64,000 nucleotides of DNA from Streptomyces inhibens. Its GTDB lineage: Bacteria > Actinomycetota > Actinomycetes > Streptomycetales > Streptomycetaceae. Under the pieces are notes generated by a model. The model made no database searches and was not told where the DNA came from. It was given only the letters and a program-made list of their open reading frames with translations. The stretch spans positions 1-64,000 of the forward strand of contig NZ_QUAC01000006.1 in assembly GCF_003389455.1 (NCBI RefSeq). Reading direction: 5' to 3'. Below, one piece after another: positions 1 to 64,000 of the stretch (the stretch's first letter is position 1; every line of letters starts with the position of its first letter). A program made the translations under genes and the position numbers.

Positions 1-676
1 TTCTCATGAACATCGAACACGAGGCACCGCCGACGCCTCCCAAACTCGTGTACAGGTGCTGTCGGTTCTCGTGAACAAAGCCAATCGCCAGCATCGGCGG
101 ATCAAGACGTCCCCCCGCGCGCTCGGCTTGTGCAGTTGCGGCTCGCATCACCGAATCTGCGCACGCGGCGATGAGCGCGCTCGCTCCGCCGCCGCCGTCC
201 TTGCTGAGCAAGAAGAGTGTGTCGGTGGAGGTGACGAACTGCGCCGGCCGGAACTCGGGTACATCCTTGTGCGGTGTCACCCATGCCGCGATCTCTGCGT
301 TGAGCAGGGCGGAGGCGTACTGGCGGGCGGTCTCGTAAATCCCGTCTCTCGTCTCCGGCGGTCCCTCCACGGTCCCCTTGAGCTGGGCGGCGACGGCGGC
401 GAAGTCATGGTCGCGGAGAATGTCGAGCGGGGTGCGGTCGGCCGGAAAGGCGAGCCAGGCCATGATGTCGGTGATCGGCCGCTCGTCGAGCGCCGCGGCC
501 AGGAGCAGTTGGCTCAGGATGTTGCTGCCGGCCTTGGACCAGAAATCGCCCTGCTGGCTCGCGTCGACGCTCGCGGCGAGGAAATGGCCGGCCAGCCTGT
601 TAGCGCCGTCCAGAGTCGTTGCGCTGGCGAGGGGGTTCCACCACATCTCGCACCGCATTCGTACCCAGCGGATCAT
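1..676 (-). pseudogene. Truncated VirD4/TraG-type conjugative coupling protein fragment
   Basis: An open frame runs leftwards from an ATG at 676 to the window edge, with an in-frame TAG just upstream of that ATG. From about 646 to 83 the translation reads like the middle of the actinobacterial TraG/VirD4 coupling ATPase: it contains MWWNPLASAT, FWSKAGSNILSQLLLAAALD, DGIYETARQYASALLN and GGGGASALIAACADSVMRAA. The family's N-terminal membrane part and Walker A region are missing. The match stops at DPPMLAI, just where the Walker B segment (LDEAAN) should follow; the last 80 bp encode unrelated residues. Both ends are therefore broken and the piece cannot be an active ATPase. It is best read as a relic of an integrated conjugative element. 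The family assignment rests on recalled motifs, not a search. Confidence 0.7.
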
Positions 677-850
677 GGTGAGCTACGGCGAGCCGAGTCA
701 CCCGGTCGTCTACACCGTCTCGACCGTGAGGCTCTGACCTGCGCGTATCCCGCTTCAGGCGCGGCCGGTGGCCACGCCCCGGGCGTCCTCGTGCCGGCTC
801 TTCCTGACCCGGGCGTCAGGACCGCGTCGGAGAGTCGGTAGCGTGGTCGG

Positions 851-2134
851 GTGAGCGAGAAGACCCTGCAGCACCGGATCGACGGCCCCGACGACGCCCC
901 CGTACTCGTACTGGGCGCCTCGCTCGGTACCACATGGCATATGTGGGACAGGCAGATCCCCGAGCTGACCCGCCACTGGCGTGTCATCCGTTTCGACCTG
1001 CCGGGACACGGCGGCTCGCCCGCCCACGCGGCGACCTCCATCGCCGAGCTGGCCGACCGGCTCGTCGCCACCCTCGACGCCCTGGGCGTGGAGCGCTTCG
1101 GCTACGCAGGCTGCAACATCGGCGGGGCCATCGGCACCCAGCTGGCGCTCACCCGCCCGCACCGGGTCACGTCGCTGGCCCTGGTGTCCTCGTCGCCGCG
1201 CTACGGCACCGCCGACGCCTGGCGCCAGCGCGGCGTGGTCATCCGCACCAACGGGCTCGACCCGATCGCCCGCACCGCCCCCGAGCACTGGTTCACCCAG
1301 GGCTTCGCCGGTGCCCAGCCCGCCATCGTCGAGTGGGCCGTCCAGATGGTGCGGACCACCGACCCCGGCTGCTACATCGCCGCCTGCGAGGCGCTGGCCT
1401 CCTACGACGTACGGTCCTCCCTCGGCCGGGTCGGCGTACCCACGCTCGTCGTCGTCGGCTCCGAGGACCAGGTCACCCCGACCACCGACGCCCGTAGCCT
1501 GGTCGCCGGCGTACCGGACGCGAGCCTGGCGCTGGTGCCCGGCACCTCCCACCTCGCGCCCGTCGAGCAGCCCTCGGCCGTCACCGAACTCCTCATCCGG
1601 CACTTCACCACAGCCTGGCACGACAAGCCGGGCCCCGGCGGCCAGGCCGCGATCGGCGCCGCCGCGCCCAAGCCGCAGATCGCGCCCCCGCCGCCCCCGC
1701 AGGCGCCGCCCGCCGCCATAGAGTCCGGCCTCGCCCAGCCCGAGCAGGACCGCGGCGGCACGTACGAAGCGGGCATCAAGATCCGCCGCGAGGTCCTCGG
1801 CGACGCCCACGTCGACCGGGTCCAGGCCGCCGCCGACGACTTCACCGGCGACTTCCACGACTTCATCACCCGCTACGCCTGGGGCGAGACCTGGACCCGC
1901 CCGGGCCTGGACCGCCGCACCCGCAGCATCATCACGCTCACCGCGCTGGTCGCCCGCGGCCACCACGACGAGTTGGCCCTGCACACCCGCGCGGCCCTCC
2001 GCAACGGCCTCACCCCCACGGAGATCAAGGAAGTCCTGCTGCACACCGCCGTCTACTGCGGCGTCCCGGCAGCCAACTCCGCCTTCGCGGTCGCCCAGCG
2101 GGTGATACGGGAGGAAACGACACCGGAGGGGTGA
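851..2134 (+). CDS. pcaL: 3-oxoadipate enol-lactonase / 4-carboxymuconolactone decarboxylase fusion (PcaL) with altered nucleophile
   Basis: This 427-residue protein has an alpha/beta-hydrolase domain (about 1-260, PcaD-like), a Pro/Ala linker (about 280-300, PKPQIAPPPPPQAPP) and an AhpD/CMD domain (about 310-420, PcaC-like, with LLHTAVYCGVPAANSAF). The fusion normally performs two consecutive steps of the protocatechuate branch of the beta-ketoadipate pathway. The nucleophile elbow reads GCNIGG: residue 89 is Asn (AAC, 1115-1117) where the family has Ser. The other triad residues look present (Asp in GSEDQVTP, His in GTSHLAP). The lactonase half may therefore be inactive while the decarboxylase half looks intact. 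The start is a GTG. No other pca gene is visible; the upstream neighbour is a broken conjugation gene. Confidence 0.85.
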   Translation: MSEKTLQHRIDGPDDAPVLVLGASLGTTWHMWDRQIPELTRHWRVIRFDLPGHGGSPAHAATSIAELADRLVATLDALGVERFGYAGCNIGGAIGTQLALTRPHRVTSLALVSSSPRYGTADAWRQRGVVIRTNGLDPIARTAPEHWFTQGFAGAQPAIVEWAVQMVRTTDPGCYIAACEALASYDVRSSLGRVGVPTLVVVGSEDQVTPTTDARSLVAGVPDASLALVPGTSHLAPVEQPSAVTELLIRHFTTAWHDKPGPGGQAAIGAAAPKPQIAPPPPPQAPPAAIESGLAQPEQDRGGTYEAGIKIRREVLGDAHVDRVQAAADDFTGDFHDFITRYAWGETWTRPGLDRRTRSIITLTALVARGHHDELALHTRAALRNGLTPTEIKEVLLHTAVYCGVPAANSAFAVAQRVIREETTPEG

Positions 2135-2250
2135 GGCGCGCCGGGCGGGCGGGGCGGCTGCGGGCGGGGTGCGTTGCGTGGCCGGTTCTCAGCGCTTGCC
2201 GACTCAGGCTTTCGCCGCCCTCGGCGTCTGCGGCTCGGGACGTTTTGCCT

Positions 2251-2321
2251 CGGCGCCTCCGGGGTTCGCGGTTTCGTCGGCGCGTCCGGGGTTCGCGGTT
2301 CCGACGGCGCCTTCGGCTTTT
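2251..2321. repeat. 27-bp direct repeat, about 2.6 copies
   Basis: Units begin at 2251, 2278 and 2305, each starting CGGCGC and, in the first two, followed by a shared TCCGGGGTTCGCGGTT core. They lie in the untranslated stretch 2135-2770 between pcaL and the MBL-fold gene. Confidence 0.75.
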
Positions 2322-2376
2322 GTCGTTTCCCCTCGCTGCCCTCAGGCTTTCGCCGCACCCCTTTTAGTTTTCCCCG

Positions 2377-2405
2377 CCGCCCACCCCCCTTCGGGGGGTG
2401 GGCGG
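2377..2405 (+). terminator. Hairpin, possible pcaL terminator
   Basis: A 13-bp perfect stem (2377-2389 with 2393-2405) closes on a TTC loop. It lies about 240 bp after the pcaL stop, with no T tract, as is common in Streptomyces. Distance from the gene makes the role uncertain. Confidence 0.5.
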
Positions 2406-2420
2406 GTGTAGTGACGCGGG

Positions 2421-2660
2421 TGCCCACCCCTATCGGGGCGGGGAGGGCCTACCGGGGCGGGTGCCCACCTCTGCCGGGCGGGAGGGCCTACCGAGGCGGG
2501 TGCCCACCCCTACCGGGCCGGGAGGGCCTACCGAGGCGGGTGCCCACCCCTACCGGGCCGGGAGGACCTACCGGGGCGGGTGCCCACCTCTGCCGGGCCG
2601 GGAGGACCTACCCGGGCAGGTGCCCACCCCTACCGGGGCAGGGAGGACGCACCGGGGCAG
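2421..2660. repeat. 40-bp minisatellite, six tandem copies
   Basis: Units start with TGCCCACC at 2421, 2462, 2501, 2541, 2581 and 2621 (lengths 41, 39, 40, 40, 40, 40). They differ by a few substitutions. The period is not a multiple of three, so no frame gives a repeated peptide, and no spacer separates the units, so it is not a CRISPR array. It lies upstream of the MBL-fold gene. Confidence 0.9.
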
Positions 2661-2779
2661 GGAGGAAAGGTCGAGGGGGGAAGGGGCAACGGGACGGCCA
2701 CCGGGACGGCCAAGGCACGTAGCGCCGCCGTCGGCCCACGGCACCCCGAGGTACCCCCACCCACGGCAAGATGGCACGT

Positions 2780-3421
2780 ATGGAACTCACCAAGAAGACC
2801 CACGCCTGTGTCCGGCTGGAGAAGGACGGGCAGACGCTCGTCATCGACCCCGGTGTCTTCAGCGAGGAGGACGCGGCCGTCGGTGCGGACGCGATCCTGG
2901 TCACCCACGAGCACATGGACCACTTCAACGAGGACCGGCTGCGGGCGGGCATGGAGGCCAATCCGGGCGCCGAGATCTGGACCCTGGCCAGCGTCGCCGA
3001 GCAGCTCTCGGCCGCGTTCCCGGGCCGGGTGCACACGGTCGGCGAGGGCGACACCTTCACCGCGGCCGGCTTCGACGTGGAGGTGCACGGTCAGCTGCAC
3101 GCCGTCATCCACCCCGACATCCCGCGCATCACCAACGTCGGCTATCTGCTCGACGGCGGGGCGGTGTTCCATCCGGGTGACGCGCTCACCGTCCCGGAGG
3201 GCCGTACGGTCGACACCCTGCTGCTGCCCGTGCACGCCCCCTGGAACAAGGTGGCCGAGCTCATCGACTATGTCCGGGCGGTCGCGCCCCGGCGGGCCAT
3301 CGACATCCACGACAGCCTGCTCCAGGACCGCGCCCGTCCGCTCTACGACGCCATGATCGACAAGTTGGGCGGCACGGACCACGGCCGACTCACCCCGGGC
3401 ACCAGCACCACCGTCGGCTGA
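2780..3421 (+). CDS. MBL-fold metallo-hydrolase
   Basis: A 213-residue single-domain protein of the metallo-beta-lactamase superfamily, resembling the small UlaG/YtnP-like hydrolases common in actinomycetes. The metal-binding signature is clear: LVTHEHMDHF (HxHxDH) near residue 55, a later His in HPGDALTVPEG and another in the C-terminal IDIHDS. There is no signal peptide, so it should act in the cytoplasm. The substrate cannot be told. An in-frame ATG at 2771 adds three residues; neither start has a convincing ribosome site, and 2780 was chosen because MELTKKTHACVRLEKDG is the usual N-terminus I recall. It precedes exonuclease III by 38 bp and may be cotranscribed with it. Confidence 0.8.
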   Translation: MELTKKTHACVRLEKDGQTLVIDPGVFSEEDAAVGADAILVTHEHMDHFNEDRLRAGMEANPGAEIWTLASVAEQLSAAFPGRVHTVGEGDTFTAAGFDVEVHGQLHAVIHPDIPRITNVGYLLDGGAVFHPGDALTVPEGRTVDTLLLPVHAPWNKVAELIDYVRAVAPRRAIDIHDSLLQDRARPLYDAMIDKLGGTDHGRLTPGTSTTVG

Positions 3422-3425
3422 GCCC

Positions 3426-3452
3426 CTGACTGTCAGTGCCTCGCTGTAGGTT
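3426..3452 (+). promoter_or_regulatory. Candidate promoter for leaderless xth transcript
   Basis: CTGACT (3426-3431) and TAGGTT (3447-3452) resemble -35 and -10 boxes with a short 15-bp spacer. The implied start point falls at or next to the ATG at 3460, and no ribosome site precedes that ATG. Confidence 0.3.
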
Positions 3453-3459
3453 TACAGAC

Positions 3460-4239
3460 ATGCGCATCGCGACCTGGAACGTCAATTCGATCACCGCCCG
3501 CCTCCCGAGGCTGCTGGCCTGGCTGGAGCGCACCGGCACGGACGTGCTGTGCATCCAGGAGACCAAGTGCACGGCCGAGCAGTTCCCGCTCGACGAGCTG
3601 CGCGAGCTCGGCTATGAAGCCGCGGTCAACGCCAACGGACGCTGGAACGGCGTGGCTCTGCTGTCCAAGGTGGGGCTGGAGGACGTCGTCATGGGCCTTC
3701 CCGGCGGCCCGGACTACGAAGGGGTGCAGGAGCCGCGCGCCGTCTCGGCGACCTGCGGCCCGGCCCGCGTCTGGTCGGTGTACGTCCCCAATGGCCGCGA
3801 GGTCGAGCATGCGCACTACACCTACAAGCTGGGCTGGTTCGAGGCGCTGAAGGCGGCGGTCGCCGAGGACGCGGCGGGCGCCCGCCCGTTCGCGGTCCTC
3901 GGTGACTACAACGTCGCACCGACGGACGAGGACGTCTGGGACCCGGCCGTCTTCGTGGGCGCCACCCATGTCACGCCCGCCGAGCGTGCCGCCCTGACCG
4001 CCCTGCGCGAGGCGGGTCTGACGGACATCGTTCCGCGCCCCCTCAAGTACGACCGTCCGTACACCTACTGGGACTACCGCCAGCTCGCCTTCCCCAAGAA
4101 CCGCGGGATGCGTATTGATCTGGTCTACGGCAACGAACCGTTCGCCAAGGCCGTCTCGGACGCGTACGTGGACCGCGAGGAGCGCAAGGGCAAGGGCGCC
4201 TCGGACCATGCACCGGTCGTGGTGGACCTCGACGTATAG
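3460..4239 (+). CDS. xth: Exodeoxyribonuclease III (AP endonuclease)
   Basis: This 259-residue protein is a full-length member of the exonuclease III / AP endonuclease family, which cuts DNA 5' to abasic sites and trims 3' ends in base excision repair. It begins MRIATWNVNSITARL, then has the metal-binding LCIQETKC, the GDYNVAPTDEDVWDP catalytic segment and the C-terminal KGASDHAPVVVDLDV with the conserved DH pair. The ATG at 3460 gives the normal N-terminus; an in-frame GTG at 3436 would add eight non-conserved residues. The last codons (Val-Asp-Leu-Asp-Val-stop) form the first unit of a 16-bp tandem array running downstream. Confidence 0.95.
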   Translation: MRIATWNVNSITARLPRLLAWLERTGTDVLCIQETKCTAEQFPLDELRELGYEAAVNANGRWNGVALLSKVGLEDVVMGLPGGPDYEGVQEPRAVSATCGPARVWSVYVPNGREVEHAHYTYKLGWFEALKAAVAEDAAGARPFAVLGDYNVAPTDEDVWDPAVFVGATHVTPAERAALTALREAGLTDIVPRPLKYDRPYTYWDYRQLAFPKNRGMRIDLVYGNEPFAKAVSDAYVDREERKGKGASDHAPVVVDLDV

Positions 4240-4334
4240 GGATCTCGACGTGCAGGACCTCGGCGTATAGGGATCTCGACGTGCAGGGATCTCGGCGTAT
4301 AGGGACCTCGGCGTATAGGGATCTCGACGTAGAG
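4224..4334. repeat. 16-bp tandem array, seven units, starting inside xth and spanning its stop codon
   Basis: Units begin at 4224, 4240, 4256, 4271, 4287, 4303 and 4319 (16 bp, one of 15). The first is GGACCTCGACGTATAG, the end of xth with the TAG stop; the others are variants such as GGATCTCGACGTGCAG and GGACCTCGGCGTATAG. Confidence 0.9.
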
Positions 4335-4360
4335 GCCGCCACGTCCCGGACCCCTTGGCC

Positions 4361-4421
4361 CCGGACCTCACCCCAGCCCCCCGGACCTCACCCCAGCCCC
4401 CCCGGACCTCACCCCCGCCCC
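4361..4421. repeat. 20-bp tandem array, three units, spanning the SGNH hydrolase stop codon
   Basis: CCGGACCTCACCCC recurs at 4361, 4381 and 4402. On the minus strand, the unit at 4402 contains the TGA stop (4411-4409) of the SGNH hydrolase, and two further copies follow downstream. Together with the xth array it fills the gap between these convergent genes. Confidence 0.85.
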
Positions 4422-6226
4422 GGCACCAGTGCCCAGAGGTTCACCGACTCGCCGAGCGCGTTCAGGCCCGTGTCGCCGGGGTGGAGATGGTCGCCGCTGT
4501 CGTAGGCGGGGAGCATCCGCTGAGGTTGCTGTGGGTCGCGGAGGACGGCGTCGAAGTCCAGGGTGGCGTCGAAGGCGCCGGCGTTGCCGCGTACGAAGGC
4601 GTTGACGGCCTGGCGGCGGGCGTCGACGGCCGGGGTGCAGTCGGGGTAGCCCGCACAGGGCCCGACGGTCGCGACCACGACCCGCAGCCCTCGCTCGTGC
4701 GCCCGCCGGGCGATGGCCCGCAGACCGGCGATGACCTCCTCGGCCGAGGCGCCCCAGCGCACGTCGTTGATGCCCTCGAAGACCACCACCGTCCGTGCCG
4801 ACGGCTGCGCCAGCACATCGCGCTCCAGCCGGTGCTGGGCGCTGACCCCGCCGGTGTCCGTGCTGACCCCGTCGCCCTGGTAGCGGTCGGCGACGACGCG
4901 GTTCGCCGAGATGCCGTGGTTGAGCACGCCATAGCGGGGCAGCGCGCTCTGCGCCTGGAAGCGGCGGGCCAGCACATCGGGCCAGCGCCGGTTGGCGCCG
5001 CGCGTCGACTTCGCCCCGTCGGTGATCGAATCGCCCAGCGCCACGATCGAGCCGGGACCGCCGTCGACATCAACACCCGTCAGGAACGGCCAGATGGCCA
5101 TCGTCTCCGGGTAGGCTCCGCCCCCGACGTCCCCCGTACGGTCGCCGCTGCCCGCCGCGCTCAGATACGACAGCTGGGTCGCCTCCTGGTGCACCGGCGC
5201 TGCCGTCACGGTCCCCGGCAGATGGATGCTCACCAGCAGATCGGTGCCGGCGGGGACGGTGAAGGGCGCCGGATCGCTGAAGGCCTCGGCGCCGGCCGGT
5301 ATTCGGGTGCCGGTCCGACCCCGCCCGAAGGTCAGCGGGACCGGCCGGCCGTCCGCCGCCGCCCCCGTGCCGCGCACCGCGACGCTGGCCGTCCCTATCT
5401 CCACCGGCGCCGCCGCGAAGGTGTTGGCGATCCGTATCCGAGCCCGCGGGCCGCCCGCGCCGCTGTGCACGACCAGCCGCAGCGTACGGTCCGTCCAGGG
5501 CCCGACCGCCCGGTAGCCGCCGGTGCTCGCCGCCCAACTCCCGGTCCGGCCGCGCCCGGTGTCCCGCACCGCCACCGCGAACACATGCAGTGCGCCCGCC
5601 GTTCCGGACGCCTTGGGCAGCACCACCGCAGCCACTTCCCGGCCGGCCCGCAGCGGTACCGTCACCGCGTACAGCCGTGCCGTCTCCGTCAGCTGTCCGC
5701 CCGCGCCGTTGATGTGCGGCAGTGCCACCGCCTTGGTGCTCAGCGGCCCCGACCGCCAGTCGGGCGCGGTGAGTTCGTAGGAGCCGCGCGCTCCGTCCCG
5801 GTAGCGCACGGTGCCGTAACCGGAGGCCGTGCCGCCGGTCGCGGCGACCAGAAATGTCATCGCGTCGCCCCGGCCGGGCACCGCCACCGCCTGTCCGTCC
5901 GCGACCACATTGTCCGGTGTCCCGGGCGCGGTTTCCGGCCATCGGAGCCGCGCTCCGTCGATCCTGAGGACGCTCCCGGGCGTCCAGCCGGCCGCCGTCA
6001 GGTCCTGTGCGGACAGTGAATGGCCCGCGCCGTCGAAGTCGGCCGCGCCGGGTCCGGAGTGGCCACTGACCGCCGTGTTGTCGAAGAGTGTGGCCAAGGG
6101 CGACGGCCGGTGCGGGTGTTGCGCCGGGCCGGCCGTCGCGGCCGTCGCCGTGCCGACGGTCGTGGCCGGCAGCGCCGTCGCGGTGAGCAGCAGTGTCAGG
6201 GTGGCGCCCCATCGTCGTACGCGCAT
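4409..6226 (-). CDS. Secreted SGNH/GDSL hydrolase with large N-terminal domain
   Basis: A 605-residue exported esterase-type protein. Residues 1-30 form a signal peptide (MRVRRW then a hydrophobic Leu/Thr/Ala stretch ending in TATA). About 35-370 is a beta-rich region of unassigned fold that I do not recognise as catalytic. The SGNH hydrolase domain occupies about 390-605: block I IVALGDSITDG supplies the Ser, VFEGINDVRWG is block III, and DHLHPGDTG supplies the catalytic Asp and His. Similar Streptomyces proteins are annotated as SGNH or rhamnogalacturonan acetylesterase-like hydrolases; the substrate is unknown, but secretion suggests polysaccharide or lipid esters. It ends convergently with xth. 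Confidence 0.88.
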   Translation of the reverse strand: MRVRRWGATLTLLLTATALPATTVGTATAATAGPAQHPHRPSPLATLFDNTAVSGHSGPGAADFDGAGHSLSAQDLTAAGWTPGSVLRIDGARLRWPETAPGTPDNVVADGQAVAVPGRGDAMTFLVAATGGTASGYGTVRYRDGARGSYELTAPDWRSGPLSTKAVALPHINGAGGQLTETARLYAVTVPLRAGREVAAVVLPKASGTAGALHVFAVAVRDTGRGRTGSWAASTGGYRAVGPWTDRTLRLVVHSGAGGPRARIRIANTFAAAPVEIGTASVAVRGTGAAADGRPVPLTFGRGRTGTRIPAGAEAFSDPAPFTVPAGTDLLVSIHLPGTVTAAPVHQEATQLSYLSAAGSGDRTGDVGGGAYPETMAIWPFLTGVDVDGGPGSIVALGDSITDGAKSTRGANRRWPDVLARRFQAQSALPRYGVLNHGISANRVVADRYQGDGVSTDTGGVSAQHRLERDVLAQPSARTVVVFEGINDVRWGASAEEVIAGLRAIARRAHERGLRVVVATVGPCAGYPDCTPAVDARRQAVNAFVRGNAGAFDATLDFDAVLRDPQQPQRMLPAYDSGDHLHPGDTGLNALGESVNLWALVPGRG

Positions 6227-6440
6227 CGGTCGGTATCCCTCCGGGAGGCGTCAACGGGCAGGTGTGAGCTGCGATCCGGCCGTTCCCGCGAGGGGCGAGG
6301 GGCTCCTGCGGATCCAGCGGATCCGATCCGAGCGCCATGAAGGTAGGCAGGCGGACAGGGGGCGTCAAGGGGACGAACGGCGCGCGCTCGCGCCGCGCGC
6401 CTGTGGCCCCGACCACAGGTCGGGTGGGACCCTGCACACC

Positions 6441-6881
6441 ATGAACATGTCTTTCCTGGACAAGTGGCGCAAGCGGCAGCATGCGCACCGGTCCGTGCCG
6501 CTCGCCGAGTCGGTGCGGGCCGATCCCGAGAGCGTCGTCGAGCTGCTGTCCGAATGCGAGCTGCTACGGGCCCAGGCCGCCACCGCGGGGGTGGAACTGG
6601 ACGACTCCGTACGCTCGTTGGAGGCGCTGGACCAATTGCAGCCCGTCTGGCGGGACGATCCGGAAGTGCTGCCCTGGCTGGGCAATGACGCGGGCCTCTA
6701 CCTCGGCACGGTTCTGGTGCGTACGGTACGGGGCGCCGTCTGGCACGTATGGCCGGACGGGCAGCCGGTGGTCCGGCTGGAGTCCGGGCGGGAGATCGAT
6801 GTGGTCGCGGCGGGCCATGGCTGGGCCGATACCGGTGCGCCCGAACTCTCCCAGGTCTACGCCGAGGTCTCGGAGACCTGA
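6441..6881 (+). CDS. Hypothetical protein, DUF6278-like
   Basis: A 146-residue soluble protein beginning MNMSFLDKWRKRQHAHRSVPLAESVRADP. It resembles the Streptomyces DUF6278 family as I recall it; no function is known to me. The N-terminal 20 residues are basic, the middle is Leu-rich and acidic (ESVVELLSECELLRAQAA), and the C-terminus has a beta-rich GAVWHVWPDGQPVVRLESG segment. No catalytic motif, signal peptide or membrane span is visible. It is divergent from the SGNH hydrolase and separated from gluA by 183 bp, so it is probably its own unit. An ATG six bases downstream is an equally possible start. Confidence 0.6.
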   Translation: MNMSFLDKWRKRQHAHRSVPLAESVRADPESVVELLSECELLRAQAATAGVELDDSVRSLEALDQLQPVWRDDPEVLPWLGNDAGLYLGTVLVRTVRGAVWHVWPDGQPVVRLESGREIDVVAAGHGWADTGAPELSQVYAEVSET

Positions 6882-7064
6882 CGCCCGCGCAAGGTCAACG
6901 AACGGGCCCCGCCCGCCGGGTCCGCGAGACGTTCATCCGTAACCCTTCACCCTGATTTATCTGCCCCTATCTGCGCATACGTGCGTGTCAGTGGAGAAGT
7001 GCCCCTTTCGCACCGGTAGGTTGCGGGCTCTCCGCTGTACGGATGAGAGTGGGCAGGTCTGCAT

Positions 7065-7808
7065 ATGGCCGGTGATGCGCTGATTGAACTGCGCGGGGTC
7101 AACAAGCACTACGGAAAACTGCATGTCCTCCAGGACATCGACCTCACCGTCGGCCGCGGGGAGGTCGTCGTGGTCATCGGGCCCTCCGGGTCCGGCAAGT
7201 CCACCCTGTGCCGGGCCATCAACCGCCTGGAGACCGTCGAGTCGGGCATCATCAAGCTGGACGGCAAGCCGCTGCCCGAAGAGGGCCGCGCGCTGGCCCA
7301 GTTGCGGGCCGAAGTCGGCATGGTCTTCCAGTCCTTCAACCTCTTCGCCCACAAGACCGTGCTCGCCAACATCATGCTGGCGCCGGTCAAGGTCCGTAAG
7401 AAGAAGAAGGACGAGGCAGCACGGCGCGCCCGCGAGCTCCTGGAGCGGGTCGGACTCGCCTCCCAGGCCGACAAATATCCGGCACAGCTCTCCGGCGGCC
7501 AGCAGCAGCGCGTCGCCATCGCCCGCGCGCTCGCCATGGACCCCAAGGCACTGCTCTTCGACGAGCCGACCTCCGCCCTCGACCCGGAGATGATCAACGA
7601 GGTGCTGGAAGTCATGCGCCAGCTCGCCCGGGACGGGATGACGATGGTCGTGGTCACCCATGAGATGGGCTTCGCCCGCTCGGCGGCCAACCGCGTGGTG
7701 TTCATGGCCGACGGCCGGATCGTCGAGGACCGCACCCCCGAGGAGTTCTTCACCGCACCGCGCAGCGAACGGGCGAAGGACTTCCTCTCCAAGATCCTCA
7801 AGCACTGA
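7065..7808 (+). CDS. gluA: Glutamate-type amino-acid ABC transporter, ATP-binding subunit
   Basis: A 247-residue ABC ATPase of the polar amino-acid uptake family (GluA/GlnQ/HisP). Walker A is GPSGSGKST (about 39-47), the Q loop follows at VFQSFNLF, the signature is LSGGQQQR, Walker B is [12 protein letters not shown] and the switch His is in VVTHEMGF. It powers import by the two permeases encoded just downstream. First gene of a four-gene operon; the next gene starts 14 bp after its stop. The gap before it (6882-7064) holds no clear promoter match beyond a TAGGTT at 7017-7022. Confidence 0.95.
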
Positions 7809-7822
7809 ACGGGGGCGCTGCG

Positions 7823-8752
7823 ATGCCGCACAGTCACTCCACGCGCCTGCGCCGCGCCCTCGTGGCCCTCGCGCTCGCCGCGCTCGCGCTGGCCCTCGCG
7901 GGCTGCGGCCGGGCCGGCAGCCCGCCCGTCAAGGGCCCCAAGGGCAGTGAACTGCCCCAGTACCCGGTCGCCAAGAACTTCCGGCTGCCCGACTCCCCGA
8001 CCTGGACGCAGGCCAAGCGCCGCGGCCATCTCGTCATCGGCGTCAAGGAGGACCAGCCCTACCTCGGCGAGAAGGACCCGGCCTCCGGCCTCTACACCGG
8101 CTTCGACATCGAGATCGCCAAGATGATGTCGGCCGCCCTCGGCTTCCCGCCCAGCACCATCCAGTTCAAGACGATCGCCTCCGCCAACCGCGAGACCGCC
8201 CTGCAGAACGGCCAGATCGACCTCTACGTCGGCACGTACACCATCAACGCCAAACGCAAGAAGCTGGTGGGCTTCGCCGGCCCCTACTACATGGCCGGCC
8301 AGTCGCTGCTGGTGCGCACCGACGAGAACGACATCAAGGGGCCGCAGGACCTGGCCGGCAAACGCGTCTGCTCGGCGGCCGGCTCGACCCCGTACCAGCG
8401 CATCCAGGCCGAATACCCCAAGGCCGTGCTGGTCGCCTACGACACCTACTCGGTGTGCGTCGACAACCTGCTCACCTACCAGGTCGACGCGGTCACCACC
8501 GACGACGCGATCCTGCTCGGCTACGCCGCGAAGGTGCCCGACGAACTGAAGGTGGTCGGCAAGCCGTTCTCCGAGGAGCCGTACGGCATCGGCGTCCCGC
8601 GCGGCGACAACGCGCTGCGCCTCGCGCTCGACGACGCCCTCGCCGCGAACGAGAAGAACGGCAACTGGAAGAAGGCGTACGACGCGACCCTCGGCCTGTC
8701 CGGAGTGCCCGCACCCGAGCCGCCCCCGATCGACCGCTACCCGGCGACCTGA
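7823..8752 (+). CDS. gluB: Glutamate-type ABC transporter substrate-binding lipoprotein
   Basis: A 309-residue extracytoplasmic solute-binding protein of family 3. It has a lipoprotein signal peptide with an Arg-rich start, a long Ala/Leu core and the lipobox LALAGC, so it is anchored to the outer face of the membrane. The mature part carries the family 3 signature GLYTGFDIEIAKMMSAALGF and the hinge regions typical of GluB/GlnH. It captures glutamate or a similar polar amino acid and hands it to GluCD; the exact ligand cannot be read from sequence. Sits between gluA and gluC with gaps of 14 and 19 bp. Confidence 0.92.
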   Translation: MPHSHSTRLRRALVALALAALALALAGCGRAGSPPVKGPKGSELPQYPVAKNFRLPDSPTWTQAKRRGHLVIGVKEDQPYLGEKDPASGLYTGFDIEIAKMMSAALGFPPSTIQFKTIASANRETALQNGQIDLYVGTYTINAKRKKLVGFAGPYYMAGQSLLVRTDENDIKGPQDLAGKRVCSAAGSTPYQRIQAEYPKAVLVAYDTYSVCVDNLLTYQVDAVTTDDAILLGYAAKVPDELKVVGKPFSEEPYGIGVPRGDNALRLALDDALAANEKNGNWKKAYDATLGLSGVPAPEPPPIDRYPAT

Positions 8753-8771
8753 GTCGCCAAGGAACTGACCG

Positions 8772-9416
8772 ATGAACGTTCTCCTCGACAACCTCTCCCT
8801 CTACGGGGAGGGCCTGCTGGGCACCGTCGAACTCACCGTCTACGCCTCGCTGCTCGCGCTCGTCCTCGGCTTCCTCATGGCGGCCTTCCGTGTCGCGCCG
8901 GTCGGCTCGCTGCGGGCCCTGGGCACGGCGTGGGTGACGGTGCTGCGCAATACGCCGCTGACCCTGCTGTTCTTCGCGGTGGTGCTGGGCCTGCCGCGCT
9001 TCGGTCTCGTACTGCCCTTCAAGCTGTTCGCGATCCTCGCGCTGGGCTGCTACACCTCCGCCTTCATCTGCGAGGCGGTGCGCTCCGGCATCAACACCGT
9101 GCCGGTCGGGCAGGGCGAGGCGGCCCGCAGTCTGGGCATGACCTTTCCGCAGACCCTCGGCGACATCGTCCTCCCGCAGGCCTTCCGGTCCGTCATCCCG
9201 CCCATCGGCTCCACACTGATCGCGCTCGCCAAGAACTCCGCGATCGCCGGCGCCTTCAGCGTCGTCGAACTGCTCGGCGTCTACAAGCCGCTCAACGAGA
9301 TGGGCTACAGCATCATCTGGACCTTCGTCTGGATCGCCGTCGGCTATCTGATCGTGACCCTGACCATCAGCGCGATCTTCAACGTGCTGGAGAAGCGCTT
9401 CGGAGTCCCCCGATGA
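8772..9416 (+). CDS. gluC: Glutamate-type ABC transporter permease, first subunit
   Basis: A 214-residue integral membrane permease of the HisMQ family with about five membrane segments. The EAA loop that docks the ATPase is visible as EAARSLGMTFPQTLGDIVLPQAFR around residue 115-140. It pairs with the next gene product to form the channel. Its TGA stop overlaps the ATG of gluD (ATGA at 9413-9416), so the two are translationally coupled, as expected for a heterodimeric channel. Confidence 0.93.
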   Translation: MNVLLDNLSLYGEGLLGTVELTVYASLLALVLGFLMAAFRVAPVGSLRALGTAWVTVLRNTPLTLLFFAVVLGLPRFGLVLPFKLFAILALGCYTSAFICEAVRSGINTVPVGQGEAARSLGMTFPQTLGDIVLPQAFRSVIPPIGSTLIALAKNSAIAGAFSVVELLGVYKPLNEMGYSIIWTFVWIAVGYLIVTLTISAIFNVLEKRFGVPR

Positions 9417-10276
9417 CCACCGCCCTGTACGACATCCCGGGACCGCGGACCAGGCAGCGGCACCGGCTCTACGGCCTCGGCTCGACGGTCGCGATCCTCG
9501 CCCTGGCCGCCTGGATCATCTACCTCCTCTTCGACACCGGCCAGTTCACCGCCGCGAAGTGGACTCCCTTCACCTACAAGGGAATCCAGGAGCTCCTGCT
9601 CACCGGGCTGGGCAACACCCTGCGGGCCTTCGGCTTCGCCGCGGTGCTGTCGCTGGCGCTCGGCGGGGCGCTCGCGATCGGCCGGCTCTCCGAACACCGG
9701 CCGGTCCGATGGGTGAGCACGCTGATCGTGGAGTTCTTCCGCGCGATGCCCGTGCTGGTCATGATCTTCTTCATCTATGTGGCGTTGCAGGTGGCGCCGC
9801 TCCCCGCGCTGGTGGCGGGGCTGACGCTCTACAACGGCTCGGTGCTCGCCGAGGTCTTCCGCAGCGGCATCAACTCCGTCGACCCCGGTCAGCGGGAGGC
9901 CGCCTACGCACTGGGTATGAACAAGACCCAGGTCATGACGCATGTTCTGGCGCCGCAGGCGATCCGTGCGATGCTCCCGGCGATCATCAGCCAGCTGGTG
10001 GTCACCCTGAAGGACACCTCGCTCGGTTACCTCATCACCTACGAGGAGTTTCTGCACGCCGGCAAGCTGATCGCCTCCAACCTCGACTACGACCTGCCGT
10101 TCATCCCCGTCGTCATGATCATCTCGCCGATCTACATCGGGATGTGCATGCTCCTGTCCTGGCTGGCGACCTGGGTCTCCCGGCGCCAGAAGCGCAACAT
10201 CAAGATCGAGGGCATCGAGGTGGCCGCCCCGGAACCGGGCACGCTGATGCCGGGGGGACCCCGGCCGCAGGCGTGA
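9413..10276 (+). CDS. gluD: Glutamate-type ABC transporter permease, second subunit
   Basis: A 287-residue HisMQ-type permease. A short cytoplasmic N-terminus precedes a membrane span (STVAILALAAWIIYLLF), a soluble stretch and then the permease core. The EAA loop reads EAAYALGMNKTQVMTHVLAPQAIR. The last 30 residues are cytoplasmic and charged. The start at 9413 is set by the ATGA overlap with gluC; longer upstream reading in the same frame runs through gluC and is not used. Last gene of the operon, followed by a hairpin at 10279-10300. Confidence 0.93.
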   Translation: MTTALYDIPGPRTRQRHRLYGLGSTVAILALAAWIIYLLFDTGQFTAAKWTPFTYKGIQELLLTGLGNTLRAFGFAAVLSLALGGALAIGRLSEHRPVRWVSTLIVEFFRAMPVLVMIFFIYVALQVAPLPALVAGLTLYNGSVLAEVFRSGINSVDPGQREAAYALGMNKTQVMTHVLAPQAIRAMLPAIISQLVVTLKDTSLGYLITYEEFLHAGKLIASNLDYDLPFIPVVMIISPIYIGMCMLLSWLATWVSRRQKRNIKIEGIEVAAPEPGTLMPGGPRPQA

Positions 10277-10278
10277 GA

Positions 10279-10300
10279 GCCGGGCCCCGCGGCGCCCGGC
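10279..10300 (+). terminator. Hairpin after gluD
   Basis: GCCGGGC (10279-10285) pairs with GCCCGGC (10294-10300) over an 8-nt loop, two bases after the gluD stop. It sits between convergent genes and could serve both directions. Confidence 0.6.
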
Positions 10301-10306
10301 CCCGGT

Positions 10307-10768
10307 TCAGCGGATGCGGCGTGCCAGCCAGGGGCTGAGTGCACCGCGGAAGATGAGTTCCTTGTAGGTCTCGTCGCCGGGCAGCGGTACGACCAGCCAC
10401 CGACCCGGCGGAAAGAACCGCTCCTTGACGTGGGCGAGCCCGCCGTACACCGACCGCAGGAACGCCGGCACCGCATCCCGCGGGACATCGGCGAACTCCA
10501 CCCCGTCCACGGTGATCCTGGCATCGTCCTCGGGGAACACCTGGACGGTGACCGCGGGCGCCCCGCCCAGCTCCACAAAGGCCTCGTGCGGCAGTGAGCC
10601 GTCCGCGTCCCGGACGGTGAACGCTCCGGCCGAGGTGCGGCGGGAGGTTTGATCCGCGCCGATGTCGTCCGTGACGGAGATCTCCAGGTGGTACTCCGCC
10701 GCGATCTCACGGATGGCGGTGACGGCCGACTCGGTCGTCGGCAGATGCGAACGCCTCACACCCGCCAC
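10307..10768 (-). CDS. Conserved hypothetical protein
   Basis: A 153-residue soluble protein that I do not recognise. The N-terminal third is a helix-like segment (TTESAVTAIREIAAEYHLEI), followed by alternating hydrophobic stretches that suggest a mixed alpha/beta fold (VTVQVFPEDDARITVDGVEF). There is no signal peptide or membrane span. Its start overlaps the stop of the upstream PPOX-fold gene by 13 bp, so the two are probably translated from one message. Coding-type codon use throughout supports it as a real gene. Confidence 0.65.
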   Translation of the reverse strand: MAGVRRSHLPTTESAVTAIREIAAEYHLEISVTDDIGADQTSRRTSAGAFTVRDADGSLPHEAFVELGGAPAVTVQVFPEDDARITVDGVEFADVPRDAVPAFLRSVYGGLAHVKERFFPPGRWLVVPLPGDETYKELIFRGALSPWLARRIR

Positions 10769-11211
10769 TTCCCGTCCCGCATCAACTCCCGGTCCGCCAG
10801 CTCGTTCTCCTCGCGCCAGACCAGCACCCGGCGCGGCCGGAACGCGAGGAAGACCCAGGCACCGCGCCCCCGGGGATCCCAGCCGAGCTTCTTGACGAAG
10901 GCCTCACCCGCGTCGTCCGGCAGCGCGTCCGACGCGATGACCTCCGCCGTGCTCTCGATGAGCACCACATCCCGGGTGCGCCCCAGCGCGACCCAGCACG
11001 CGGCCTGTGCCCTGAGGTTGCGGGCCGTCGGATTGGTCCCCTTGGTGGCCATCACCAGCTGCTCGTCATGCCACACGAACGACAGCGGTACGAGGCAGGG
11101 CGGGCCCTCGCCGGATGCCGAGGACACCCATGCATCCTCATCCGTCTCCAGACGCCTGAGCGCATCACGCTTCCGCTGCCCGGCATCGCGTGCCGGTGGA
11201 TTGCTAACCAT
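10756..11211 (-). CDS. Pyridoxamine 5'-phosphate oxidase-like (split beta-barrel flavin/F420-binding) protein
   Basis: A 151-residue protein of the PNPOx-like split barrel superfamily. Visible landmarks are DAWVSSASGEGPPCLVPLSFVWHDEQLVMATKGTN split over the first two strands, then NLRAQAACWVALGRTRDVVLIESTAEVI, and a C-terminal FLAFRPRRVLVWREENEL. Such actinobacterial proteins bind FMN or F420 and often have unknown substrates; true PdxH activity is not implied. The ATG lies 255 bp from the divergent membrane-protein gene. The downstream hypothetical gene overlaps its 3' end. Confidence 0.78.
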   Translation of the reverse strand: MVSNPPARDAGQRKRDALRRLETDEDAWVSSASGEGPPCLVPLSFVWHDEQLVMATKGTNPTARNLRAQAACWVALGRTRDVVLIESTAEVIASDALPDDAGEAFVKKLGWDPRGRGAWVFLAFRPRRVLVWREENELADRELMRDGKWRV

Positions 11212-11466
11212 GTCCGGAGGCTACCGATCGCGCGCCGCCGCCACCTCGGCCACGAGCTGTACGTCGCAGGTCGTACGACCGGGCGCGGGCCGTTTGGTAC
11301 CCCGCCGGGTGCACGCCGGTTCCCCCGTCCGGCGGAGAAAGGCAAAGCCGGCTCGCCCGGGGAGATGAGTGATCGTCGGCCCACGGCGCGATGTGCGGGG
11401 GCGCCGTCGCGTGGAACCGTTCCCGGTGAGCACGTTGCCCGATGTCCCTGCCAGGAGGCCCCCGCC

Positions 11467-12003
11467 ATGTCAGCCGTCACCGTTCCCCGCGGGCCCGTAG
11501 CCGTCGCCGAGACCCCACCGCCGTCCCGCCGGGCCGTCCGGGCCGCCTACGCCTCCGCGTTCTCCGCGACCCTCGGATTCATCCCGCTGCACGCGGTCTG
11601 GGCACTGGGCATCCCGCTCTGGGCCGACGAGGACAAGTTCCGGAAGTGGTACGCCGGCGGCGGCGGGCCCTATCTCTTCGTCCTCAGCGCGCTGGCCCTG
11701 ATGGCCGGCGTCCTGGCGCTGAGCCTGGTCCGGCCGTGGGGGCTGGTGTTCCCGGCGTGGGTGCCGCTCGCACGGGGGCGACGGGTCCCGCGGCGGACAC
11801 TGACGGCCACGGCTTGCACGGTGTCGGCGTTCCTGCTCCTGTACACCGTCTGGGCCGCTGTGCAGATGGTCGCCCAGTTCGACGACGAGGGCATCTTCAG
11901 CTCATGGGTCGTCGTCTACGGGATTCCGCAGTTCCTCGTGTGGGGAATCGGTCTCTTCATCGCCGCGTGGTCCTACCGGGCGCGGACATCCTCGCCGCGC
12001 TGA
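11467..12003 (+). CDS. Small integral membrane protein of unknown function
   Basis: A 178-residue protein with four likely membrane spans: around SAFSATLGFIPLHAVWALGI, LFVLSALALMAGVLALSLV, ATACTVSAFLLLYTVWAAV and WVVVYGIPQFLVWGIGLFI. A charged periplasmic-type loop (ADEDKFRKWYAGGGGP) follows the first span and a basic loop (ARGRRVPRRT) lies between the second and third. The start at 11467 is fixed by the AGGAGG at about 11452-11457. No known family motif is visible. It converges with the S15 peptidase gene and shares its terminator. Confidence 0.72.
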   Translation: MSAVTVPRGPVAVAETPPPSRRAVRAAYASAFSATLGFIPLHAVWALGIPLWADEDKFRKWYAGGGGPYLFVLSALALMAGVLALSLVRPWGLVFPAWVPLARGRRVPRRTLTATACTVSAFLLLYTVWAAVQMVAQFDDEGIFSSWVVVYGIPQFLVWGIGLFIAAWSYRARTSSPR

Positions 12004-12011
12004 CCCGGACC

Positions 12012-12039
12012 GGGCGGGGCGTCGCCGGACGCCCCGCCC
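12012..12039. terminator. Strong bidirectional hairpin between convergent genes
   Basis: A perfect 12-bp stem, GGGCGGGGCGTC (12012-12023) with GACGCCCCGCCC (12028-12039), closes on GCCG. It lies 8 bp after one stop and 22 bp from the opposing stop. Confidence 0.8.
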
Positions 12040-12061
12040 CGCTCGGGTGGGTTACGACGCC

Positions 12062-13666
12062 TCAGTCGCGCACCGGCACCGACACATACGACGGATCACC
12101 GTCCGGCGAGGAGAACGTCAGCCGGGCGCCGGCCGGGTTGTGCTCGATGTAGAGCGGGTCGACGGTGTCCACGACCACCGCGAGCCGGTGCCCGGCCGGC
12201 ACGTCGTAGGCCGTGGAGAACAGGTCCAGGTCCACGCCGAAGGGCTGACCGGGGGTCTTGCCGTGGAAGGTGAACGGCGCGTGGGTGACCAGCCTGCCGA
12301 TGCCGAGCGGGCCCACGTCGTAGAGGTAGGCGATGGCGGTGCCGCTCTCGGCGGTGCTGGTCATCGTGGTGTGCAGATGTGTGGTTCCGCGGACCCGCTG
12401 CCCGGTCTCGTAGCGCTCGGACTGCCAGACGGCGGCCAGGGAGCGCGGCAGCAGCGGTATCGAGGCCATCGGCGGCAGCCTGAAGAACTGGTCCAGCATG
12501 CTGGAGAGGAAGATCAGCCCGCCGTTGGCGCCGGAGTCCCAGTTGGTGTTGATCTGCTTGCTGCCGCCCAGTTCGATCCTGCGGTGCGCCGACGGTACGT
12601 CCTTCCAGCTCTTGTAGCCCTCGTAGGCGCCGGTGGAACGGGACTTGAGCAGTACCGGCGACTCGCGGTCGATGCCGTTGTCCGCGCCCTTGAGGTAGTG
12701 GTCGAACCACCGCTTGGTGTTGGTCCAGGTGTCGTCGGGCAGCCCGAACAGCCCCAGAGCCTCGGCCGTCGCATGGTCACCGGGCCGGAATTCCAGCCGC
12801 TTGGGGCCCTTGAGCTTCTCGTAGAAGTCGGCGTACTGGTTGGGCGGGAACAGCGAATCGCCCCATGCGTTGCCGAGCATGATCGCGGCGCCATTGGCGT
12901 TGATCTTGTCGAGATAGGTGGCGGGGGAGCGCTTCTTCCCCCATGCGATCAGGTCGTCTTCCTTGGCGAGGTTCGAGGCGAGGAAGTCCTTGAGGACCGT
13001 ACGGAGTTCGGGGCTGGGCCGCCCGGTCAGCTCACCCGCGCCACCGAGCATCGCCGCCGCCTGCAGATGCTGGGTACGTCCGCTGTAGATCGAGCCGATG
13101 AGGTCGCCCCAACCGCTGAGCGCCGCAACTGCCTTGATCCGCTTGTCGAAAGCGGATGTCAGCAGGCTGATCCCGGCACCGTACGAGACCCCGCCCATGC
13201 CGACCTTCTGCGGATCGGCCGGCGTGTTGGCCAGCGCCCAGTCGATGACCTTCGAGGCATCGGCGATGTCCTGCGGACCGGCCGTCTCGATCTGCCCGCC
13301 GGACTGCCAGAACCCGCGCGAGTTGTATCCGACGACCACATAGCCCGCTTCGGACAGCTTCTTGGCCTGCGCCATGTACTCGACCTGCGGCATCGCCCAG
13401 CTGGTGGGCAGCACGATGACCGGGTACCGCCGGGTGCCGTCCGCACCGGCCGGCGTGAAGACGTTCGCCTTGAGGGTGACTTTGCCGTCGCCCTCGATGT
13501 CGACGAACCTGACGGAGGAGGAGGCCGCCGAAGCCGCCGTCGCGGGGGCGGATTCCGGTGCCGCTGCCTCGGCGTGGGCCGGTGCGCCGGTGAGAACCGT
13601 GGTGGCGAGCACCGCCGCCGAAACGGTGCCGATCGCGGCGCGCAGAGTCGTGCGGGAGGGCGTCAT
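12062..13666 (-). CDS. Secreted X-Pro dipeptidyl-peptidase (S15/CocE) family hydrolase
   Basis: A 534-residue exported serine hydrolase. The N-terminus has a signal peptide (TTLRAAIGTVSAAVLATTVLT then AHA). The alpha/beta-hydrolase core of the S15 family follows: the nucleophile elbow is GGVSYGAG, the acid is near GNAWGDSLFPP and the His near RPGDHAT. The C-terminal 200 residues form the jelly-roll domain characteristic of X-Pro peptidases and cocaine esterases. Substrate could be proline-containing peptides or an ester. The start at 13666 was chosen over one 93 bp upstream because GGAGCAGAAG precedes it and the signal peptide then starts properly. Confidence 0.88.
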   Translation of the reverse strand: MTPSRTTLRAAIGTVSAAVLATTVLTGAPAHAEAAAPESAPATAASAASSSVRFVDIEGDGKVTLKANVFTPAGADGTRRYPVIVLPTSWAMPQVEYMAQAKKLSEAGYVVVGYNSRGFWQSGGQIETAGPQDIADASKVIDWALANTPADPQKVGMGGVSYGAGISLLTSAFDKRIKAVAALSGWGDLIGSIYSGRTQHLQAAAMLGGAGELTGRPSPELRTVLKDFLASNLAKEDDLIAWGKKRSPATYLDKINANGAAIMLGNAWGDSLFPPNQYADFYEKLKGPKRLEFRPGDHATAEALGLFGLPDDTWTNTKRWFDHYLKGADNGIDRESPVLLKSRSTGAYEGYKSWKDVPSAHRRIELGGSKQINTNWDSGANGGLIFLSSMLDQFFRLPPMASIPLLPRSLAAVWQSERYETGQRVRGTTHLHTTMTSTAESGTAIAYLYDVGPLGIGRLVTHAPFTFHGKTPGQPFGVDLDLFSTAYDVPAGHRLAVVVDTVDPLYIEHNPAGARLTFSSPDGDPSYVSVPVRD

Positions 13667-13762
13667 CTTCTGCTCCAGATCTCGATGCGAGCCGTCGCAC
13701 GCTGTCCGAGGACAGGAGGGGCGTACGGCGGCCCGATTTGACTGGAGAGTAAGGTCCATCCC

Positions 13763-13802
13763 TTACCTGAGGTAACCCGTCGGTAGGTTACGGGTGGGTA
13801 AC
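13763..13802. promoter_or_regulatory. Nested inverted repeats in divergent promoter region
   Basis: Three overlapping perfect inverted repeats lie here: TTACC/GGTAA (13763-13775, 3-bp spacer), GTAACC/GGTTAC (13772-13791, 8-bp spacer) and GTTAC/GTAAC (13787-13802, 6-bp spacer). They sit between the S15 peptidase and the methyltransferase, which are transcribed away from each other. Confidence 0.55.
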
Positions 13803-13882
13803 GTCGTTGGGTCCAGGGGGAGTCGGCGCGGATGGTGCTGATGGGGTGGGTGTGTATCAAGTTGCCGAACGAGGGAGGGGAA

Positions 13883-14710
13883 ATGGCGCCCGGGACGCCG
13901 TTCGACGCGAGTGAGCGCCGGGCGTGGGCGAACAGCGCCGACGCGTACGAGGCGAGTTTCGGCAGGCTCTGCGCCCACCCGATTCCGCGCCTCCTGGATG
14001 CCGCCGGGGTGCACGCGGGTACCCGGGTCCTGGACGTCGGAACGGGTACGGGCTCGGTCGCCGTGGCGGCCGGTGCCCGCGGGGCACGGGTGACCGCCGT
14101 CGACGCCGACCCCGGAATGGCCCGCCGCGCCGCCCACGCCGCCCCCGACGCCTGTGCCGTCATCGCCGCGCTCCCGCAACTCCCCTTCCCCGACGGGCAG
14201 TTCGATGCCGTCGTGGGGAACTTCGTACTCAATCACGTGGGGCGGCCACGAGCGGCCCTCGACGAGCTGCGCCGGGTGACCCGGCGGGGCGGCCGTATCG
14301 CGCTGACCCTCTGGGCGGCCCCCGCGGCGCCGGGCCAGGCACTGCTGGGCCGGGCCGTACAGGCGGCCGGTGTGACCCGCCCGCCGGATCTGCCGGCACT
14401 GGCCCCCGAGGACGACTTCCCGCGCACCGAAGACGGTCTGCTCGGTCTGCTGCGGGGCGCGGGCCTGGCGGATGCGGCCTGTCTGCCGCTGTCGTGGGAC
14501 CACCGCACGACACCGCAGGAGTGGTGGCGGGGGCCGGCGGCCGGGGTGGCGACGATCGGCCGGATCGTGATCAGCCAAGGACCGGCCGTGACCGAGCGCA
14601 TCAGGCGTCAATTCGCCGTACTGGCCGAGGAGTTCACCGACCGGGACGGCTCCTTGGTGCTGCCGCACGCGGCGCTGCTGGCCTCCGGACGGGTGGCCGG
14701 GTCCGCGTGA
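13883..14710 (+). CDS. Class I SAM-dependent methyltransferase
   Basis: A 275-residue methyltransferase with a Methyltransf_11/25-type core. The SAM-binding motif I is VLDVGTGTGSVAVAA near residue 40, the acidic residue after strand 2 is in AVDADPGMA, and motif IV reads FDAVVGNFVLNHV. The C-terminal half carries helix and cap regions (EEWWRG-like TPQEWWRGPAAGVATIG) seen in small-molecule methyltransferases. The ATG at 13883 follows GAGGGAGGGG at a good distance; an upstream start at 13832 is unlikely. The acceptor is unknown. Divergent from the S15 peptidase gene and sharing its repeat-rich control region. Confidence 0.85.
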   Translation: MAPGTPFDASERRAWANSADAYEASFGRLCAHPIPRLLDAAGVHAGTRVLDVGTGTGSVAVAAGARGARVTAVDADPGMARRAAHAAPDACAVIAALPQLPFPDGQFDAVVGNFVLNHVGRPRAALDELRRVTRRGGRIALTLWAAPAAPGQALLGRAVQAAGVTRPPDLPALAPEDDFPRTEDGLLGLLRGAGLADAACLPLSWDHRTTPQEWWRGPAAGVATIGRIVISQGPAVTERIRRQFAVLAEEFTDRDGSLVLPHAALLASGRVAGSA

Positions 14711-14802
14711 TCCGCCATGCCCTTCGGACGTCAGATCGGCGCGGCACCGGGCATGAGCGAGCGGGATCTACGACGCGCACCGAGGCGATGGGCCGGCGGC
14801 CG

Positions 14803-15603
14803 TCAGGAGGGTGAGCGATGCACCTGGAAGGGGGCGAAGCTCTGCGCGACCGGCATGAGTTCCATCGTGTTGATGTTGACATGGGCCGGCTGCGAGGCCG
14901 CCCAGTGCACCGAGGCGGCGATATCGTCGGCGCCCAGCGGCCGCATTCCCGCGTAGACGGCCTCGGCCTTCTTCGCGTCGCCCTCGAAACGCACCGTGGA
15001 GAATTCCGTTCCTCCGCACATTCCCGGCTCGATGCAGGTCACGCGCACGCCCGTACCGTGCAGATCGCTGCGCAGATTGAGGCTGAACTGATGGACAAAG
15101 GCCTTGGTGGCGCCGTAGACATTGCCACCGGGGTACGGATAACTGCCGGCGGTGGAGCCCAGGTTGATCACATGGCCCTGGCCGCGCGCGACCATGCCCG
15201 GAAGAATGGCCCTGGTGCAGTGCAGAAGCCCCTTGCAATTGGTGTCGAGCATCTGCTCCCAGTCGTCGAGAGAGGCTGCCTGAGCCGGTTCGAGTCCCAG
15301 GGCCAGCCCGGCGTTGTTGATCAGTACGTCGATGGCGGCGAACTCCGGAGGCAGGGTGCGGACGGCCTGTGCCACCGCTTCCCGGTCCCGTACGTCGAGT
15401 TCGAGCGCGAGGGCGGCCGGGCCCAGTTCCGCGGCCAGCTCGGCGAGTCTGTCGGCGCGCCGGGCGGCGACGATGACGCGTGCACCGTCCCCGGCGAAGC
15501 GCCGCGCGATCGCCGTACCGAATCCGCTGCTCGCACCGGTGATGAACACCGTGTTCCGGCGGGTGGTGGTCGTGGTGGTCGTGGCGTCCTGAGGAGTGGT
15601 CAT
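14803..15603 (-). CDS. NADP-dependent short-chain dehydrogenase, YdfG-like
   Basis: A 266-residue classical SDR. The nucleotide-binding motif is TGASSGFGTAIAR near residue 22, NNAG follows at 95, the catalytic Ser is in NLGSTAGSYP and the YxxxK pair is YGATK. The SSGFG form and overall layout match the YdfG / malonic semialdehyde reductase (serine dehydrogenase) branch, but the substrate is not certain. The N-terminus has a run of seven Thr, encoded by ACC/ACG codons. The gene starts 5 bp after the stop of the alpha/beta hydrolase gene, so the two form an operon. Confidence 0.85.
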   Translation of the reverse strand: MTTPQDATTTTTTTRRNTVFITGASSGFGTAIARRFAGDGARVIVAARRADRLAELAAELGPAALALELDVRDREAVAQAVRTLPPEFAAIDVLINNAGLALGLEPAQAASLDDWEQMLDTNCKGLLHCTRAILPGMVARGQGHVINLGSTAGSYPYPGGNVYGATKAFVHQFSLNLRSDLHGTGVRVTCIEPGMCGGTEFSTVRFEGDAKKAEAVYAGMRPLGADDIAASVHWAASQPAHVNINTMELMPVAQSFAPFQVHRSPS

Positions 15604-15608
15604 GGTGC

Positions 15609-16472
15609 TCAGCTTTCCCGTGCGGCCGGCGCCGCCGTTTCTGTCGTTGCTGTGGATTCCGGCACTTCCGGCACTTCCGGAAGTGAATTGAGGAACTTCT
15701 CCACTACGGCGTTGAATTCGCTCGCCCGCTCCAGATTCGGCATATGGGCCGCCTGCTCGATGATGGCCAGTTCGGCGTTGGGAATGCGCTCGTAGATGTC
15801 ACGGGCGTCGCTCACCGGCGTGTATGCGTCCTCCGTGCCGACGACGACCAGTGCCGGTACCGAAATATGCGACAGCAGTTCCGTGTAATCCGGGCGCTCG
15901 GCGCGGCCGCGGAGTGCGGCGGCCGCTCCCTCGGGGGCCGTTCCCGTCATCATTCGCAGGACGTGTTCGGCGACATCCGGCTGTGTGGCGATGTTGTGCG
16001 GCGAAACCATCTTGGACAGCACCTGGTGCGCATAGCCGTCCATCCCCTCACGGAGGAGACGCTCCGCCATCTCGTATCGCGCGGTCCGGCCCTCCTCGGT
16101 CTCCGCCGCGGCGAAGGTGTCGGCGAGCAGAAGTGCGCGAATGCGGTCCGGGAAGAGCCGGTAGAACTCCATGACGATCTGGCCGCCCATGGACAGTCCA
16201 CCGAGGACGAAACGCTCGATCCCGAGATGGTCGAGCAGGCGGACGATGTCCCGGACGAAGGTCTCCAGCGGGGTCTTGCCCGCAACGACCGTGCTCTGTC
16301 CGTAGCCACGGAGATCCGGGGCGATCACCCGTCGCCCGGAGCGGCTGAAGTGCTCGATCTGCGGGCGCCACATCGAGCGATCGAAGGGGTGTCCGTGCAC
16401 GAGCACCAGCGGCTCGCCGCTGCCCTCGTCCTCGTACCCGACAGTGACGTCCTGGAAAAGCACCGATCCCAT
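15609..16472 (-). CDS. Alpha/beta hydrolase
   Basis: A 287-residue cytoplasmic hydrolase. The oxyanion segment is VLVHGHPFDRSMW, the nucleophile elbow is GGLSMGG, the acid lies in VVGTEDAYTPVS and the His in EQAAHMPNLE, a complete triad. The C-terminus ends in a low-complexity tail (LPEVPEVPESTATTETAAPAARES) built partly on a 9-bp repeat. Enzymes like this include enol-lactonases, haloperoxidase-like esterases and aryl esterases; the substrate is open. The ATG at 16472 sits nine bases after GAGGGG; another ATG at 16481 lies too close. Divergent from a MocR regulator, which may control this hydrolase-SDR operon. Confidence 0.85.
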   Translation of the reverse strand: MGSVLFQDVTVGYEDEGSGEPLVLVHGHPFDRSMWRPQIEHFSRSGRRVIAPDLRGYGQSTVVAGKTPLETFVRDIVRLLDHLGIERFVLGGLSMGGQIVMEFYRLFPDRIRALLLADTFAAAETEEGRTARYEMAERLLREGMDGYAHQVLSKMVSPHNIATQPDVAEHVLRMMTGTAPEGAAAALRGRAERPDYTELLSHISVPALVVVGTEDAYTPVSDARDIYERIPNAELAIIEQAAHMPNLERASEFNAVVEKFLNSLPEVPEVPESTATTETAAPAARES

Positions 16473-16502
16473 GGCAGGCATCCCCTCTGCGGCGACTTGA
16501 CG

Positions 16503-16562
16503 CCTCGATGCTATCGAGGGCAATCTCTCGGCACAATGTAAATAATGTACTCGGTGCAATGT
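16503..16562. promoter_or_regulatory. Candidate MocR operator region
   Basis: A perfect inverted repeat CCTCGAT-GCT-ATCGAGG occupies 16503-16519, and AATGT recurs directly at 16535, 16544 and 16558. MocR regulators often bind direct repeats in the shared promoter with their target. The stretch is more AT-rich than its surroundings and separates the hydrolase operon from the divergent mocR-type gene. Confidence 0.45.
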
Positions 16563-16573
16563 GGGAGTGATCG

Positions 16574-17902
16574 ATGGACGACTATCGCGTGATTGCCGAT
16601 GAACTCGCGGCCGATATCGCTGCCGGCCGGCTCCGCCCCGGTGACCGGCTGCTGCCGCTGCGCCGGTTCGCCCGTAACCGGCGCATCGCAAGTTCGACGG
16701 CAGCCCGGGTGTACCGAGAATTGAGCCGACGAGGTCTGACGGTCGGAGAGGTCGGCCGCGGCACCTTCGTCCGCACCGCCGCGCTCTCGGCCGAGCCCGC
16801 GCTGGCCGAGCCGGGCGAGGCCCGTATCGACCTGGAGATGAACTTCCCGGTGCTGCCGGAGCACCCCGCTCTCCTCGCCAAGAGCCTTGAGCACCTGCTG
16901 CGCCCCGATGCCCTGGCCGCCGCCCTGCGCCCGGTGGGCGCCGTCGGCACCGCCGCTGCCCGGCAGGCCGCGGCCGCGCACCTCGCCCGTGGTGACTGGG
17001 CGCCGGACCCCGGGCAACTGCTCTTCGCGGGCAACGGCCGCCAGGCGGTGGCCGCCGCGATCGCCGCACTGGTCCCGGCCGGCGAACGCCTCGGCGTCGA
17101 AGCGCTCACCTACCCCGTCGTGAAGGGCATCGCGGCCCGCCTCGGCGTCACCCTGGTCCCGCTGGCCATGGACGAGCACGGTCTGACGGCCGAGGCGCTG
17201 CGCACCGCCGCACCGCTGCGCGCCGTCTACCTCCAGCCGGCGCTGCACAATCCGCTGGGCATCACGATGCCCGCCCGACGTCGTGCCGAACTCGCCACAG
17301 TGCTACGGGAGTTGGGCATCCCCGCCATCGAGGACGCCATCTACGGATTCCTCCGCAACGACCTGCCGCCGTTCGCGGCTCTCGCGCCGGAGCGCACGGT
17401 CGTCGTCGACAGCCTCTCCAAGCGACTCGCGCCCGGCTTGTCCCTGGGCTTTCTCACGGTTCCCGAAGGCACCGCACACGACTTCGCGACGGCCCTGCGA
17501 TCGGGCACCTGGACGGCCCCCCACTTCGCGCTGGACGCGGCAACCCGCTGGATGGCCGACGGCACCGCGGCGACCATCGAAGCGACGAAGCGCGACGATG
17601 CCGCGGCCCGGCAGCGGATCGTCGCCGAAAAGCTCGCCGGCTTCAGCGTCCGGGCCGATCCGCAGGCGTATCACTGCTGGTGGGAACTGCCGGATCCCTG
17701 GCGGGCCGACACCTTCGTCGCCGCCGCTGCCCGCCGCGGTATCGCCGTCACTCCGTCGGGAGCGTTCGCCGTCGGACCGGGCCACACGCCCAACGCCGTA
17801 CGGCTGGCACTCGCGTCCCCGCCCCGTGACGCCCTGGCCGATGCGCTCGGCGTCCTGGCCGAGCTGGCGCAGGGCACACCGGAGGACACCGGGCCGGAGT
17901 GA
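16574..17902 (+). CDS. MocR-type GntR regulator with PLP aminotransferase-like domain
   Basis: A 442-residue fusion: a GntR winged helix at 1-75 (MDDYRVIADELAADIAAGRLRPGDRLLPLRRFARNRRIAS split by the recognition helix STAARVYRELSRRGL) and a fold-type I aminotransferase domain from about 90. The PLP lysine is in VVVDSLSKRLAPGLSLGF; VYLQPALHNPLG and EDAIYGFLR are also typical. MocR proteins sense PLP or an amino-acid-like ligand and regulate, usually activate, a neighbouring gene. Divergence from the hydrolase-SDR operon makes that the likely target. Confidence 0.88.
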   Translation: MDDYRVIADELAADIAAGRLRPGDRLLPLRRFARNRRIASSTAARVYRELSRRGLTVGEVGRGTFVRTAALSAEPALAEPGEARIDLEMNFPVLPEHPALLAKSLEHLLRPDALAAALRPVGAVGTAAARQAAAAHLARGDWAPDPGQLLFAGNGRQAVAAAIAALVPAGERLGVEALTYPVVKGIAARLGVTLVPLAMDEHGLTAEALRTAAPLRAVYLQPALHNPLGITMPARRRAELATVLRELGIPAIEDAIYGFLRNDLPPFAALAPERTVVVDSLSKRLAPGLSLGFLTVPEGTAHDFATALRSGTWTAPHFALDAATRWMADGTAATIEATKRDDAAARQRIVAEKLAGFSVRADPQAYHCWWELPDPWRADTFVAAAARRGIAVTPSGAFAVGPGHTPNAVRLALASPPRDALADALGVLAELAQGTPEDTGPE

Positions 17903-17931
17903 GCGCGGAGTCCCGGCCTTCCGTGCACCGC

Positions 17932-18240
17932 TCAGGTGCCGCTCATCATCTCCGCGAGTCCGGTACGCAGGTCCTGCACGTTCATCACGGGCTGGAGCGA
18001 GACCTTGGCGTTCAGATCCATGAAGAACGATTCGAGGAGGCCCGGCATCTGTGAGGACTGCTGCATGTCGAAGTAGAAGAAGGCGGTGCGGTCGCCGCCT
18101 TCGAGCGTGAAGTAGGCCGCCTCGGGCTGCAGGGCGGCGATGGCCGTCTCCATGATCTTCGACAGGGTGCCGTCTTTGATCACTTCATTGCCTGCGTCGG
18201 TCGGTATCTGGGCCTTGAGGACCATCCTCATCGGGTTCAC
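17932..18240 (-). CDS. Small conserved hypothetical protein
   Basis: A 102-residue protein (MRMVLKAQIPTDAGNEVIKDGTLSKIMETAIAAL then AYFTLEGGDRTAFFYFDMQQSSQMPGLLE) with the look of a ferredoxin-like dimeric alpha+beta fold. I recall similar short actinobacterial proteins of unknown role but cannot name a characterised one. No signal peptide, metal motif or catalytic residues stand out. A start four codons later (MRMV) is possible. It lies between the 3' ends of mocR (30 bp away) and the upstream same-strand GST-like gene, from which it is separated by 123 bp of repeat-rich DNA. Confidence 0.65.
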   Translation of the reverse strand: MNPMRMVLKAQIPTDAGNEVIKDGTLSKIMETAIAALQPEAAYFTLEGGDRTAFFYFDMQQSSQMPGLLESFFMDLNAKVSLQPVMNVQDLRTGLAEMMSGT

Positions 18241-18325
18241 CCCTCGCGTGTCCCTGATTGTCCTGTATGAGCCTCTTAGTTCTCAGGGTCTCACGGTACG
18301 GGCGCGGGGGTCAGGGGTGCGGGGG

Positions 18326-18380
18326 ACCTCGCCGGGGCTGGTCAGGGGCCGGTCGGGGCCCGGTCAAGAGCCGGTCAAGA
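18326..18380. repeat. 11-bp tandem array, five units, spanning the stop codon of the GST-like gene
   Basis: On the plus strand units start at 18326, 18337, 18348, 18359 and 18370. The last two are identical, CCGGTCAAGAG, and encode the end of the GST-like protein including its TGA stop (18366-18364). The other three decay gradually downstream of the gene. Confidence 0.8.
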
Positions 18381-19452
18381 GGGCCGTGGGGCGGCCACTG
18401 GGAGGGACTTCCTCGCCCGGCGGTACCGGACCCGGCGGAGTGCCGTCACCGAACGGCCGGCCGCCCAACTCCTCGCGGTGGTGCGGCGTCAGCCAGCCGG
18501 AGAGGTCCGGTCCGAGGGGGACGATGCCGATCGGGTTGATGCCCGTGTGTACCCGGTAGTAGTGCTGCTTGATGTGGTGGAAGTCGACGGTGTCGCCGAA
18601 GCCCGGGGTCTGGTAGAGGTCCTTGGCGTAGGCCCACAGCACGGGGTCCTCGGCCAGCTTGAACTGGTTGCATTTGAAGTGCCCGTGGTAGACGGGATCG
18701 AACCGGACCAGCGTCGTGAACAGCCGGATGTCGGCCTCCGTGAGGGTGTCGCCCACGAGGTAGCGCTGGTTCGACAGTCGCTCGGACAGCAGGTCCAGCC
18801 GCCGGAACAGATCATGGAAGGCGGCCTCGTACTCGCTCTGCCCGGTGGCGAAACCGGCCCGGTACACACCGTTGTTGACGTCCCGGTAGACGCCGGCCAT
18901 GACCACATCGATCTCCTCGCGCCAGCGCTCCGGATATAGATCGGGCGCGCCGGGCCGGTGCAGCGCCTTCCATTCCGTCGCGAAGTCCAGGGTGATCTGC
19001 TGGAAGTCGTTGGTGACGAGCTTCCCGCTGGGTACGTCGACGACGGCGGGGACGCTGACCCCGCCGGGGTAGCCCTTCTCGCGGGCGTTGTAGGCCTCGC
19101 TGAGGTAGCGGATGCCGAGTACGGGGTCGCGGCCGTCCGGATCCAGGGTGAAGCGCCAGCTGCGGTCGTCCTGGAGCGGATCGGGGATGGCGAGCGAGAG
19201 CGCGTCTTCCAGGCCGAGCAGCCGTCGTGAGATGACGGCGCGGCTCGCCCAGGGGCAGGCGCGGCTGGCCACCAGCCGGTAGCGGCCGGCCTCGACCGGC
19301 CAGCCGTCCCGGCCGTCCGCCGTGATGCGGTCCGCGAAGTGGCTCTTGGAGCGCTTGAAGGGCCGTCTGCCGTACTCGGTGTTGCCTTCCGTCGTACGGG
19401 CCGTCGTACCGGCCGTGGTGCCGCCGGTGTCGCTGTCGGTGGGGTGGGGCAT
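18364..19452 (-). CDS. Glutathione S-transferase-like (ECM4/GTO-type) reductase
   Basis: A 362-residue protein of the S-glutathionyl-hydroquinone reductase (ECM4, YqjG) family. The thioredoxin-fold domain holds the catalytic Cys66 in ASRACPWASRA; the helical GST C-domain follows, with RDVNNGVYRAGFA and ADIRLFTTLVRFDPVYHGHFKCN, both diagnostic for this group. Actinomycetes use mycothiol, so the thiol cofactor here may not be glutathione. A Thr-rich tail opens the protein (GGTTAGTTARTTEGNT) and a Pro/Gly-rich tail closes it. The ATG at 19452 follows GGAAGGAGT. Confidence 0.88.
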   Translation of the reverse strand: MPHPTDSDTGGTTAGTTARTTEGNTEYGRRPFKRSKSHFADRITADGRDGWPVEAGRYRLVASRACPWASRAVISRRLLGLEDALSLAIPDPLQDDRSWRFTLDPDGRDPVLGIRYLSEAYNAREKGYPGGVSVPAVVDVPSGKLVTNDFQQITLDFATEWKALHRPGAPDLYPERWREEIDVVMAGVYRDVNNGVYRAGFATGQSEYEAAFHDLFRRLDLLSERLSNQRYLVGDTLTEADIRLFTTLVRFDPVYHGHFKCNQFKLAEDPVLWAYAKDLYQTPGFGDTVDFHHIKQHYYRVHTGINPIGIVPLGPDLSGWLTPHHREELGGRPFGDGTPPGPVPPGEEVPPSGRPTALLTGS

Positions 19453-19558
19453 CACCGACTCCTTCCGTCTGCGGATGCTCGGAGTCCTCAAGGCGAGCCT
19501 TCCCGGACCGGCGCGGGTATCCCCGTGCGTCAGCCGCCCGGCGCACTGCCGGGTGCCG

Positions 19559-19620
19559 GCATCCGGATCCCTGCCGGGCCCGCATCCGGATCCCGCCGGG
19601 CCCGGCATCGGTCCGGTCCC
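19559..19620. repeat. 23-bp tandem repeat, about 2.7 copies
   Basis: GCATCCGGATCCC and flanking bases recur at 19559 and 19582 with a partial copy at 19605. The array lies between the DNA ligase stop (19640) and the GST-like gene start (19452). Confidence 0.75.
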
Positions 19621-19639
19621 GGCCGCAGCCGGTCCTGCC

Positions 19640-20614
19640 TCAGCCCAGGTGCGTCAGATCGGGCCGCAGCCGATGCCAGATCGGGTGCCGCAGCCGGCCG
19701 GCCGCGGTCCAGCCGGCGAGCGTGATCTCGGCGACGAGCCGGGGTTCGGCCCAGTGGGCGCCCGGTGCGTCCACGGGGTTGATGAAGGGGGAGCGGTCGA
19801 GCGGGATCACCCCCAGGTACTGGGCGAGCTCCTGGCGTTCGTGGTCGGACAGGCCCGAGCCGACGGAACCGACGTACCGCAGTCCGGACGGTTCCGCCAC
19901 GCCCGCCAGGACGGCACCGGGGAGCCCGGTGAGCCCGCCGTGGCCCTCCGTCCAGCCGCCGATGATCACGTCGAGGGTCTGCAGATGCTTCGTCTTGCGC
20001 CACTCGGGTGACCGGACGCCCGGCAGATACGCCGAGGTCAGCCGCTTCGCCACCACGCCTTCGAGACCGCCCTGCAACGAGGCCTGCCACGCCTGCTGCC
20101 CGTGCCCCTCCACATACGCGGGCGCCGACCAGTTCGGGCCGCGCAGGCCCAGCCCGGACAGGACGGACCGGCGCTCGTAATACGGCGAACCGAGCAGCGA
20201 TCCGCCCAGGTACATGATGTCGAAGAGGACGAGGTGTGCGGGGTACTCCATGGCCAGACGGGCGGTGCGGCGGGGGTTCAGCACGCCCATCCGGCGCTGC
20301 AGCAGCCCGAAATCGGGCCGCCGGCGGGCGTCCAGCACCACCACTTCGCCGTCGAGCACCGCGGGCCGGCCACGAAGTTGCTCGCCGAGGGGTGCCAGCT
20401 CCGGGTACGTCGTGGTCGCGTCGTTGCCGGCCCGGGTGATCAGCCGGATCGTGCCGTCACCGGGGGTGTTGACGATGCAGCGCGCGCCGTCCCATTTGGC
20501 CTCGAACGCCCAGGCCGCCTCCTCGTGCTCGGCGGGCAGCGGGCCGACCGTGGCCAGCATCGGCCGGATCACGGGGTAGGAGGAGGCCGAGCCGGGCTCG
20601 GCGGTCGGGGCCAT
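19640..20614 (-). CDS. ATP-dependent DNA ligase, LigC type
   Basis: A 324-residue ATP-dependent DNA ligase without extra repair domains. The adenylation motif is FEAKWDGARCIV with the nucleotidyl lysine near residue 40; motif III is LVLFDIMY, motif IV EGVVAKR and motif V/VI region SPEWRKTKH. The OB-fold C-terminus completes a normal LigC-length protein. Actinomycete LigC ligases act with Ku/LigD or in stationary-phase base excision repair; no Ku gene lies in this window. Alone on its strand; a 7-bp hairpin and the methyltransferase gene lie upstream. Confidence 0.9.
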   Translation of the reverse strand: MAPTAEPGSASSYPVIRPMLATVGPLPAEHEEAAWAFEAKWDGARCIVNTPGDGTIRLITRAGNDATTTYPELAPLGEQLRGRPAVLDGEVVVLDARRRPDFGLLQRRMGVLNPRRTARLAMEYPAHLVLFDIMYLGGSLLGSPYYERRSVLSGLGLRGPNWSAPAYVEGHGQQAWQASLQGGLEGVVAKRLTSAYLPGVRSPEWRKTKHLQTLDVIIGGWTEGHGGLTGLPGAVLAGVAEPSGLRYVGSVGSGLSDHERQELAQYLGVIPLDRSPFINPVDAPGAHWAEPRLVAEITLAGWTAAGRLRHPIWHRLRPDLTHLG

Positions 20615-20696
20615 AGTTCGATGATCGGGCGAGGCGGGGGCCTCCGCAGATCGGAGCCGGGGCCGGATCCGGGGCCGCCGGTCCGGTCATGCGGGC

Positions 20697-20718
20697 CGGT
20701 CCGCGTCCTGACGGACCG
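20697..20718 (-). terminator. Short hairpin after methyltransferase gene
   Basis: CGGTCCG (20697-20703) pairs with CGGACCG (20712-20718) over 8 nt, about 60 bp past the methyltransferase stop on the minus strand. The stem is short. Confidence 0.35.
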
Positions 20719-20775
20719 TGGTGAGGTCGATGTGCGAGAGGTGCGAGAGGTGACTGTCGCCGTACCCGACACGTC

Positions 20776-21387
20776 TTACACCTTGCGGAACACCAGCAGA
20801 TAGCGCCAGAAGAGCAGCCTGCCGATGCGGCAGCCGGGAAGCAGCGCCGCGGCTTCCCGGCGGATCCGGGACAGCGGCACGGTCGGGGGCGCGGTCGGCG
20901 CCCGCACCGGGGTGGCACCGGCCGGCCGGAGTTTGTCCGCCAGACCGACCGCGAGTCTGGCCAGCGCATTCACCGGGACGGCGGCCAGGCTCCAGACCAG
21001 GTCGAGCGGTGACTTCTCCGGGTAGCAGCCCAGGATGACCAGCACGCCGCCCGGTGCGAGCGCATCGCGCAGCGCGGCGACGGTGTCGAACGGCATGTGG
21101 TGGATGCTCGCCAGGCACGAGATGAAGTCGTAGTGCCGAGCGGGTAGTTCGAGCCCGGTGACGTCCGCGTGCTCGAAGCGGGGCGGCCGTCCGCCGCCCG
21201 CCGTTTTGGCACGAGCCTCCGCAAGGGCTTCCGCCGACGGATCGACGGCATGCACCTCGATCCCCCGCGCGGCCAGCCGGCGTGCGAACCGGCCGGTCCC
21301 GCAGCCGACATCGAGCGCGGCACCGCAGTTCTGTGGCACCTGCCGTAACAGCAGACGGTGATAGTGGTCGTTGTGATCGAACGGCAT
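20776..21387 (-). CDS. Class I SAM-dependent methyltransferase
   Basis: A 203-residue methyltransferase. Motif I is ALDVGCGTGRFARRLA near residue 25, the ribose-binding acid is in VHAVDPSAEAL, motif II/III is FEHADVTGLEL, and the loop YDFISCLASIHHMPF corresponds to motif IV. A hydrophobic stretch (LDLVWSLAAVPVNALARLAVGLA) in the second half may touch the membrane. Acceptor unknown. The ATG at 21387 gives MPFDHNDHYH; an alternative 33 bp upstream has weaker support. Divergent from an SDR gene 100 bp away. Confidence 0.82.
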   Translation of the reverse strand: MPFDHNDHYHRLLLRQVPQNCGAALDVGCGTGRFARRLAARGIEVHAVDPSAEALAEARAKTAGGGRPPRFEHADVTGLELPARHYDFISCLASIHHMPFDTVAALRDALAPGGVLVILGCYPEKSPLDLVWSLAAVPVNALARLAVGLADKLRPAGATPVRAPTAPPTVPLSRIRREAAALLPGCRIGRLLFWRYLLVFRKV

Positions 21388-21487
21388 GGCCCGACTCTCC
21401 CACGGGTTCTTTACGATCATTGATGGAGAGATCGTCGAGCGAGGGTATGGGGCTGTTGATGAGTCAGCTGTGGTCGGAGGGTGTCCG

Positions 21488-22225
21488 GTGAGCCGGGCGG
21501 TGTTGGTGACCGGGGCCTCGCGGGGGATCGGCCGGGCGGTGGCCGAGCTGTTCGCCGCGGAGGGGGACCGGGTCGCGCTGCATTACGCGTCGCGGCGGGA
21601 GGCGGCCCAGGCCGCGTTCGCGGGGCTGGCGGGGAGCGGGCATGTGCTGGTGCAGGGGGATGTGAGCACCCCGGAGGGCGCGGCGGCGATCGTCGAGGCG
21701 GCCGTGGACGGGCTGGGCGGCGTCGATGTGCTCGTCAACAATGCCGCCGCGAATGTGGCGCACCCGTTGGACCGTACGTCGTTCGAGGACTGGCAGAGCG
21801 CCTGGCGGCAGGTGGTGGACGTGAATCTGCTGGGGGCGGCGCATATGAGTTACTGCGCGGCGCGGAACATGATCGAGCGGGAGGTCGAGGGGCGGATCAT
21901 CAATATCGGGTCGCGGGGCGCGTACCGCGGCGAGCCGGATCATCCGGCCTACGGCGCGTCCAAGGCGGCGTTGCACGCGATGGGGCAGTCGCTGGCGGTT
22001 CATCTGGCGCCGTACGGGATCGGGGTCGCGTCCGTGGCGCCCGGGTTCGTGGCGACCGAGCGGGTCGCCGGACGCCTCACGGAGGAGGTGCGGGAGCAGA
22101 GCCCGTTCGGCCGGGTCGCCTCGCCGCGGGATGTGGCGTCCGCCGTCCGCCATCTCGCCTCGCCGGAGGCGCTCTGGTCCTCCGGGGCGGTGCTGGACGT
22201 CAACGGGGCGTCGCATCTGCGGTGA
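21488..22225 (+). CDS. Short-chain dehydrogenase/reductase
   Basis: A 245-residue classical SDR: TGASRGIGRAVAELF at the N-terminus, DVLVNNAA near 85, the catalytic Ser in IINIGSRGAYRG and YGASK as the YxxxK pair. The fold and the VAPGFVATERVAG segment fit the 3-oxoacyl-ACP reductase-like (FabG-like) group, but the real substrate is unknown. The GTG at 21488 was chosen because GGAGG lies six bases upstream; earlier in-frame starts would add non-conserved residues. The codons before its stop begin a tandem array. Confidence 0.85.
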   Translation: MSRAVLVTGASRGIGRAVAELFAAEGDRVALHYASRREAAQAAFAGLAGSGHVLVQGDVSTPEGAAAIVEAAVDGLGGVDVLVNNAAANVAHPLDRTSFEDWQSAWRQVVDVNLLGAAHMSYCAARNMIEREVEGRIINIGSRGAYRGEPDHPAYGASKAALHAMGQSLAVHLAPYGIGVASVAPGFVATERVAGRLTEEVREQSPFGRVASPRDVASAVRHLASPEALWSSGAVLDVNGASHLR

Positions 22226-22302
22226 GGACGCGTCGTACCCGTGAGACGCGTGGCACCTGAGAGACGCGTCGTACTTGAGAGATGCGTCGTACCTGTTTGC
22301 GG
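22209..22302. repeat. 18-bp tandem array, five units, spanning the SDR stop codon
   Basis: Units start CGTCG or CGTGG at 22209 (22 bp, containing the TGA at 22223-22225), 22231, 22249, 22267 and 22285 (18 bp each). The first unit aligns with the others by a four-base gap. Confidence 0.8.
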
Positions 22303-22312
22303 AGACGGGGAA

Positions 22313-22344
22313 GCCCCGGCCGAACGGGGGAATTCGGCCGGGGC
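22313..22344 (+). terminator. Hairpin terminator after the SDR gene
   Basis: A perfect 12-bp stem, GCCCCGGCCGAA (22313-22324) with TTCGGCCGGGGC (22333-22344), encloses an 8-nt loop. It lies directly after the 18-bp array, between convergent genes. Confidence 0.7.
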
Positions 22345-22637
22345 GGCTCGGGGGCGCGGGTGGTGACGGCGGTGGCCGGTGGGGTGGCTGCCGTACGGCG
22401 GTGGGGCCGGCTCCCTCGGGGAGGGCCCTCAGGCGCCGTCGTGATGCCGGCACCCGCTTCCAATTGAACGATAAACCATTAGGTGGGGTTTCAGGGCGCC
22501 GAGTGACCGGTCTCACCCTTTTGGTACCCGTTTGCCCCGCCGGAGACTTGCGCCACCAAGCAAGCGGTTGCGCCACCAGGCAAGCATCGATGCCGGTCGG
22601 GCGGGTGCCGGCCGCCTCGGTCATCGCGGGGCCCTCG
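22345..22637. other. Gene-free stretch with an AT-rich island and a 20-bp duplication
   Basis: No convincing gene is seen. At about 22460-22490 an unusually AT-rich patch (AATTGAACGATAAACCATTA) stands out. A 20-bp unit TTGCGCCACCAAGCAAGCGG starts at 22549 and is repeated with three changes at 22569. This separates the convergent SDR and polysaccharide deacetylase genes. Confidence 0.5.
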
Positions 22638-23510
22638 TCAGGGCTCGATGCGGATCGGACGGTACCCCTCGTCCAGCAGACGCGGCAGATACCACTCCAG
22701 GGCGTCGACGGTCTGCGAGCGCTCGCCGCCCCCGTCGTGCGAGAGCACGATCGCGCCGGGGCGGATCTCGTGCATGACCGTGTCCGCGATGATCTCCGCC
22801 CCCGGGCCGGTCCAGTCCTCCGAGTCGATCGCCCAGCCGACGGGGGACATGCCCAGTTCGTTGCAGATGCTCAGCGAGGGGTCGTCCCAGGCGCCGTACG
22901 GGGCGCGGGCCAGGTTCGGGGCGGCGCCGAGGACATCCTCGATCAGGCTGCTGGTGCGGCCGAGTTCGCTGCGTACGGCGCCCGGCGGCAGCAGGGGGAG
23001 CTGCGGATGGGACCAGGTGTGGTTGGCGACGGCATGGCCCTCGTCGGCGATGTCGCGCAGCAGGCCCGGGAACGCGACGGCGTTCCGGCCGATGACGAAG
23101 AAGGTGGCCTGGGCGTCGTGGCGGTGCAGGATCCGCAGGATGTCCGGGGTGTGGTGGGGGTGCGGCCCGTCGTCGAAGGTGAGGAAGATGTCCCGGCTGT
23201 CGGTGGACAGCGTGTAGGCGACATCGGGGTGGGGCGGTGAGGCGCCCGGGCCGGAGAGGGCGGTCTCGCCGGCCATCGGGTGCACGCGGTACTCCGGGGC
23301 GTTCGCCGTACCGGCGTGATCGGCGGACGGCGGCGGTCCGGCCGCCGCGGGGTGCGGGTCCGTGGGGCGGGCCCGGGCCCGTTGCGCGGGCCGTGTCTCC
23401 GGTGCCTCGGTGTCCGCGGCGAACAGGGCGCGGCCGGTGGAGAGCGCGCCCAGCACGACGGCGGCCTGTAGGAACTTCCGCCGGGTATTTGTGCGCTTAT
23501 CCGATTTCAC
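22638..23510 (-). CDS. Exported polysaccharide deacetylase (NodB homology domain)
   Basis: A 290-residue carbohydrate esterase family 4 protein. The N-terminus MKSDKRTNTRRKFLQAAVVL is a twin-arginine-type signal, so it is likely exported folded. After a Pro/Ala-rich spacer (about 35-95) the NodB domain shows motif 1 TFDDGPHPHH, motif 2 HTWSHPQL (His/His metal ligands) and motif 3 ARAPYGAWD (normally RxPxG/Y). Likely acts on peptidoglycan or chitin-type N-acetyl sugars with a divalent metal. The start is GTG at 23510 after a GGAAG ribosome site. Confidence 0.88.
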   Translation of the reverse strand: MKSDKRTNTRRKFLQAAVVLGALSTGRALFAADTEAPETRPAQRARARPTDPHPAAAGPPPSADHAGTANAPEYRVHPMAGETALSGPGASPPHPDVAYTLSTDSRDIFLTFDDGPHPHHTPDILRILHRHDAQATFFVIGRNAVAFPGLLRDIADEGHAVANHTWSHPQLPLLPPGAVRSELGRTSSLIEDVLGAAPNLARAPYGAWDDPSLSICNELGMSPVGWAIDSEDWTGPGAEIIADTVMHEIRPGAIVLSHDGGGERSQTVDALEWYLPRLLDEGYRPIRIEP

Positions 23511-23666
23511 CTTCCACGTGCTCTCATGCGGTCTTGGGTGAGAGCGGGAGCGACACCGGGGAGGGTGGGTTCCGTACCCGATCGGCTGGCATCGGCGGGG
23601 TGCGGCCGGGAGGTTCCCCGGTCCGCGAGCCGCCCCCTCCGTACGCAGCCGGGGCCCGTTCGCCGT

Positions 23667-24767
23667 TCAGGGGCTGACGGCCAGCACGATGTACGCGGCC
23701 AGCAGCGCGAGATGGACGCCGCCCTGCAACGGGGTGGCGCGGCCGGGGATCACCGTCAGGGTGCCGACGATCACGGTCAGCGCGAGCAGCACCATATGGC
23801 TGGCGCCGAGGCCCAGGATCAGCGGGCCCGGCAGCCAGACGGTGGCCAGCGCGACCGCCGGGATGGTCAGGCCGATGCTGGCCATCGCCGAGCCGAGGCC
23901 GAGGTTCAGGCTCGTCTGCACCCGGTCGCGGCGGGCCGCGCGCAGGGCCGCGATGGTCTCCGGCAGCAGCACCAGCAGCGCGATCACGATGCCGACGACG
24001 GACGACGGTAGACCGGCCGCGGCCACACCGGACTCGATGGCCGGCGACACCGCCTTGGCCAGACCGACCACCGCGATCAGCGCCAGGGCCAGCAGCCCCA
24101 GGCTGCGCAGCGCGGCCCGCGCCGACGGCGGTTCGGCATGGTCCTCGGTGTCGATCACCTCGCCGGACGAGGTCACCGGCAGGAAGTAGTCCCGGTGCCG
24201 GACGGTCTGGGTGGTCACGAACATGCTGTAGAGGATCAGCGCGGCCAGGGCGGCGAAGACCAGCTGCGGGGTGGAGAACTGCGGCCCCGGCGCGGTGGTG
24301 GTGAACGTCGGCAGCACCAGGCTCAGCCCGGCCACCGTCGCGACCGTCGCCAGCGCCGCACCCGTGCCCTCGGGGTTGAAGACGGCCACCTTGCGCTTGA
24401 GCGAGCCGACCAGCAGACACAGCCCGACAATGCCGTTACAGGTGATCATCACCGCCGCGAAGACGGTGTCCCGGGCCAGCGCGGCGCTCTTGTCGCCGCC
24501 GTCGGCCATCAGCGTGACGATCAGCGCCACCTCGATGACGGTCACCGCGACCGCCAGCACCAGCGACCCGAACGGCTCACCCACCCGGTGCGCGATCACC
24601 TCCGCGTGATGCACCGCGGCCAGCACCGCCCCGGCCAGAAAACACGACACCAGGGCGACCACGGCGACCGGCAGCGACCGTCCCCACGTCAGGGCCAGCA
24701 GCACCACCGCCAGCACCGGCAGCGCACCGGTCCAGTGCGGCGCGGTCGGACGGAGACTGGCGATCAT
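23667..24767 (-). CDS. chaA: Calcium/cation:proton antiporter, ChaA-like
   Basis: A 366-residue CaCA-superfamily antiporter with about 11 membrane segments. Both alpha repeats are visible: FGSLVLAVAVTVIEVALIVTLM in the first half and SSVVGIVIALLVLLPETIAALRAA in the second, each with the acidic residue that binds the cation. A soluble acidic loop (SGEVIDTEDHAEPPSARA) lies in the centre. ChaA exchanges Ca2+, Na+ or K+ for protons at high pH. It is 51 bp from the upstream same-strand gene and may be cotranscribed with it. Confidence 0.88.
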   Translation of the reverse strand: MIASLRPTAPHWTGALPVLAVVLLALTWGRSLPVAVVALVSCFLAGAVLAAVHHAEVIAHRVGEPFGSLVLAVAVTVIEVALIVTLMADGGDKSAALARDTVFAAVMITCNGIVGLCLLVGSLKRKVAVFNPEGTGAALATVATVAGLSLVLPTFTTTAPGPQFSTPQLVFAALAALILYSMFVTTQTVRHRDYFLPVTSSGEVIDTEDHAEPPSARAALRSLGLLALALIAVVGLAKAVSPAIESGVAAAGLPSSVVGIVIALLVLLPETIAALRAARRDRVQTSLNLGLGSAMASIGLTIPAVALATVWLPGPLILGLGASHMVLLALTVIVGTLTVIPGRATPLQGGVHLALLAAYIVLAVSP

Positions 24768-24818
24768 GCCGTCGAGCCTGGCAGATCAGCCGGCCGGCTG
24801 CCCGTCGGTACGCCGGTC

Positions 24819-25562
24819 TCAGGCCGCCGCCCGATGGCCCTTCGGCTCGGCGACGGTCAAGGCGGCCTTGGTGACATCGGCGACCAGTTCGACGACATCG
24901 GGCCCGTACGCCTGTGAGTTGACCACCTTCAGCAGCAGACAGAACTGGCCGTCCGCGCCGTGCTTACGGGCCAGCCGGCCCCGGTTGCGGACGAGATGGC
25001 GGACCGCGGCCCGGTGGGTGACCGGACGCTGACCGGCCGCCAGGAACACCGGGCGGTCGCCCTCACCGGCCGTCAGCCGGGCCAGCAGGACGTACTCCGC
25101 CGCGCCGGGCTCCATCCGGTACGTCGAGCCGCCGATGGTGAAGGTGCCGCGCCCCACGCCGGCGTCGTCGCCCGGGTGCACCGCGACGCCCGGCAGCAGA
25201 TTGGCCAGATGGGCCGCCAGCCGGCGGTGCGCGGTCGGATCGCCGACGCAGAATTCGGTGCGCGCCCCGAAGCCCTGGAGGCCGGTGTCATGCGGGGCGA
25301 CCTCGGGGTGCGCACCACAGTTCTCGATCACCGCGGCCAGACCCAGCAGCGCCAGCGCGTCATGGCGCGGGATGCTCCAGTGCGCCGAGGAGCTGTCCCG
25401 GTGGGTGACCAGAACGCACTCCGAACCGTCCGGCAGCCCGAAGAAGCTCTGTTCGCGGGTGAGCTTCCGGCGGGCCGCCGCCGATTGCACGGCCCAGCCG
25501 GCCGCCAGGCCCACGACGAGGGCCGCGGCCGCCACGGTCAGGAGCAGCAGGGTGTCATCCAT
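24819..25562 (-). CDS. Membrane-anchored conserved hypothetical protein
   Basis: A 247-residue protein with one N-terminal membrane span (LLLLTVAAAALVVGLAAGWAVQ) followed by a basic stretch and a soluble domain of about 210 residues, probably cytoplasmic by the positive-inside rule. The soluble part has a globular alpha/beta look (ECVLVTHRDSSSAHWSIPRHDALALLGLAAVIENCG) but no motif I can name. The same minus-strand frame stays open for a further 3 kb upstream; that is a high-GC artefact and the ATG at 25562 is the sensible start. Confidence 0.68.
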   Translation of the reverse strand: MDDTLLLLTVAAAALVVGLAAGWAVQSAAARRKLTREQSFFGLPDGSECVLVTHRDSSSAHWSIPRHDALALLGLAAVIENCGAHPEVAPHDTGLQGFGARTEFCVGDPTAHRRLAAHLANLLPGVAVHPGDDAGVGRGTFTIGGSTYRMEPGAAEYVLLARLTAGEGDRPVFLAAGQRPVTHRAAVRHLVRNRGRLARKHGADGQFCLLLKVVNSQAYGPDVVELVADVTKAALTVAEPKGHRAAA

Positions 25563-25650
25563 GGCCGGGGAGCGTAGCGGCACTCCGGGTGTGTGTTCGA
25601 GGGCGGGGCGGGTGGCTGGGACGGCTTGTCCCGGTCCATACGGGCATATC

Positions 25651-25725
25651 TGATCTCTACGGAAACGGACCCTCCTGGTCCGTATGGAAAGGGACCTGTC
25701 TGATCCGTAGGGACACGGCCCCTGC
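25651..25725. repeat. 25-bp tandem repeat, three units, upstream of ggt
   Basis: Exact 25-bp units start at 25651, 25676 and 25701, each opening TGATC or TGGTC and sharing GTA/CTA then GGAAA/GGACA and a C-rich end. A degraded partial copy precedes them. The array occupies the divergent promoter region of the hypothetical membrane protein and ggt. Confidence 0.8.
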
Positions 25726-25838
25726 TCGGTGCCGTCATGGGGGCCGGTACCCGAAATGCCCTCTGTCGGCGCGCTGTTCACCCGAGTAGGCTCCGGCCTC
25801 TGCCGCCCCTCGCGCACGCCCTTGGAGGAAACACCGGT

Positions 25839-27671
25839 ATGACCAAAGCCCGACGTCTCACCGTCCTGGGAGCGGCCGCCGCGCTGACCGGCTCCCTGGT
25901 GGCGGTCCCGGCCGCCGCCCTGTCCGCACCACCGCGGCCGGCCCCCTCGGCCCAGGACAGCGCCGCCACCGCCACCCCGGAGAAGACCCCGGTCGCCGTC
26001 GGCTCCGGCGGGGCGGTCTCCAGCGTCGACCCGGATGCCTCGGCCGCCGGTATCTCCGTGCTCAAGAAGGGCGGCAACGCCGTCGACGCGGCGGTCGCCA
26101 CCGCCGCCGCCCTCGGCGTCACCGAGCCCTACTCCGCCGGCATCGGTGGCGGCGGCTACTTCGTCTACTACGACGCCAAGACCAAGGTCATACGCACCCT
26201 CGACGGCCGGGAGACCGCCCCGCGCTCCGCCGGCAAGGACCTCTTCCTGGAGAACGGCAAGCCGATCCCGTTCGACGAAGCCGTCACCAGCGGGCTGGGC
26301 GTCGGCACCCCGGGCACCCCCGCCACCTGGGACACCGCCCTGAACAACTGGGGCACCCGGTCCCTGGGCCAGGTCCTGCGCCCCGCCCGGAAGCTGGCCG
26401 CGCACGGCTTCACCGTCGATGAGACCTTCCGCCGGCAGACCGCGGACAACGAGGCGCGCTTCCGGGACTTCCCGGCGACCGCCGACCTCTACCTGCCGGG
26501 CGGCAAGCTGCCGGTGGTCGGCTCGACGATGAAGAACCCCGATCTGGCCCGTACGTACGGCGAGTTGGCGAAGAAGGGCGTCGGCGCGCTCTACAAGGGC
26601 GAGCTGGGCCGGGACATCGTCCGCACGGTCCGCGAGCCGCAAGTGCGCCCCGGATCGACCCGCAAGGTGCGGCCCGGCGATCTGACCGCGGACGACCTGC
26701 GGAGCTACCACGCCCTCAGCCAGGCGCCGACCCACACCACCTACCGCGGCCTCGATGTCTACGGCATCGGCCCGTCCTCGTCGGGCGGCACCAGCGTCGC
26801 CGAGGCGCTCAACATCCTGGAGAAGAGCGATGTCTCCCGGCTGAGCGAGAAGCAGTATCTGCACCGCTACATCGAGGCCAGCCGGATCGCCTTCGCCGAC
26901 CGCGGCCGCTGGGTCGGCGACCCGGCGCAGGAGGACGTCCCGACCAAGGGCCTCACCTCGCAGCGGTTCGCCGACGCGCGGGCCTGCCTCATCCACGACA
27001 ACAAGGCGCTGACCAGCCCGCTCGCGCCCGGCGACCCGCGCCACCCCGAGCGCTGCGCCGCCGCGGACAAGGCCGCCCCGACGACGTACGAGGGGGAGAA
27101 CACCACCCATCTGACCGTCGCCGACAAGTGGGGCAATGTCGTCGCCTACACCCTGACCATCGAGCAGACCGGCGGCAGCGGCATCGTCGTACCGGGCCGC
27201 GGCTTCCTGCTCAACAACGAGCTGACGGACTTCTCCTTCGCCCCGGCCAGCCCGGCAGTGCACGACCCGAACCTGCCGGGCCCCGGCAAGCGGCCGCGCT
27301 CGTCCATCTCGCCGACGATCGTGCTGCGCGACGGCCGGCCGGTGGTGGCGCTCGGCTCGCCGGGCGGCGCGACCATCATCACCACCGTGCTGCAGACCCT
27401 GCTGAACCATCTCGACCGCGGGATGCCGCTGGTCGACGCCATCGCCGCGCCACGCGCCAGCCAGCGCAACGCGGCGGCCACCGAGCTCGAACCCGGACTG
27501 TGGAACAGCCCGGTCCGGGGGCAACTCGAAGCGATCGGACATGCGTTCAAGCAGAATCCGGAGATCGGGGCGGCGACCGGCGTCCAACGGCTGCCGGACG
27601 GCCGCTGGCTGGCCGCGGCCGAGAAGGTACGGCGCGGCGGCGGCTCGGCCATGGTGGTCCACCGGTCGTGA
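25839..27671 (+). CDS. ggt: Gamma-glutamyltransferase, secreted
   Basis: A 610-residue gamma-glutamyltransferase. A signal peptide of about 30 residues (RRLTVLGAAAALTGSLVAV then AALSA) is followed by the large subunit; GGNAVDAAVATAAALGVTEPYSAGIGGGG split across the substrate pocket is typical. The self-cleavage site is ENTTHLTVAD, where the second Thr becomes the N-terminal nucleophile of the small subunit. The oxyanion SPTIVLRDG and GSPGGATI follow. It transfers or hydrolyses gamma-glutamyl groups outside the cell. ATG at 25839 follows TTGGAGGAA. A second, unlike family member lies at 42711-44546. Confidence 0.93.
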   Translation: MTKARRLTVLGAAAALTGSLVAVPAAALSAPPRPAPSAQDSAATATPEKTPVAVGSGGAVSSVDPDASAAGISVLKKGGNAVDAAVATAAALGVTEPYSAGIGGGGYFVYYDAKTKVIRTLDGRETAPRSAGKDLFLENGKPIPFDEAVTSGLGVGTPGTPATWDTALNNWGTRSLGQVLRPARKLAAHGFTVDETFRRQTADNEARFRDFPATADLYLPGGKLPVVGSTMKNPDLARTYGELAKKGVGALYKGELGRDIVRTVREPQVRPGSTRKVRPGDLTADDLRSYHALSQAPTHTTYRGLDVYGIGPSSSGGTSVAEALNILEKSDVSRLSEKQYLHRYIEASRIAFADRGRWVGDPAQEDVPTKGLTSQRFADARACLIHDNKALTSPLAPGDPRHPERCAAADKAAPTTYEGENTTHLTVADKWGNVVAYTLTIEQTGGSGIVVPGRGFLLNNELTDFSFAPASPAVHDPNLPGPGKRPRSSISPTIVLRDGRPVVALGSPGGATIITTVLQTLLNHLDRGMPLVDAIAAPRASQRNAAATELEPGLWNSPVRGQLEAIGHAFKQNPEIGAATGVQRLPDGRWLAAAEKVRRGGGSAMVVHRS

Positions 27672-27799
27672 CGGGCACCCCCTACGGGTGCCGGACGTAA
27701 CGTCACCGCTACACCGCGGGGCGCTGTGTGCCGTCCGTGTGTCGTCGATGTGCCGCGCCGCGCGGCGTCGTTGATGGTCATGGCCGGGACGATTAGCCT

Positions 27800-27833
27800 C
27801 CTGGGACCGTTCGTTCGAATGGGCGGTCCCAGG
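27800..27833. promoter_or_regulatory. Inverted repeat before the amidase gene
   Basis: CCTGGGACCG (27800-27809) and CGGTCCCAGG (27824-27833) are perfect 10-bp arms around 14 nt, ending just before the ribosome site of the amidase. GATTAG at 27791-27796 could be a -10 box, which would put the hairpin at the 5' end of the message. Confidence 0.45.
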
Positions 27834-27846
27834 GAGGGCACGCAGC

Positions 27847-29343
27847 GTGAGCGTTGACGAGAGCCAGGACAGTGAGACCGGGGCCCCGGCACGGCACATC
27901 GGTGCGGCGGTCGGGGAGTTGGAGGGCCTCGCCGAACAGGCACAGGCACTGGCCGAAGGGCGGGTCACCTCGACCGCGCTGGTACGACGGTCGCTGGAGC
28001 GGATCGAGGCCACCCAGGGCACCGTCAACGCCTTTAGGCGGGTCCGGGCCGAGGCGGCGATGGCGGAGGCCGCGAAGGCCGACCGCAGACTGGCCGCCGG
28101 GGAGCGGCTGCCGCTGCTCGGGGTGCCGGTCGCGGTGAAGGACGACACCGATGTGGCGGGCGAGCCGACCGCGTTCGGCTGCGCCGGCGAGTTCCCGCCC
28201 AAGGAGCGCGACGCCGAGGTCGTCCGGCGGCTGCGCGCGGCCGGCGCGATCATCGTCGGCAAGACCAACGCCTGCGAACTGGGGCAGTGGCCGTTCACCG
28301 AAGGACCGGCCTTCGGCAACACCTGCAACCCGTGGAACCTCGCGCACACCCCGGGCGGATCCTCCGGCGGCTCGGCCGCCGCGGTCGCGGCAGGGCTGGT
28401 GCCCGCGGCGCTCGGCACCGACGGCGCCGGCTCGGTCCGGATCCCCGCCGCCTGGTCCCATCTCGTCGGCATCAAACCCCAGCGCGGCCGGATCTCCACC
28501 TGGCCGGACCCCGAGGCCTTCCAGGGGATCACCGGGATCGGCCCGCTGGCCCGTACGGTCGAGGACGCGGCGCTGCTGCTGGACGTGGCCAGCGGCAACC
28601 ACGACGGCGATCTGCACCGGCCGCCGGCCATCGCGGCCCGTGAGGCGGCCGGCCGCGACCCGGGGCGGCTGCGGATCGCGCTGTCCTGGAAGCCGGCCCT
28701 CACCTTCACCCGCAAGCCGCTGCACCCCGACGTCCGGGCCGCGGTGACCGGGGTGGCCCGCACACTGGTCCGCCTCGGCCACTTCGTCGAAGAGGCGGAG
28801 CCGGACTACGGGCTGGTCGGGCTGGCCTTCGTCCCGCGCGCCACGGCCGGGGTGGGGGAGTGGGCGGAGCGGGTCCCCGACCGCTCCCTGCTGGACCGTC
28901 GTACGCGGGAGGCCGCGAGGCTGGGGCGGCTGCTCGGCGGGCCCGTACTGCGCCGGGCGCGCGCCGTCGAAAGGCGTCAACAGCGGCGTATCGGCGCGCT
29001 GTTCGGCCCCTACGACGTCCTGCTGACGCCGACCACCGCCACCCCGCCGCCGCGCATCGGCACCCTCGCCAAGCTCAGCGGCTGGCGTACGGATCAGGCC
29101 ATGATCGCCGCCTGCCCGTACGCCTGGCCGTGGAACGTCCTGGGCTGGCCGGGCGTGAGCGTCCCCGCCGGCTTCAGCGCGGACGGCCTGCCGCTGGGCG
29201 CCCAGCTGCTCGGCCCGGCCCACGGAGAGCCCCGGCTGATCTCGCTGGCCGCCCAGCTCCAGGACGATCTGCGCTGGCACGAGCGGCGGCCGGCCGGTCA
29301 TCCGGCGCCGCCCGACATCACCCGCGTCGGTCGAGGAGCTTGA
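27847..29343 (+). CDS. Amidase (amidase signature family)
   Basis: A 498-residue amidase-signature enzyme. The Ser-cisSer-Lys triad is visible: Lys in PVAVKDDTDVAG, the Gly/Ser-rich HTPGGSSGGSAAAVAAG and the nucleophilic Ser in GTDGAGSVRIPA. Length and order fit cytoplasmic amidases that hydrolyse small amides. The first 40 residues are acidic and not conserved. GTG start at 27847 with GGGAGG upstream. Its 3' end overlaps that of the convergent isochorismatase-like gene by 26 bp. Confidence 0.9.
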   Translation: MSVDESQDSETGAPARHIGAAVGELEGLAEQAQALAEGRVTSTALVRRSLERIEATQGTVNAFRRVRAEAAMAEAAKADRRLAAGERLPLLGVPVAVKDDTDVAGEPTAFGCAGEFPPKERDAEVVRRLRAAGAIIVGKTNACELGQWPFTEGPAFGNTCNPWNLAHTPGGSSGGSAAAVAAGLVPAALGTDGAGSVRIPAAWSHLVGIKPQRGRISTWPDPEAFQGITGIGPLARTVEDAALLLDVASGNHDGDLHRPPAIAAREAAGRDPGRLRIALSWKPALTFTRKPLHPDVRAAVTGVARTLVRLGHFVEEAEPDYGLVGLAFVPRATAGVGEWAERVPDRSLLDRRTREAARLGRLLGGPVLRRARAVERRQQRRIGALFGPYDVLLTPTTATPPPRIGTLAKLSGWRTDQAMIAACPYAWPWNVLGWPGVSVPAGFSADGLPLGAQLLGPAHGEPRLISLAAQLQDDLRWHERRPAGHPAPPDITRVGRGA

Positions 29344-29881
29344 GGATCGCCTCGGTGGTGCCGGTCTCGCCCAGCCGCGGGAAGATCTTCTCCAGGCTGT
29401 TGCGGTGCGCCTCCGGGTCGAGGTCGGTCACCGCGTCGGTGGCGATGGTGACGTGATAGCCGTGCTCGTGTGCGGCGCGGGCGCTGGACTCCACGCCGAT
29501 GCTGGTGGCGATGCCGCCGAGGACGACCTGGGTCACGCCGCGGCGGCGCAGCTCCAGATCCAGGTTCGTCCCGTGGAAGGCGCCCCACTGCTGCTTGGTG
29601 ACGGTGACGTCGCCGGGCTGCCGGTCGAGCTCGGGCACCAGCTCCGCCCAGTCGGCGGGCGGGGTGGCGCCGCGCATCGCGGACTCCGTACGGCCCGGCG
29701 CGCCGCCCGTGACGTTCACCAGGACGACGGGCAGCCCACGCTCGCGGAACGCGGCGGCCAGGTGAGCACCGCGCTCGACGACCTCGGCGGCGGGCAGCGG
29801 ACTGGTCGGCAGACCGGCGATCCCCTTCTGCAGATCGATCAGGACGAGGGCGGTGTGGGCGTCGAGAGTGGTGACGGGCAC
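29318..29881 (-). CDS. Isochorismatase-like hydrolase lacking the Cys nucleophile
   Basis: A 187-residue protein of the isochorismatase/cysteine hydrolase fold. The N-terminal Asp is in LVLIDLQKGI, the Lys in VTKQQWGAFHGTNLD, and cis-peptide region GGIATSIGVESSARAA. In nicotinamidase-like members the last motif holds Cys (xxxCV); here it is Gly. That places it with the non-Cys branch or with the true isochorismatase mechanism. The GTG at 29881 has a strong AGGAGG; a longer start is not needed. Substrate unknown. Confidence 0.82.
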   Translation of the reverse strand: MPVTTLDAHTALVLIDLQKGIAGLPTSPLPAAEVVERGAHLAAAFRERGLPVVLVNVTGGAPGRTESAMRGATPPADWAELVPELDRQPGDVTVTKQQWGAFHGTNLDLELRRRGVTQVVLGGIATSIGVESSARAAHEHGYHVTIATDAVTDLDPEAHRNSLEKIFPRLGETGTTEAILKLLDRRG

Positions 29882-29981
29882 GGTGGCCTCCTTGTGAGGT
29901 GACAAGAGGTGACAGGGGGACGGCGGCGGGAGAGACGCTCGTACGGTCGGGGTGGTTGATCCGATGGATCGGTGGCCGGTT

Positions 29982-31472
29982 TCAGCCGTCGGTCCGGGGG
30001 GCGCCCGCCCGCAACGTGCGGTCGGCGAGGGTCAGAACGAGCAGCAGCAGGCCGAGCACGACGCCGATCAGGGCGATCTCGTGCAGCCCGGAGTCCGAGG
30101 CGCGCTGCCCGTACAGCAGCCCGATGAGGCCGGACGCGGTGATCGCGCCGAGGTACTGGGCGGTGCGCTGGAGCCCGGCGGCCGCACCCACGCCGTCGGC
30201 CGGGGCCTGGGCGTAGACGGCGGCCTGATTGCCGGTGGACGCCAGGCCCTGCGGGATGCCGAAGAGCGCCCCGGCACACAGCAGGACGATCAGCGGGCCG
30301 GTGCTCTGGAGCAGCAGGAAGACCGCGCTGCCGACGGCGAGACAGGCCGCGGCGACGGTCAGCGGGGCCCGGATGCCCTTGGTCCGGGCGCCGGCGATCG
30401 AGCAGAAGGCGGCCGCGCCGGACATCGGCAGCATGATCAGGCCGGCGTGGAAGGACGAGTAGCCGTGCGCCTCCTCCAGCCACTGGCTGAAGCCGTAGAG
30501 CACGCAGTAGATGACGAGATACGTCAGTCCGTGCCGGAGATAGGTGAGCACCAGCGCGCGGTTACGGGCGAGCATCCGCAGGTCGATGAAGGGCTCCGGG
30601 TGGCGCAGCTGCCACCACACCAGGACGGCGGCGAGCCCGCCGGCCGGCGCGAGCAGCGGCCACCGCGGGTCCGCGAGGCGCAGCAGGAAGAACATCGCGC
30701 AGGTCAGCGTCGCGGCGAACAGTGCGATGCCGAGCGGATCGAGGGAGCCGGAGCCGGAGCCCGGCTCGGCGCGCGCGGTGTGCGCAGGCTTCCGGTCGGC
30801 CGGGAGCCAGGCGAACGCCCCGATCAGCGCGAGCAGCGCCAGCGGAATGTTGACGGCGAACACCGCGCGCCAGCCCGCGGTCGCGGCGAGCAGCCCGCCG
30901 AGCGTGGGGCCGATGGCGGCGCTGCCCAGCGCGGCGAGCGAGAGCCGCCCGAGCACATACCGGGGCGTGGGCCGCCCCACCCGCCGCGACTCGGCGCGCA
31001 GCATCGCCATCGCGGCGGGGTACGCGGCCGCGGTGCCGATGCCGAGGACGACCCGGGAGACGATCAGCAGGGTGAAGGTGGGGGCGAGCGCCCCGATGAG
31101 GCCGGCGGCGCAGACGGTCAGCGCACCGGCGACGAAGACCCGGCGCGGTCCGGCCCGGTCGGCGAGCCGTCCCATCGACGGCTGGCCCACCGCGCTGGAG
31201 AGATACATCGCGGAGATGAGCCAGGCGGTGTCGGCGGCGCCGACGTGGAAGTCCTGGCCGATGGCCACCAGGGCGGTGGCGATCATCGTCGAGTTGATCG
31301 GGTTCAGCAGCGATCCGAGCAGCAGCGGCGTCATCAGCCGCCAGCCGAAGGCACGGCCGGCGCCGGTGGCGGCCGGACCGGGAACGGTGGCGGCCGGACC
31401 GGGAGCGGAGGCGGTGGGTCCGGCGACGCCCGCCCGGGTTATGGCCGGTTCCGCGGCGGAGGAGTCGCTCAT
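29982..31472 (-). CDS. MFS multidrug-type transporter, 14-TM family
   Basis: A 496-residue major facilitator of the DHA2 (EmrB/QacA-like) type with about 14 membrane spans. The N-terminal 45 residues are Pro/Ala/Gly-rich and cytoplasmic. Landmarks are LLLGSLLNPINSTMIATALVAIG in the first span, GRLADRAGPRRVFVAG as motif A, and LGIGTAAAYPAAMAML as motif C-like. Its ATG overlaps the stop of the MarR gene (TCAT at 31469-31472), so expression is translationally coupled to the regulator. It probably exports a toxic compound sensed by that regulator. Confidence 0.9.
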   Translation of the reverse strand: MSDSSAAEPAITRAGVAGPTASAPGPAATVPGPAATGAGRAFGWRLMTPLLLGSLLNPINSTMIATALVAIGQDFHVGAADTAWLISAMYLSSAVGQPSMGRLADRAGPRRVFVAGALTVCAAGLIGALAPTFTLLIVSRVVLGIGTAAAYPAAMAMLRAESRRVGRPTPRYVLGRLSLAALGSAAIGPTLGGLLAATAGWRAVFAVNIPLALLALIGAFAWLPADRKPAHTARAEPGSGSGSLDPLGIALFAATLTCAMFFLLRLADPRWPLLAPAGGLAAVLVWWQLRHPEPFIDLRMLARNRALVLTYLRHGLTYLVIYCVLYGFSQWLEEAHGYSSFHAGLIMLPMSGAAAFCSIAGARTKGIRAPLTVAAACLAVGSAVFLLLQSTGPLIVLLCAGALFGIPQGLASTGNQAAVYAQAPADGVGAAAGLQRTAQYLGAITASGLIGLLYGQRASDSGLHEIALIGVVLGLLLLVLTLADRTLRAGAPRTDG

Positions 31473-31900
31473 TCCTGCATCAGCTTCCGCATCAGCCCGG
31501 CCGCCGTCGCCAGGGTCTGCTGTTCCTCCGGGGTCAGCCGGTCGGCGATGGCCACCGCGAGCCAGTTCTGCTTGGCCCGGCGTGCGGCGGCGAGAATCCG
31601 GCGGCCCTCCTCGGTGAGGGAGAAGACGACCTGGCGGCCGTCCGTCGGATGCGGGCTGCGGGCGAGGATGCCGCGCTCCTCCAGCGCGCCGACGGTCAGC
31701 CGCATGGACTGCGGACGGACCAGCTCGGCGCGGGCCAGCGCGGCGATGGTGGCCGGCCCGCCGGTGTCGATCCGGGAGATCGCCGAGCGCTGGGTCGGGG
31801 TGAGCTCGCCCTCTGACGAGGCGGCGCGCAGATGTCGCATGAGCTGCGAGACGGTCGCGCCGAGATCCGTCGCCAGGCGTTCCTGGTCCTTTTCCGGCAT
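31469..31900 (-). CDS. MarR-family transcriptional regulator
   Basis: A 143-residue winged-helix regulator. The DNA-binding domain spans about 30-100: LTPTQRSAISRIDTGGPATIAALARAELVRPQSMRLTVG split by the recognition helix, then the beta wing with SPHPTDGRQVVFSLT. The ends are dimerisation helices. It is the first gene of a two-gene unit with the MFS exporter. A perfect 28-bp palindrome lies 20 bp upstream of its start, the expected place for autoregulation. No ribosome site is obvious before the ATG. Confidence 0.9.
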   Translation of the reverse strand: MPEKDQERLATDLGATVSQLMRHLRAASSEGELTPTQRSAISRIDTGGPATIAALARAELVRPQSMRLTVGALEERGILARSPHPTDGRQVVFSLTEEGRRILAAARRAKQNWLAVAIADRLTPEEQQTLATAAGLMRKLMQE

Positions 31901-31919
31901 ACGCCAAGCGTAAGAGATA

Positions 31920-31947
31920 GACAGGCAAACTTGCAAGTTTGCCTGTC
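31920..31947. promoter_or_regulatory. Perfect 28-bp palindrome, probable MarR operator
   Basis: Two 14-bp arms, GACAGGCAAACTTG and its exact complement, meet with no spacer. It lies just upstream of the marR-MFS unit and between it and the divergent amidohydrolase gene. Size and position fit a MarR dimer or pair of dimers. Confidence 0.8.
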
Positions 31948-31990
31948 GTTTCCGTCGCGGGTCCCTGGGCGCGCCACGGGAGAGATGGTC

Positions 31991-32019
31991 TTGCCACGGT
32001 GCGTAGCGAGGCTTACGGT
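31991..32019 (+). promoter_or_regulatory. Candidate promoter of the amidohydrolase-aminotransferase unit
   Basis: TTGCCA (31991-31996) and TACGGT (32014-32019) are separated by 17 bp. The dihydropyrimidinase gene has the same boxes, each followed by CGGTG after the -35, at 35513-35542. Confidence 0.45.
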
Positions 32020-32093
32020 CACCTCCACACGCGTAGATCGCGCCGTTGATCCCGCGTGGGCTGCAGGCAGACGCATCGACAAAGGAGCAGCTC

Positions 32094-32936
32094 ATGGCCG
32101 ATGTTGTGCGTGCCGCACTGGTTCAGGCGACCTGGACCGGCGACACCGAATCGATGATCGCGAAGCACGAGGAGTACGCCAGAGCGGCGGCCGCGCAGGG
32201 CGCGAAGGTGATCGGCTTCCAGGAGGTCTTCAACGCTCCGTACTTCTGCCAGGTCCAGGAGCCGGAGCACTACCGCTGGGCCGAGCCGGTGCCGGACGGG
32301 CCGACCGTACGGCGGATGCAGGACCTCGCCCGGGAGACCGGCATGGTGATCGTGGTGCCGGTCTTCGAGATCGAGCAGCCCGGCTTCTACTACAACACCG
32401 CGGCCGTCATCGACGCCGACGGCACGGTCCTCGGCACCTACCGCAAGCACCACATTCCACAGGTCAAGGGCTTCTGGGAGAAGTACTACTTCAAGCCGGG
32501 GAACGCCGGCTGGCCGGTCTTCGACACCGCCGTCGGCAAGATCGGCGTCTATATCTGCTACGACCGCCACTTCCCGGAGGGCTGGCGGCAGTTGGGCCTC
32601 AACGGCGCCCAGCTGGTCTACAACCCCTCCGCCACCTCCCGCGGTCTGTCCGCCCATCTGTGGCAGCTGGAGCAGCCCGCCGCCGCCGTCGCCAACGAGT
32701 ACTTCATCGCGGCGATCAACAGGGTCGGCGTCGAGGAGTACGGCGACAACGACTTCTACGGCACCAGCTACTTCGTCGACCCCCGCGGCCAGTTCGTCGG
32801 GGAGCTCGCCAGCGACTCAAAGGAGGAACTGGTCATCCGCGACCTCGACTTCGGGCTGATCGACGAGGTGCGCCAGCAGTGGGCGTTCTACCGGGACCGC
32901 CGCCCCGACGCATACGAGGGGCTGGTGCGGCCGTGA
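32094..32936 (+). CDS. Nitrilase-superfamily amidohydrolase, beta-ureidopropionase / N-carbamoyl amino acid hydrolase type
   Basis: A 280-residue carbon-nitrogen hydrolase with the Glu-Lys-Cys triad: Glu44 in GFQEVFNAPYF, Lys118 in TYRKHHIPQ and Cys155 in GVYICYDRHFPEG. Length and these motifs fit enzymes that remove the carbamoyl group from N-carbamoyl-beta-alanine or N-carbamoyl amino acids, the third step of reductive pyrimidine breakdown. AAAGGAG precedes the ATG. Its stop overlaps the start of the aminotransferase by four bases (GTGA), so the two are coupled. Dihydropyrimidinase, which would make its substrate, lies 2.7 kb downstream. Confidence 0.9.
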   Translation: MADVVRAALVQATWTGDTESMIAKHEEYARAAAAQGAKVIGFQEVFNAPYFCQVQEPEHYRWAEPVPDGPTVRRMQDLARETGMVIVVPVFEIEQPGFYYNTAAVIDADGTVLGTYRKHHIPQVKGFWEKYYFKPGNAGWPVFDTAVGKIGVYICYDRHFPEGWRQLGLNGAQLVYNPSATSRGLSAHLWQLEQPAAAVANEYFIAAINRVGVEEYGDNDFYGTSYFVDPRGQFVGELASDSKEELVIRDLDFGLIDEVRQQWAFYRDRRPDAYEGLVRP

Positions 32937-34255
32937 CCCAGACCCCCCATGACGCGGCGGACCTGCACGCCCGCCATCAGGCCGTCCTGCCCTCCTGGCT
33001 CAGCCTCTATTACGACCGGCCCATCGAACTCACCCACGGTGAGGGCCGCCATGTCTGGGACGCCGAGGGAAACCGCTATCTCGACTTCTTCGGCGGCATC
33101 CTCACCACCATGACGGCGCATGCGCTGCCCGAGGTGACCAAGGCCGTCGGCGAACAGGCCGGCCGCATCATCCACACCTCGACGCTCTATCTCTCCCGCC
33201 CCATGGTCGACCTGGCGGAGCGGATCGTGGCGCTCTCCGGCATCCCCGACGCCCGGGTCTTCTTCACCACCTCCGGTACGGAGGCCAATGACGCGGCCCT
33301 GCTGCTGGCCACCACGCACCGACGCTCCAACCAGATCCTGGCGATGCGCAACAGCTACCACGGCCGGTCCTTCTCCACGGTCGGCATCACCGGCAACCAG
33401 AGCTGGTCGCCGACCAGCCTCTCGCCGTTGCAGACGCTCTATGTGCACGGCGGGGTGCGCAGCCGCGGCCCGTACGCCGAGCTGAGCGACCGCGCCTACA
33501 TCGCGGCCTGTGTCGCCGACCTGGAGGACATGCTCCAGCAGACCGCGGGCGGCGTCGCCGCGCTGATCGCCGAACCGATCCAGGGCGTCGGCGGGTTCAC
33601 CATGCCGCCGGACGGCCTGTACGCCGCGTTCCGCGAGGTGCTCGCCCGGCACGGCATCCTGTGGATCAGCGACGAGGTGCAGACCGGCTGGGGCCGCACC
33701 GGCGACCACTTCTGGGGCTGGCAGGCACACGCCGACAACGGCCCGCCGGACCTGCTCACCTTCGCCAAGGGCATCGGCAACGGGATGTCCATCGGCGGGG
33801 TGGTGGCCCGCGCCGAGGTGATGAACTCGCTCTCCGCGAACTCCATCTCCACCTTCGGCGGCAGCCCGGTCACCATGGCCGCCGGCCTGGCCAACCTCAA
33901 CTATCTCCTCGAACACGACCTCCAGGGCAACTCCCGGCGGGTCGGCGGGCTGCTCATCGAGCGGCTGCGGGCGGTCACGGCCGGCCTCGAAGTCGTACGG
34001 GAAGTGCGCGGCCGCGGCCTGATGATCGGCATCGAACTGGTCCGCCCCGGCACCGACGAGCCCTCGCCGGAGGCCGCGTCGCTGGTCGTGGAGGCGGCCC
34101 GGGAGCGCGGCCTGCTGCTGGGCAAGGGCGGCCTGGGCGGCGCCTCGCTCCGCATCGCGCCCCCGATGACGCTGACCGTCGCCGAGGCGGAACAGGGCGC
34201 CGATCTGCTGGCCGATGCGCTGCACTCGGCGCAGCGGCTCCTGGGCGGGACGTAG
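32933..34255 (+). CDS. Class III PLP aminotransferase, likely beta-alanine/omega-amino acid
   Basis: A 440-residue class III aminotransferase. PLP contacts are visible as FFTTSGTEANDAALLLA, AEPIQGVGGF, WISDEVQTGWGRTG and the Schiff-base Lys in LLTFAKGIGNGMSIGG. Next to a beta-ureidopropionase-type enzyme and dihydropyrimidinase it most plausibly converts beta-alanine or 3-aminoisobutyrate to the semialdehyde. GTG start overlaps the upstream stop. A hairpin at 34271-34301 ends the unit. Substrate assignment is by context. Confidence 0.88.
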   Translation: MTQTPHDAADLHARHQAVLPSWLSLYYDRPIELTHGEGRHVWDAEGNRYLDFFGGILTTMTAHALPEVTKAVGEQAGRIIHTSTLYLSRPMVDLAERIVALSGIPDARVFFTTSGTEANDAALLLATTHRRSNQILAMRNSYHGRSFSTVGITGNQSWSPTSLSPLQTLYVHGGVRSRGPYAELSDRAYIAACVADLEDMLQQTAGGVAALIAEPIQGVGGFTMPPDGLYAAFREVLARHGILWISDEVQTGWGRTGDHFWGWQAHADNGPPDLLTFAKGIGNGMSIGGVVARAEVMNSLSANSISTFGGSPVTMAAGLANLNYLLEHDLQGNSRRVGGLLIERLRAVTAGLEVVREVRGRGLMIGIELVRPGTDEPSPEAASLVVEAARERGLLLGKGGLGGASLRIAPPMTLTVAEAEQGADLLADALHSAQRLLGGT

Positions 34256-34270
34256 CCGGCGGACTCACCA

Positions 34271-34301
34271 CGGGCGGGGCGGCTCCGCGGTGCCCCGTCC
34301 G
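34271..34301. terminator. Hairpin between convergent genes
   Basis: CGGGCGGGGC (34271-34280) pairs with GCCCCGTCCG (34292-34301), ten pairs including one G-T, over an 11-nt loop. It follows the aminotransferase stop by 15 bp. Confidence 0.55.
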
Positions 34302-34421
34302 TTCCCCGGCAGTGAGGGCAACTCCCCCTCGTACGAGGAGCGTTGAGGGGCGCTTCAGGGTGGACTCCCGAACGTGGGGGGTGGGAGCGGGAGCGAACGT
34401 CGGATGTGCTTCGGGTCTTCG

Positions 34422-35309
34422 TCAGGGGCTCTCCGCCGCCGACGCGCGCACCGTGTCGGCGACCAGCGTGAAGAACCGGGTGTGGGCGCGCCGGCTGCAC
34501 GGGGCCTCCGGGTTCCACGGCAGCAGCCGGGCGCGGGCCTCCAGTGCCCGCCAGTGCTCGTCGGCCCGGAGCTCCTCGGGCCGGGCGGCATTGGCCCGTA
34601 CGTCCATGAGCACGATGTCCGGAGCCATCGCCGCGGCCTCCGCCCAGCCGACCGTCGACCAGTTCGCACCGGATCCGGCCGCCGGCTCCACCAGTCCGAC
34701 GCCGTGCTCGGCCAGTGCCCGCAGATCCGGCCAGGCGCCGGGCCGGGCCAGATGCACCCGCTCCGGTCCGCCGGGTGACAGCGCCACCACCCGCGGCCGC
34801 ACCGCCCCGCCGGTCGCCTGCCGCAGGGCGTCCTCCGCCGCGTCCAACTCCCGTGCCGAGCTCAGGGGTTCGCCCCGGCCCAGCGATCCGGCGAGCGCCG
34901 CGAACCGTTCGCGCACCTCGGCCAGGCTCCGGCCGGGGCCCACCGCGACGGTGGCGACCGGGACATGCGCCTCCAGCTCCAGGGCGGTCTTCTGCTCCAG
35001 CCCGTAGACCTGCTCGCCGTCATAGGTCACGGCCACCACGAGGTCCGGTTCCGCCTCCAGCACGGTGTCCGGGTGCAGCGAGCCACCCGAACCGAGGTAC
35101 GGGATCTCCGTGAGCGGCAGCTCGCCGCTCTTGGCGGGGTCGGGGGCGGCGCCGTCGTGCTGGGACCCGAAGAGCCCCACGGGACGTATGCCGTGATCCC
35201 ACAGCGTCGCCCCCGCCTGTATGTACGCGACGATCCGTACCGGCCGGTCCCCGGCCACCGCCAGGCGTCCCCGGTCGTCGGAGAACTCCCACGGTGTGCT
35301 GTGTTCCAT
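34422..35309 (-). CDS. Substrate-binding-protein-like (BtuF/FhuD-type) protein without export signal
   Basis: A 295-residue protein with the two-lobed helical-backbone fold of class III (metal-chelate/B12) binding proteins: RIVAYIQAGATLWDHGIRPVGLFG at the start and LEAEPDLVVAVTYDGEQ, then a second lobe with VVALSPGGPERVHLARPG and AAMAPDIVLMDVRAN. Unlike normal members it has no signal peptide or lipobox, even from the earlier possible ATG at 35339. No ABC permease or ATPase is nearby. It may be a cytoplasmic ligand-binding or sensor protein. It is divergent from dihydropyrimidinase. AGAAAGG precedes the chosen ATG. Confidence 0.72.
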   Translation of the reverse strand: MEHSTPWEFSDDRGRLAVAGDRPVRIVAYIQAGATLWDHGIRPVGLFGSQHDGAAPDPAKSGELPLTEIPYLGSGGSLHPDTVLEAEPDLVVAVTYDGEQVYGLEQKTALELEAHVPVATVAVGPGRSLAEVRERFAALAGSLGRGEPLSSARELDAAEDALRQATGGAVRPRVVALSPGGPERVHLARPGAWPDLRALAEHGVGLVEPAAGSGANWSTVGWAEAAAMAPDIVLMDVRANAARPEELRADEHWRALEARARLLPWNPEAPCSRRAHTRFFTLVADTVRASAAESP

Positions 35310-35512
35310 GACCTGTCGCCTTTCTGCGTCGTCCGTCATGACGTTCTGCCGCTTGCGAGGATTGCCCGCCGGCGTCGGCGGATATCTGCCCATCGCGCCA
35401 CCCCCGCACCCCTCCGGGGCGGGCCCCGCCGGTGCCGGCCGGCCCGCGCGTTGAACCGGCCGGATGATCGTCGTCGCAACACGAATGCCCCCGCTGATTA
35501 ACGGTCACGGTA

Positions 35513-35575
35513 TTGCCACGGTGGGTGACATGCTTCTACGGTGTCTCCTTCTCGACCGGAATCTACGGGTGTAGA
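35513..35575 (+). promoter_or_regulatory. Candidate dihydropyrimidinase promoter and operator
   Basis: TTGCCA (35513-35518) and TACGGT (35537-35542) lie 18 bp apart. Downstream, TCTAC-GGGT-GTAGA (35562-35575) is a small perfect inverted repeat, and TTCTACGG at 35534-35541 is a near copy of its left side. The remaining 35310-35512 shows nothing else clear. Confidence 0.45.
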
Positions 35576-35612
35576 CCAGTGGTGACGTGGCGTCAGGCAG
35601 GGAGTTGAGATC

Positions 35613-37019
35613 GTGAGCCGTACGGTCGTCCGGGGCGGACTGGTCATCACCGCCGCCGATGAGATGCACGCCGATGTCCTGGTCGAGGACGGCCGGGTCG
35701 CCGCCCTCGCCGCGCACGGCAGCCCCTCGGCGGACAGCTGGGGCGGGTCCGCCGACCACACCATCGACGCCACCGGCAAATACGTCATCCCGGGCGGTGT
35801 CGACGCCCACACCCACCTGGACTTCCCCTTCGGCGGGACGTTCTCCTCCGACAACTTCGAGACCGGCACCCGCGCCGCGGCCTGGGGCGGCACCACCACC
35901 CTCGTCGACTTCGCGGTCCAGTCCCGCGGCAAGTCGCTGCGGGCGGGCCTGGACACCTGGCACGCCAAGTCCGACGCCCAGTGCGCCATCGACTACGCGT
36001 TCCACATGATCCTCTCGGATGTCAACGAGCACACCCTCAAGGAGATGGACCTCCTGGTCGCGGAGGGTGTCACCTCCTTCAAGCTGTTCACCGCCTACCC
36101 CGGGGTCTTCTACAGCGACGACGGACAGATCCTGCGCGCGATGCAACGCTCCGCCGACAACGGCGGGCTGGTGATGATGCACGCCGAGAACGGCATCGCC
36201 ATCGACGTCCTCGTCGAACAGGCGCTGGCCGAGGGCCGGACCGATCCGCGCTACCACGGCGAGGTCCGCCATGTCCTCCTGGAGGCCGAGGCCACCCATC
36301 GCACCATCCAGCTGGCCCGGGTCGCCGGCGCACCGCTCTACGTCGTCCATGTCTCCGCCGAGGAAGCCGTCGCCGAGATCGCCCAGGCCCGCGACAAGGG
36401 GCTCAATGTCTTCGGCGAGACCTGTCCGCAGTATCTGTTCCTGTCCACCGACAACCTCGCCGAGCCGGACTTCGAGGGCGCCAAGTACGTCTGCTCCACA
36501 CCGCTGCGGCCCCGCGAGCACCAGGCGGCGCTCTGGCGCGGACTGCGCACCAACGACCTCCAGGTCGTCTCCACCGACCACTGCCCCTTCTGCTTCCAGG
36601 GGCAGAAGGAGCTCGGCCGCGGCGACTTCTCCAAGATCCCCAACGGGATGCCCGGCATCGAGAACCGGATGGACCTCCTCCACCAGGGCGTTGTGGAGGG
36701 CCGGATCAGCCGCCGGCGCTGGATCGAGATCGCCTGCGCCTCCCCGGCCCGGATGTTCGGCCTCTACCCGAAGAAGGGCACCATCGCCCCCGGTGCCGAC
36801 GCCGACCTCGTCGTCTACGACCCCACGGCCGAGCAGACGGTCTCCGCCGAGACCCACCACATGAACGTCGACTACTCGGCGTACGAGGGCAAACGGCTCA
36901 CCGGGCAGGTCGAAACGGTGCTCTCGCGCGGCGAACTCGTCATCGACCGGCGGAAGTTCACCGGACGTGCGGGCCATGGCCAGTACATCCCGCGTGGCAC
37001 ATGTCAGTACCTCATTTAA
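35613..37019 (+). CDS. hydA: Dihydropyrimidinase (D-hydantoinase)
   Basis: A 468-residue cyclic amidohydrolase. Metal ligands are His66/His68 in VDAHTHLDFP, the carbamylated Lys157 in GVTSFKLFTAYPG, His190 in MMHAENG, a His in VVHVSAEEA and Asp in STDHCPF. It opens dihydrouracil, dihydrothymine or hydantoins to N-carbamoyl acids, which the 32094-32936 gene product can hydrolyse. Starts with GTG. First gene of a unit with the LLM flavin enzyme and NCS1 permease; the LLM ribosome site overlaps its TAA stop. Confidence 0.93.
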   Translation: MSRTVVRGGLVITAADEMHADVLVEDGRVAALAAHGSPSADSWGGSADHTIDATGKYVIPGGVDAHTHLDFPFGGTFSSDNFETGTRAAAWGGTTTLVDFAVQSRGKSLRAGLDTWHAKSDAQCAIDYAFHMILSDVNEHTLKEMDLLVAEGVTSFKLFTAYPGVFYSDDGQILRAMQRSADNGGLVMMHAENGIAIDVLVEQALAEGRTDPRYHGEVRHVLLEAEATHRTIQLARVAGAPLYVVHVSAEEAVAEIAQARDKGLNVFGETCPQYLFLSTDNLAEPDFEGAKYVCSTPLRPREHQAALWRGLRTNDLQVVSTDHCPFCFQGQKELGRGDFSKIPNGMPGIENRMDLLHQGVVEGRISRRRWIEIACASPARMFGLYPKKGTIAPGADADLVVYDPTAEQTVSAETHHMNVDYSAYEGKRLTGQVETVLSRGELVIDRRKFTGRAGHGQYIPRGTCQYLI

Positions 37020-37030
37020 GGAGCGCCGCT

Positions 37031-38035
37031 GTGGACTTCGGAGTTGTCCTGCAGGCCGACCCGCCCGCTTCCGCCGTCGTGTCCCTGATGCGCCGCGCCG
37101 AACGCAACGGCTTCCGCTACGGCTGGACCTTCGACTCGGCCGTCCTGTGGCAGGAACCGTTCGTCATCTACAGCCGCATCCTGGAACACACCGACCGGCT
37201 GATCGTCGGCCCGATGGTCACCAACCCCTCCACCCGCACCCCCGAAGTCACCGCCTCCACCTTCGCCACCCTCAACGAGATGTACGGCAACCGCACCGTC
37301 TGCGGCATCGGCCGCGGCGACTCCGCGATGCGGGTGGCCGGGCGGCCGCCCAACACCCTGGCCCGGCTCGGCGAGGCGATCGGCACCATCCGCGACCTGG
37401 CCGAGGGCCGCGAGGCGGACCTCGGCGGCGGCCACCGGGTCCGGATCCCCTGGATCAAGGGCGGCGAACTGCCGGTCTGGATGGCCGCCTACGGGCCCAA
37501 GGCCCTCGCCATGGCGGGCCGGCTGGCCGACGGCTTCATCCTCCAGCTCGCCGACCCCTTCCTCACCGAGTGGATGATCAAGGCGGTACGGCAGGCGGCG
37601 GTGGACGCCGGACGCGACCCGGCCGAGGTCACGATCTGCGTCGCCGCCCCCGCCTATGTGGGCGACGACCTCGGCCACGCCCGCGAGCAGTGCCGCTGGT
37701 TCGGCGGCATGGTCGGCAACCACGTCGCCGATCTCGTCACCCGCTACGGCGAGCACTCCGGCATGGTGCCGGACGAGCTCACCGACTACATCAAGGCCCG
37801 CAAGGGCTACGACTACTCCCACCACGGCCGGGCCGACAACCCGGACACCGCCTTCGTACCGGACTCCATCGTCGACCGCTTCTGTCTGCTGGGCCCGGCC
37901 GCCGCGCACCTCGACCGGCTGCACCAGCTCAAGGCGCTGGGCGTGGACCAGTTCGCGCTCTACGCCATGCACGACGCCAAGGAATCCACCATCGACGCCT
38001 ACGGAGCAGAGATCATTCCCGCGTTCGCCGACTGA
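37031..38035 (+). CDS. LLM-class (F420-dependent type) oxidoreductase, TIGR03842-like
   Basis: A 334-residue TIM-barrel enzyme of the luciferase-like group: FGVVLQADPPA, RYGWTFDSAVLWQEPFVIYS split over early strands, VGPMVTNPSTRTPEVTAS, GIGRGDSAMRVAGRPP and GELPVWMAAYGPKALAMAGRLADG. The GPMVTNP and GRGDSA segments are typical of the F420-binding branch. As I recall, TIGR03842 genes repeatedly neighbour dihydropyrimidinase. The window shows no dihydropyrimidine dehydrogenase, so this enzyme might interconvert uracil-type rings and their dihydro forms; that is inference. GTG start, AAGGAG eight bases upstream. Confidence 0.85.
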   Translation: MDFGVVLQADPPASAVVSLMRRAERNGFRYGWTFDSAVLWQEPFVIYSRILEHTDRLIVGPMVTNPSTRTPEVTASTFATLNEMYGNRTVCGIGRGDSAMRVAGRPPNTLARLGEAIGTIRDLAEGREADLGGGHRVRIPWIKGGELPVWMAAYGPKALAMAGRLADGFILQLADPFLTEWMIKAVRQAAVDAGRDPAEVTICVAAPAYVGDDLGHAREQCRWFGGMVGNHVADLVTRYGEHSGMVPDELTDYIKARKGYDYSHHGRADNPDTAFVPDSIVDRFCLLGPAAAHLDRLHQLKALGVDQFALYAMHDAKESTIDAYGAEIIPAFAD

Positions 38036-38123
38036 ACGGGCCCTGGTACGGGGCCGGTTGTCGCCCACGCAGCTGTGCGGCAACCGGCGGCCGGCGGCCC
38101 GCCCCCGGACGAAAGGTCCCCGC

Positions 38124-39680
<1,557 letters not shown>

Positions 39681-39959
39681 ACTTGCCCGCCGCCAGCTCC
39701 TGCGCCCGCGCCAGCTCCGCGTCCGAGACCACGCCGTCCGCCCCGCCGTAGCGCGCCCGGAACGACGCGATCATCCGCTCGATGACCTCGGCGCGGGGCA
39801 GCCCGGTCTGCCGCCGCAGCGGATCCACCCGCTTCTCGGCGCTGGCGATGCCCTTGTCCGACACCTTCTCCCGGCCGATCCGCAGCACCTCGACCATCTT
39901 TGCCGCATCGATGTCGTACGACATCGTCACGTGATGCAGCACGGCCCCGCCCGCCCGTC

Positions 39960-40022
39960 GCCCACCACCGCCCCGAGCCGAAACGCTGCGCGTTGCCCCT
40001 TCCGGAATTGAGACAACGCGCT
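39960..40022. repeat. Palindromic element inserted in frame in the lipoate ligase gene
   Basis: GCGCGTTG (39988-39995) and CAACGCGC (40014-40021) are perfect 8-bp arms. With the adjoining C-rich flank (39960-39987) they coincide with the extra residues in the ligase. The left flank CCCACCACCGCCCCGAG is like dispersed repeats I recall from Streptomyces genomes. Confidence 0.5.
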
Positions 40023-40797
40023 TCTGCGCCGCCCCCGCAACCTTCCCGGCATCCGTCGCGATGTCATTGAGCGGCTTGTACCAGGCCTTGATCCCCATAT
40101 CGCCCAGCGCCGCCAGCACCCAGTCGTCCAGATACGCATAGCTCTCGGCGAAGGTGAGCCCCTGCACCAGGGACTGCGGCACACACAGCGAATAGGTGAT
40201 GGTGTTGCCCGGCTCGACGAACATCGCCCCGCCACCGCTGATCCGCCGTACCACCGTCACACCATGGCGCTCGGCACCCCGCTCGTCGACCTCGTTACGC
40301 AGCGACTGAAAGCTGCCGATGATCACCGCCGGCCGGTCCCACTCCCACACCCGCAGGGTCGGTGGCCGCCGACCCGCCGCGACCTCCTGCGTCAGCACCT
40401 CGTCCAACGCCATGTGCAGCGCGGGCGGCTGCGGCCCCTCATGAATGATCTGCCAGTCGAAGTCGGTCCACTCCGCGGCGTCCACCACGGCCCGCCGGAC
40501 CGCGACCCCCACCGCCTCGCTGCTGAACCCGAACAGCACCGCGCCGGCCGGCAGCGCCGCATCGATCCGCGCCGCCAGCCCCCGCGCATCGGTGTCCGCC
40601 GGCGCACCCTCCAACGCCCCGTTGATCGCATCCAGCGCCTCGTCCGGCTCCAGGAAGAAGTCCCCGGCGACCCGGACCCCGCGCAGCGTTCCGTCCGTCA
40701 CCTCCAGATCGACGACCACGAGCTTGCCGCCCGGGACCTTGTACTCACCGTGGTGCACGGTGTTCTCCTCTCCCCGAGGTCTCCCCGAGTCCGCGCC

Positions 40798-41562
40798 TCA
40801 CCCACCCGCCGTCAGCTTCTCCAACAGCCGGGGCAGCGCACTGCCGATCGGCTCGCGGATCACCTCGGCGGCAAGCGTGTCGTACGGCGTCGGCTCGGCA
40901 TTGACGATGATCAGCCGTGCGCCGTGCTCGGCGGCCACCCCCGCGAGCGAGGCGGCCGGCTGCACCTGCAACGTCGTGCCCACGGCCAGGAAGATCTCGG
41001 CGGCCTTCGCCACGCCCAGCGCCGTACCGAGCACCTGCGGATCCAGCCGCTCCCCGAACATCACCGTCGCCGACTTCAGGATCCCGCCGCACACCAGACA
41101 CGCGGGATCGGGCTCGCCCGCGGCCACCCGCGCCAGCGCCTCCTGCATCGACGACCGGGCATGGCAGCGGGTACAGGTCACCGCCCGCACGGTGCCGTGC
41201 AGCTCCAGCACCTTGCGCTCGGGCATCCCCGCGAGCTGATGCAGCCCGTCCACGTTCTGTGTGATCACCCGCACCGGCGTCCCGGACCGCTCCAGCCGGA
41301 CCACCGCCTCGTGCGCGGCATTGGGCCGCGCCCGGAAGGCGGGGCTCTCCTGCCGCATCCGCCACGAGCGCCGCCGGATCTCCGGATCGCCCATGTACGC
41401 GTCGTAGGTGACGAGCTTCTCCGCCTCCGGGTCCCGCCGCCACAGCCCGTTCGGTCCGCGGTAGTCGGGGATCCCGGAGTCGGTGGAGATTCCCGCTCCG
41501 GTGAGGATCGCGACGAGGGGGCGGCGGGGAGGCTGGTCGGGGGACACGTCGGTGCCGGTCAT
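40798..41562 (-). CDS. Sir2-family NAD-dependent protein deacylase
   Basis: A 254-residue sirtuin. GAGISTDSGIPDYRGPNGLW forms the NAD site, ITQNVDGLHQLAG follows, the catalytic His is in VLELHGTV, and the zinc is held by CTRCH and CLVCG. GTTLQVQPAA and VNAEPTPYD complete the Rossmann part. It removes acyl groups from lysines using NAD. The lipoate ligase gene follows 39 bp downstream on the same strand, so the pair may be cotranscribed; some sirtuins remove lipoyl groups, which makes the pairing notable. Orthology to CobB or to a special class is not decided. Confidence 0.9.
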   Translation of the reverse strand: MTGTDVSPDQPPRRPLVAILTGAGISTDSGIPDYRGPNGLWRRDPEAEKLVTYDAYMGDPEIRRRSWRMRQESPAFRARPNAAHEAVVRLERSGTPVRVITQNVDGLHQLAGMPERKVLELHGTVRAVTCTRCHARSSMQEALARVAAGEPDPACLVCGGILKSATVMFGERLDPQVLGTALGVAKAAEIFLAVGTTLQVQPAASLAGVAAEHGARLIIVNAEPTPYDTLAAEVIREPIGSALPRLLEKLTAGG

Positions 41563-41599
41563 GGGGCGAGCGTACGCAGAACGCAGGCCGGCCGTCCCG

Positions 41600-42568
41600 T
41601 CAGTTTTCGGTGTCGGGCCGCCAGCCGGGCGCGTGCCGGCGGGCGAGTTCGTCCCAGGCGGTCGCGCCGCCGGGCAGGGGCCAGGACCAGGTCGCTGCCC
41701 GGGCGGTCACCAACTCGTGCAGCTGCTGTCCGAGTCGGCCGCTCGCCGCCCGGGAGCGGAGTGCGGCGAGCGGGTCGCCCGCGGCGTGCTCGTCTGCCAA
41801 CTGGGCGGCGCGGTGCTCGTATTCGCTGATCAGCGGCTGGGCGTAGCGCGTGGCCCACTGGTCCGGTAGTTCACGGGCGAGGGCCAGGACGGCGGGTCGG
41901 CCGTTCTCGGCGAGCGCGGCCGCCAGGCGGTCATGGCCGTCCAGCACCAGGAAGGTGTCGAGGCCGCCGACCCACCAGAGGAGAACCGGCGGAAGGACGC
42001 CCTCGCGGTACTGGCGGCGGTAGGCCTTCACCCGCGCCGCGTCGGGTGCGGACAGCGGGCGCAGGGGCAGGATGTCGCGGGCGTCCTCCACGGGATCGCC
42101 GTAGCCGAACCAGGTGATGTGGCCGATGGGCGGGTCGTGCTGCGGCAGCCGTGCCCAGTTCGCCGCGACGTCCCATCGCCGGGGCAGACCGGGCGTCAGC
42201 TGCCAATCGCCGCCGTGCAGGGGCCCGTTGAGGCTGGTGTGCAGCTCGCTCGCGAAGTGCTGGGCCCAGCCGGCGAACCAGGCGTCGGTGTCGTCCGGGT
42301 GCGTTTCCCGGCGCGCCCGGGCGGCATCGGCGCGGAGCGGGGGCAGCGGCGAGTCGTACCGGCCCGTGCGGACGTAGTGCACCCCGCGGAGCGTCGCGCG
42401 CTGCCGCGCCAGCAGTACGACCTGCTCCCCCTGGAAGAGCACCAGCCGCCGCCCGTCCGCGACGTCGACCCGCAACGACGGGCGGTCCGGTCCGTCGACG
42501 GCCAGCGCCAGCCCGTCCCAGCGGACGCCGGTGGCGGAGCGGGGGAGGGGGGTTTGCTGCATGGGCAT
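41600..42568 (-). CDS. Hypothetical protein with a ParB/sulfiredoxin-like motif
   Basis: A 322-residue cytoplasmic protein that I cannot assign. The central segment LLWWVGGLDTFLVLDGHDRLAAALAENGRP resembles the DGHHRxxA motif of ParB/Srx-like domains, here DGHDR. The N-terminal 130 residues are beta-rich and the C-terminus is helical and rich in Ala/Arg. A second ATG two codons in is an alternative start. It lies 37 bp from the sirtuin gene on the same strand and is divergent from the second gamma-glutamyltransferase across a repeat-containing promoter region. Confidence 0.62.
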   Translation of the reverse strand: MPMQQTPLPRSATGVRWDGLALAVDGPDRPSLRVDVADGRRLVLFQGEQVVLLARQRATLRGVHYVRTGRYDSPLPPLRADAARARRETHPDDTDAWFAGWAQHFASELHTSLNGPLHGGDWQLTPGLPRRWDVAANWARLPQHDPPIGHITWFGYGDPVEDARDILPLRPLSAPDAARVKAYRRQYREGVLPPVLLWWVGGLDTFLVLDGHDRLAAALAENGRPAVLALARELPDQWATRYAQPLISEYEHRAAQLADEHAAGDPLAALRSRAASGRLGQQLHELVTARAATWSWPLPGGATAWDELARRHAPGWRPDTEN

Positions 42569-42611
42569 GGTGAGAGGGTACGTCCGAGATCCGGGACACC
42601 CTTCTGCCGGT

Positions 42612-42651
42612 CTCCTGTATACGAATTACCGGCCTCCTGTATACGAAATAC
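42612..42651. promoter_or_regulatory. Two 22-bp-spaced copies of a GTATAC-centred element
   Basis: CTCCTGTATACGAATTAC (42612-42629) recurs as CTCCTGTATACGAAATAC (42634-42651). The spacing of 22 bp puts both on the same DNA face. It lies in the divergent promoter region upstream of the gamma-glutamyltransferase-like gene and looks like a tandem operator. Confidence 0.55.
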
Positions 42652-42710
42652 GTGCCAACTCCGGCCCGGCGATGTCCGGAAAGCCAACGACGATCGAGGA
42701 GCCCACACTC

Positions 42711-44546
42711 GTGTTCACCACCCGTCCGACCCTTCAGGGCACCTTCGGCATGGCCTCCACCACGCACTGGCTGGCGTCCCAGTCCGCGATGGCGGTCCTG
42801 GAGGACGGCGGCAACGCCTATGACGCGGCCGTCGCAGCCGGGTTCGTGCTGCATGTCGTCGAGCCGCATCTGAACGGGCCGGCGGGCGAGGTGCCGATCA
42901 TCCTGGCGCCCGCGGACGGGCCCGTGCGGGTGCTGTGCGGCCAGGGCCCGGCACCGGCCGGCGCGAGCGTGGCGCACTACACCTCGCTCGGCCTCGACCT
43001 GGTCCCCGGCACCGGGCCGCTCGCCGCCGCCGTCCCCGGCGCCTTCGACGCCTGGATGCGGCTGCTGCGCGACCACGGCAGCAGGTCACTCGCCGAGGTG
43101 CTGCGGTACGCCATCGGCTACGCCGAGCACGGCCACCCCGCCGTCGAGCGGATCGGCGAGACCGTCGAGACGGTGCGTGAACTCTTCGAGACGGAGTGGA
43201 CGTCCTCCGCCGAGATCTACCTCCCGGGCGGCAGGTCCGTCGCCCCTGGCGGTCTGCTCAGGAACCGGCCGCTGGCGGCCACCTGGCGCCGGCTGATCGC
43301 CGAGGCGGAGGCCGCGTCAGCCGGCCGCGAGGCGCAGATCGAGGCGGCCCGCCGGATCTGGCGCGAGGGCTTCATCGGCGAGGCGCTCGCCGAATTCGCG
43401 GCCCGCCCGGCCATGGACACCTCCGGCGAACGCCACCCGGGCACCCTCACCGGCGACGATCTGGCCGCCTTCTCCGCCACGTACGAGGAACCGGTCACCT
43501 ACGACTGGCACGGTTGGACCGTCGCCAAGGCGGGCGGCTGGTCCCAGGGCCCCGCCTTCCTCCAGCAACTCGCCCTGCTGCCCGAGGAGTTGCCCGCATA
43601 CGGCAGCCCCGAGTACGTCCATCTGCTCATCGAGGGCTGCAAGCTGGCGATGGCCGACCGCGAGGCCTGGTACGGCGACGCCGACGAGGTCCCGCTCGAC
43701 ACCCTCCTCGGCGACGGGTACAACGCCGCCCGCCGGACCCTCATCGGTGAGCAGGCCTCCTACGAGCTGCGGCCCGGCAGCCCGGACGGCCGCACCCCGC
43801 GGCTGAGCAAGCATGCGACGGCGGTCGCGGCCGGCGAGGAGGGCTTCGACGCCATGGGCATCGCCGGCAGTGGTGCGGGCGAGCCCACCGTCGCGCGGTT
43901 GCCCGCGGTGGCCGCGCCGGAGACCGACCACAACGGTGCCACCCGGGGCGACACCTGCCATATCGACGTCGTCGACCGCTGGGGCAACCTGGTCTCCGCC
44001 ACCCCCTCCGGCGGCTGGCTGCAGTCCAACCCCGTCGTCCCGTCCCTCGGCTTCCCGCTCGGCACCCGGCTCCAGATGGCCTGGCTGGAGGAGGGCCTGC
44101 CCAACTCCCTCACCCCGGGGCGCCGCCCCCGCACCACTCTCACCCCGTCCCTCGCGCTGCGCGACGGGGTCCCGGTGATGGCCTTCGGCACACCGGGCGG
44201 CGATCAGCAGGACCAGTGGCAGGTCCACTTCTTCCTCGCCGTGGCGCTGCGCCCGCCGGTCCGTGGCGGGCTCGACCTTCAGGGCGCCGTCGACGCGCCG
44301 AACTGGCACAACGACTCCTTCCCCGGATCCTTCTTCCCGCGCGGGATGCGGCCGGGGAGCGTGACCGTGGAGTCCCGGATCGGCGACGGGGTGATCGACG
44401 GGCTGCGCCGGCGTGGGCATCACGTCACGGTGGGTGACGCCTGGTCCGAGGGCCGGCTGTGCGCCGTGGTCCGGGATCCGGAGACCGGGGTGCTGTCCGC
44501 GGCGGCGAATCCGCGGGGGATGCAGGGGTACGCGGTCGGGCGCTGA
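42711..44546 (+). CDS. Gamma-glutamyltransferase family protein, cytoplasmic
   Basis: A 611-residue Ntn-hydrolase of the gamma-glutamyltransferase family, without a signal peptide. MASTTHWLASQSAMAVLEDGGNAYDAAVAAG opens the large-subunit-like part (split over two motifs). The processing site is TRGDTCHIDVVD, with Thr before Cys-His as the likely nucleophile. SLALRDG and FGTPGGDQQDQWQ follow near the C-terminus. The divergence from the secreted ggt at 25839 and the lack of export suggest a different substrate, perhaps a gamma-glutamyl or cephalosporin-acylase-like amide. GTG at 42711 follows GAGGAG; an ATG at 42672 is possible. Confidence 0.85.
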   Translation: MFTTRPTLQGTFGMASTTHWLASQSAMAVLEDGGNAYDAAVAAGFVLHVVEPHLNGPAGEVPIILAPADGPVRVLCGQGPAPAGASVAHYTSLGLDLVPGTGPLAAAVPGAFDAWMRLLRDHGSRSLAEVLRYAIGYAEHGHPAVERIGETVETVRELFETEWTSSAEIYLPGGRSVAPGGLLRNRPLAATWRRLIAEAEAASAGREAQIEAARRIWREGFIGEALAEFAARPAMDTSGERHPGTLTGDDLAAFSATYEEPVTYDWHGWTVAKAGGWSQGPAFLQQLALLPEELPAYGSPEYVHLLIEGCKLAMADREAWYGDADEVPLDTLLGDGYNAARRTLIGEQASYELRPGSPDGRTPRLSKHATAVAAGEEGFDAMGIAGSGAGEPTVARLPAVAAPETDHNGATRGDTCHIDVVDRWGNLVSATPSGGWLQSNPVVPSLGFPLGTRLQMAWLEEGLPNSLTPGRRPRTTLTPSLALRDGVPVMAFGTPGGDQQDQWQVHFFLAVALRPPVRGGLDLQGAVDAPNWHNDSFPGSFFPRGMRPGSVTVESRIGDGVIDGLRRRGHHVTVGDAWSEGRLCAVVRDPETGVLSAAANPRGMQGYAVGR

Positions 44547-44553
44547 CCGGTCC

Positions 44554-44593
44554 GGCACGGCGGGACCGCGGGCCGCGCCACCCCCGCCGTGCC
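44554..44593 (+). terminator. Hairpin terminator after the gamma-glutamyltransferase-like gene
   Basis: A perfect 11-bp stem, GGCACGGCGGG (44554-44564) with CCCGCCGTGCC (44583-44593), starts 7 bp after the stop. The 18-nt loop is GC-rich. Confidence 0.7.
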
Positions 44594-44612
44594 CACCGCG
44601 GCATCCGGAGTT

Positions 44613-44629
44613 CACCTGGAGTCCAGGTG
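44613..44629. promoter_or_regulatory. 17-bp palindrome upstream of the IMPase-like gene
   Basis: CACCTGGA-G-TCCAGGTG is a perfect inverted repeat with a single central base, 32 bp before the ATG of the phosphatase gene. Size and position fit a dimeric repressor site. Confidence 0.5.
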
Positions 44630-44660
44630 TCGTGTCAGTGGCTCATGGTTCGATGGATAC

Positions 44661-45605
44661 ATGCTCGAAGCACTTCGTACCCAAGATTCGGGAGATACCG
44701 CGATTATCTCGACCACCCCGATTGCCCCGGAGGACGCCGCCGCGGCCGCCGCCCCCGGTGCCGAGGCCGTCGACGCCCCGGGACTCGACCTCTCGTCGCT
44801 GGACCTGGCCGCCGTCGAGGCCGCCGTGCGCCGCGCCGCGGCCGACGAGATCATGCCGCGCTTCCGGCAGCTCGCCGCCGAGGACATCGTCGAGAAGAAC
44901 GGGCCGCACGACCTCGTCACGGTCGCCGACCGGCTCGCCGAGGAGCACCTCACCGCCGCGCTCACGGCCCTGCTGCCCGGCTCCCGGGTGGTCGGCGAAG
45001 AGGCGGTGCACGCCGACCCCACCGTGCTCGACGCGCTGCACGGCGACGCACCCGTCTGGATCGTCGACCCGGTCGACGGCACCCGCCAGTTCGTGCACGG
45101 CGACCCCGGCTTCGCCACGCTCGTCGCGCTCGCCCACCGCGGCGAGGTGCTGGCCTCCTGGACGTACGCCCCCGCGCTCGGCCTGATGGCCATCGCCCGC
45201 CGCGGCGCCGGCGCCGAGCTGAACGGCGTACCGCTGCACACCGGCACCCCGGACCCGGACGCCGTCCTCGACGTCGCCACCTCCCACTACGACTTCACCG
45301 ACGACGACCAGAAGCGGGTGCTGGCCGCCCTGGAGACCGGCGGTATCGCCCCGCGCCCCTGTGGCTCGGCGGGCCTGGAGTATCTGCACATCGCCCGCGG
45401 CGAGATCGACGCCACGGCCTTCAGCTGGGAGAACGCCTGGGACCACGCCGCGGGTCTGCTGCTGGTCCATGAGGCGGGCGGTGCGAGCGGCACGGTCGCC
45501 GGGCAGCCGTTCCGTATCGAAGGCGGCAATGCGCTGCCCTTCACGGCGGCGCGGGACGCCGAAACGGCGCGGCGTATCCTCGGACTGCTGGCGGCCGCCA
45601 ACTGA
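44661..45605 (+). CDS. Inositol-monophosphatase-family phosphatase
   Basis: A 314-residue metal-dependent sugar or histidinol phosphatase. After about 50 non-conserved, Ala-rich residues come the family motifs: [24 protein letters not shown] (metal Glu), the core [15 protein letters not shown] and the C-terminal [19 protein letters not shown]. Members include inositol-1-phosphatase, HisN-type histidinol phosphatase and 3'(2'),5'-bisphosphate nucleotidase; sequence alone does not choose. The ATG at 44661 has no ribosome site, so it may be leaderless or start a little downstream. A short CCCTCG-ACGA-CGAGGG hairpin follows the stop. Confidence 0.82.
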
Positions 45606-45645
45606 CCCTCGACGACGAGGGTCGGACGTGAGGGGAGTGGCGCAG

Positions 45646-47067
45646 GTGCCGACGATGCTCGATGCCGTGGTGATCGGGGCGGGGCCCAACGGCTTGACGG
45701 CGGCCGTCGAACTGGCCCGCCGTGGCATGTCCGTGGAGGTCTTCGAGGCCCGCGACACCATCGGCGGCGGCGCCCGCACCGAGGAGCTGACCCTCCCCGG
45801 TTTCCGCCACGACCCCTGCTCGGCGGTGCACCCCACCGGCGTGGGCTCGCCCGCCTTCGCCAGAATGCCGCTGGAGCGGTACGGCCTCGAATGGCTGCAC
45901 CCCGACCTCCCCATGGCGCATCCGTTCCCGGACGGCACGGCCGCCGTGCTCGCCCACTCCGTCGGCGAGACCGCGATGTCCTTCGGACCGCGCGACGCCG
46001 GCGCGTACCGCAGGCTGGTCGCGCCGTTCATCGGCAGGTGGGAGGCGATGGCCCGCGATTTCCTGCGCACCCAGTGGCTCGGCCCGCCCCACGACCCGCT
46101 GACCTACGCCCGCTTCGGCCTGGTCGCGATGCAGCCGGTCACCCTCCTCAGCCGCCGCTTCCAGGACGAGAAGGCCCGCGGCCTGATGGCCGGGCTCGCG
46201 GCGCATGCCATCGCCCCGCTCGGCGGCATCGGCACCTCCGGCATCGCCCTGATGTTCGCGCTCGCCGCGCACGCCAAGGGCTGGCCGGTGGCGCGCGGTG
46301 GCTCCCAGGCCATCTCCGACGCGCTCGCCGGCCTGCTGCGCGCCCATGGCGGAGTGGTGCACACCGATTTCGAGGTCAAGCGGCTGGACGACCTGCCGCC
46401 GGCCCGTGCGTATGTCTTCGATACGTCACCGACCGCGCTGGCCCGGATCGCGGGCCTGGGCCACGCCTACCGCGATGTGAAGTACGGCCCCGGCGTCTTC
46501 AAGATCGATTACGCGCTGTCCGGCCCGGTGCCCTGGACGGCCGAGGCCGCGCACCGCGCCGGCACCGTCCACATCGGCCCCACCAGCGGCGAGATCGCCG
46601 CCGCGCTGAACGCCGCCACCCACGGCCGGGACCCGTCCGTCCCCTTCCTGATCACCGCTCAGCCCAGCCTGATCGACCCCACCCGCGCCCCCGAGGGCAA
46701 GCACACCTTCTGGGCGTACGGCCATGTCCCCAACGGCTGGGAGGGTGACGCCACCGACGTCGTCGAGCGGCAGATCGAGCGGTTCGCCCCCGGCTTCCGC
46801 GATCTGGTCCTGGCCCGCGCGGTCGCCGGTCCGCCGCAAATCGCCGCCCGTAACGCCAACTACGTCGGCGGCGACACCGCCACCGGCTCCGCGGCCGGCC
46901 TGCGCCTGCTCATCCGCCCCAAGCTCGCCCGCATCCCCTACGAAACCGCCCACCCCGCCGTCTTCCTCTGCTCCCAGGCCACCCCGCCCGGCCCCGGCGT
47001 CCACGGCATGTCCGGCCATTACGCCGCCAAGGCGGTCTGGCGCCGACTCCGCGCGCACCGCCGCTGA
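45646..47067 (+). CDS. FAD-dependent oxidoreductase, phytoene-dehydrogenase-like
   Basis: A 473-residue flavoprotein. The dinucleotide-binding fold is [30 protein letters not shown] split after the second strand, followed by IGGGARTEE, as in phytoene desaturase and related NAD(P)/FAD oxidoreductases. A further motif [19 protein letters not shown] is shared with the CrtI-like group, and the C-terminal [24 protein letters not shown] ends the FAD site. No carotenoid genes are nearby, so the substrate is unknown. The GTG at 45646 lies eight bases after AGGGGAG; ATG at 45655 is an alternative. Its last codons begin a 19-bp repeat. Confidence 0.85.
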
Positions 47068-47110
47068 CCACACGCACCGCCGTCAACCACACGCACCACC
47101 GCTAAATCAA
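47054..47110. repeat. 19-bp tandem array, three units, spanning the flavoprotein stop codon
   Basis: CGCACCGCCGCTGACCACA (47054-47072, with the TGA stop at 47065-47067), CGCACCGCCGTCAACCACA (47073-47091) and CGCACCACCGCTAAATCAA (47092-47110). The units are exactly in phase and decay with distance from the gene. Confidence 0.82.
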
Positions 47111-47148
47111 CTGGCCGCACCACCGGACCCTGCTTACGCTCAGGGAAC

Positions 47149-47667
47149 ATGAGCACCTCCCGCCCCACCCTCACCCTCGTCCAGGGCGACATCACCGAAC
47201 AGACCGTGGACGCCGTGGTCAACGCCGCCAACTCCTCGCTCCTCGGCGGCGGGGGAGTGGACGGGGCGATCCACCGCCGCGGCGGCCCGGAAATCCTGGC
47301 AGAGTGCCGCTCCCTGCGTGCCGCGCAGTACGGCCGCGGCCTGCCCACCGGCCAGGCCGTCGCCACCACCGCGGGCCGGCTGCCCGCGCGCTGGGTCATT
47401 CACACCGTCGGGCCCGTGTACTCCGAGAGCGAGGACCGCAGCGCCCTGCTGGCCTCCTGCTACCGCGAATCCCTGCGCATCGCCGACGAACTGGGCGCGC
47501 GAACGGTCGCCTTCCCGGCCATCTCCACCGGCGTCTACCGCTGGCCCATGGAGGATGCCGCCCGTATCGCCATCGAGACGGTGCGCTCTGCGGACACGGC
47601 CGTGGACGAGGTGCGGTTCGTCCTCTTCGACGAGCGGGCGTACGCGGCGTTCGCCCAAGCGAGCTGA
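47149..47667 (+). CDS. Macrodomain protein, O-acetyl-ADP-ribose deacetylase type
   Basis: A 172-residue single macrodomain of the MacroD/YmdB class. [22 protein letters not shown] is the diagnostic loop, [11 protein letters not shown] follows and [14 protein letters not shown] is the second ADP-ribose-binding loop. These enzymes remove ADP-ribose from protein or hydrolyse O-acetyl-ADP-ribose, the by-product of sirtuins; a sirtuin lies 6 kb away. It is 81 bp after the flavoprotein stop, across the 19-bp repeats, and converges with the DUF6185-like gene. Confidence 0.92.
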
Positions 47668-47715
47668 CCGCAGCGCGGCCGGGCTGGTTCCCTGCCTTCC
47701 CTGCCTTTGCGGCCG

Positions 47716-50502
47716 TCATTTGAACCGGGCGTCGGGGCTGTGGAAGAACTTGAAGATGGTCAGGACCGCGATCACCTGCACCAGGACGTAGGCGACTTGC
47801 GTGGAGAAGCTGCGGATCTGGTAGATCGACAGCAGCTGTCCGACGCGGTTGGGCCAAAAGCGCCGTTCGGAGCGGAACGTGTGGACGTCCATGGCGAGGC
47901 TGGTCAGGGTCAGGATCAGCAGCATCAGGGAGCCGCCGACGGCGACATTGCCGGTTTCCTGATCGGTGATGAGGTTGCCGAGGAGGCCCAGGCCGATCAG
48001 CAGGGCGTAGGCGACCACCAGGCCCAGAGCGCGGGCCGGGCCACGGCGGCCGGGCAACAGGCGCCACAGTGCCCCCAATACCAGTCCGGCGCCTGCCCAG
48101 ACGAGCTCCCACCTGATGAACGACCACACCACGTCGGGTACTCCGAAGATGTACAGCCCTCGGCGCATCCATGCGAATCGTTGTGAGTAGTCCATCCAGA
48201 CCATCAGAATGCTGCCCGGCAGGCCGAATGCGGCCGCCAGAGCGGCGGCGCGGCGCGCGTTGTCCCACCATTCGGCGTGTGGTCCCCAACTGAGGGCGAC
48301 GTCGACGACGGTGACCTGGACCGGCAGCCAGGGCCGTGGAGCGCCGCCCTCTCCGGTCACCGGCCGCCAGCGGTGCAGCCGGCTCAGTTCCCTTTCCACC
48401 GCGTGCCGGCTGAGTGGGCCTTCGCCGCCTCCGTGCTCCATGCTGCGCAGGGCGGCGGTCAGTTCACGGTAGCGGCGCGCGCGTGCGATCAAGTCGCTGC
48501 GCTCGGCTTCGGTGATCGATTCGCACAGTTGCGGGGAGCCTTCGCCTCCCTCGAAGTGCTGGGTCAGTACCGCCCGGCGCCGGCCGACGGCCAGCAGCCC
48601 GTAGAGCGCGGCGATGTCGAGGGCGAGCCAGAGGACGGCGAAGGCCTGGCTGCCGGCGTAGGAGTTCTGGCGCCAGGCGACCACGACGGCGAAGAACACG
48701 GCGAGCAGGAGGCGGTCCAGCCGAGTCAGGCTCGCATACGACACGGTGGGTGTCAGGTCTCTGGCCCGTAGCAGAGCGACGATCGCAAGGCCGGTCAGTA
48801 CCCATGCATGGGCGTAGTACCAGAGCGGGATCTGGTAGGCGACGGACGCCAGGTTCAGGCTCAGGGAGGCCACGTGATCGACGTGGTAGGCGGGCGTGGT
48901 GCGGTCGCTCAGCCAGCTGACGCGCTGCCACGTGTACTCGCTTGCCCATACCGACCATCCCAGGAGCAGGATGGTGACGGCGGCGAGTGCGGGACCGAAC
49001 CGGCGCAGCCGCCAGGGGGCCGCCGTCGGTCTGAGTCCGCCTTCTTGGGCGAGCATCCAGGCCCACAGCGCGAAGCCGGCCAGCCACAGCCACTCCGTGG
49101 CCGCGGCCAGCGCCACCAGCACGGAGAAGCCGGCGTCGGTCACGCCGATGCGCGTGGCCAGTTGCGGGGGAAGCCCGAACAGGGACGGCATCGCGGCTAC
49201 CAGCCCCGCGGCCGCGGCCACGAGTGAGGCGGCCAGCAGTACGGACTTCCTCGGGCGGGCGCAGACGACCAGGAGCCAGCCTGCCAGGATGCCGATCAGC
49301 ACCTGCCAGCGGAGGTTGTAGTCCAGCCAGCCGGGTGTGGGGTGCGTGACCGCCTCGGCAGTCTTCTGCATCCCTTTGTACAGCAGCAGGACCATCAGGC
49401 CGAGGGCGGCTTTGAGCAGGCCCCACCGCCACAGGGCGGTGCTGCTGCTCTTTTCCAGCTCGGTGAGCTGGGAGTCGGCGGGCTGACGGCGGGCACGCAG
49501 GGTGGCTTTGAGCAGGCCCCACCACCACAGGGCGGTGCTGCTGCTCCTTTCCAGCTCGGTGAGCTGGCGGCCGGCGGGCTGACGGCGGGCACACAGGGCG
49601 GCCAGTACGATGGCGATCGAGGTCGCCATCCACCAGGTGGTCACCCCGGCGGCGTTGACGACCAGCAACGGTTCGGTGCCCTTGGCTGTGGCCGCCCAGG
49701 CCCGTTGCCAGGGGGGAAGCACCTGCACCGTGACCATGGGCTCTCGCGCGGCGGGCCTTCGGAGCCCGGTCCACACCAGGTGCCCGTTTTTGGCCGTCGA
49801 GGGCCTGGGGCTGACCTTGGAGGCGCCCAGTCCTCCCAGATCGATCTCCACCCTGTTCCAGTGGGCGCCTCTGAGCGCCTGCGGCGGGACGAGCTTCAGG
49901 GCCCAGTTCCCGTGGTGGACGTCCATTACCCACGGGCCGACATCGAAGTGCCCGCCGGAGTTGAACTGGAACAGCGTCTCGTAGCGGACCTCGACCCAGG
50001 ACGCCACCGCCATGACCCGTGGGTTGTGCGTGCGCCACTCCTCGGGGCGCTTCATGGACTGCCGTTCCCGAAGCAGGCAGCGCATCGCACGCCGGTAGAG
50101 CTCGGAGTTCTCGCTCAGCAGCAGGTCATCGGCGTACGGCCAGCTGGTCGGTACCCGGACCGTCATTACGCCGATGGCCTCGGGGACGGTGCGGTCATGG
50201 TTCCTCAGGCGCAGCTCGACGTCCGTGCGGGCCGCGGTCAGCTGCGCGGCGTGGCAGTCATCGGCCGACGAGGCGCCGACCGCGTCCGACCGGGCGGGCC
50301 ACCCGCCCCAGCACACCAACCCGACGAGCAGCACAGCGGCACAGCGCAGCCCCAGGCCCCGCAGGCCGCGGCTGCCGGACCCCCCTGTCTGCCGCGCCCG
50401 TCTCACCCGCGCGCCACCTGTCACGGCACCGCGGGCGCCTGCTCCGCCCGCGCACCCCGGCCTCCGCGACGCGGGCCGCAGCGCACTCTCACGGCGCCGC
50501 AC
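47716..50502 (-). CDS. Large multi-spanning membrane protein, DUF6185-like
   Basis: A 928-residue membrane protein of unknown function; it resembles the Streptomyces DUF6185 group as I recall it. The N-terminus has a basic stretch and one span (LRCAAVLLVGLVCWGGW), then an external domain of about 200 residues (SADDCHAAQLTAARTDVELRL to REPMVTVQVLPPWQ). From about 280 on there are ten or more spans, with a cytoplasmic region near 690-780 (HFEGGEGSPQLCESITEAER). Residues 303-334 are duplicated at 335-366. No enzyme motif is visible. GTG start overlaps the end of a small upstream gene by 14 bp, which suggests coupled translation of the two. Confidence 0.75.
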   Translation of the reverse strand: MRRRESALRPASRRPGCAGGAGARGAVTGGARVRRARQTGGSGSRGLRGLGLRCAAVLLVGLVCWGGWPARSDAVGASSADDCHAAQLTAARTDVELRLRNHDRTVPEAIGVMTVRVPTSWPYADDLLLSENSELYRRAMRCLLRERQSMKRPEEWRTHNPRVMAVASWVEVRYETLFQFNSGGHFDVGPWVMDVHHGNWALKLVPPQALRGAHWNRVEIDLGGLGASKVSPRPSTAKNGHLVWTGLRRPAAREPMVTVQVLPPWQRAWAATAKGTEPLLVVNAAGVTTWWMATSIAIVLAALCARRQPAGRQLTELERSSSTALWWWGLLKATLRARRQPADSQLTELEKSSSTALWRWGLLKAALGLMVLLLYKGMQKTAEAVTHPTPGWLDYNLRWQVLIGILAGWLLVVCARPRKSVLLAASLVAAAAGLVAAMPSLFGLPPQLATRIGVTDAGFSVLVALAAATEWLWLAGFALWAWMLAQEGGLRPTAAPWRLRRFGPALAAVTILLLGWSVWASEYTWQRVSWLSDRTTPAYHVDHVASLSLNLASVAYQIPLWYYAHAWVLTGLAIVALLRARDLTPTVSYASLTRLDRLLLAVFFAVVVAWRQNSYAGSQAFAVLWLALDIAALYGLLAVGRRRAVLTQHFEGGEGSPQLCESITEAERSDLIARARRYRELTAALRSMEHGGGEGPLSRHAVERELSRLHRWRPVTGEGGAPRPWLPVQVTVVDVALSWGPHAEWWDNARRAAALAAAFGLPGSILMVWMDYSQRFAWMRRGLYIFGVPDVVWSFIRWELVWAGAGLVLGALWRLLPGRRGPARALGLVVAYALLIGLGLLGNLITDQETGNVAVGGSLMLLILTLTSLAMDVHTFRSERRFWPNRVGQLLSIYQIRSFSTQVAYVLVQVIAVLTIFKFFHSPDARFK
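49405..49596. repeat. 96-bp tandem duplication inside the DUF6185-like gene
   Basis: Segments 49405-49500 and 49501-49596 are near-identical, each 96 bp, so the frame is kept. They encode two 32-residue copies with the shared core QLTELE(R/K)SSSTALW.WGLLKA. Confidence 0.92.
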
Positions 50503-50881
50503 CGGTGCTTGTCGGGCATCCGCTGATATGGGTGCACTGCAGAATCACCTGGCACACCAGGCTCTCGGCCTCTTCGCCGTCACCGCTGCCGCCGGTCTTG
50601 ACGAAGCGCCACTGGGAAGGCTGGGTGTGGTCCGTCGTTGCGGCCTTTTCGACGTGGATGCGCAGCGTGCGTGCCGCGAGATCATGGGTTTCGACCAGGA
50701 CCTCGTCGGAGGAGACGGGGAAGTGGTCGTGCAGCAGACACAGGCCGAAGCGGTCGAGGTTTCCGTGCCTTTCCAGCACGGCCACCAACTCACGGACGAA
50801 CTGACTGTCCTGAGGGCTCAGCCCCTCGGCTTCCTCGAAGCGGGGAAGCTCCCGGCCGGGAGTGATCGTGCGGTTTCCCAT
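50489..50881 (-). CDS. Small hypothetical protein coupled to the DUF6185-like gene
   Basis: A 130-residue protein starting MGNRTITPGRELPRFEEAEG. I do not recognise it. The sequence is acidic with a helical middle (SQFVRELVAVLERHGNLDRFGLCLLHDHF) and a strand-rich end (RTLRIHVEKAATTD, QWRFVKTGG). The C-terminus holds two Cys in CQVILQCTHISGC plus a third, which might bind metal or form a disulfide; this is a guess. Its last codons overlap the start of the large membrane protein, so both are probably made together. AAGGA lies nine bases before the ATG. Confidence 0.65.
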   Translation of the reverse strand: MGNRTITPGRELPRFEEAEGLSPQDSQFVRELVAVLERHGNLDRFGLCLLHDHFPVSSDEVLVETHDLAARTLRIHVEKAATTDHTQPSQWRFVKTGGSGDGEEAESLVCQVILQCTHISGCPTSTGAAP

Positions 50882-51153
50882 GGCTCTGTCCTTGACCTCG
50901 TATGTATGTGGCCTTCGTGGCGCAAATATGCGGACAAACACGCGCAATCCGGCGTAACGTCCGGGACTGGCCGGTCGGCCGCACGTACGGCGCCGGGGCC
51001 CGATGGCGTCATACCGCCGACCGGTCACGGACAACGGCGTCATCCCGGCCTCCCTGAGTACGGCGGAACGGCCGCGCGGCATCCGAGTGAGTGCGGTCCC
51101 CGGACGACTGACGCCCCGTCATGGCCGGCCGGCACTATGACGCTGTGGTCGAG

Positions 51154-52143
51154 ATGAATGCGTCAACGGTCCCTGAGCGCCCCGTAATCGAGCCCTATCC
51201 GCCGATCGAGCCCTACGACACCGGCATGCTCGATGTCGGCGACGGCAACCTCGTCCACTGGGAGGTCTGCGGCAACCCGGAAGGGAAGCCCGCGCTGGTC
51301 GTGCACGGTGGGCCGGGATCCGGATGCACCGCCGGGGCGCGCCGGTACTTCGACCCCGAGCGCTATCGGGTGGTCCTCTTCGACCAGCGCGGCTGCGGCC
51401 GCAGCGCCCCGCACGCCAGCGATCCGGCCACCGATATGCGGCACAACACCACGGACCATCTGCTCGCGGACATGGAGCAGTTGCGCACGCACCTGGGCAT
51501 CGAGCGCTGGCTGCTGTTCGGCGGATCGTGGGGTTCGACGCTGATCCTGGCGTACGCGGAACGCCACCCCGGGCGGGTGACGGAGATCGTCATCCCCAGC
51601 GTCACCACGACCCGGCGTTCGGAGATCGACTGGCTCTACCGCGGCGTCGGCCGGTTCTTTCCCGAGGAGTGGGACCGCTTTCTCGCCGGCGCCCCCGGGG
51701 TGGGCCGGGACGGCGACATCGTCGGGGCGTATGCCCGCCTGATGGAGGACCCCGACCCGGCGGTACGCGAGAGGGCCACCGCCGACTGGTGCGCCTGGGA
51801 GGACGCGGTGCTCTCCCTGGAGCCGTACGGGAGCTCCAACCCGTACGGTGACCGGCCCTCGAAGGCCCGGCTGGGCCTGGTGCGGATCTGCTCGCGCTAC
51901 TTCTCGCACGGCGCATGGCTGGAGGAGGGCGCCCTGCTGCGCGACGCCGGCCGGCTGGCGGGCATCCCCGGGGTGCTCATCCACGGCCGGCAGGACATGG
52001 GAGGGCCGCTGCACACCGCCTGGGAGCTGGCCCGCGCCTGGCCCGACGCCCGGCTGATCGTCATTCCTGGCGCGGGGCACAAGGGGAGCGCCGCGACGCG
52101 TGCGGAGGTGCTCGGTGCGCTCGACCGGTTCGCCGGGAAGTGA
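51154..52143 (+). CDS. pip: Prolyl aminopeptidase
   Basis: A 329-residue serine peptidase of family S33. EPYPPIEPYDTGMLDVGDGN at the start, HGGPGSGC (oxyanion), FDQRGCGRS, the nucleophile elbow GGSWGSTL and the acid and His in HGRQDMGGP and PGAGHKG are all typical. It removes N-terminal proline from peptides in the cytoplasm. Starts at 51121 (ATG) and 51148 (GTG) are also possible; 51154 gives the N-terminus closest to the family. It is 90 bp ahead of the Ada-AlkA gene. Confidence 0.93.
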   Translation: MNASTVPERPVIEPYPPIEPYDTGMLDVGDGNLVHWEVCGNPEGKPALVVHGGPGSGCTAGARRYFDPERYRVVLFDQRGCGRSAPHASDPATDMRHNTTDHLLADMEQLRTHLGIERWLLFGGSWGSTLILAYAERHPGRVTEIVIPSVTTTRRSEIDWLYRGVGRFFPEEWDRFLAGAPGVGRDGDIVGAYARLMEDPDPAVRERATADWCAWEDAVLSLEPYGSSNPYGDRPSKARLGLVRICSRYFSHGAWLEEGALLRDAGRLAGIPGVLIHGRQDMGGPLHTAWELARAWPDARLIVIPGAGHKGSAATRAEVLGALDRFAGK

Positions 52144-52233
52144 GCAGGTGTGACCCGCGCCGTCCCTGGTGGCCCGACGTTGATGTCGGATTCTCGCCAG
52201 CCGGGACCCGCCGGCTGAGGAATCCTTGAGGCC

Positions 52234-53706
52234 ATGCACACCGACACCGAGCGCTGTCTGCGCGCCGTGCAGTCCAAGGACGCCCGCTTCGACGGCTGGT
52301 TCTACACGGCGGTGCTCACGACCCGTATCTACTGCCGGCCCAGCTGCCCCGTGGTGCCGCCCAAGCCCGAGAACATGCGCTTCTACCCGAGCGCGGCCGC
52401 CGCCCAGCAGGCCGGATTCCGGGCCTGCAAGCGGTGCCGCCCGGATGCCAGCCCCGGCTCCCCGCAGTGGGACGAGCGGGCCGATCTGGTCGCCCGTGCC
52501 ATGCGGCTGGTCGCGGACGGCATCGTCGACCGCGAGGGCGTCCCCGGCCTCGCGGCGCGCCTCGGCTACAGCACCCGGCAGATCGAGCGCCAGCTGCTGG
52601 CCGAGCTGGGCGCGGGGCCGCTCGCCCTGGCCCGCGCCCAGCGCGCGCAGACCGCCCGGCTGCTCGTGGAGACCACCGCACTGCCGATGGCCGATGTCGC
52701 CTTCGCCGCCGGGTTCGCCAGCATCCGTACGTTCAACGAGACGGTACGGGAGGTCTTCGCGCTCTCCCCGACCGAACTGCGGCAGCGCGCCAGGCCCGGC
52801 CCGCGCGCTGTGGTGCCCGGCGCGCTCGCGCTGCGGCTGCCCTTCCGGCAGCCGCTGAACCCCGACAACCTCTTCGGGCACCTCGCCGCCACCGCGGTCC
52901 CCGGTGTCGAGGAGTGGCGTGACGGCGCCTACCGCCGCACCCTGAGCCTCCCGTACGGGCACGGCATCGTCGCCCTGGCGCCCCGCCCCGACCACATCGA
53001 CTGCCGGCTCGCCCTCACCGATCTGCGCGATCTGGCCGGCGCCATCGCCCGCTGCCGCCGGATGCTCGACCTCGACGCGGACCCGGAAGCCGTCGACGGG
53101 CTGCTCCGCGAGGACCCGCGGCTGGCACCGCTCGTCGACAAGGCACCCGGCCGTCGTGTCCCCCGTACCGTCGACGCCGATGAATTCGCGGTCCGCGCCG
53201 TCCTCGGCCAGCAGGTCTCCACCGCGGCCGCCCGCACCCACGCCGGACGGCTGGTCCATGCGCACGGCGAGCGGGTCGACGACCCGGGCGGCGGCCTCAG
53301 CCACCTCTTCCCGTCCGCCGCCGCGCTCGCCGAACTGGACCCGGAGTCGCTGGCGATGCCCCGTACCCGCCGGGCCACGCTCACCGGCGTCATCGCCGCC
53401 CTCGGCTCCGGCGCGCTGCAACTGGGCGTCGGCAGCGACCGGGACGAGGCCCGCGCGCAGCTCTCGGCACTGCCGGGGGTCGGCCCCTGGACCGTCGAAT
53501 GCATCGCCATGCGCGCACTCGGCGACCCGGACGCCTTCACCCCGACCGACCTCGGTCTGCGCCGCGCGGCCGCCGGGCTCGGCCTGCCGCACACCCCGGC
53601 GGCCCTGATCCGGCACTCCGCGATCTGGCGCCCCTGGCGCGCCTACGCCGTCCAGTACCTCTGGGCGACCGACGACCACCCCATCAACCATCTCCCGACG
53701 AACTGA
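52234..53706 (+). CDS. alkA: Ada-AlkA fusion: Ada N-domain, AraC HTH and DNA-3-methyladenine glycosylase
   Basis: A 490-residue fusion. Residues 1-80 are the Ada N-terminal zinc domain with Cys34, Cys38, Cys65 and Cys68 ([19 protein letters not shown]), which accepts methyl groups from phosphotriesters. Residues 90-190 are an AraC helix-turn-helix pair ([15 protein letters not shown]-type, then [22 protein letters not shown]). From about 205 the AlkA glycosylase follows, with the HhH-GPD motif [18 protein letters not shown] and the catalytic Asp in FTPTDLGL. It both senses and repairs alkylated DNA. The ogt gene follows 10 bp later. Confidence 0.94.
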
Positions 53707-53716
53707 GTCCGCAGCC

Positions 53717-54262
53717 ATGACCGTGCACGCACCCGCGCCCGGCGCGCCCCTCACCCACACCGTCCTGGACGACACCCCGGTGGGCCCGCTCACCCTCGTC
53801 GCCGCCGGCGATGCCCTCACCGGGCTCTACATGACCGACCAGCGCCACCGCCCGCCCCAGGAGACCTTCGGCGACCCGGCGAACCCCGACGAGCCGCCGT
53901 TCGCCGCGACCATCGCCCAGCTCCGGGCCTATTTCCGCGGCGAGTTGACCACCTTCGACCTGCCGCTCGCGCTGCGCGGCACGCCCTTCCAGCGCCGCGT
54001 CTGGGCGGCGCTGTGCACGATCCCCTACGGCGAGACGCTCTCGTACGGGCAGCTCGCCGAACAGCTCGGCGCCCCGTCCGCGGCCCGCGCGGTCGGGTTG
54101 GCCAACGGGCGCAACCCGGTCGGCATCATCGTGCCCTGCCACCGCGTCGTCGGCGCCGACGGCAGCCTCACCGGCTACGGCGGCGGCCTCGACCGCAAGC
54201 GCCGGCTGCTCGCCTTCGAGCGGACGGATCACGCCCTGTTCCCGGCGGAGGCCTGCGGCTGA
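53717..54262 (+). CDS. ogt: Methylated-DNA-[protein]-cysteine S-methyltransferase
   Basis: A 181-residue O6-alkylguanine-DNA alkyltransferase. [30 protein letters not shown] and the reaction site IVPCHRVVG with GTx-like [13 protein letters not shown] (segments quoted in part) are diagnostic. It transfers the alkyl group irreversibly to its Cys. Operon partner of the Ada-AlkA fusion, which likely regulates both. Its final codons and stop form the first unit of a 17-bp array reaching to the convergent tetR-type gene. Confidence 0.95.
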
Positions 54263-54353
54263 CGGGAGCCGGCGACCGAGGCGTGCCGACGGCTGAGGAG
54301 GGCCGGCAGTTGGGGAGGGCCGGTAGTTGAGGAGAGCCGGCGGCTACGGCGTG
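54252..54353. repeat. 17-bp tandem array, six units, spanning the stop codons of ogt and the tetR-type gene
   Basis: Units of exactly 17 bp start at 54252, 54269, 54286, 54303, 54320 and 54337. Most begin CCGG and end GGAGGG or GGCGTG. The first holds the ogt TGA (54260-54262) and the last holds the TAG (54346-54344) of the TetR gene. Confidence 0.85.
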
Positions 54354-55018
54354 GCCGTGGTGGGCCCGCCCCGCGGCGTCAGGCCGTCCAGCAGCGCCCG
54401 TGCGGTCTCCGCCGCGAACTCCTCCTCGCCCTCGGGCCGCAGCGCACCGGCCGGCGCCTCGGTGCCGAAGAACAGATCGAGGAAGGCACGGTGGAAGCAG
54501 GCCCCGATCAGCAGGGTGGCCGCCGCGTGCGGGTCGATGCCGGTCGAGACCCGGCCCAGCTTCTGCTCGGCCGTCAGATACGCGGCCAGATGCTGGGTGG
54601 CGTTCTGCGGTCCGGCGGTGCCCAGCTCGTCCAGCTTGCGGCGGTGCGTCGCCAGCAGCTCCGGGCTGGCGAAGAGTGACGCGGCGATCGGGAAGGAGCG
54701 GCGGTAGAAGCGGACGGCGGCCAGCGCCACGTCCTTGAGGTGCACGGCCGGACCGCGATCGTCGCCCGCCCTGCGCGGCAGCTGCTCCATCGCGTCCGAG
54801 AACCGGGGTGCACGCTCGTGCAGCACCCGGACGAAGATCTCTTCCTTGTTGCGGAAGTGCTTGTAGAGCGCCGCTTCCGAGCACCCCGCCTCCCGGGCGA
54901 TCTGCTTGGTCGTCGTACGCGTCAGGCCCACGGTCGTCATCAGCGCGGCGGCGGCGTCGAGGATGCGGGAGCGCGTCAGGGCGCCTCCGGTCAGGGGAGC
55001 GGCGGCGTCTGGGGTCAT
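54344..55018 (-). CDS. TetR/AcrR-family transcriptional regulator
   Basis: A 224-residue regulator. The N-terminal helix-turn-helix reads RSRILDAAAALMTTVGLTRTTTKQIAREAGCSEAALYKHF (two overlapping segments), a standard TetR domain at 15-60. The C-terminal ligand domain resembles TetR_C_33-like types and gives no ligand. It is divergent from an NAD(P)-binding gene, and a large inverted repeat lies between the two starts, so it likely represses that gene and itself. Confidence 0.9.
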   Translation of the reverse strand: MTPDAAAPLTGGALTRSRILDAAAALMTTVGLTRTTTKQIAREAGCSEAALYKHFRNKEEIFVRVLHERAPRFSDAMEQLPRRAGDDRGPAVHLKDVALAAVRFYRRSFPIAASLFASPELLATHRRKLDELGTAGPQNATQHLAAYLTAEQKLGRVSTGIDPHAAATLLIGACFHRAFLDLFFGTEAPAGALRPEGEEEFAAETARALLDGLTPRGGPTTATP

Positions 55019-55038
55019 GGCGGGAGCTTACCTTGACA

Positions 55039-55084
55039 GGTGAGTGAACACTTACCCACACTGGCGGGTAAGTGTTCACTCACC
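55039..55084. promoter_or_regulatory. Large inverted repeat, probable double TetR operator
   Basis: The arms GGTGAGTGAACACTTACCC (55039-55057) and its exact complement (55066-55084) are 19 bp, with an 8-bp centre. Each arm contains AGTGAACACT, itself nearly symmetric (AGTG-AA-CACT), so two dimer sites may be present. TTGACA at 55033-55038 could be the -35 of the divergent gene. Confidence 0.8.
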
Positions 55085-55121
55085 CTTTGCTCACCCCCCT
55101 TACCCACCCTTGGGAGAGGCC

Positions 55122-55757
55122 ATGAAACTCACCGTCCTCGGTGCGTCGGGCGGCGTCGGCCGACAGCTCGTCACGCAGGCCCTGGCCGACGGGCACGAGG
55201 TGACCGCCGCGCTGCGCAGCCCGCAGAAGCTGACCGTGCGGCACGAGCGTCTGACCGTGGCCCGCGCGGACGCGCTCGACGCCGCCTCCGTCAAGACGGT
55301 GATCGACGGCGCCGACGCGGTGCTCTCCGGCATCGGCCAGGCCGGCCGGCACGACCCGCTGCGGCCCGCCTCCACCTCGGCCCGCGCGGTGGTCGAGGCG
55401 ATGACCGCGACCGGCGTACGGCGCCTCGTCGTGGTCAGCGCGGCCCCGCTCAACCGCACCGGCGCCGGCCAGTCGTTCCTCACCCGCCGGGTGTTCGGCC
55501 CTCTCCTGTGGGCGGTCCTCAAGGAGCTCTACACCGACCTGGAGCGGATGGAGGCCGTACTGCGTGACAGCGACCTCGACTGGACGGCTGTCCGCCCGCC
55601 CCGCCTGCTCGACAAGCCCGGCGAGGGCCGCTACCGCCACGCCGTCGAGGCCGGCCCGGCCGGCGCCAGCCTCGCCCGCGCCGATGTGGCCCGCGCCATG
55701 CTCGATTTCGTCGACGACCCGCAGACCTACGGCCATGCGGTGGGCATCAGCCGCTGA
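55122..55757 (+). CDS. NAD(P)-binding (NmrA/atypical SDR) oxidoreductase
   Basis: A 211-residue protein with the Rossmann start MKLTVLGASGGVGRQLVTQAL, then VTAALRSPQKL, a switched Asp in ARADALDAASV, and VSAAPLNRTGAG. The atypical SDR group includes NAD(P)H-dependent reductases and redox sensors; no YxxxK is obvious. GGGAGAGG lies just before the ATG. It is probably controlled by the TetR regulator transcribed in the opposite direction, through the large inverted repeat. Confidence 0.82.
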   Translation: MKLTVLGASGGVGRQLVTQALADGHEVTAALRSPQKLTVRHERLTVARADALDAASVKTVIDGADAVLSGIGQAGRHDPLRPASTSARAVVEAMTATGVRRLVVVSAAPLNRTGAGQSFLTRRVFGPLLWAVLKELYTDLERMEAVLRDSDLDWTAVRPPRLLDKPGEGRYRHAVEAGPAGASLARADVARAMLDFVDDPQTYGHAVGISR

Positions 55758-55810
55758 CACCGCCGCACCATGCCGGCGGCTCTGGCGACGGGCCTCAGAG
55801 TGGACCCGCT

Positions 55811-56650
55811 CTAGGCCGGGCTCTCCGCGTCGACCACGCCCCGTACCTCCGCCACCAGGCGCTCCGCCTCCGTCAGCGAGTGCCGCAACTCCTCTTCCGT
55901 ACGCCCGAGTTCGCCGAGCAGGGAGAGGGCGCGCGCCTCGAAGCCGGGCGGTGTGTGGGGCATGGCGGCGGCCGCCGCGAGGGCGCCCTTCTCGTTGAGG
56001 CACCAGGTGCCGTGGTGCGCGTGCAGGGCCTGGACGAGGTTGCCGACGGCCCGGGACAGGCACAGGGCCGCATGCAGTACGTCCCGGGCGGTGTATGACT
56101 TGCCCGCCATCGCCACCGAGAACCCCGCGTCCCAGACCGCGGCGCCGGCCAGCGCCTTCCGCAGCGCCTCCGGATAGGCCCGGGCCTCGTCCTTGAGGCG
56201 GGCCAGCTCCCCGTCGGTGTCGGCGAGCACCCGGCCCAGCGCCACCTCGCCCGGATAGGCGGGCGACCAGAAGCCGTGCGGATGACCGGCCTGGACGCCG
56301 ATCTCGAAGCGGCCCGCGCGGCAGTCGTCCCACACCCGCCGCACCCGGTCGGCGTCCCGCAGGATCCAGTCCACATGGCTGCCGTCGGGCAGTACGAGCC
56401 ACGCCCCGCCGTTGACCCACGCGCCCCAGGCCCCCGGCCCGTACACCTCGACCGGGCCGCCGGTCACCTCCGCGGCGAGCGCCTCCAGCGCCGGCAGGTC
56501 CGGCTCGCCCCGGTAGTAGACGCCCAGATCCCAGTCCGAGTCCGCCCGGTGCGTGCCCCGCGCCCGGCTGCCCCCGAGCATCACCCCGACCACTCCCGGT
56601 ACTTGGGCGACCTTGGCGGCAATGGCGTCGATGGCGTCTATGGCTTCCAT
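55811..56650 (-). CDS. Nucleotidyltransferase-domain protein
   Basis: A 279-residue protein with an N-terminal minimal nucleotidyltransferase domain: GVMLGGSRARGTHRADSDWDLGVYY holds the GS motif and the DxD metal site in two parts. A second acidic site is in GSHVDWILRD. The rest is mainly helical (YTARDVLHAALCLSRAVGNLVQALHAHHG). Family members include aminoglycoside adenylyltransferases and toxin-type NTases; here no resistance or toxin partner is visible. Start at 56650 chosen because the next upstream residues are low-complexity. Substrate unknown. Confidence 0.8.
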   Translation of the reverse strand: MEAIDAIDAIAAKVAQVPGVVGVMLGGSRARGTHRADSDWDLGVYYRGEPDLPALEALAAEVTGGPVEVYGPGAWGAWVNGGAWLVLPDGSHVDWILRDADRVRRVWDDCRAGRFEIGVQAGHPHGFWSPAYPGEVALGRVLADTDGELARLKDEARAYPEALRKALAGAAVWDAGFSVAMAGKSYTARDVLHAALCLSRAVGNLVQALHAHHGTWCLNEKGALAAAAAMPHTPPGFEARALSLLGELGRTEEELRHSLTEAERLVAEVRGVVDAESPA

Positions 56651-56781
56651 GGCGGACAGCCTAGGACGCGGCCCCTGCGGAGCGGGAACGGTTTTCGCGG
56701 GGCCCGCGGCCGGCCTCACGCCGGCATGCCGTCAGCCCCCGAAGGCGTCAGACCGTCCACCAAGGCAGCAGCTCCCCACGC

Positions 56782-57852
56782 CTACGCGCTGTCCGCGTCG
56801 AAGTGAATCAGCGGCTTGATGATTCCCCCCTCTTTCGAGGCCATCATCCGGAATGCCCGTTCGATCTCGTCGAAGCCGAATTCGTGCGTGGTCATGGGCG
56901 TGGGATCGACCTTCCCGGTCTCCATCAACCGGAAGATCCGCCGAAGCCACCCGCGGCCTCCGCGGTTGAACCCGCCGTAGACCTGCTTGTCGGACATGCC
57001 GTATCCGAATGGCTCCAGGGGGATCTTCAACGGCTCGGGCACCTCCCCGTGGTACCCGACGTTGGAAATGCGCCCTCCCGGCTTCGTGACCCGAAAGGTT
57101 GCCTCCCAGGTCTGAGGGGTGCCGAGCGCCTCGATGGCTGCGTCGACCCCCTGGCCGTCCGTCAGCTCCAGGATCCGCGCGACCGGATCGCACCGTGTGT
57201 GGTCGACGACCAGATCGGCGCCGAAGGGGCGGGCCAGATCCTGACGGGCGGGAACCGACTCGACGGCGATGATCAGGCCCGCGCCGCGCAGCCGGCAGCC
57301 GATCGTCGCCGACAGCCCCACCGCGCCCTGGGCGAAGATCGCGACGGTTTCGCCCAGTGCGAGTTCCGCGTGTTCGGCGGCGACGAACCCGGTGGAGAGC
57401 ATGTCGGTGGCGTACAACGCCTTGTGGTCGGAGAGCCCTTCGGGAATCGGTGCGAGGTTGGCCTGGGCGTTGTTGACGAGAAAGTACTGGGCCATGTTCC
57501 CGTCCCGCCGGTTGGTGAATCTGGCGCCTCCCAGCATCCGCCCGAGGCATTGCGAGGAGAACCCGCGCTGACAGGAATCGCACTGGAAGCAGGGCGTGAC
57601 CCCGGACACCGCGACGCGCTGGCCTTTTGCCAGTCCCTCGACGGCCGAGCCGAGCGCATGGACGACACCGACCGCCTCATGCCCCAATGTCACATCCGGA
57701 GCGACCGGAATCGCGCCCCTCATGGTGTGCACATCGGTTGTGCACACCATGGCCGCGGTGGTGCGCACGACCGCGTCATTGGGGCCGGGTTCGGGGACCG
57801 GCTTCTCGATGACGCCGACCTCACCGACCTTCCGGAGAACAAAAGCTCTCAC
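56782..57852 (-). CDS. Zinc-dependent alcohol dehydrogenase, secondary-alcohol type
   Basis: A 356-residue medium-chain dehydrogenase. Catalytic zinc ligands are Cys37 in AAMVCTTDVH, His in LGHEAVG and Asp in YATDMLSTGF, the latter being typical of NADP-dependent secondary-alcohol (isopropanol) dehydrogenases. A structural zinc cluster CFQCDSCQRGFSSQC is also present. The Rossmann fold is VAIFAQGAVGLSATIGCRLRGAG. The ligand may be a short secondary alcohol or ketone. GTG start after a weak CAGGTG. Confidence 0.88.
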   Translation of the reverse strand: MRAFVLRKVGEVGVIEKPVPEPGPNDAVVRTTAAMVCTTDVHTMRGAIPVAPDVTLGHEAVGVVHALGSAVEGLAKGQRVAVSGVTPCFQCDSCQRGFSSQCLGRMLGGARFTNRRDGNMAQYFLVNNAQANLAPIPEGLSDHKALYATDMLSTGFVAAEHAELALGETVAIFAQGAVGLSATIGCRLRGAGLIIAVESVPARQDLARPFGADLVVDHTRCDPVARILELTDGQGVDAAIEALGTPQTWEATFRVTKPGGRISNVGYHGEVPEPLKIPLEPFGYGMSDKQVYGGFNRGGRGWLRRIFRLMETGKVDPTPMTTHEFGFDEIERAFRMMASKEGGIIKPLIHFDADSA

Positions 57853-58169
57853 GTGTGATCACCTGCCGCTCTATGCGGGGAGTGCGAGGAGAGCGTCAGC
57901 CGGCCCAGGTCCATGCGGCGACCTCGGGGAGATCCGTGCCGTACCGCGGACTCGTGTGAGTGGCTCATGCCATTGCCGTTCCCGCAGAGGAGACCCGGCA
58001 ATGGGCGCCGCGTCATCCTCCGCCCGTTCGGCCGACACGGCGCGCCGGCATCGGCGGCAGCCGCATCAGGCCCCCACCACCCGGCGGTCCCTGGGCACCC
58101 AGAACGTACGCCAACCCGGCACGCATCCACCTGCGTCGGTGACGGGTCCCGCCGCACACCGACGGACCG
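57853..58169. other. Intergenic stretch, no supported gene
   Basis: Between the alcohol dehydrogenase start and the Nudix stop. Short frames exist on both strands, one with AGGAG before an ATG at 58001, but it runs into the Nudix gene antisense and has no coding character. GTGATCAC near 57856-57863 is a small palindrome close to the dehydrogenase start. Nothing else is clear. Confidence 0.5.
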
Positions 58170-58667
58170 TCAGCTTCCGGCCGGCGGCAGGCCGTCCTCC
58201 AGCTCCGCCGGGCCGCGGCCGTCCGCGAGGGCCTTGAGGGCGGCGCCGATGCGCAGTGCCATCTCCCGGTTCACCAGCGTCTGGGCCTCTTCCCAGTGCA
58301 CCAGGCGCCAGGACAGCAGCTCCTCCTCCTGCAGCCGGATCGCGGCGAGCCGGTCCGCGTCCAGCACCCCACCGTCGTAGAGATACGACACCAGCGGCGG
58401 CCGGCTCTCCCCGCGTACCCAGTCGACGGCGAGCAGCGGCCCCAGCTCGATGTCCAGGCCGATCTCCTCGGCGGTCTCGCGACGGGCGGCCTGGCGGGGC
58501 GATTCACCGGCGTCCGACTCGACGGTGCCGCCGGGCAGGATCCAGGTGTCGCGGTAGTTCGGCTCCACGAGCAGGATGCGGCCCTCCGCGTCACGGAAGA
58601 TGGCGCCCGCGCCCGCGAGCACCCGGGGCAGGCCGGCGATGTACGTGGCGTAGTCCATGGTCGTCAC
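58170..58667 (-). CDS. Nudix hydrolase
   Basis: A 165-residue Nudix protein. The box reads GGTVESDAGESPRQAARRET then AEEIGLDI; relative to the standard pattern two extra residues (DA) precede the Gly-Glu, a variant I recall in related actinomycete proteins. The REx2EE core that binds metal is intact. N-terminal LAGAGAIFRDAEGRILLVEPNYRD and WILPGG are the substrate-side strands. Starts are GTG 58667 or ATG 58658; a TAGGCT six bases before the GTG could make the transcript leaderless. Substrate unknown. Confidence 0.87.
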   Translation of the reverse strand: MTTMDYATYIAGLPRVLAGAGAIFRDAEGRILLVEPNYRDTWILPGGTVESDAGESPRQAARRETAEEIGLDIELGPLLAVDWVRGESRPPLVSYLYDGGVLDADRLAAIRLQEEELLSWRLVHWEEAQTLVNREMALRIGAALKALADGRGPAELEDGLPPAGS

Positions 58668-58817
58668 GGCGCGAGCCTAGAGCCTGCCCGGTGGATCTTC
58701 GAGGGCGCGCGAGGGTGCGTGTGGCCCCCTTCGGACCCAAGTGCCCTGTTCGCGGGGCCGCCGGCCGGATAAGGTCGCAGCGGCGCGACTGCCAGTTCGA
58801 AAGCAAGGGGAAACACG

Positions 58818-59999
58818 GTGGCGGACGCAGCAAGGACAAACACAGCACATGTGCTGATCGCCGCGGACAAATTCAAGGGTTCGCTCACGGCCGTCGAGGT
58901 GGCCGCGCATGTCACGGCCGGTCTGCGGCGCGTGGTTCCCGATCTGGACGTGGCGGCCGTCCCGGTCGCGGACGGCGGCGACGGCACGGTCGCGGCCGCC
59001 CTCGCAGCCGGCTTCACCCGGCACGAGGCGCGGGTCACCGGCCCCACCGGCGAACCGGTGACGGCCACCTTCGCACTGCGCGTGGGGGCACCCCCAGCGG
59101 TAGCTGGGGGAGGCACCGCGGTGGTGGAGATGGCGGAGGCCTCCGGGCTCCAGCACCTCCCCGGAGGCGTCTTCGCGCCCCTGACGGCCACCACGTACGG
59201 CACCGGAGAGCTGCTGCTCGCGGCCCTGGACGCGGGTGCGACCTCGATCGTCTTCGGCGTCGGCGGCAGCGCCACGACCGACGGCGGCGCGGGCATGCTC
59301 GCGGCGCTCGGCGCCCGGTTCCTGGACGCGGAGGGTACGCCGATCGCCCCCGGCGGCGGCCCGCTGCGCGAGCTGGCCACGGCCGATCTGTCCGGCCTGG
59401 ACGCCCGGCTGGCCAAGACCGCGATCGTGCTCGCCAGCGACGTCGACAACCCGCTCACGGGCCCGAAGGGCGCCCCGGCGGTCTACGGGCCGCAGAAGGG
59501 CGCCGACGAAGACGATGTCGCCACGCTGGACGCCGCCCTGGCGCACTATGCCGAGGTGCTGGAGCGCGCGGTGGGCCCCAAGGCCGCCGAGCACGCCCTG
59601 GCGCCCGGTGCGGGCGCGGCGGGCGGCGTCGGCTATGGCGCGCTGGTCGGCCTGGACGCGGCGTTCCGGCCGGGCATCGACGTGATGCTCGACGTCCTGG
59701 GCTTCGCCCCGGCGCTGGCCAAGGCCACGTTCGTCATCACCGGCGAGGGTTCGCTCGACGAGCAGACCCTGCACGGCAAGGCCCCGGCCGGCGTCGCCGC
59801 CGCGGCCAGGGCGGCCGGCCTGGACGTGGTCGCGGTCTGCGGCCGGCTCCAGCTGACGCAGGAGGCCCTCGGTGCGGCCGGGATCCAGCGTGCGTACGCC
59901 CTGACGGATCTGGAGCCCGACCCGGCCCGCTGTATGGCCGAGGCGGGCCCGCTGCTGGAGCGGGCGGCGGAGAGTCTGGCGCGCGACTTCCTGGTCTGA
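58818..59999 (+). CDS. glxK: Glycerate kinase (GlxK family) with small in-frame insertion
   Basis: A 393-residue type II glycerate kinase. VLIAADKFKGSLTAVEVA, PVADGGDGTV, GVGGSATTDGGAGMLAALG and LASDVDNPLTGPKGAPAVYG are family signatures, and GEGSLDEQTLHGKAP is near the end. It phosphorylates glycerate to enter glycolysis. Between ALR and TAVVEMAEASG the stretch VGAPPAVAGGG is an extra loop encoded by a palindromic repeat at 59083-59115. GTG start with AAGGGGAA just before. The gene ends convergently with pssA. Confidence 0.92.
   Translation: MADAARTNTAHVLIAADKFKGSLTAVEVAAHVTAGLRRVVPDLDVAAVPVADGGDGTVAAALAAGFTRHEARVTGPTGEPVTATFALRVGAPPAVAGGGTAVVEMAEASGLQHLPGGVFAPLTATTYGTGELLLAALDAGATSIVFGVGGSATTDGGAGMLAALGARFLDAEGTPIAPGGGPLRELATADLSGLDARLAKTAIVLASDVDNPLTGPKGAPAVYGPQKGADEDDVATLDAALAHYAEVLERAVGPKAAEHALAPGAGAAGGVGYGALVGLDAAFRPGIDVMLDVLGFAPALAKATFVITGEGSLDEQTLHGKAPAGVAAAARAAGLDVVAVCGRLQLTQEALGAAGIQRAYALTDLEPDPARCMAEAGPLLERAAESLARDFLV
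59083..59115. repeat. Dispersed palindromic Streptomyces repeat inserted in frame in glxK
   Basis: CCCCCAGC (59091-59098), GGTA and GCTGGGGG (59103-59110) form a perfect hairpin, preceded by GTGGGGGCA. I recall this element as a frequent small repeat in Streptomyces genomes. Its length keeps the reading frame. Confidence 0.7.
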
Positions 60000-60006
60000 G
60001 GCCGCG

Positions 60007-60080
60007 GTGCGGCCCGCCGCGGGCCGCACCCACCACAATGCCGAGAGCCCCGGGCGAATTCTTCGCTCGGGGCTCTCGGC
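60007..60080. terminator. Two hairpins between glxK and pssA, bidirectional terminator
   Basis: Hairpin 1: GTGCGGCCCG (60007-60016) with CGGGCCGCAC (60020-60029), 3-nt loop. Hairpin 2: GCCGAGAGCCCCG (60040-60052) with its 13-bp complement (60068-60080); inside, GCGAA and TTCGC add five pairs. Both lie within 100 bp of the two opposing stops. Confidence 0.85.
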
Positions 60081-60096
60081 GTGGTTCTCGGTCCCG

Positions 60097-60957
60097 CTAG
60101 GGGAGCTGTGCGGCGCGCGACTCGGCACGCGACTCGCGGCGGTTGTCGCGGAAGGTGTTGACCCTCCGGGCCGTCGCGAACAGCGGGATCATCGCGCCAA
60201 GGACCACCTGGAGGGAGCAGCCGGTCTGCAGCAGCAGCTGGCCGCCGGGGGCGTCCAGGGCCCAGGCCGCGAGCATGCCCATGCTGAGCACGATCCAGCT
60301 GAGCATCGCCACCGCGAGCCGGCCCCGCGGCTTGGGGTACTCGACCCGGCTCACCATCAGCCAGGCCACTCCGATGATCGCCAGCAGCGTCGGCAGGAAC
60401 GGCAGCTCCAGCAGCACGATGGCGACGACGGTCAGGGCGCCGAAGGGGCTCGGCATGCCCTGGAAGATGCCGTCACGGATCGTGACGCAGGAGAAGCGGG
60501 CGAGCCGGAGCACGACCGCCAGGAGCACCACGACCGCGGCGACCACCGACACCCGCTGGTGCGCGTCCTGGGCGACCATGCCCCAGGTCACGACGAAGTA
60601 CGCGGGCGCCAGACCGAAGCTGATCAGGTCGGAGAGGTTGTCGAGCTCGGCCCCCATCGCCGAGGCTCGCAGCTTGCGCGCCACCAGGCCGTCGAACAGG
60701 TCGAAGACCGATGCGAGCAGCATCAGGATCACGGCCATCGCCGCACTGTGCCGGGCCATCCCGCCGTCCTCGGTGCCCGTCAGATGCGGGATGAGGACCC
60801 CGGTGGTGGTGAAGTACACGGCCATGAAGCCGCAGATGGCGTTGCCGAGAGTGAGGGTGTCCGCTATTGACAGCCGCGTGGACAGCGGCATGTCGTCCTC
60901 GTCCTCGTCGGTCTCGGGTGCCCAGCCCGCCTGTGTCTCGGGATCAATCACGGTCAA
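60097..60957 (-). CDS. pssA: CDP-diacylglycerol-serine O-phosphatidyltransferase
   Basis: A 286-residue membrane enzyme of the CDP-alcohol phosphatidyltransferase family with about seven spans. The catalytic motif is DLFDGLVARKLRASAMGAELDNLSD (given in two parts: DLFDGLVAR and GAELDNLSD). The N-terminal 25 residues are acidic and cytoplasmic; the C-terminus is Arg/Glu-rich. It makes phosphatidylserine, the substrate of Psd encoded just upstream. The start appears to be TTG at 60957 (GTG at 60951 is the alternative), overlapping the psd stop by 14 bp, so translation is coupled. Confidence 0.9.
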   Translation of the reverse strand: MTVIDPETQAGWAPETDEDEDDMPLSTRLSIADTLTLGNAICGFMAVYFTTTGVLIPHLTGTEDGGMARHSAAMAVILMLLASVFDLFDGLVARKLRASAMGAELDNLSDLISFGLAPAYFVVTWGMVAQDAHQRVSVVAAVVVLLAVVLRLARFSCVTIRDGIFQGMPSPFGALTVVAIVLLELPFLPTLLAIIGVAWLMVSRVEYPKPRGRLAVAMLSWIVLSMGMLAAWALDAPGGQLLLQTGCSLQVVLGAMIPLFATARRVNTFRDNRRESRAESRAAQLP

Positions 60958-61591
60958 GGCGAGTCACCCCCGCTGTGGTCGCCTGGCCGACCTCGACCGC
61001 CACCTCGACGCCCTCCGGGAGGTAGATGTCGACGCGCGACCCGAAGCGGATCAGCCCGATCCGCTCGCCCTGCTCGACCTTGGTGCCCTCGGGCACGTAG
61101 GGGACGATGCGGCGGGCCACCGCGCCGGCGATCTGCACCATCTCGATGTCGCCGAGCTCGGTGTCGAAGTGCCAGACAACCCGCTCGTTGTTCTCGCTCT
61201 CCTTGTTGAACGCCGGAACGAATCCGCCGGGGATGTGCTCCACGGACGTCACGGTGCCGGCCAGCGGCGCGCGGTTGACGTGTACGTTCAGCGGGCTCAT
61301 GAAGATCGCGACGCGGGTACGTCCGTCCTTCCACGGCATGATGCTCTGCACCACGCCGTCGGCCGGAGAGATGACACGACCCTGAGCGATCTCCCGCTCG
61401 GGGTCGCGGAAAAACCACAGCATGCCCGCCGCCAGAGCGGTGGTGGGCACGGCAACGGCGGCCCAGCGACCCGACCGGCGGGAGCGGGCGAGGCTGACCG
61501 CTGCCGTGGCAACGGTCGGCAGGAGCCACGGCGACGCTCCGCGCGCGAGGCGGACGCGACCGCGTTGTGCAGAGGATTGGCTGTGGGGCAT
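60944..61591 (-). CDS. psd: Phosphatidylserine decarboxylase
   Basis: A 215-residue short-type, archaeal/actinobacterial-like phosphatidylserine decarboxylase. One membrane segment (WAAVAVPTTALAAGMLWFF) is followed by DPEREIAQGRVISPADGVVQ, FMSPLNVHVNRAPL and the self-cleavage site LIRFGSRVDIYLP, where the Gly-Ser bond gives the pyruvoyl group. It makes phosphatidylethanolamine. Operon with pssA. The 170-bp gap upstream holds a TCTAGACCA element. Confidence 0.93.
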   Translation of the reverse strand: MPHSQSSAQRGRVRLARGASPWLLPTVATAAVSLARSRRSGRWAAVAVPTTALAAGMLWFFRDPEREIAQGRVISPADGVVQSIMPWKDGRTRVAIFMSPLNVHVNRAPLAGTVTSVEHIPGGFVPAFNKESENNERVVWHFDTELGDIEMVQIAGAVARRIVPYVPEGTKVEQGERIGLIRFGSRVDIYLPEGVEVAVEVGQATTAGVTRLDRD

Positions 61592-61730
61592 GGATGACCT
61601 TCGTAGCGGAGGATGCCGCGTATGGATACGGGGGACGGCGGCTTTCCGGGGATGCTATCGGTTGCGAGCGGCAACTGGCCAAGAGCCAGAGCCAATCCGT
61701 GGCCGAAGAACGATGACGGGGTGTGATCTT

Positions 61731-61752
61731 CGTCTAGACCAAAGTGGTCCAA
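61731..61752. promoter_or_regulatory. Possible regulatory site upstream of psd, part-match to a DasR-type site
   Basis: On the plus strand TCTAGACCA (61733-61741) matches the core of the DasR consensus ACTGGTCTAGACCACT but the left half is poor. GACCA-AAG-TGGTC (61737-61749) is a perfect inverted repeat. GTCTAGAC (61732-61739) is palindromic. It lies 140-160 bp before the psd ATG and next to the mcd stop. Confidence 0.35.
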
Positions 61753-61761
61753 ACGGGACTT

Positions 61762-62967
61762 TCACCCCTGGATCCGGTACTCCTCGAGTAGCCGTCGCCC
61801 AATGATCATTTTCTGGATCTCGGCGGTACCTTCACCGATCAGGAGCATCGGGGCCTCGCGGTAGAGGCGCTCGATCTCGTACTCCTTGGAGAAGCCGTAG
61901 CCACCGTGGATGCGGAACGCGTCTTCCACTACCTCCTTGCAGTACTCGGAGGCCAGGTACTTCGCCATGCCCGCCTCGAGGTCGTTTCGCTGGCCCGAGT
62001 CCTTTTTGCGAGCGGCATTAACCATCATTGCATGGGCCGCTTCGACCTTTGTTGCCATTTCCGCCAATTTGAACTGGATGGCCTGGTGCTGGGCGATCGG
62101 CTTGCCGAAGGTGTGTCGCTGCTGTGCATACGAAACGCCCAGCTCGAAGGCGCGCTGGGCGACGCCGCAGCCGCGCGCGGCCACATTCACCCGGCCGACC
62201 TCGACGCCGTCCATCATGTGATAGAAGCCACGTCCGGTCTCGCCGCCGAGCACCCGATCGGCCGGGATCCGAAGCCCGTCCATGATCAGTTCGGTGGTGT
62301 CGACGCCCTTGTAGCCCATCTTGTCGATCTTGCCCGGGATGGTCAGGCCGGGCCGCACCTCACCGAAGCCGGCCTCCTTCTCCACCAGGAAGGTCGTCAT
62401 CGACTTGTGCGGAGCGGTGCCCTCCGGGTGGCCCTCGTCCGTACGGCACAGCACTGCGACGAGCGTGGAGGTGCCACCGTTGGTGAGCCACATCTTCTGG
62501 CCGTTGAGGACGTAATCGTCGCCGTCCCGCACGCCCTTGGAGGAGATGGCCGAAACGTCGGATCCCAGCGCCGGCTCCGACATCGAGAAGGCGCCCCGGA
62601 TTTCACCGGCCGCCATCTTCGGCAGGAAATAGTCCTTCTGTTCCTGCGTGCCGTGCTGCTTGAGCATGTACGCCACGATGAAGTGGGTGTTGATGATGCC
62701 CGAGACGCTCATCCAGCCGCGGGCGATCTCCTCGACGGTCAGCGCGTACGTGAGAAGAGACTCACCCAGGCCGCCGTACTCCTCGGGAATCATCAGGCCG
62801 AACACGCCGAGTTCCTTGAGGCCCTCGACGATCTGCGCCGGGTATTCGTCGCGGTGTTCCAGCTCCGTGGCGACCGGCAGGATCTCCTTGTCCACGAAGT
62901 CACGGACGGTGGAGAGGATTTCCCGCTGAATGTCGGTCAGGCCCTCGGTCTGCGCGAGACGGGTCAT
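61762..62967 (-). CDS. mcd: Acyl-CoA dehydrogenase, probable methylsuccinyl-CoA dehydrogenase
   Basis: A 401-residue acyl-CoA dehydrogenase. FGLMIPEEYGGLGES, the FAD-contact GAFSMSEPALGSDVSA, KMWLTNGGTS and the C-terminal LLIGEGTAEIQKMIIGRRLL (catalytic Glu in GEGT) are standard. Position directly after mesaconyl-CoA hydratase and malyl-CoA lyase-type genes (gaps of 2 and 5 bp) points to the ethylmalonyl-CoA pathway, in which this step oxidises methylsuccinyl-CoA. At 401 residues it is shorter than the proteobacterial enzyme, as I recall for actinomycetes. Specificity rests on context. Confidence 0.85.
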   Translation of the reverse strand: MTRLAQTEGLTDIQREILSTVRDFVDKEILPVATELEHRDEYPAQIVEGLKELGVFGLMIPEEYGGLGESLLTYALTVEEIARGWMSVSGIINTHFIVAYMLKQHGTQEQKDYFLPKMAAGEIRGAFSMSEPALGSDVSAISSKGVRDGDDYVLNGQKMWLTNGGTSTLVAVLCRTDEGHPEGTAPHKSMTTFLVEKEAGFGEVRPGLTIPGKIDKMGYKGVDTTELIMDGLRIPADRVLGGETGRGFYHMMDGVEVGRVNVAARGCGVAQRAFELGVSYAQQRHTFGKPIAQHQAIQFKLAEMATKVEAAHAMMVNAARKKDSGQRNDLEAGMAKYLASEYCKEVVEDAFRIHGGYGFSKEYEIERLYREAPMLLIGEGTAEIQKMIIGRRLLEEYRIQG

Positions 62968-62969
62968 GA

Positions 62970-63494
62970 CTACTTCTCCTTCTTGGCCGGAGGGGCCTGC
63001 AGCTCCGGGCGGCCGGGCTGCTCGCCGCCGCGCTCCTTGATGTAGGTGGCCGTGGGGACCATGACCTTGCGCCGGAAGACGCAGACCAGGGTGCCGTCCT
63101 GCTTGTAGCCCTTGGTCTCGACGTGCACGATGCCGCGGTCCGTCTTCGAGCGGGACGGCGTCTTGTCCAGCACCGTCGTCTCGCCGTAGAGCGTGTCGCC
63201 GTGGAAGGTCGGCGCCACATGCTTCAGCGACTCGATTTCCAGATTGGCGATGGCCTTTCCGGAGACATCGGGCACCGACATGCCCAGCAGCAGCGAGTAG
63301 ATGTAGTTACCGACGACGACATTCTTTCCGAAGTCGGTGGTCTGCTCCGCGTAGTTGCTGTCCATGTGCAGCGGGTGATGATTCATCGTGAGCAGACAGA
63401 AGAGGTGGTCGTCGTATTCCGTGACGGTTTTCCCCGGCCAGTGCTTGTAGACATCGCCGACGGTGAACTCTTCGTAGGTACGGCCGAACTGCAT
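62970..63494 (-). CDS. mch: MaoC-type hydratase, probable mesaconyl-CoA hydratase
   Basis: A 174-residue hotdog-fold hydratase. MQFGRTYEEFTVGDVYKHWPG opens the protein; NHHPLHMDSNYAEQTTDFGKNVVVGNY (parts) contains the hydratase-2 active-site Asp/His motif. Single-domain forms like this sit next to malyl-CoA lyases in Streptomyces and hydrate mesaconyl-CoA to beta-methylmalyl-CoA. The C-terminus ends in a Pro/Lys tail (LQAPPAKKEK). The ATG at 63494 lies five bases after the lyase stop, and mcd starts two bases after its stop. Confidence 0.85.
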   Translation of the reverse strand: MQFGRTYEEFTVGDVYKHWPGKTVTEYDDHLFCLLTMNHHPLHMDSNYAEQTTDFGKNVVVGNYIYSLLLGMSVPDVSGKAIANLEIESLKHVAPTFHGDTLYGETTVLDKTPSRSKTDRGIVHVETKGYKQDGTLVCVFRRKVMVPTATYIKERGGEQPGRPELQAPPAKKEK

Positions 63495-63499
63495 CGCGC

Positions 63500-64000
63500 T
63501 TAAGCCTCCGGGGCCTCGAACTTGGATGTACGGGTCATGCCGGCGGCCCGGCCCTTGCCGGCGATGACCAGCGCCATCTTCCGGCTCGCCTCGTCGATCA
63601 TTTCGTCGCCGAGCATCGCCGAACCCTTCTTGCCGCCGGCCTCCGAGGTGCACCACTCGTAGGCGTCCAGGATCAGCTCGGCGTGGTCGTAGTCCTCCTG
63701 GGAGGGGGAGAACACCTCGTTGGCGGCCTCGACCTGACCCGGGTGCAGCACCCACTTGCCGTCGAAGCCGAGGGCGGCGGCGCGGCCGGCGACCTCGCGA
63801 TAGCCGTCAACATTCTTGATCTGAAGGTACGGGCCGTCGATGGCCTGCAGATCGTAGGTGCGGGCCGCCATCAGAATGCGCATCAGAATGTAGTGATAGG
63901 CATCCGCGCCATAGCCGGGCGGCTGCTCGCCGACCACCAGGGACTTCATGTTGATGGACGCCATGAAGTCGGCCGGGCCGAAGATGATGGTCTCCAGGCG
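63500..64000 (-). CDS. mcl: CitE/HpcH-type CoA-ester lyase, C-terminal part (probable malyl/beta-methylmalyl-CoA lyase)
   Basis: The last 166 residues of a gene that enters from beyond the window. LETIIFGPADFMASINMKSLVVG, DGPYLQIKNVDGY, ALGFDGKWVLHPGQVEAANEVFSPS and a long helical C-terminus fit the HpcH/HpaI-type lyase fold; the Asp in GPADF and the GKWVLHPGQ loop bind Mg and CoA. In the ethylmalonyl-CoA pathway it cleaves beta-methylmalyl-CoA to glyoxylate and propionyl-CoA. First visible gene of an operon with mch and mcd; its start is off the window. Confidence 0.9.
   Translation of the reverse strand, partial: RLETIIFGPADFMASINMKSLVVGEQPPGYGADAYHYILMRILMAARTYDLQAIDGPYLQIKNVDGYREVAGRAAALGFDGKWVLHPGQVEAANEVFSPSQEDYDHAELILDAYEWCTSEAGGKKGSAMLGDEMIDEASRKMALVIAGKGRAAGMTRTSKFEAPEA

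Follow-up and report, generated by a model that had tools for sequence, protein, structure and literature searches.

Described relatives with and without a nucleophile

Few residues of a serine hydrolase are normally as conserved as its catalytic serine. In the enol-lactonase PcaD (TIGR02427; PDB code 2XUA) and in PcaL (PcaDC, NF051488), the bifunctional protein of the pca cluster in which a lactonase domain precedes a 4-carboxymuconolactone decarboxylase (CMD) domain, this serine lies in a G-x-S-x-G elbow and forms a triad with an Asp and a His. Among the systems that we found worked out, the cofactor-free dioxygenase HOD appears to be the nearest precedent for a dispensable nucleophile. According to the excerpts consulted of two reports (PMC3961685, PMC10548524), the S101A substitution leaves its kcat unaffected and raises its KM, the His-Asp pair is needed and acts as a general base, and Ala is found at the nucleophile position in natural relatives such as AqdC. 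The same excerpts describe Ser or Ala in the natural proteins, with no mention of an elbow that has Asn, Asp, Cys or Gly. MenH, a synthase/lyase with the α/β-hydrolase fold, is described in excerpts of one further paper (PMC3630204), and in the listed entry of another (PMC3097144), as performing a non-hydrolytic elimination with a triad. No title or abstract opening among the open-access matches listed concerned a PcaL without the serine.

The protein studied here, named PcaL2, resembles the PcaL of the pca cluster in its domain order, its CMD domain, its Asp-His pair and five common residues (R127, R132, W147, F148 and Y175) that are putative substrate contacts. It differs in lying outside the pca cluster, in the specific residues Cys88, His30, W162, V218, A219 and L247, and in a variable nucleophile position, against Ser in 35 of 35 pca-type sequences. 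PcaD 2XUA is, with 3OM8, the best solved relative by sequence and the first by fold, but in the window protein the Ser is replaced and the PcaD score stays below the cut-off. With HOD and AqdC, as excerpted, PcaL2 shares an exchangeable elbow residue beside a kept His and acid; the subfamily and substrates are different, however, and PcaL2, known here from sequence, gives no sign of oxygenase chemistry. MenH has the fold in common with PcaL2 but retains its Ser and acts on another substrate, and its family model (TIGR03695) gives the window protein just 54.5 bits against a cut-off of 208.55.

An asparagine in the nucleophile elbow

The window, a stretch of 64,000 nucleotides from Streptomyces inhibens, encodes a two-domain protein with an intervening linker rich in proline and alanine (Table 1). 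The whole protein passes the model for bifunctional PcaDC. Its CMD domain, described as intact in the first-pass annotation, scores 163.9 bits as protein and 166.6 in the genome search with TIGR02425 (PcaC), above the cut-off of 155.7, and the PcaD equivalog TIGR02427 is narrowly missed with 250.5 bits against 255.85.

That annotation had also reported an Asn in place of the catalytic Ser, with the Asp and His kept, and both observations are borne out by phmmer comparison with solved structures. The best relatives of the α/β domain are 3OM8 and 2XUA. Asn89 aligns with the Ser of GLSMGG in 2XUA and of GLSLGG in 3OM8, and D206 and H234 align with an Asp and a His of both chains. The possibility raised with the original claim, that an alignment might place the nucleophile elsewhere, is excluded in the usual register by these solved chains. 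For an AF2 model of the entire protein, Foldseek places 2XUA, the enol-lactonase, at the top by fold; the model has a mean pLDDT of 70.7, with residues 129–170 below 50, and its pocket geometry is not usable.

Table 1. Positions of pcaL2, its domains and key residues, and the two downstream genes in the window.
Feature	Position	Strand	Evidence
pcaL2, PcaDC-like fusion (α/β-hydrolase domain, linker, CMD domain), 427 aa, GTG start	851..2134	+	NF051488, 567.6 bits (cut-off 390)
α/β-hydrolase (enol-lactonase-like) domain, residues 5–252	863..1606	+	profile search, alignment to solved structures
W29-H30, after the presumed oxyanion-hole loop	935..940	+	H30 in 250/250 PcaL2; Ala in 27/35 pca-type
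Nucleophile elbow A86-G-C-N-I-G-G92	1106..1126	+	ORF translation, alignment to solved structures
Cys88 (Nu-1), candidate shifted nucleophile	1112..1114	+	246/250 PcaL2; 0/35 pca-type
Asn89 at the nucleophile position, codon AAC	1115..1117	+	sequence read
Asp206 of the triad	1466..1468	+	250/250 PcaL2
His234 of the triad	1550..1552	+	250/250 PcaL2
4-carboxymuconolactone decarboxylase (PcaC-type) domain	1760..2113	+	TIGR02425 profile match
MBL-fold hydrolase (Lactamase_B_3), conserved downstream neighbour	2771..3421	+	neighbourhood comparison
Exonuclease III-like enzyme (Exo_endo_phos), presumed name, third gene of the conserved string	3460..4239	+	neighbourhood comparison

A PcaL paralogue outside the pca cluster

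The gene had initially been taken for the PcaL of the pathway, an identification that has to be given up because the genome contains a separate PcaL with an intact Ser. This second copy lies on another contig (C285:1284-2570), has the elbow YAGVSLGG, and is neighboured by ORFs that we read as a putative pcaB-type lyase and a putative pobA-type hydroxylase. NF051488 gives it 556.4 bits, compared with 567.6 for the window copy, and it alone passes the PcaD equivalog (264.6 bits). No pca genes were seen beside the gene in the window; it is a paralogue of PcaL (PcaDC) located away from the pca cluster. Streptomyces genes matching the bifunctional PcaDC model would then be of two kinds, one of them without a dependable lactonase.

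The comparison set was drawn from 342 loci, of which 17 yielded no usable gene after filtering: L003–L015 (13 other matches, L008 being the fragment), L270, which is the fragment region, and the genome's own pca-type gene in three copies. The remaining 325 genes reduced to 266 distinct sequences, 250 PcaL2 and 16 pca-type; the own pca-type gene was put back via L045, and the addition of 19 pca-type sequences brought that group to 35. The two groups were sorted by sequence, with the use of W162 and H30. By coordinates, at least 32 of the 35 pca-type genes, those other than the own copy, L269 and L278, are no further than about 7 kb from a pcaH match.

Residues at the nucleophile position

Position 89 is Ala in 127, Ser in 98, Asn in 13, Asp in 8, Cys in 2 and Gly in 2 of the 250 distinct Streptomyces PcaL2 sequences, counts that do not stand for frequencies in the genus since the sampling favours near relatives (best matches first). 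The surroundings of the PcaL2 elbow are nearly fixed, with F83, G87, A93 and G95 invariant, and Asp206 and His234 are unchanged in all 285 sequences of both groups. Among the 252 columns of the domain, position 89 ranks 18th by entropy and 52nd by changes on the tree (18 changes, with a median of 6). A variable position within a conserved domain fits the earlier suggestion that the domain may have changed role, and the sequences suggest that PcaL2 represents a family of PcaL paralogues in which the nucleophile is dispensable.

The residue preceding position 89 separates the two groups. Cys88 occurs in 246 of the 250 PcaL2 sequences and in none of the pca-type ones; it is present in every one of the 150 sequences whose position 89 is neither Ser nor Cys, and each of the four PcaL2 that lack it has Ser or Cys at 89. 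A search for compensating residues by 561 residue/position tests over independent pairs gave a strongest candidate that averaged 4.4 of 11 differing pairs, and values below 6 cannot reach 0.05 even singly.

The two sequences with Cys at the nucleophile position, L267 (genome G351) and L268 (G332), have the elbow [AC]-C-V-S-G and long low-complexity linkers before the CMD domain.

Direction of change

In a tree built with the nucleophile column omitted and rooted at the midpoint, all 250 PcaL2 fall into a single clade (support 99). Position 89 requires at least 18 state changes on this tree, or 15 when scored as Ser versus non-Ser; at the PcaL2 rate, 9.7 changes would be expected in the pca-type subtree, where none is seen (Poisson P 6e-5). 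In 300 sampled parsimony histories with Ser at the root, the mean numbers were 6.5 for Ser to Ala, 2.5 for Ala to Ser, 3.0 for Asn to Ser and 2.2 for Asn to Asp, together with one change to Cys and one to Gly. Parsimony places Cys88 already at the PcaL2 root.

The window protein belongs to a clade of 24 sequences (support 98/99, IQ-TREE on DNA) that have Asn, Asp or an AGC-encoded Ser. Serine is encoded by TCN just outside this clade and by AGC in three sequences inside it, each of which is sister to an AAC-Asn sequence with a bootstrap of 96–100; the one-base distance between AAC and AGC pointed out in the first-pass annotation is thus found between natural sister sequences. On the simplest reading of the codons, Ser would have been regained from Asn three times; an ancestral AGC followed by numerous independent gains of Asn is possible but takes more steps.

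Selection on the lactonase domain

The pN/pS ratios of the lactonase domain, calculated over close non-overlapping pairs, are 0.106 for Ala (60 pairs), 0.118 for Asn (6), 0.131 for Ser (37) and 0.147 for Asp (4) sequences; Gly (0.052, 1 pair) and the pca-type group (0.244, 2 pairs) have too few pairs to be used. The CMD domain gives 0.17–0.21 in the same four groups, the lactonase domain being the more constrained of the two. Purifying selection keeps the lactonase domain, about equally strongly with or without Ser. A relic or decaying domain is countered by these ratios and by the intact ORFs, which measure 414–689 aa across all 250 PcaL2. The original proposal that only one half of the fusion may work is too simple, in that the lactonase domain is not decaying and other genomes share the loss. 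What stands of the first reading is the Asn replacement with the triad partners and the CMD domain retained; the identity as the pathway PcaL does not, and the notion of a dead half falls short.

Pathway context

A definite PcaL2 (E 1e-150 or better) is present in 116 of 150 Streptomyces genomes, 76 of them with a pcaH match and 40 with none, in a test that may miss genes in broken drafts (the S. inhibens genome has no match despite a pca-type PcaL at a contig edge). Since those 40 gave no pcaH match, PcaL2 is not tied to the protocatechuate branch, and a role there is not the whole story. Among 20 pcaH regions, 18 carry their own PcaL with both halves and the Ser; no PcaL was found within reach in the other two (L357 and L374).

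The 24 genomes of the window's clade fall into three sets. Six have a second CMD above the TIGR02425 cut-off within a full second PcaL, and the PcaL2 elbow has 4 Asn and 2 Asp. Eleven have a stand-alone, Ser-intact PcaD together with a pcaH match (ten over the curated cut-off, G265 just under it), with 6 Asn and 5 Asp at the elbow; one of them, G654, has two lactonase copies, and the Ser was read in the copy away from pcaH. In these eleven genomes the CMD of PcaL2 is the sole TIGR02425 match over the cut-off. Nine have a distant CMD protein elsewhere with 61–91 bits against 155.7, and in G652 and G661 no other CMD was found at E 1e-15. The decarboxylase half of PcaL2 is the best, and perhaps the only, PcaC candidate there, and PcaD covers the hydrolysis of the lactone. 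That half is probably in use, judging from the gene content, and some pca clusters may depend on a distant pcaL2 for the decarboxylase step.

In the remaining seven genomes neither a pcaH match nor a pca-type lactonase was found, and the elbow has 3 Ser, 3 Asn and 1 Asp. Serine thus occurs in three of the seven clade genomes in which no other lactonase was found and in none of the 17 that have one (hypergeometric 0.017, small numbers). Across the family, pcaH is present with 47 of 96 Ser and 117 of 141 non-Ser PcaL2 (raw Fisher 3.5e-8; the table covers 237 of the 250 sequences), but under phylogenetic pairing the link between Ser and the absence of pcaH is not significant, with 0.6 pairs in the same and 2.8 in the opposite direction out of 11. 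Outside the clade, G069 has a stand-alone PcaD and only the PcaL2 CMD over the cut-off, yet its PcaL2 keeps Ser.

A stand-alone PcaD-like lactonase was seen in several Streptomyces genomes (L403–L413 and L216), and no CMD domain was found within about 1.5 kb on either side of it.

Possible mechanism and rival explanations

The lactonase-like half probably has a conserved role without need of a nucleophile, with a His-Asp general base as the preferred option and ligand binding or a scaffold as the other. As an account of the whole protein we tentatively favour, at somewhat short of an even chance, a working CMD joined to a lactonase-fold domain that would operate with a His234-Asp206 general base and without an acyl-enzyme. 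The C-terminal domain would be a functional 4-carboxymuconolactone decarboxylase, and in some genomes the sole PcaC. The N-terminal domain would bind an enol-lactone- or β-keto-acid-like ligand, presumably by way of R127, R132, W147, F148 and Y175; the His-Asp pair would activate water or the ligand itself, and the elbow residue would merely tune the pocket. A general base is favoured because PcaL2 shows the pattern of HOD with a wider range of residues. Where another lactonase is missing the Ser may keep some use, since all three of its apparent regains in the clade fall in genomes that yielded no other lactonase. The bolder statement that the lactonase-fold half runs an unnamed reaction by the His-Asp pair alone (or with Cys88 as nucleophile), the family being a natural saturation of the nucleophile position with reversals and with the remaining active site retained, is possible but rather doubtful. 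Counting against the favoured explanation, conservation of the Asp and His equally fits a binding or structural role, the score below the PcaD cut-off means that the ligand may differ, and four of the seven clade genomes in which no pca-type lactonase was found keep Asn or Asp. The six residues that occur naturally at this site, beside a His-Asp pair that never varies and under undiminished purifying selection, provide a ready test of whether chemistry on enol-lactones or related compounds can proceed with no acyl-enzyme.

The main rival, which we regard as unlikely, is a pseudoenzyme or scaffold whose noncatalytic α/β domain would bind a ligand or the CMD oligomer (for allostery, channelling or folding), with the Asp and His serving binding or stability. 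That Ser interchanges freely with Ala, Asn, Asp, Cys and Gly would be expected of it, as would the retention of a CMD that is the only PcaC-grade domain found in 11 of the 24 clade genomes, beside a Ser-intact PcaD; non-Ser residues are also commoner with pcaH, although not significantly after correction for kinship. However, the complete conservation of both Asp206 and His234 in PcaL2 goes beyond what most scaffolds need, the lactonase domain is under tighter constraint than the CMD, and Ser was apparently regained several times. A further and improbable rival would shift the nucleophile to Cys88, which would have replaced Ser or back it up and so freed position 89. Its distribution, its presence at the PcaL2 root and the lack of any PcaL2 that has neither Cys88 nor a Ser or Cys at position 89 are in keeping with this, and the excerpt of PMC3961685 places His-100, which precedes the nucleophile of HOD, among the active-site residues. 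Against it, only four losses of Cys88 are seen, all of which would fall in Ser/Cys sequences by chance about once in 40 (0.4 to the fourth power, ignoring kinship), so that the pattern is suggestive but not significant, and the AF2 model offers no usable pocket. The Nu-1 side chain, moreover, often points elsewhere.

Redundancy followed by drift, in which PcaL2 would be a spare lactonase whose Ser drifts beside a pca-type PcaL or PcaD and is regained after their loss, seems quite improbable as the explanation. The distribution of Ser within the clade agrees with it, and each of the three Ser sequences has an Asn sister whose genome holds a pca-type lactonase. These are three independent pairs only, though, the family-wide pairing is not significant, G069 combines PcaD with a Ser PcaL2, and drift alone fails to explain why the remainder of the domain is still constrained as strongly as before. 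That the base was miscalled, or that the domain has only lately died in this genome, is scarcely credible and is refuted by the orthologues: beyond the single odd codon nothing speaks for it, AAC is present in 13 of the 250 distinct orthologue sequences, including those of the single-contig genomes G064 and G294, the ORFs are intact, and the pN/pS of the Asn sequences is low. A chance one-off is rejected in the same way, the position being variable across the orthologues while the pca-type paralogues uniformly have Ser.

Gene neighbourhood of pcaL2

In 99 of 100 loci, namely the window and 99 relatives whose loci hold 91 distinct genes, the PcaDC gene is followed on one strand by the MBL-fold gene and the Exo_endo_phos gene, in that order; we take the latter to encode an exonuclease III. 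At the odd locus, probably L157, whose record ends 37 bases past the match, both downstream genes were not found. The gap between pcaL2 and the MBL gene is below 100 bp in 77 of the 99 loci and 639 bp in the window. A class-wide sample of 296 genomes contained 28 with a match at E 1e-95 or better, four of them outside Streptomyces; these four relatives are 47–53% identical and all have Ser at the elbow. By sequence and gene order, PcaL2 is an old Streptomyces paralogue of the bifunctional PcaL, set in the string pcaL2-MBL-exoIII.

Three further features were observed around the gene. A 280-bp segment at 664–944, comprising the upstream region and the first ~31 codons of pcaL2, has a copy of 83% identity on another contig, at L270 3542–3822 (G000:C284), which adjoins ROK kinase and sugar-ABC genes of the kind that precede pcaL2 in several related species; the duplicate has the look of a scar left when a rearrangement carried off the remaining genes of the string. 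Inside the long gap between pcaL2 and the MBL gene, a 40-bp unit is repeated in 6.1 copies (2416–2658, 88% match). An SGNH/GDSL-type lipase gene (4409–6226, minus strand) lies convergent to the Exo_endo_phos gene and occupies the same place in many of the compared loci.
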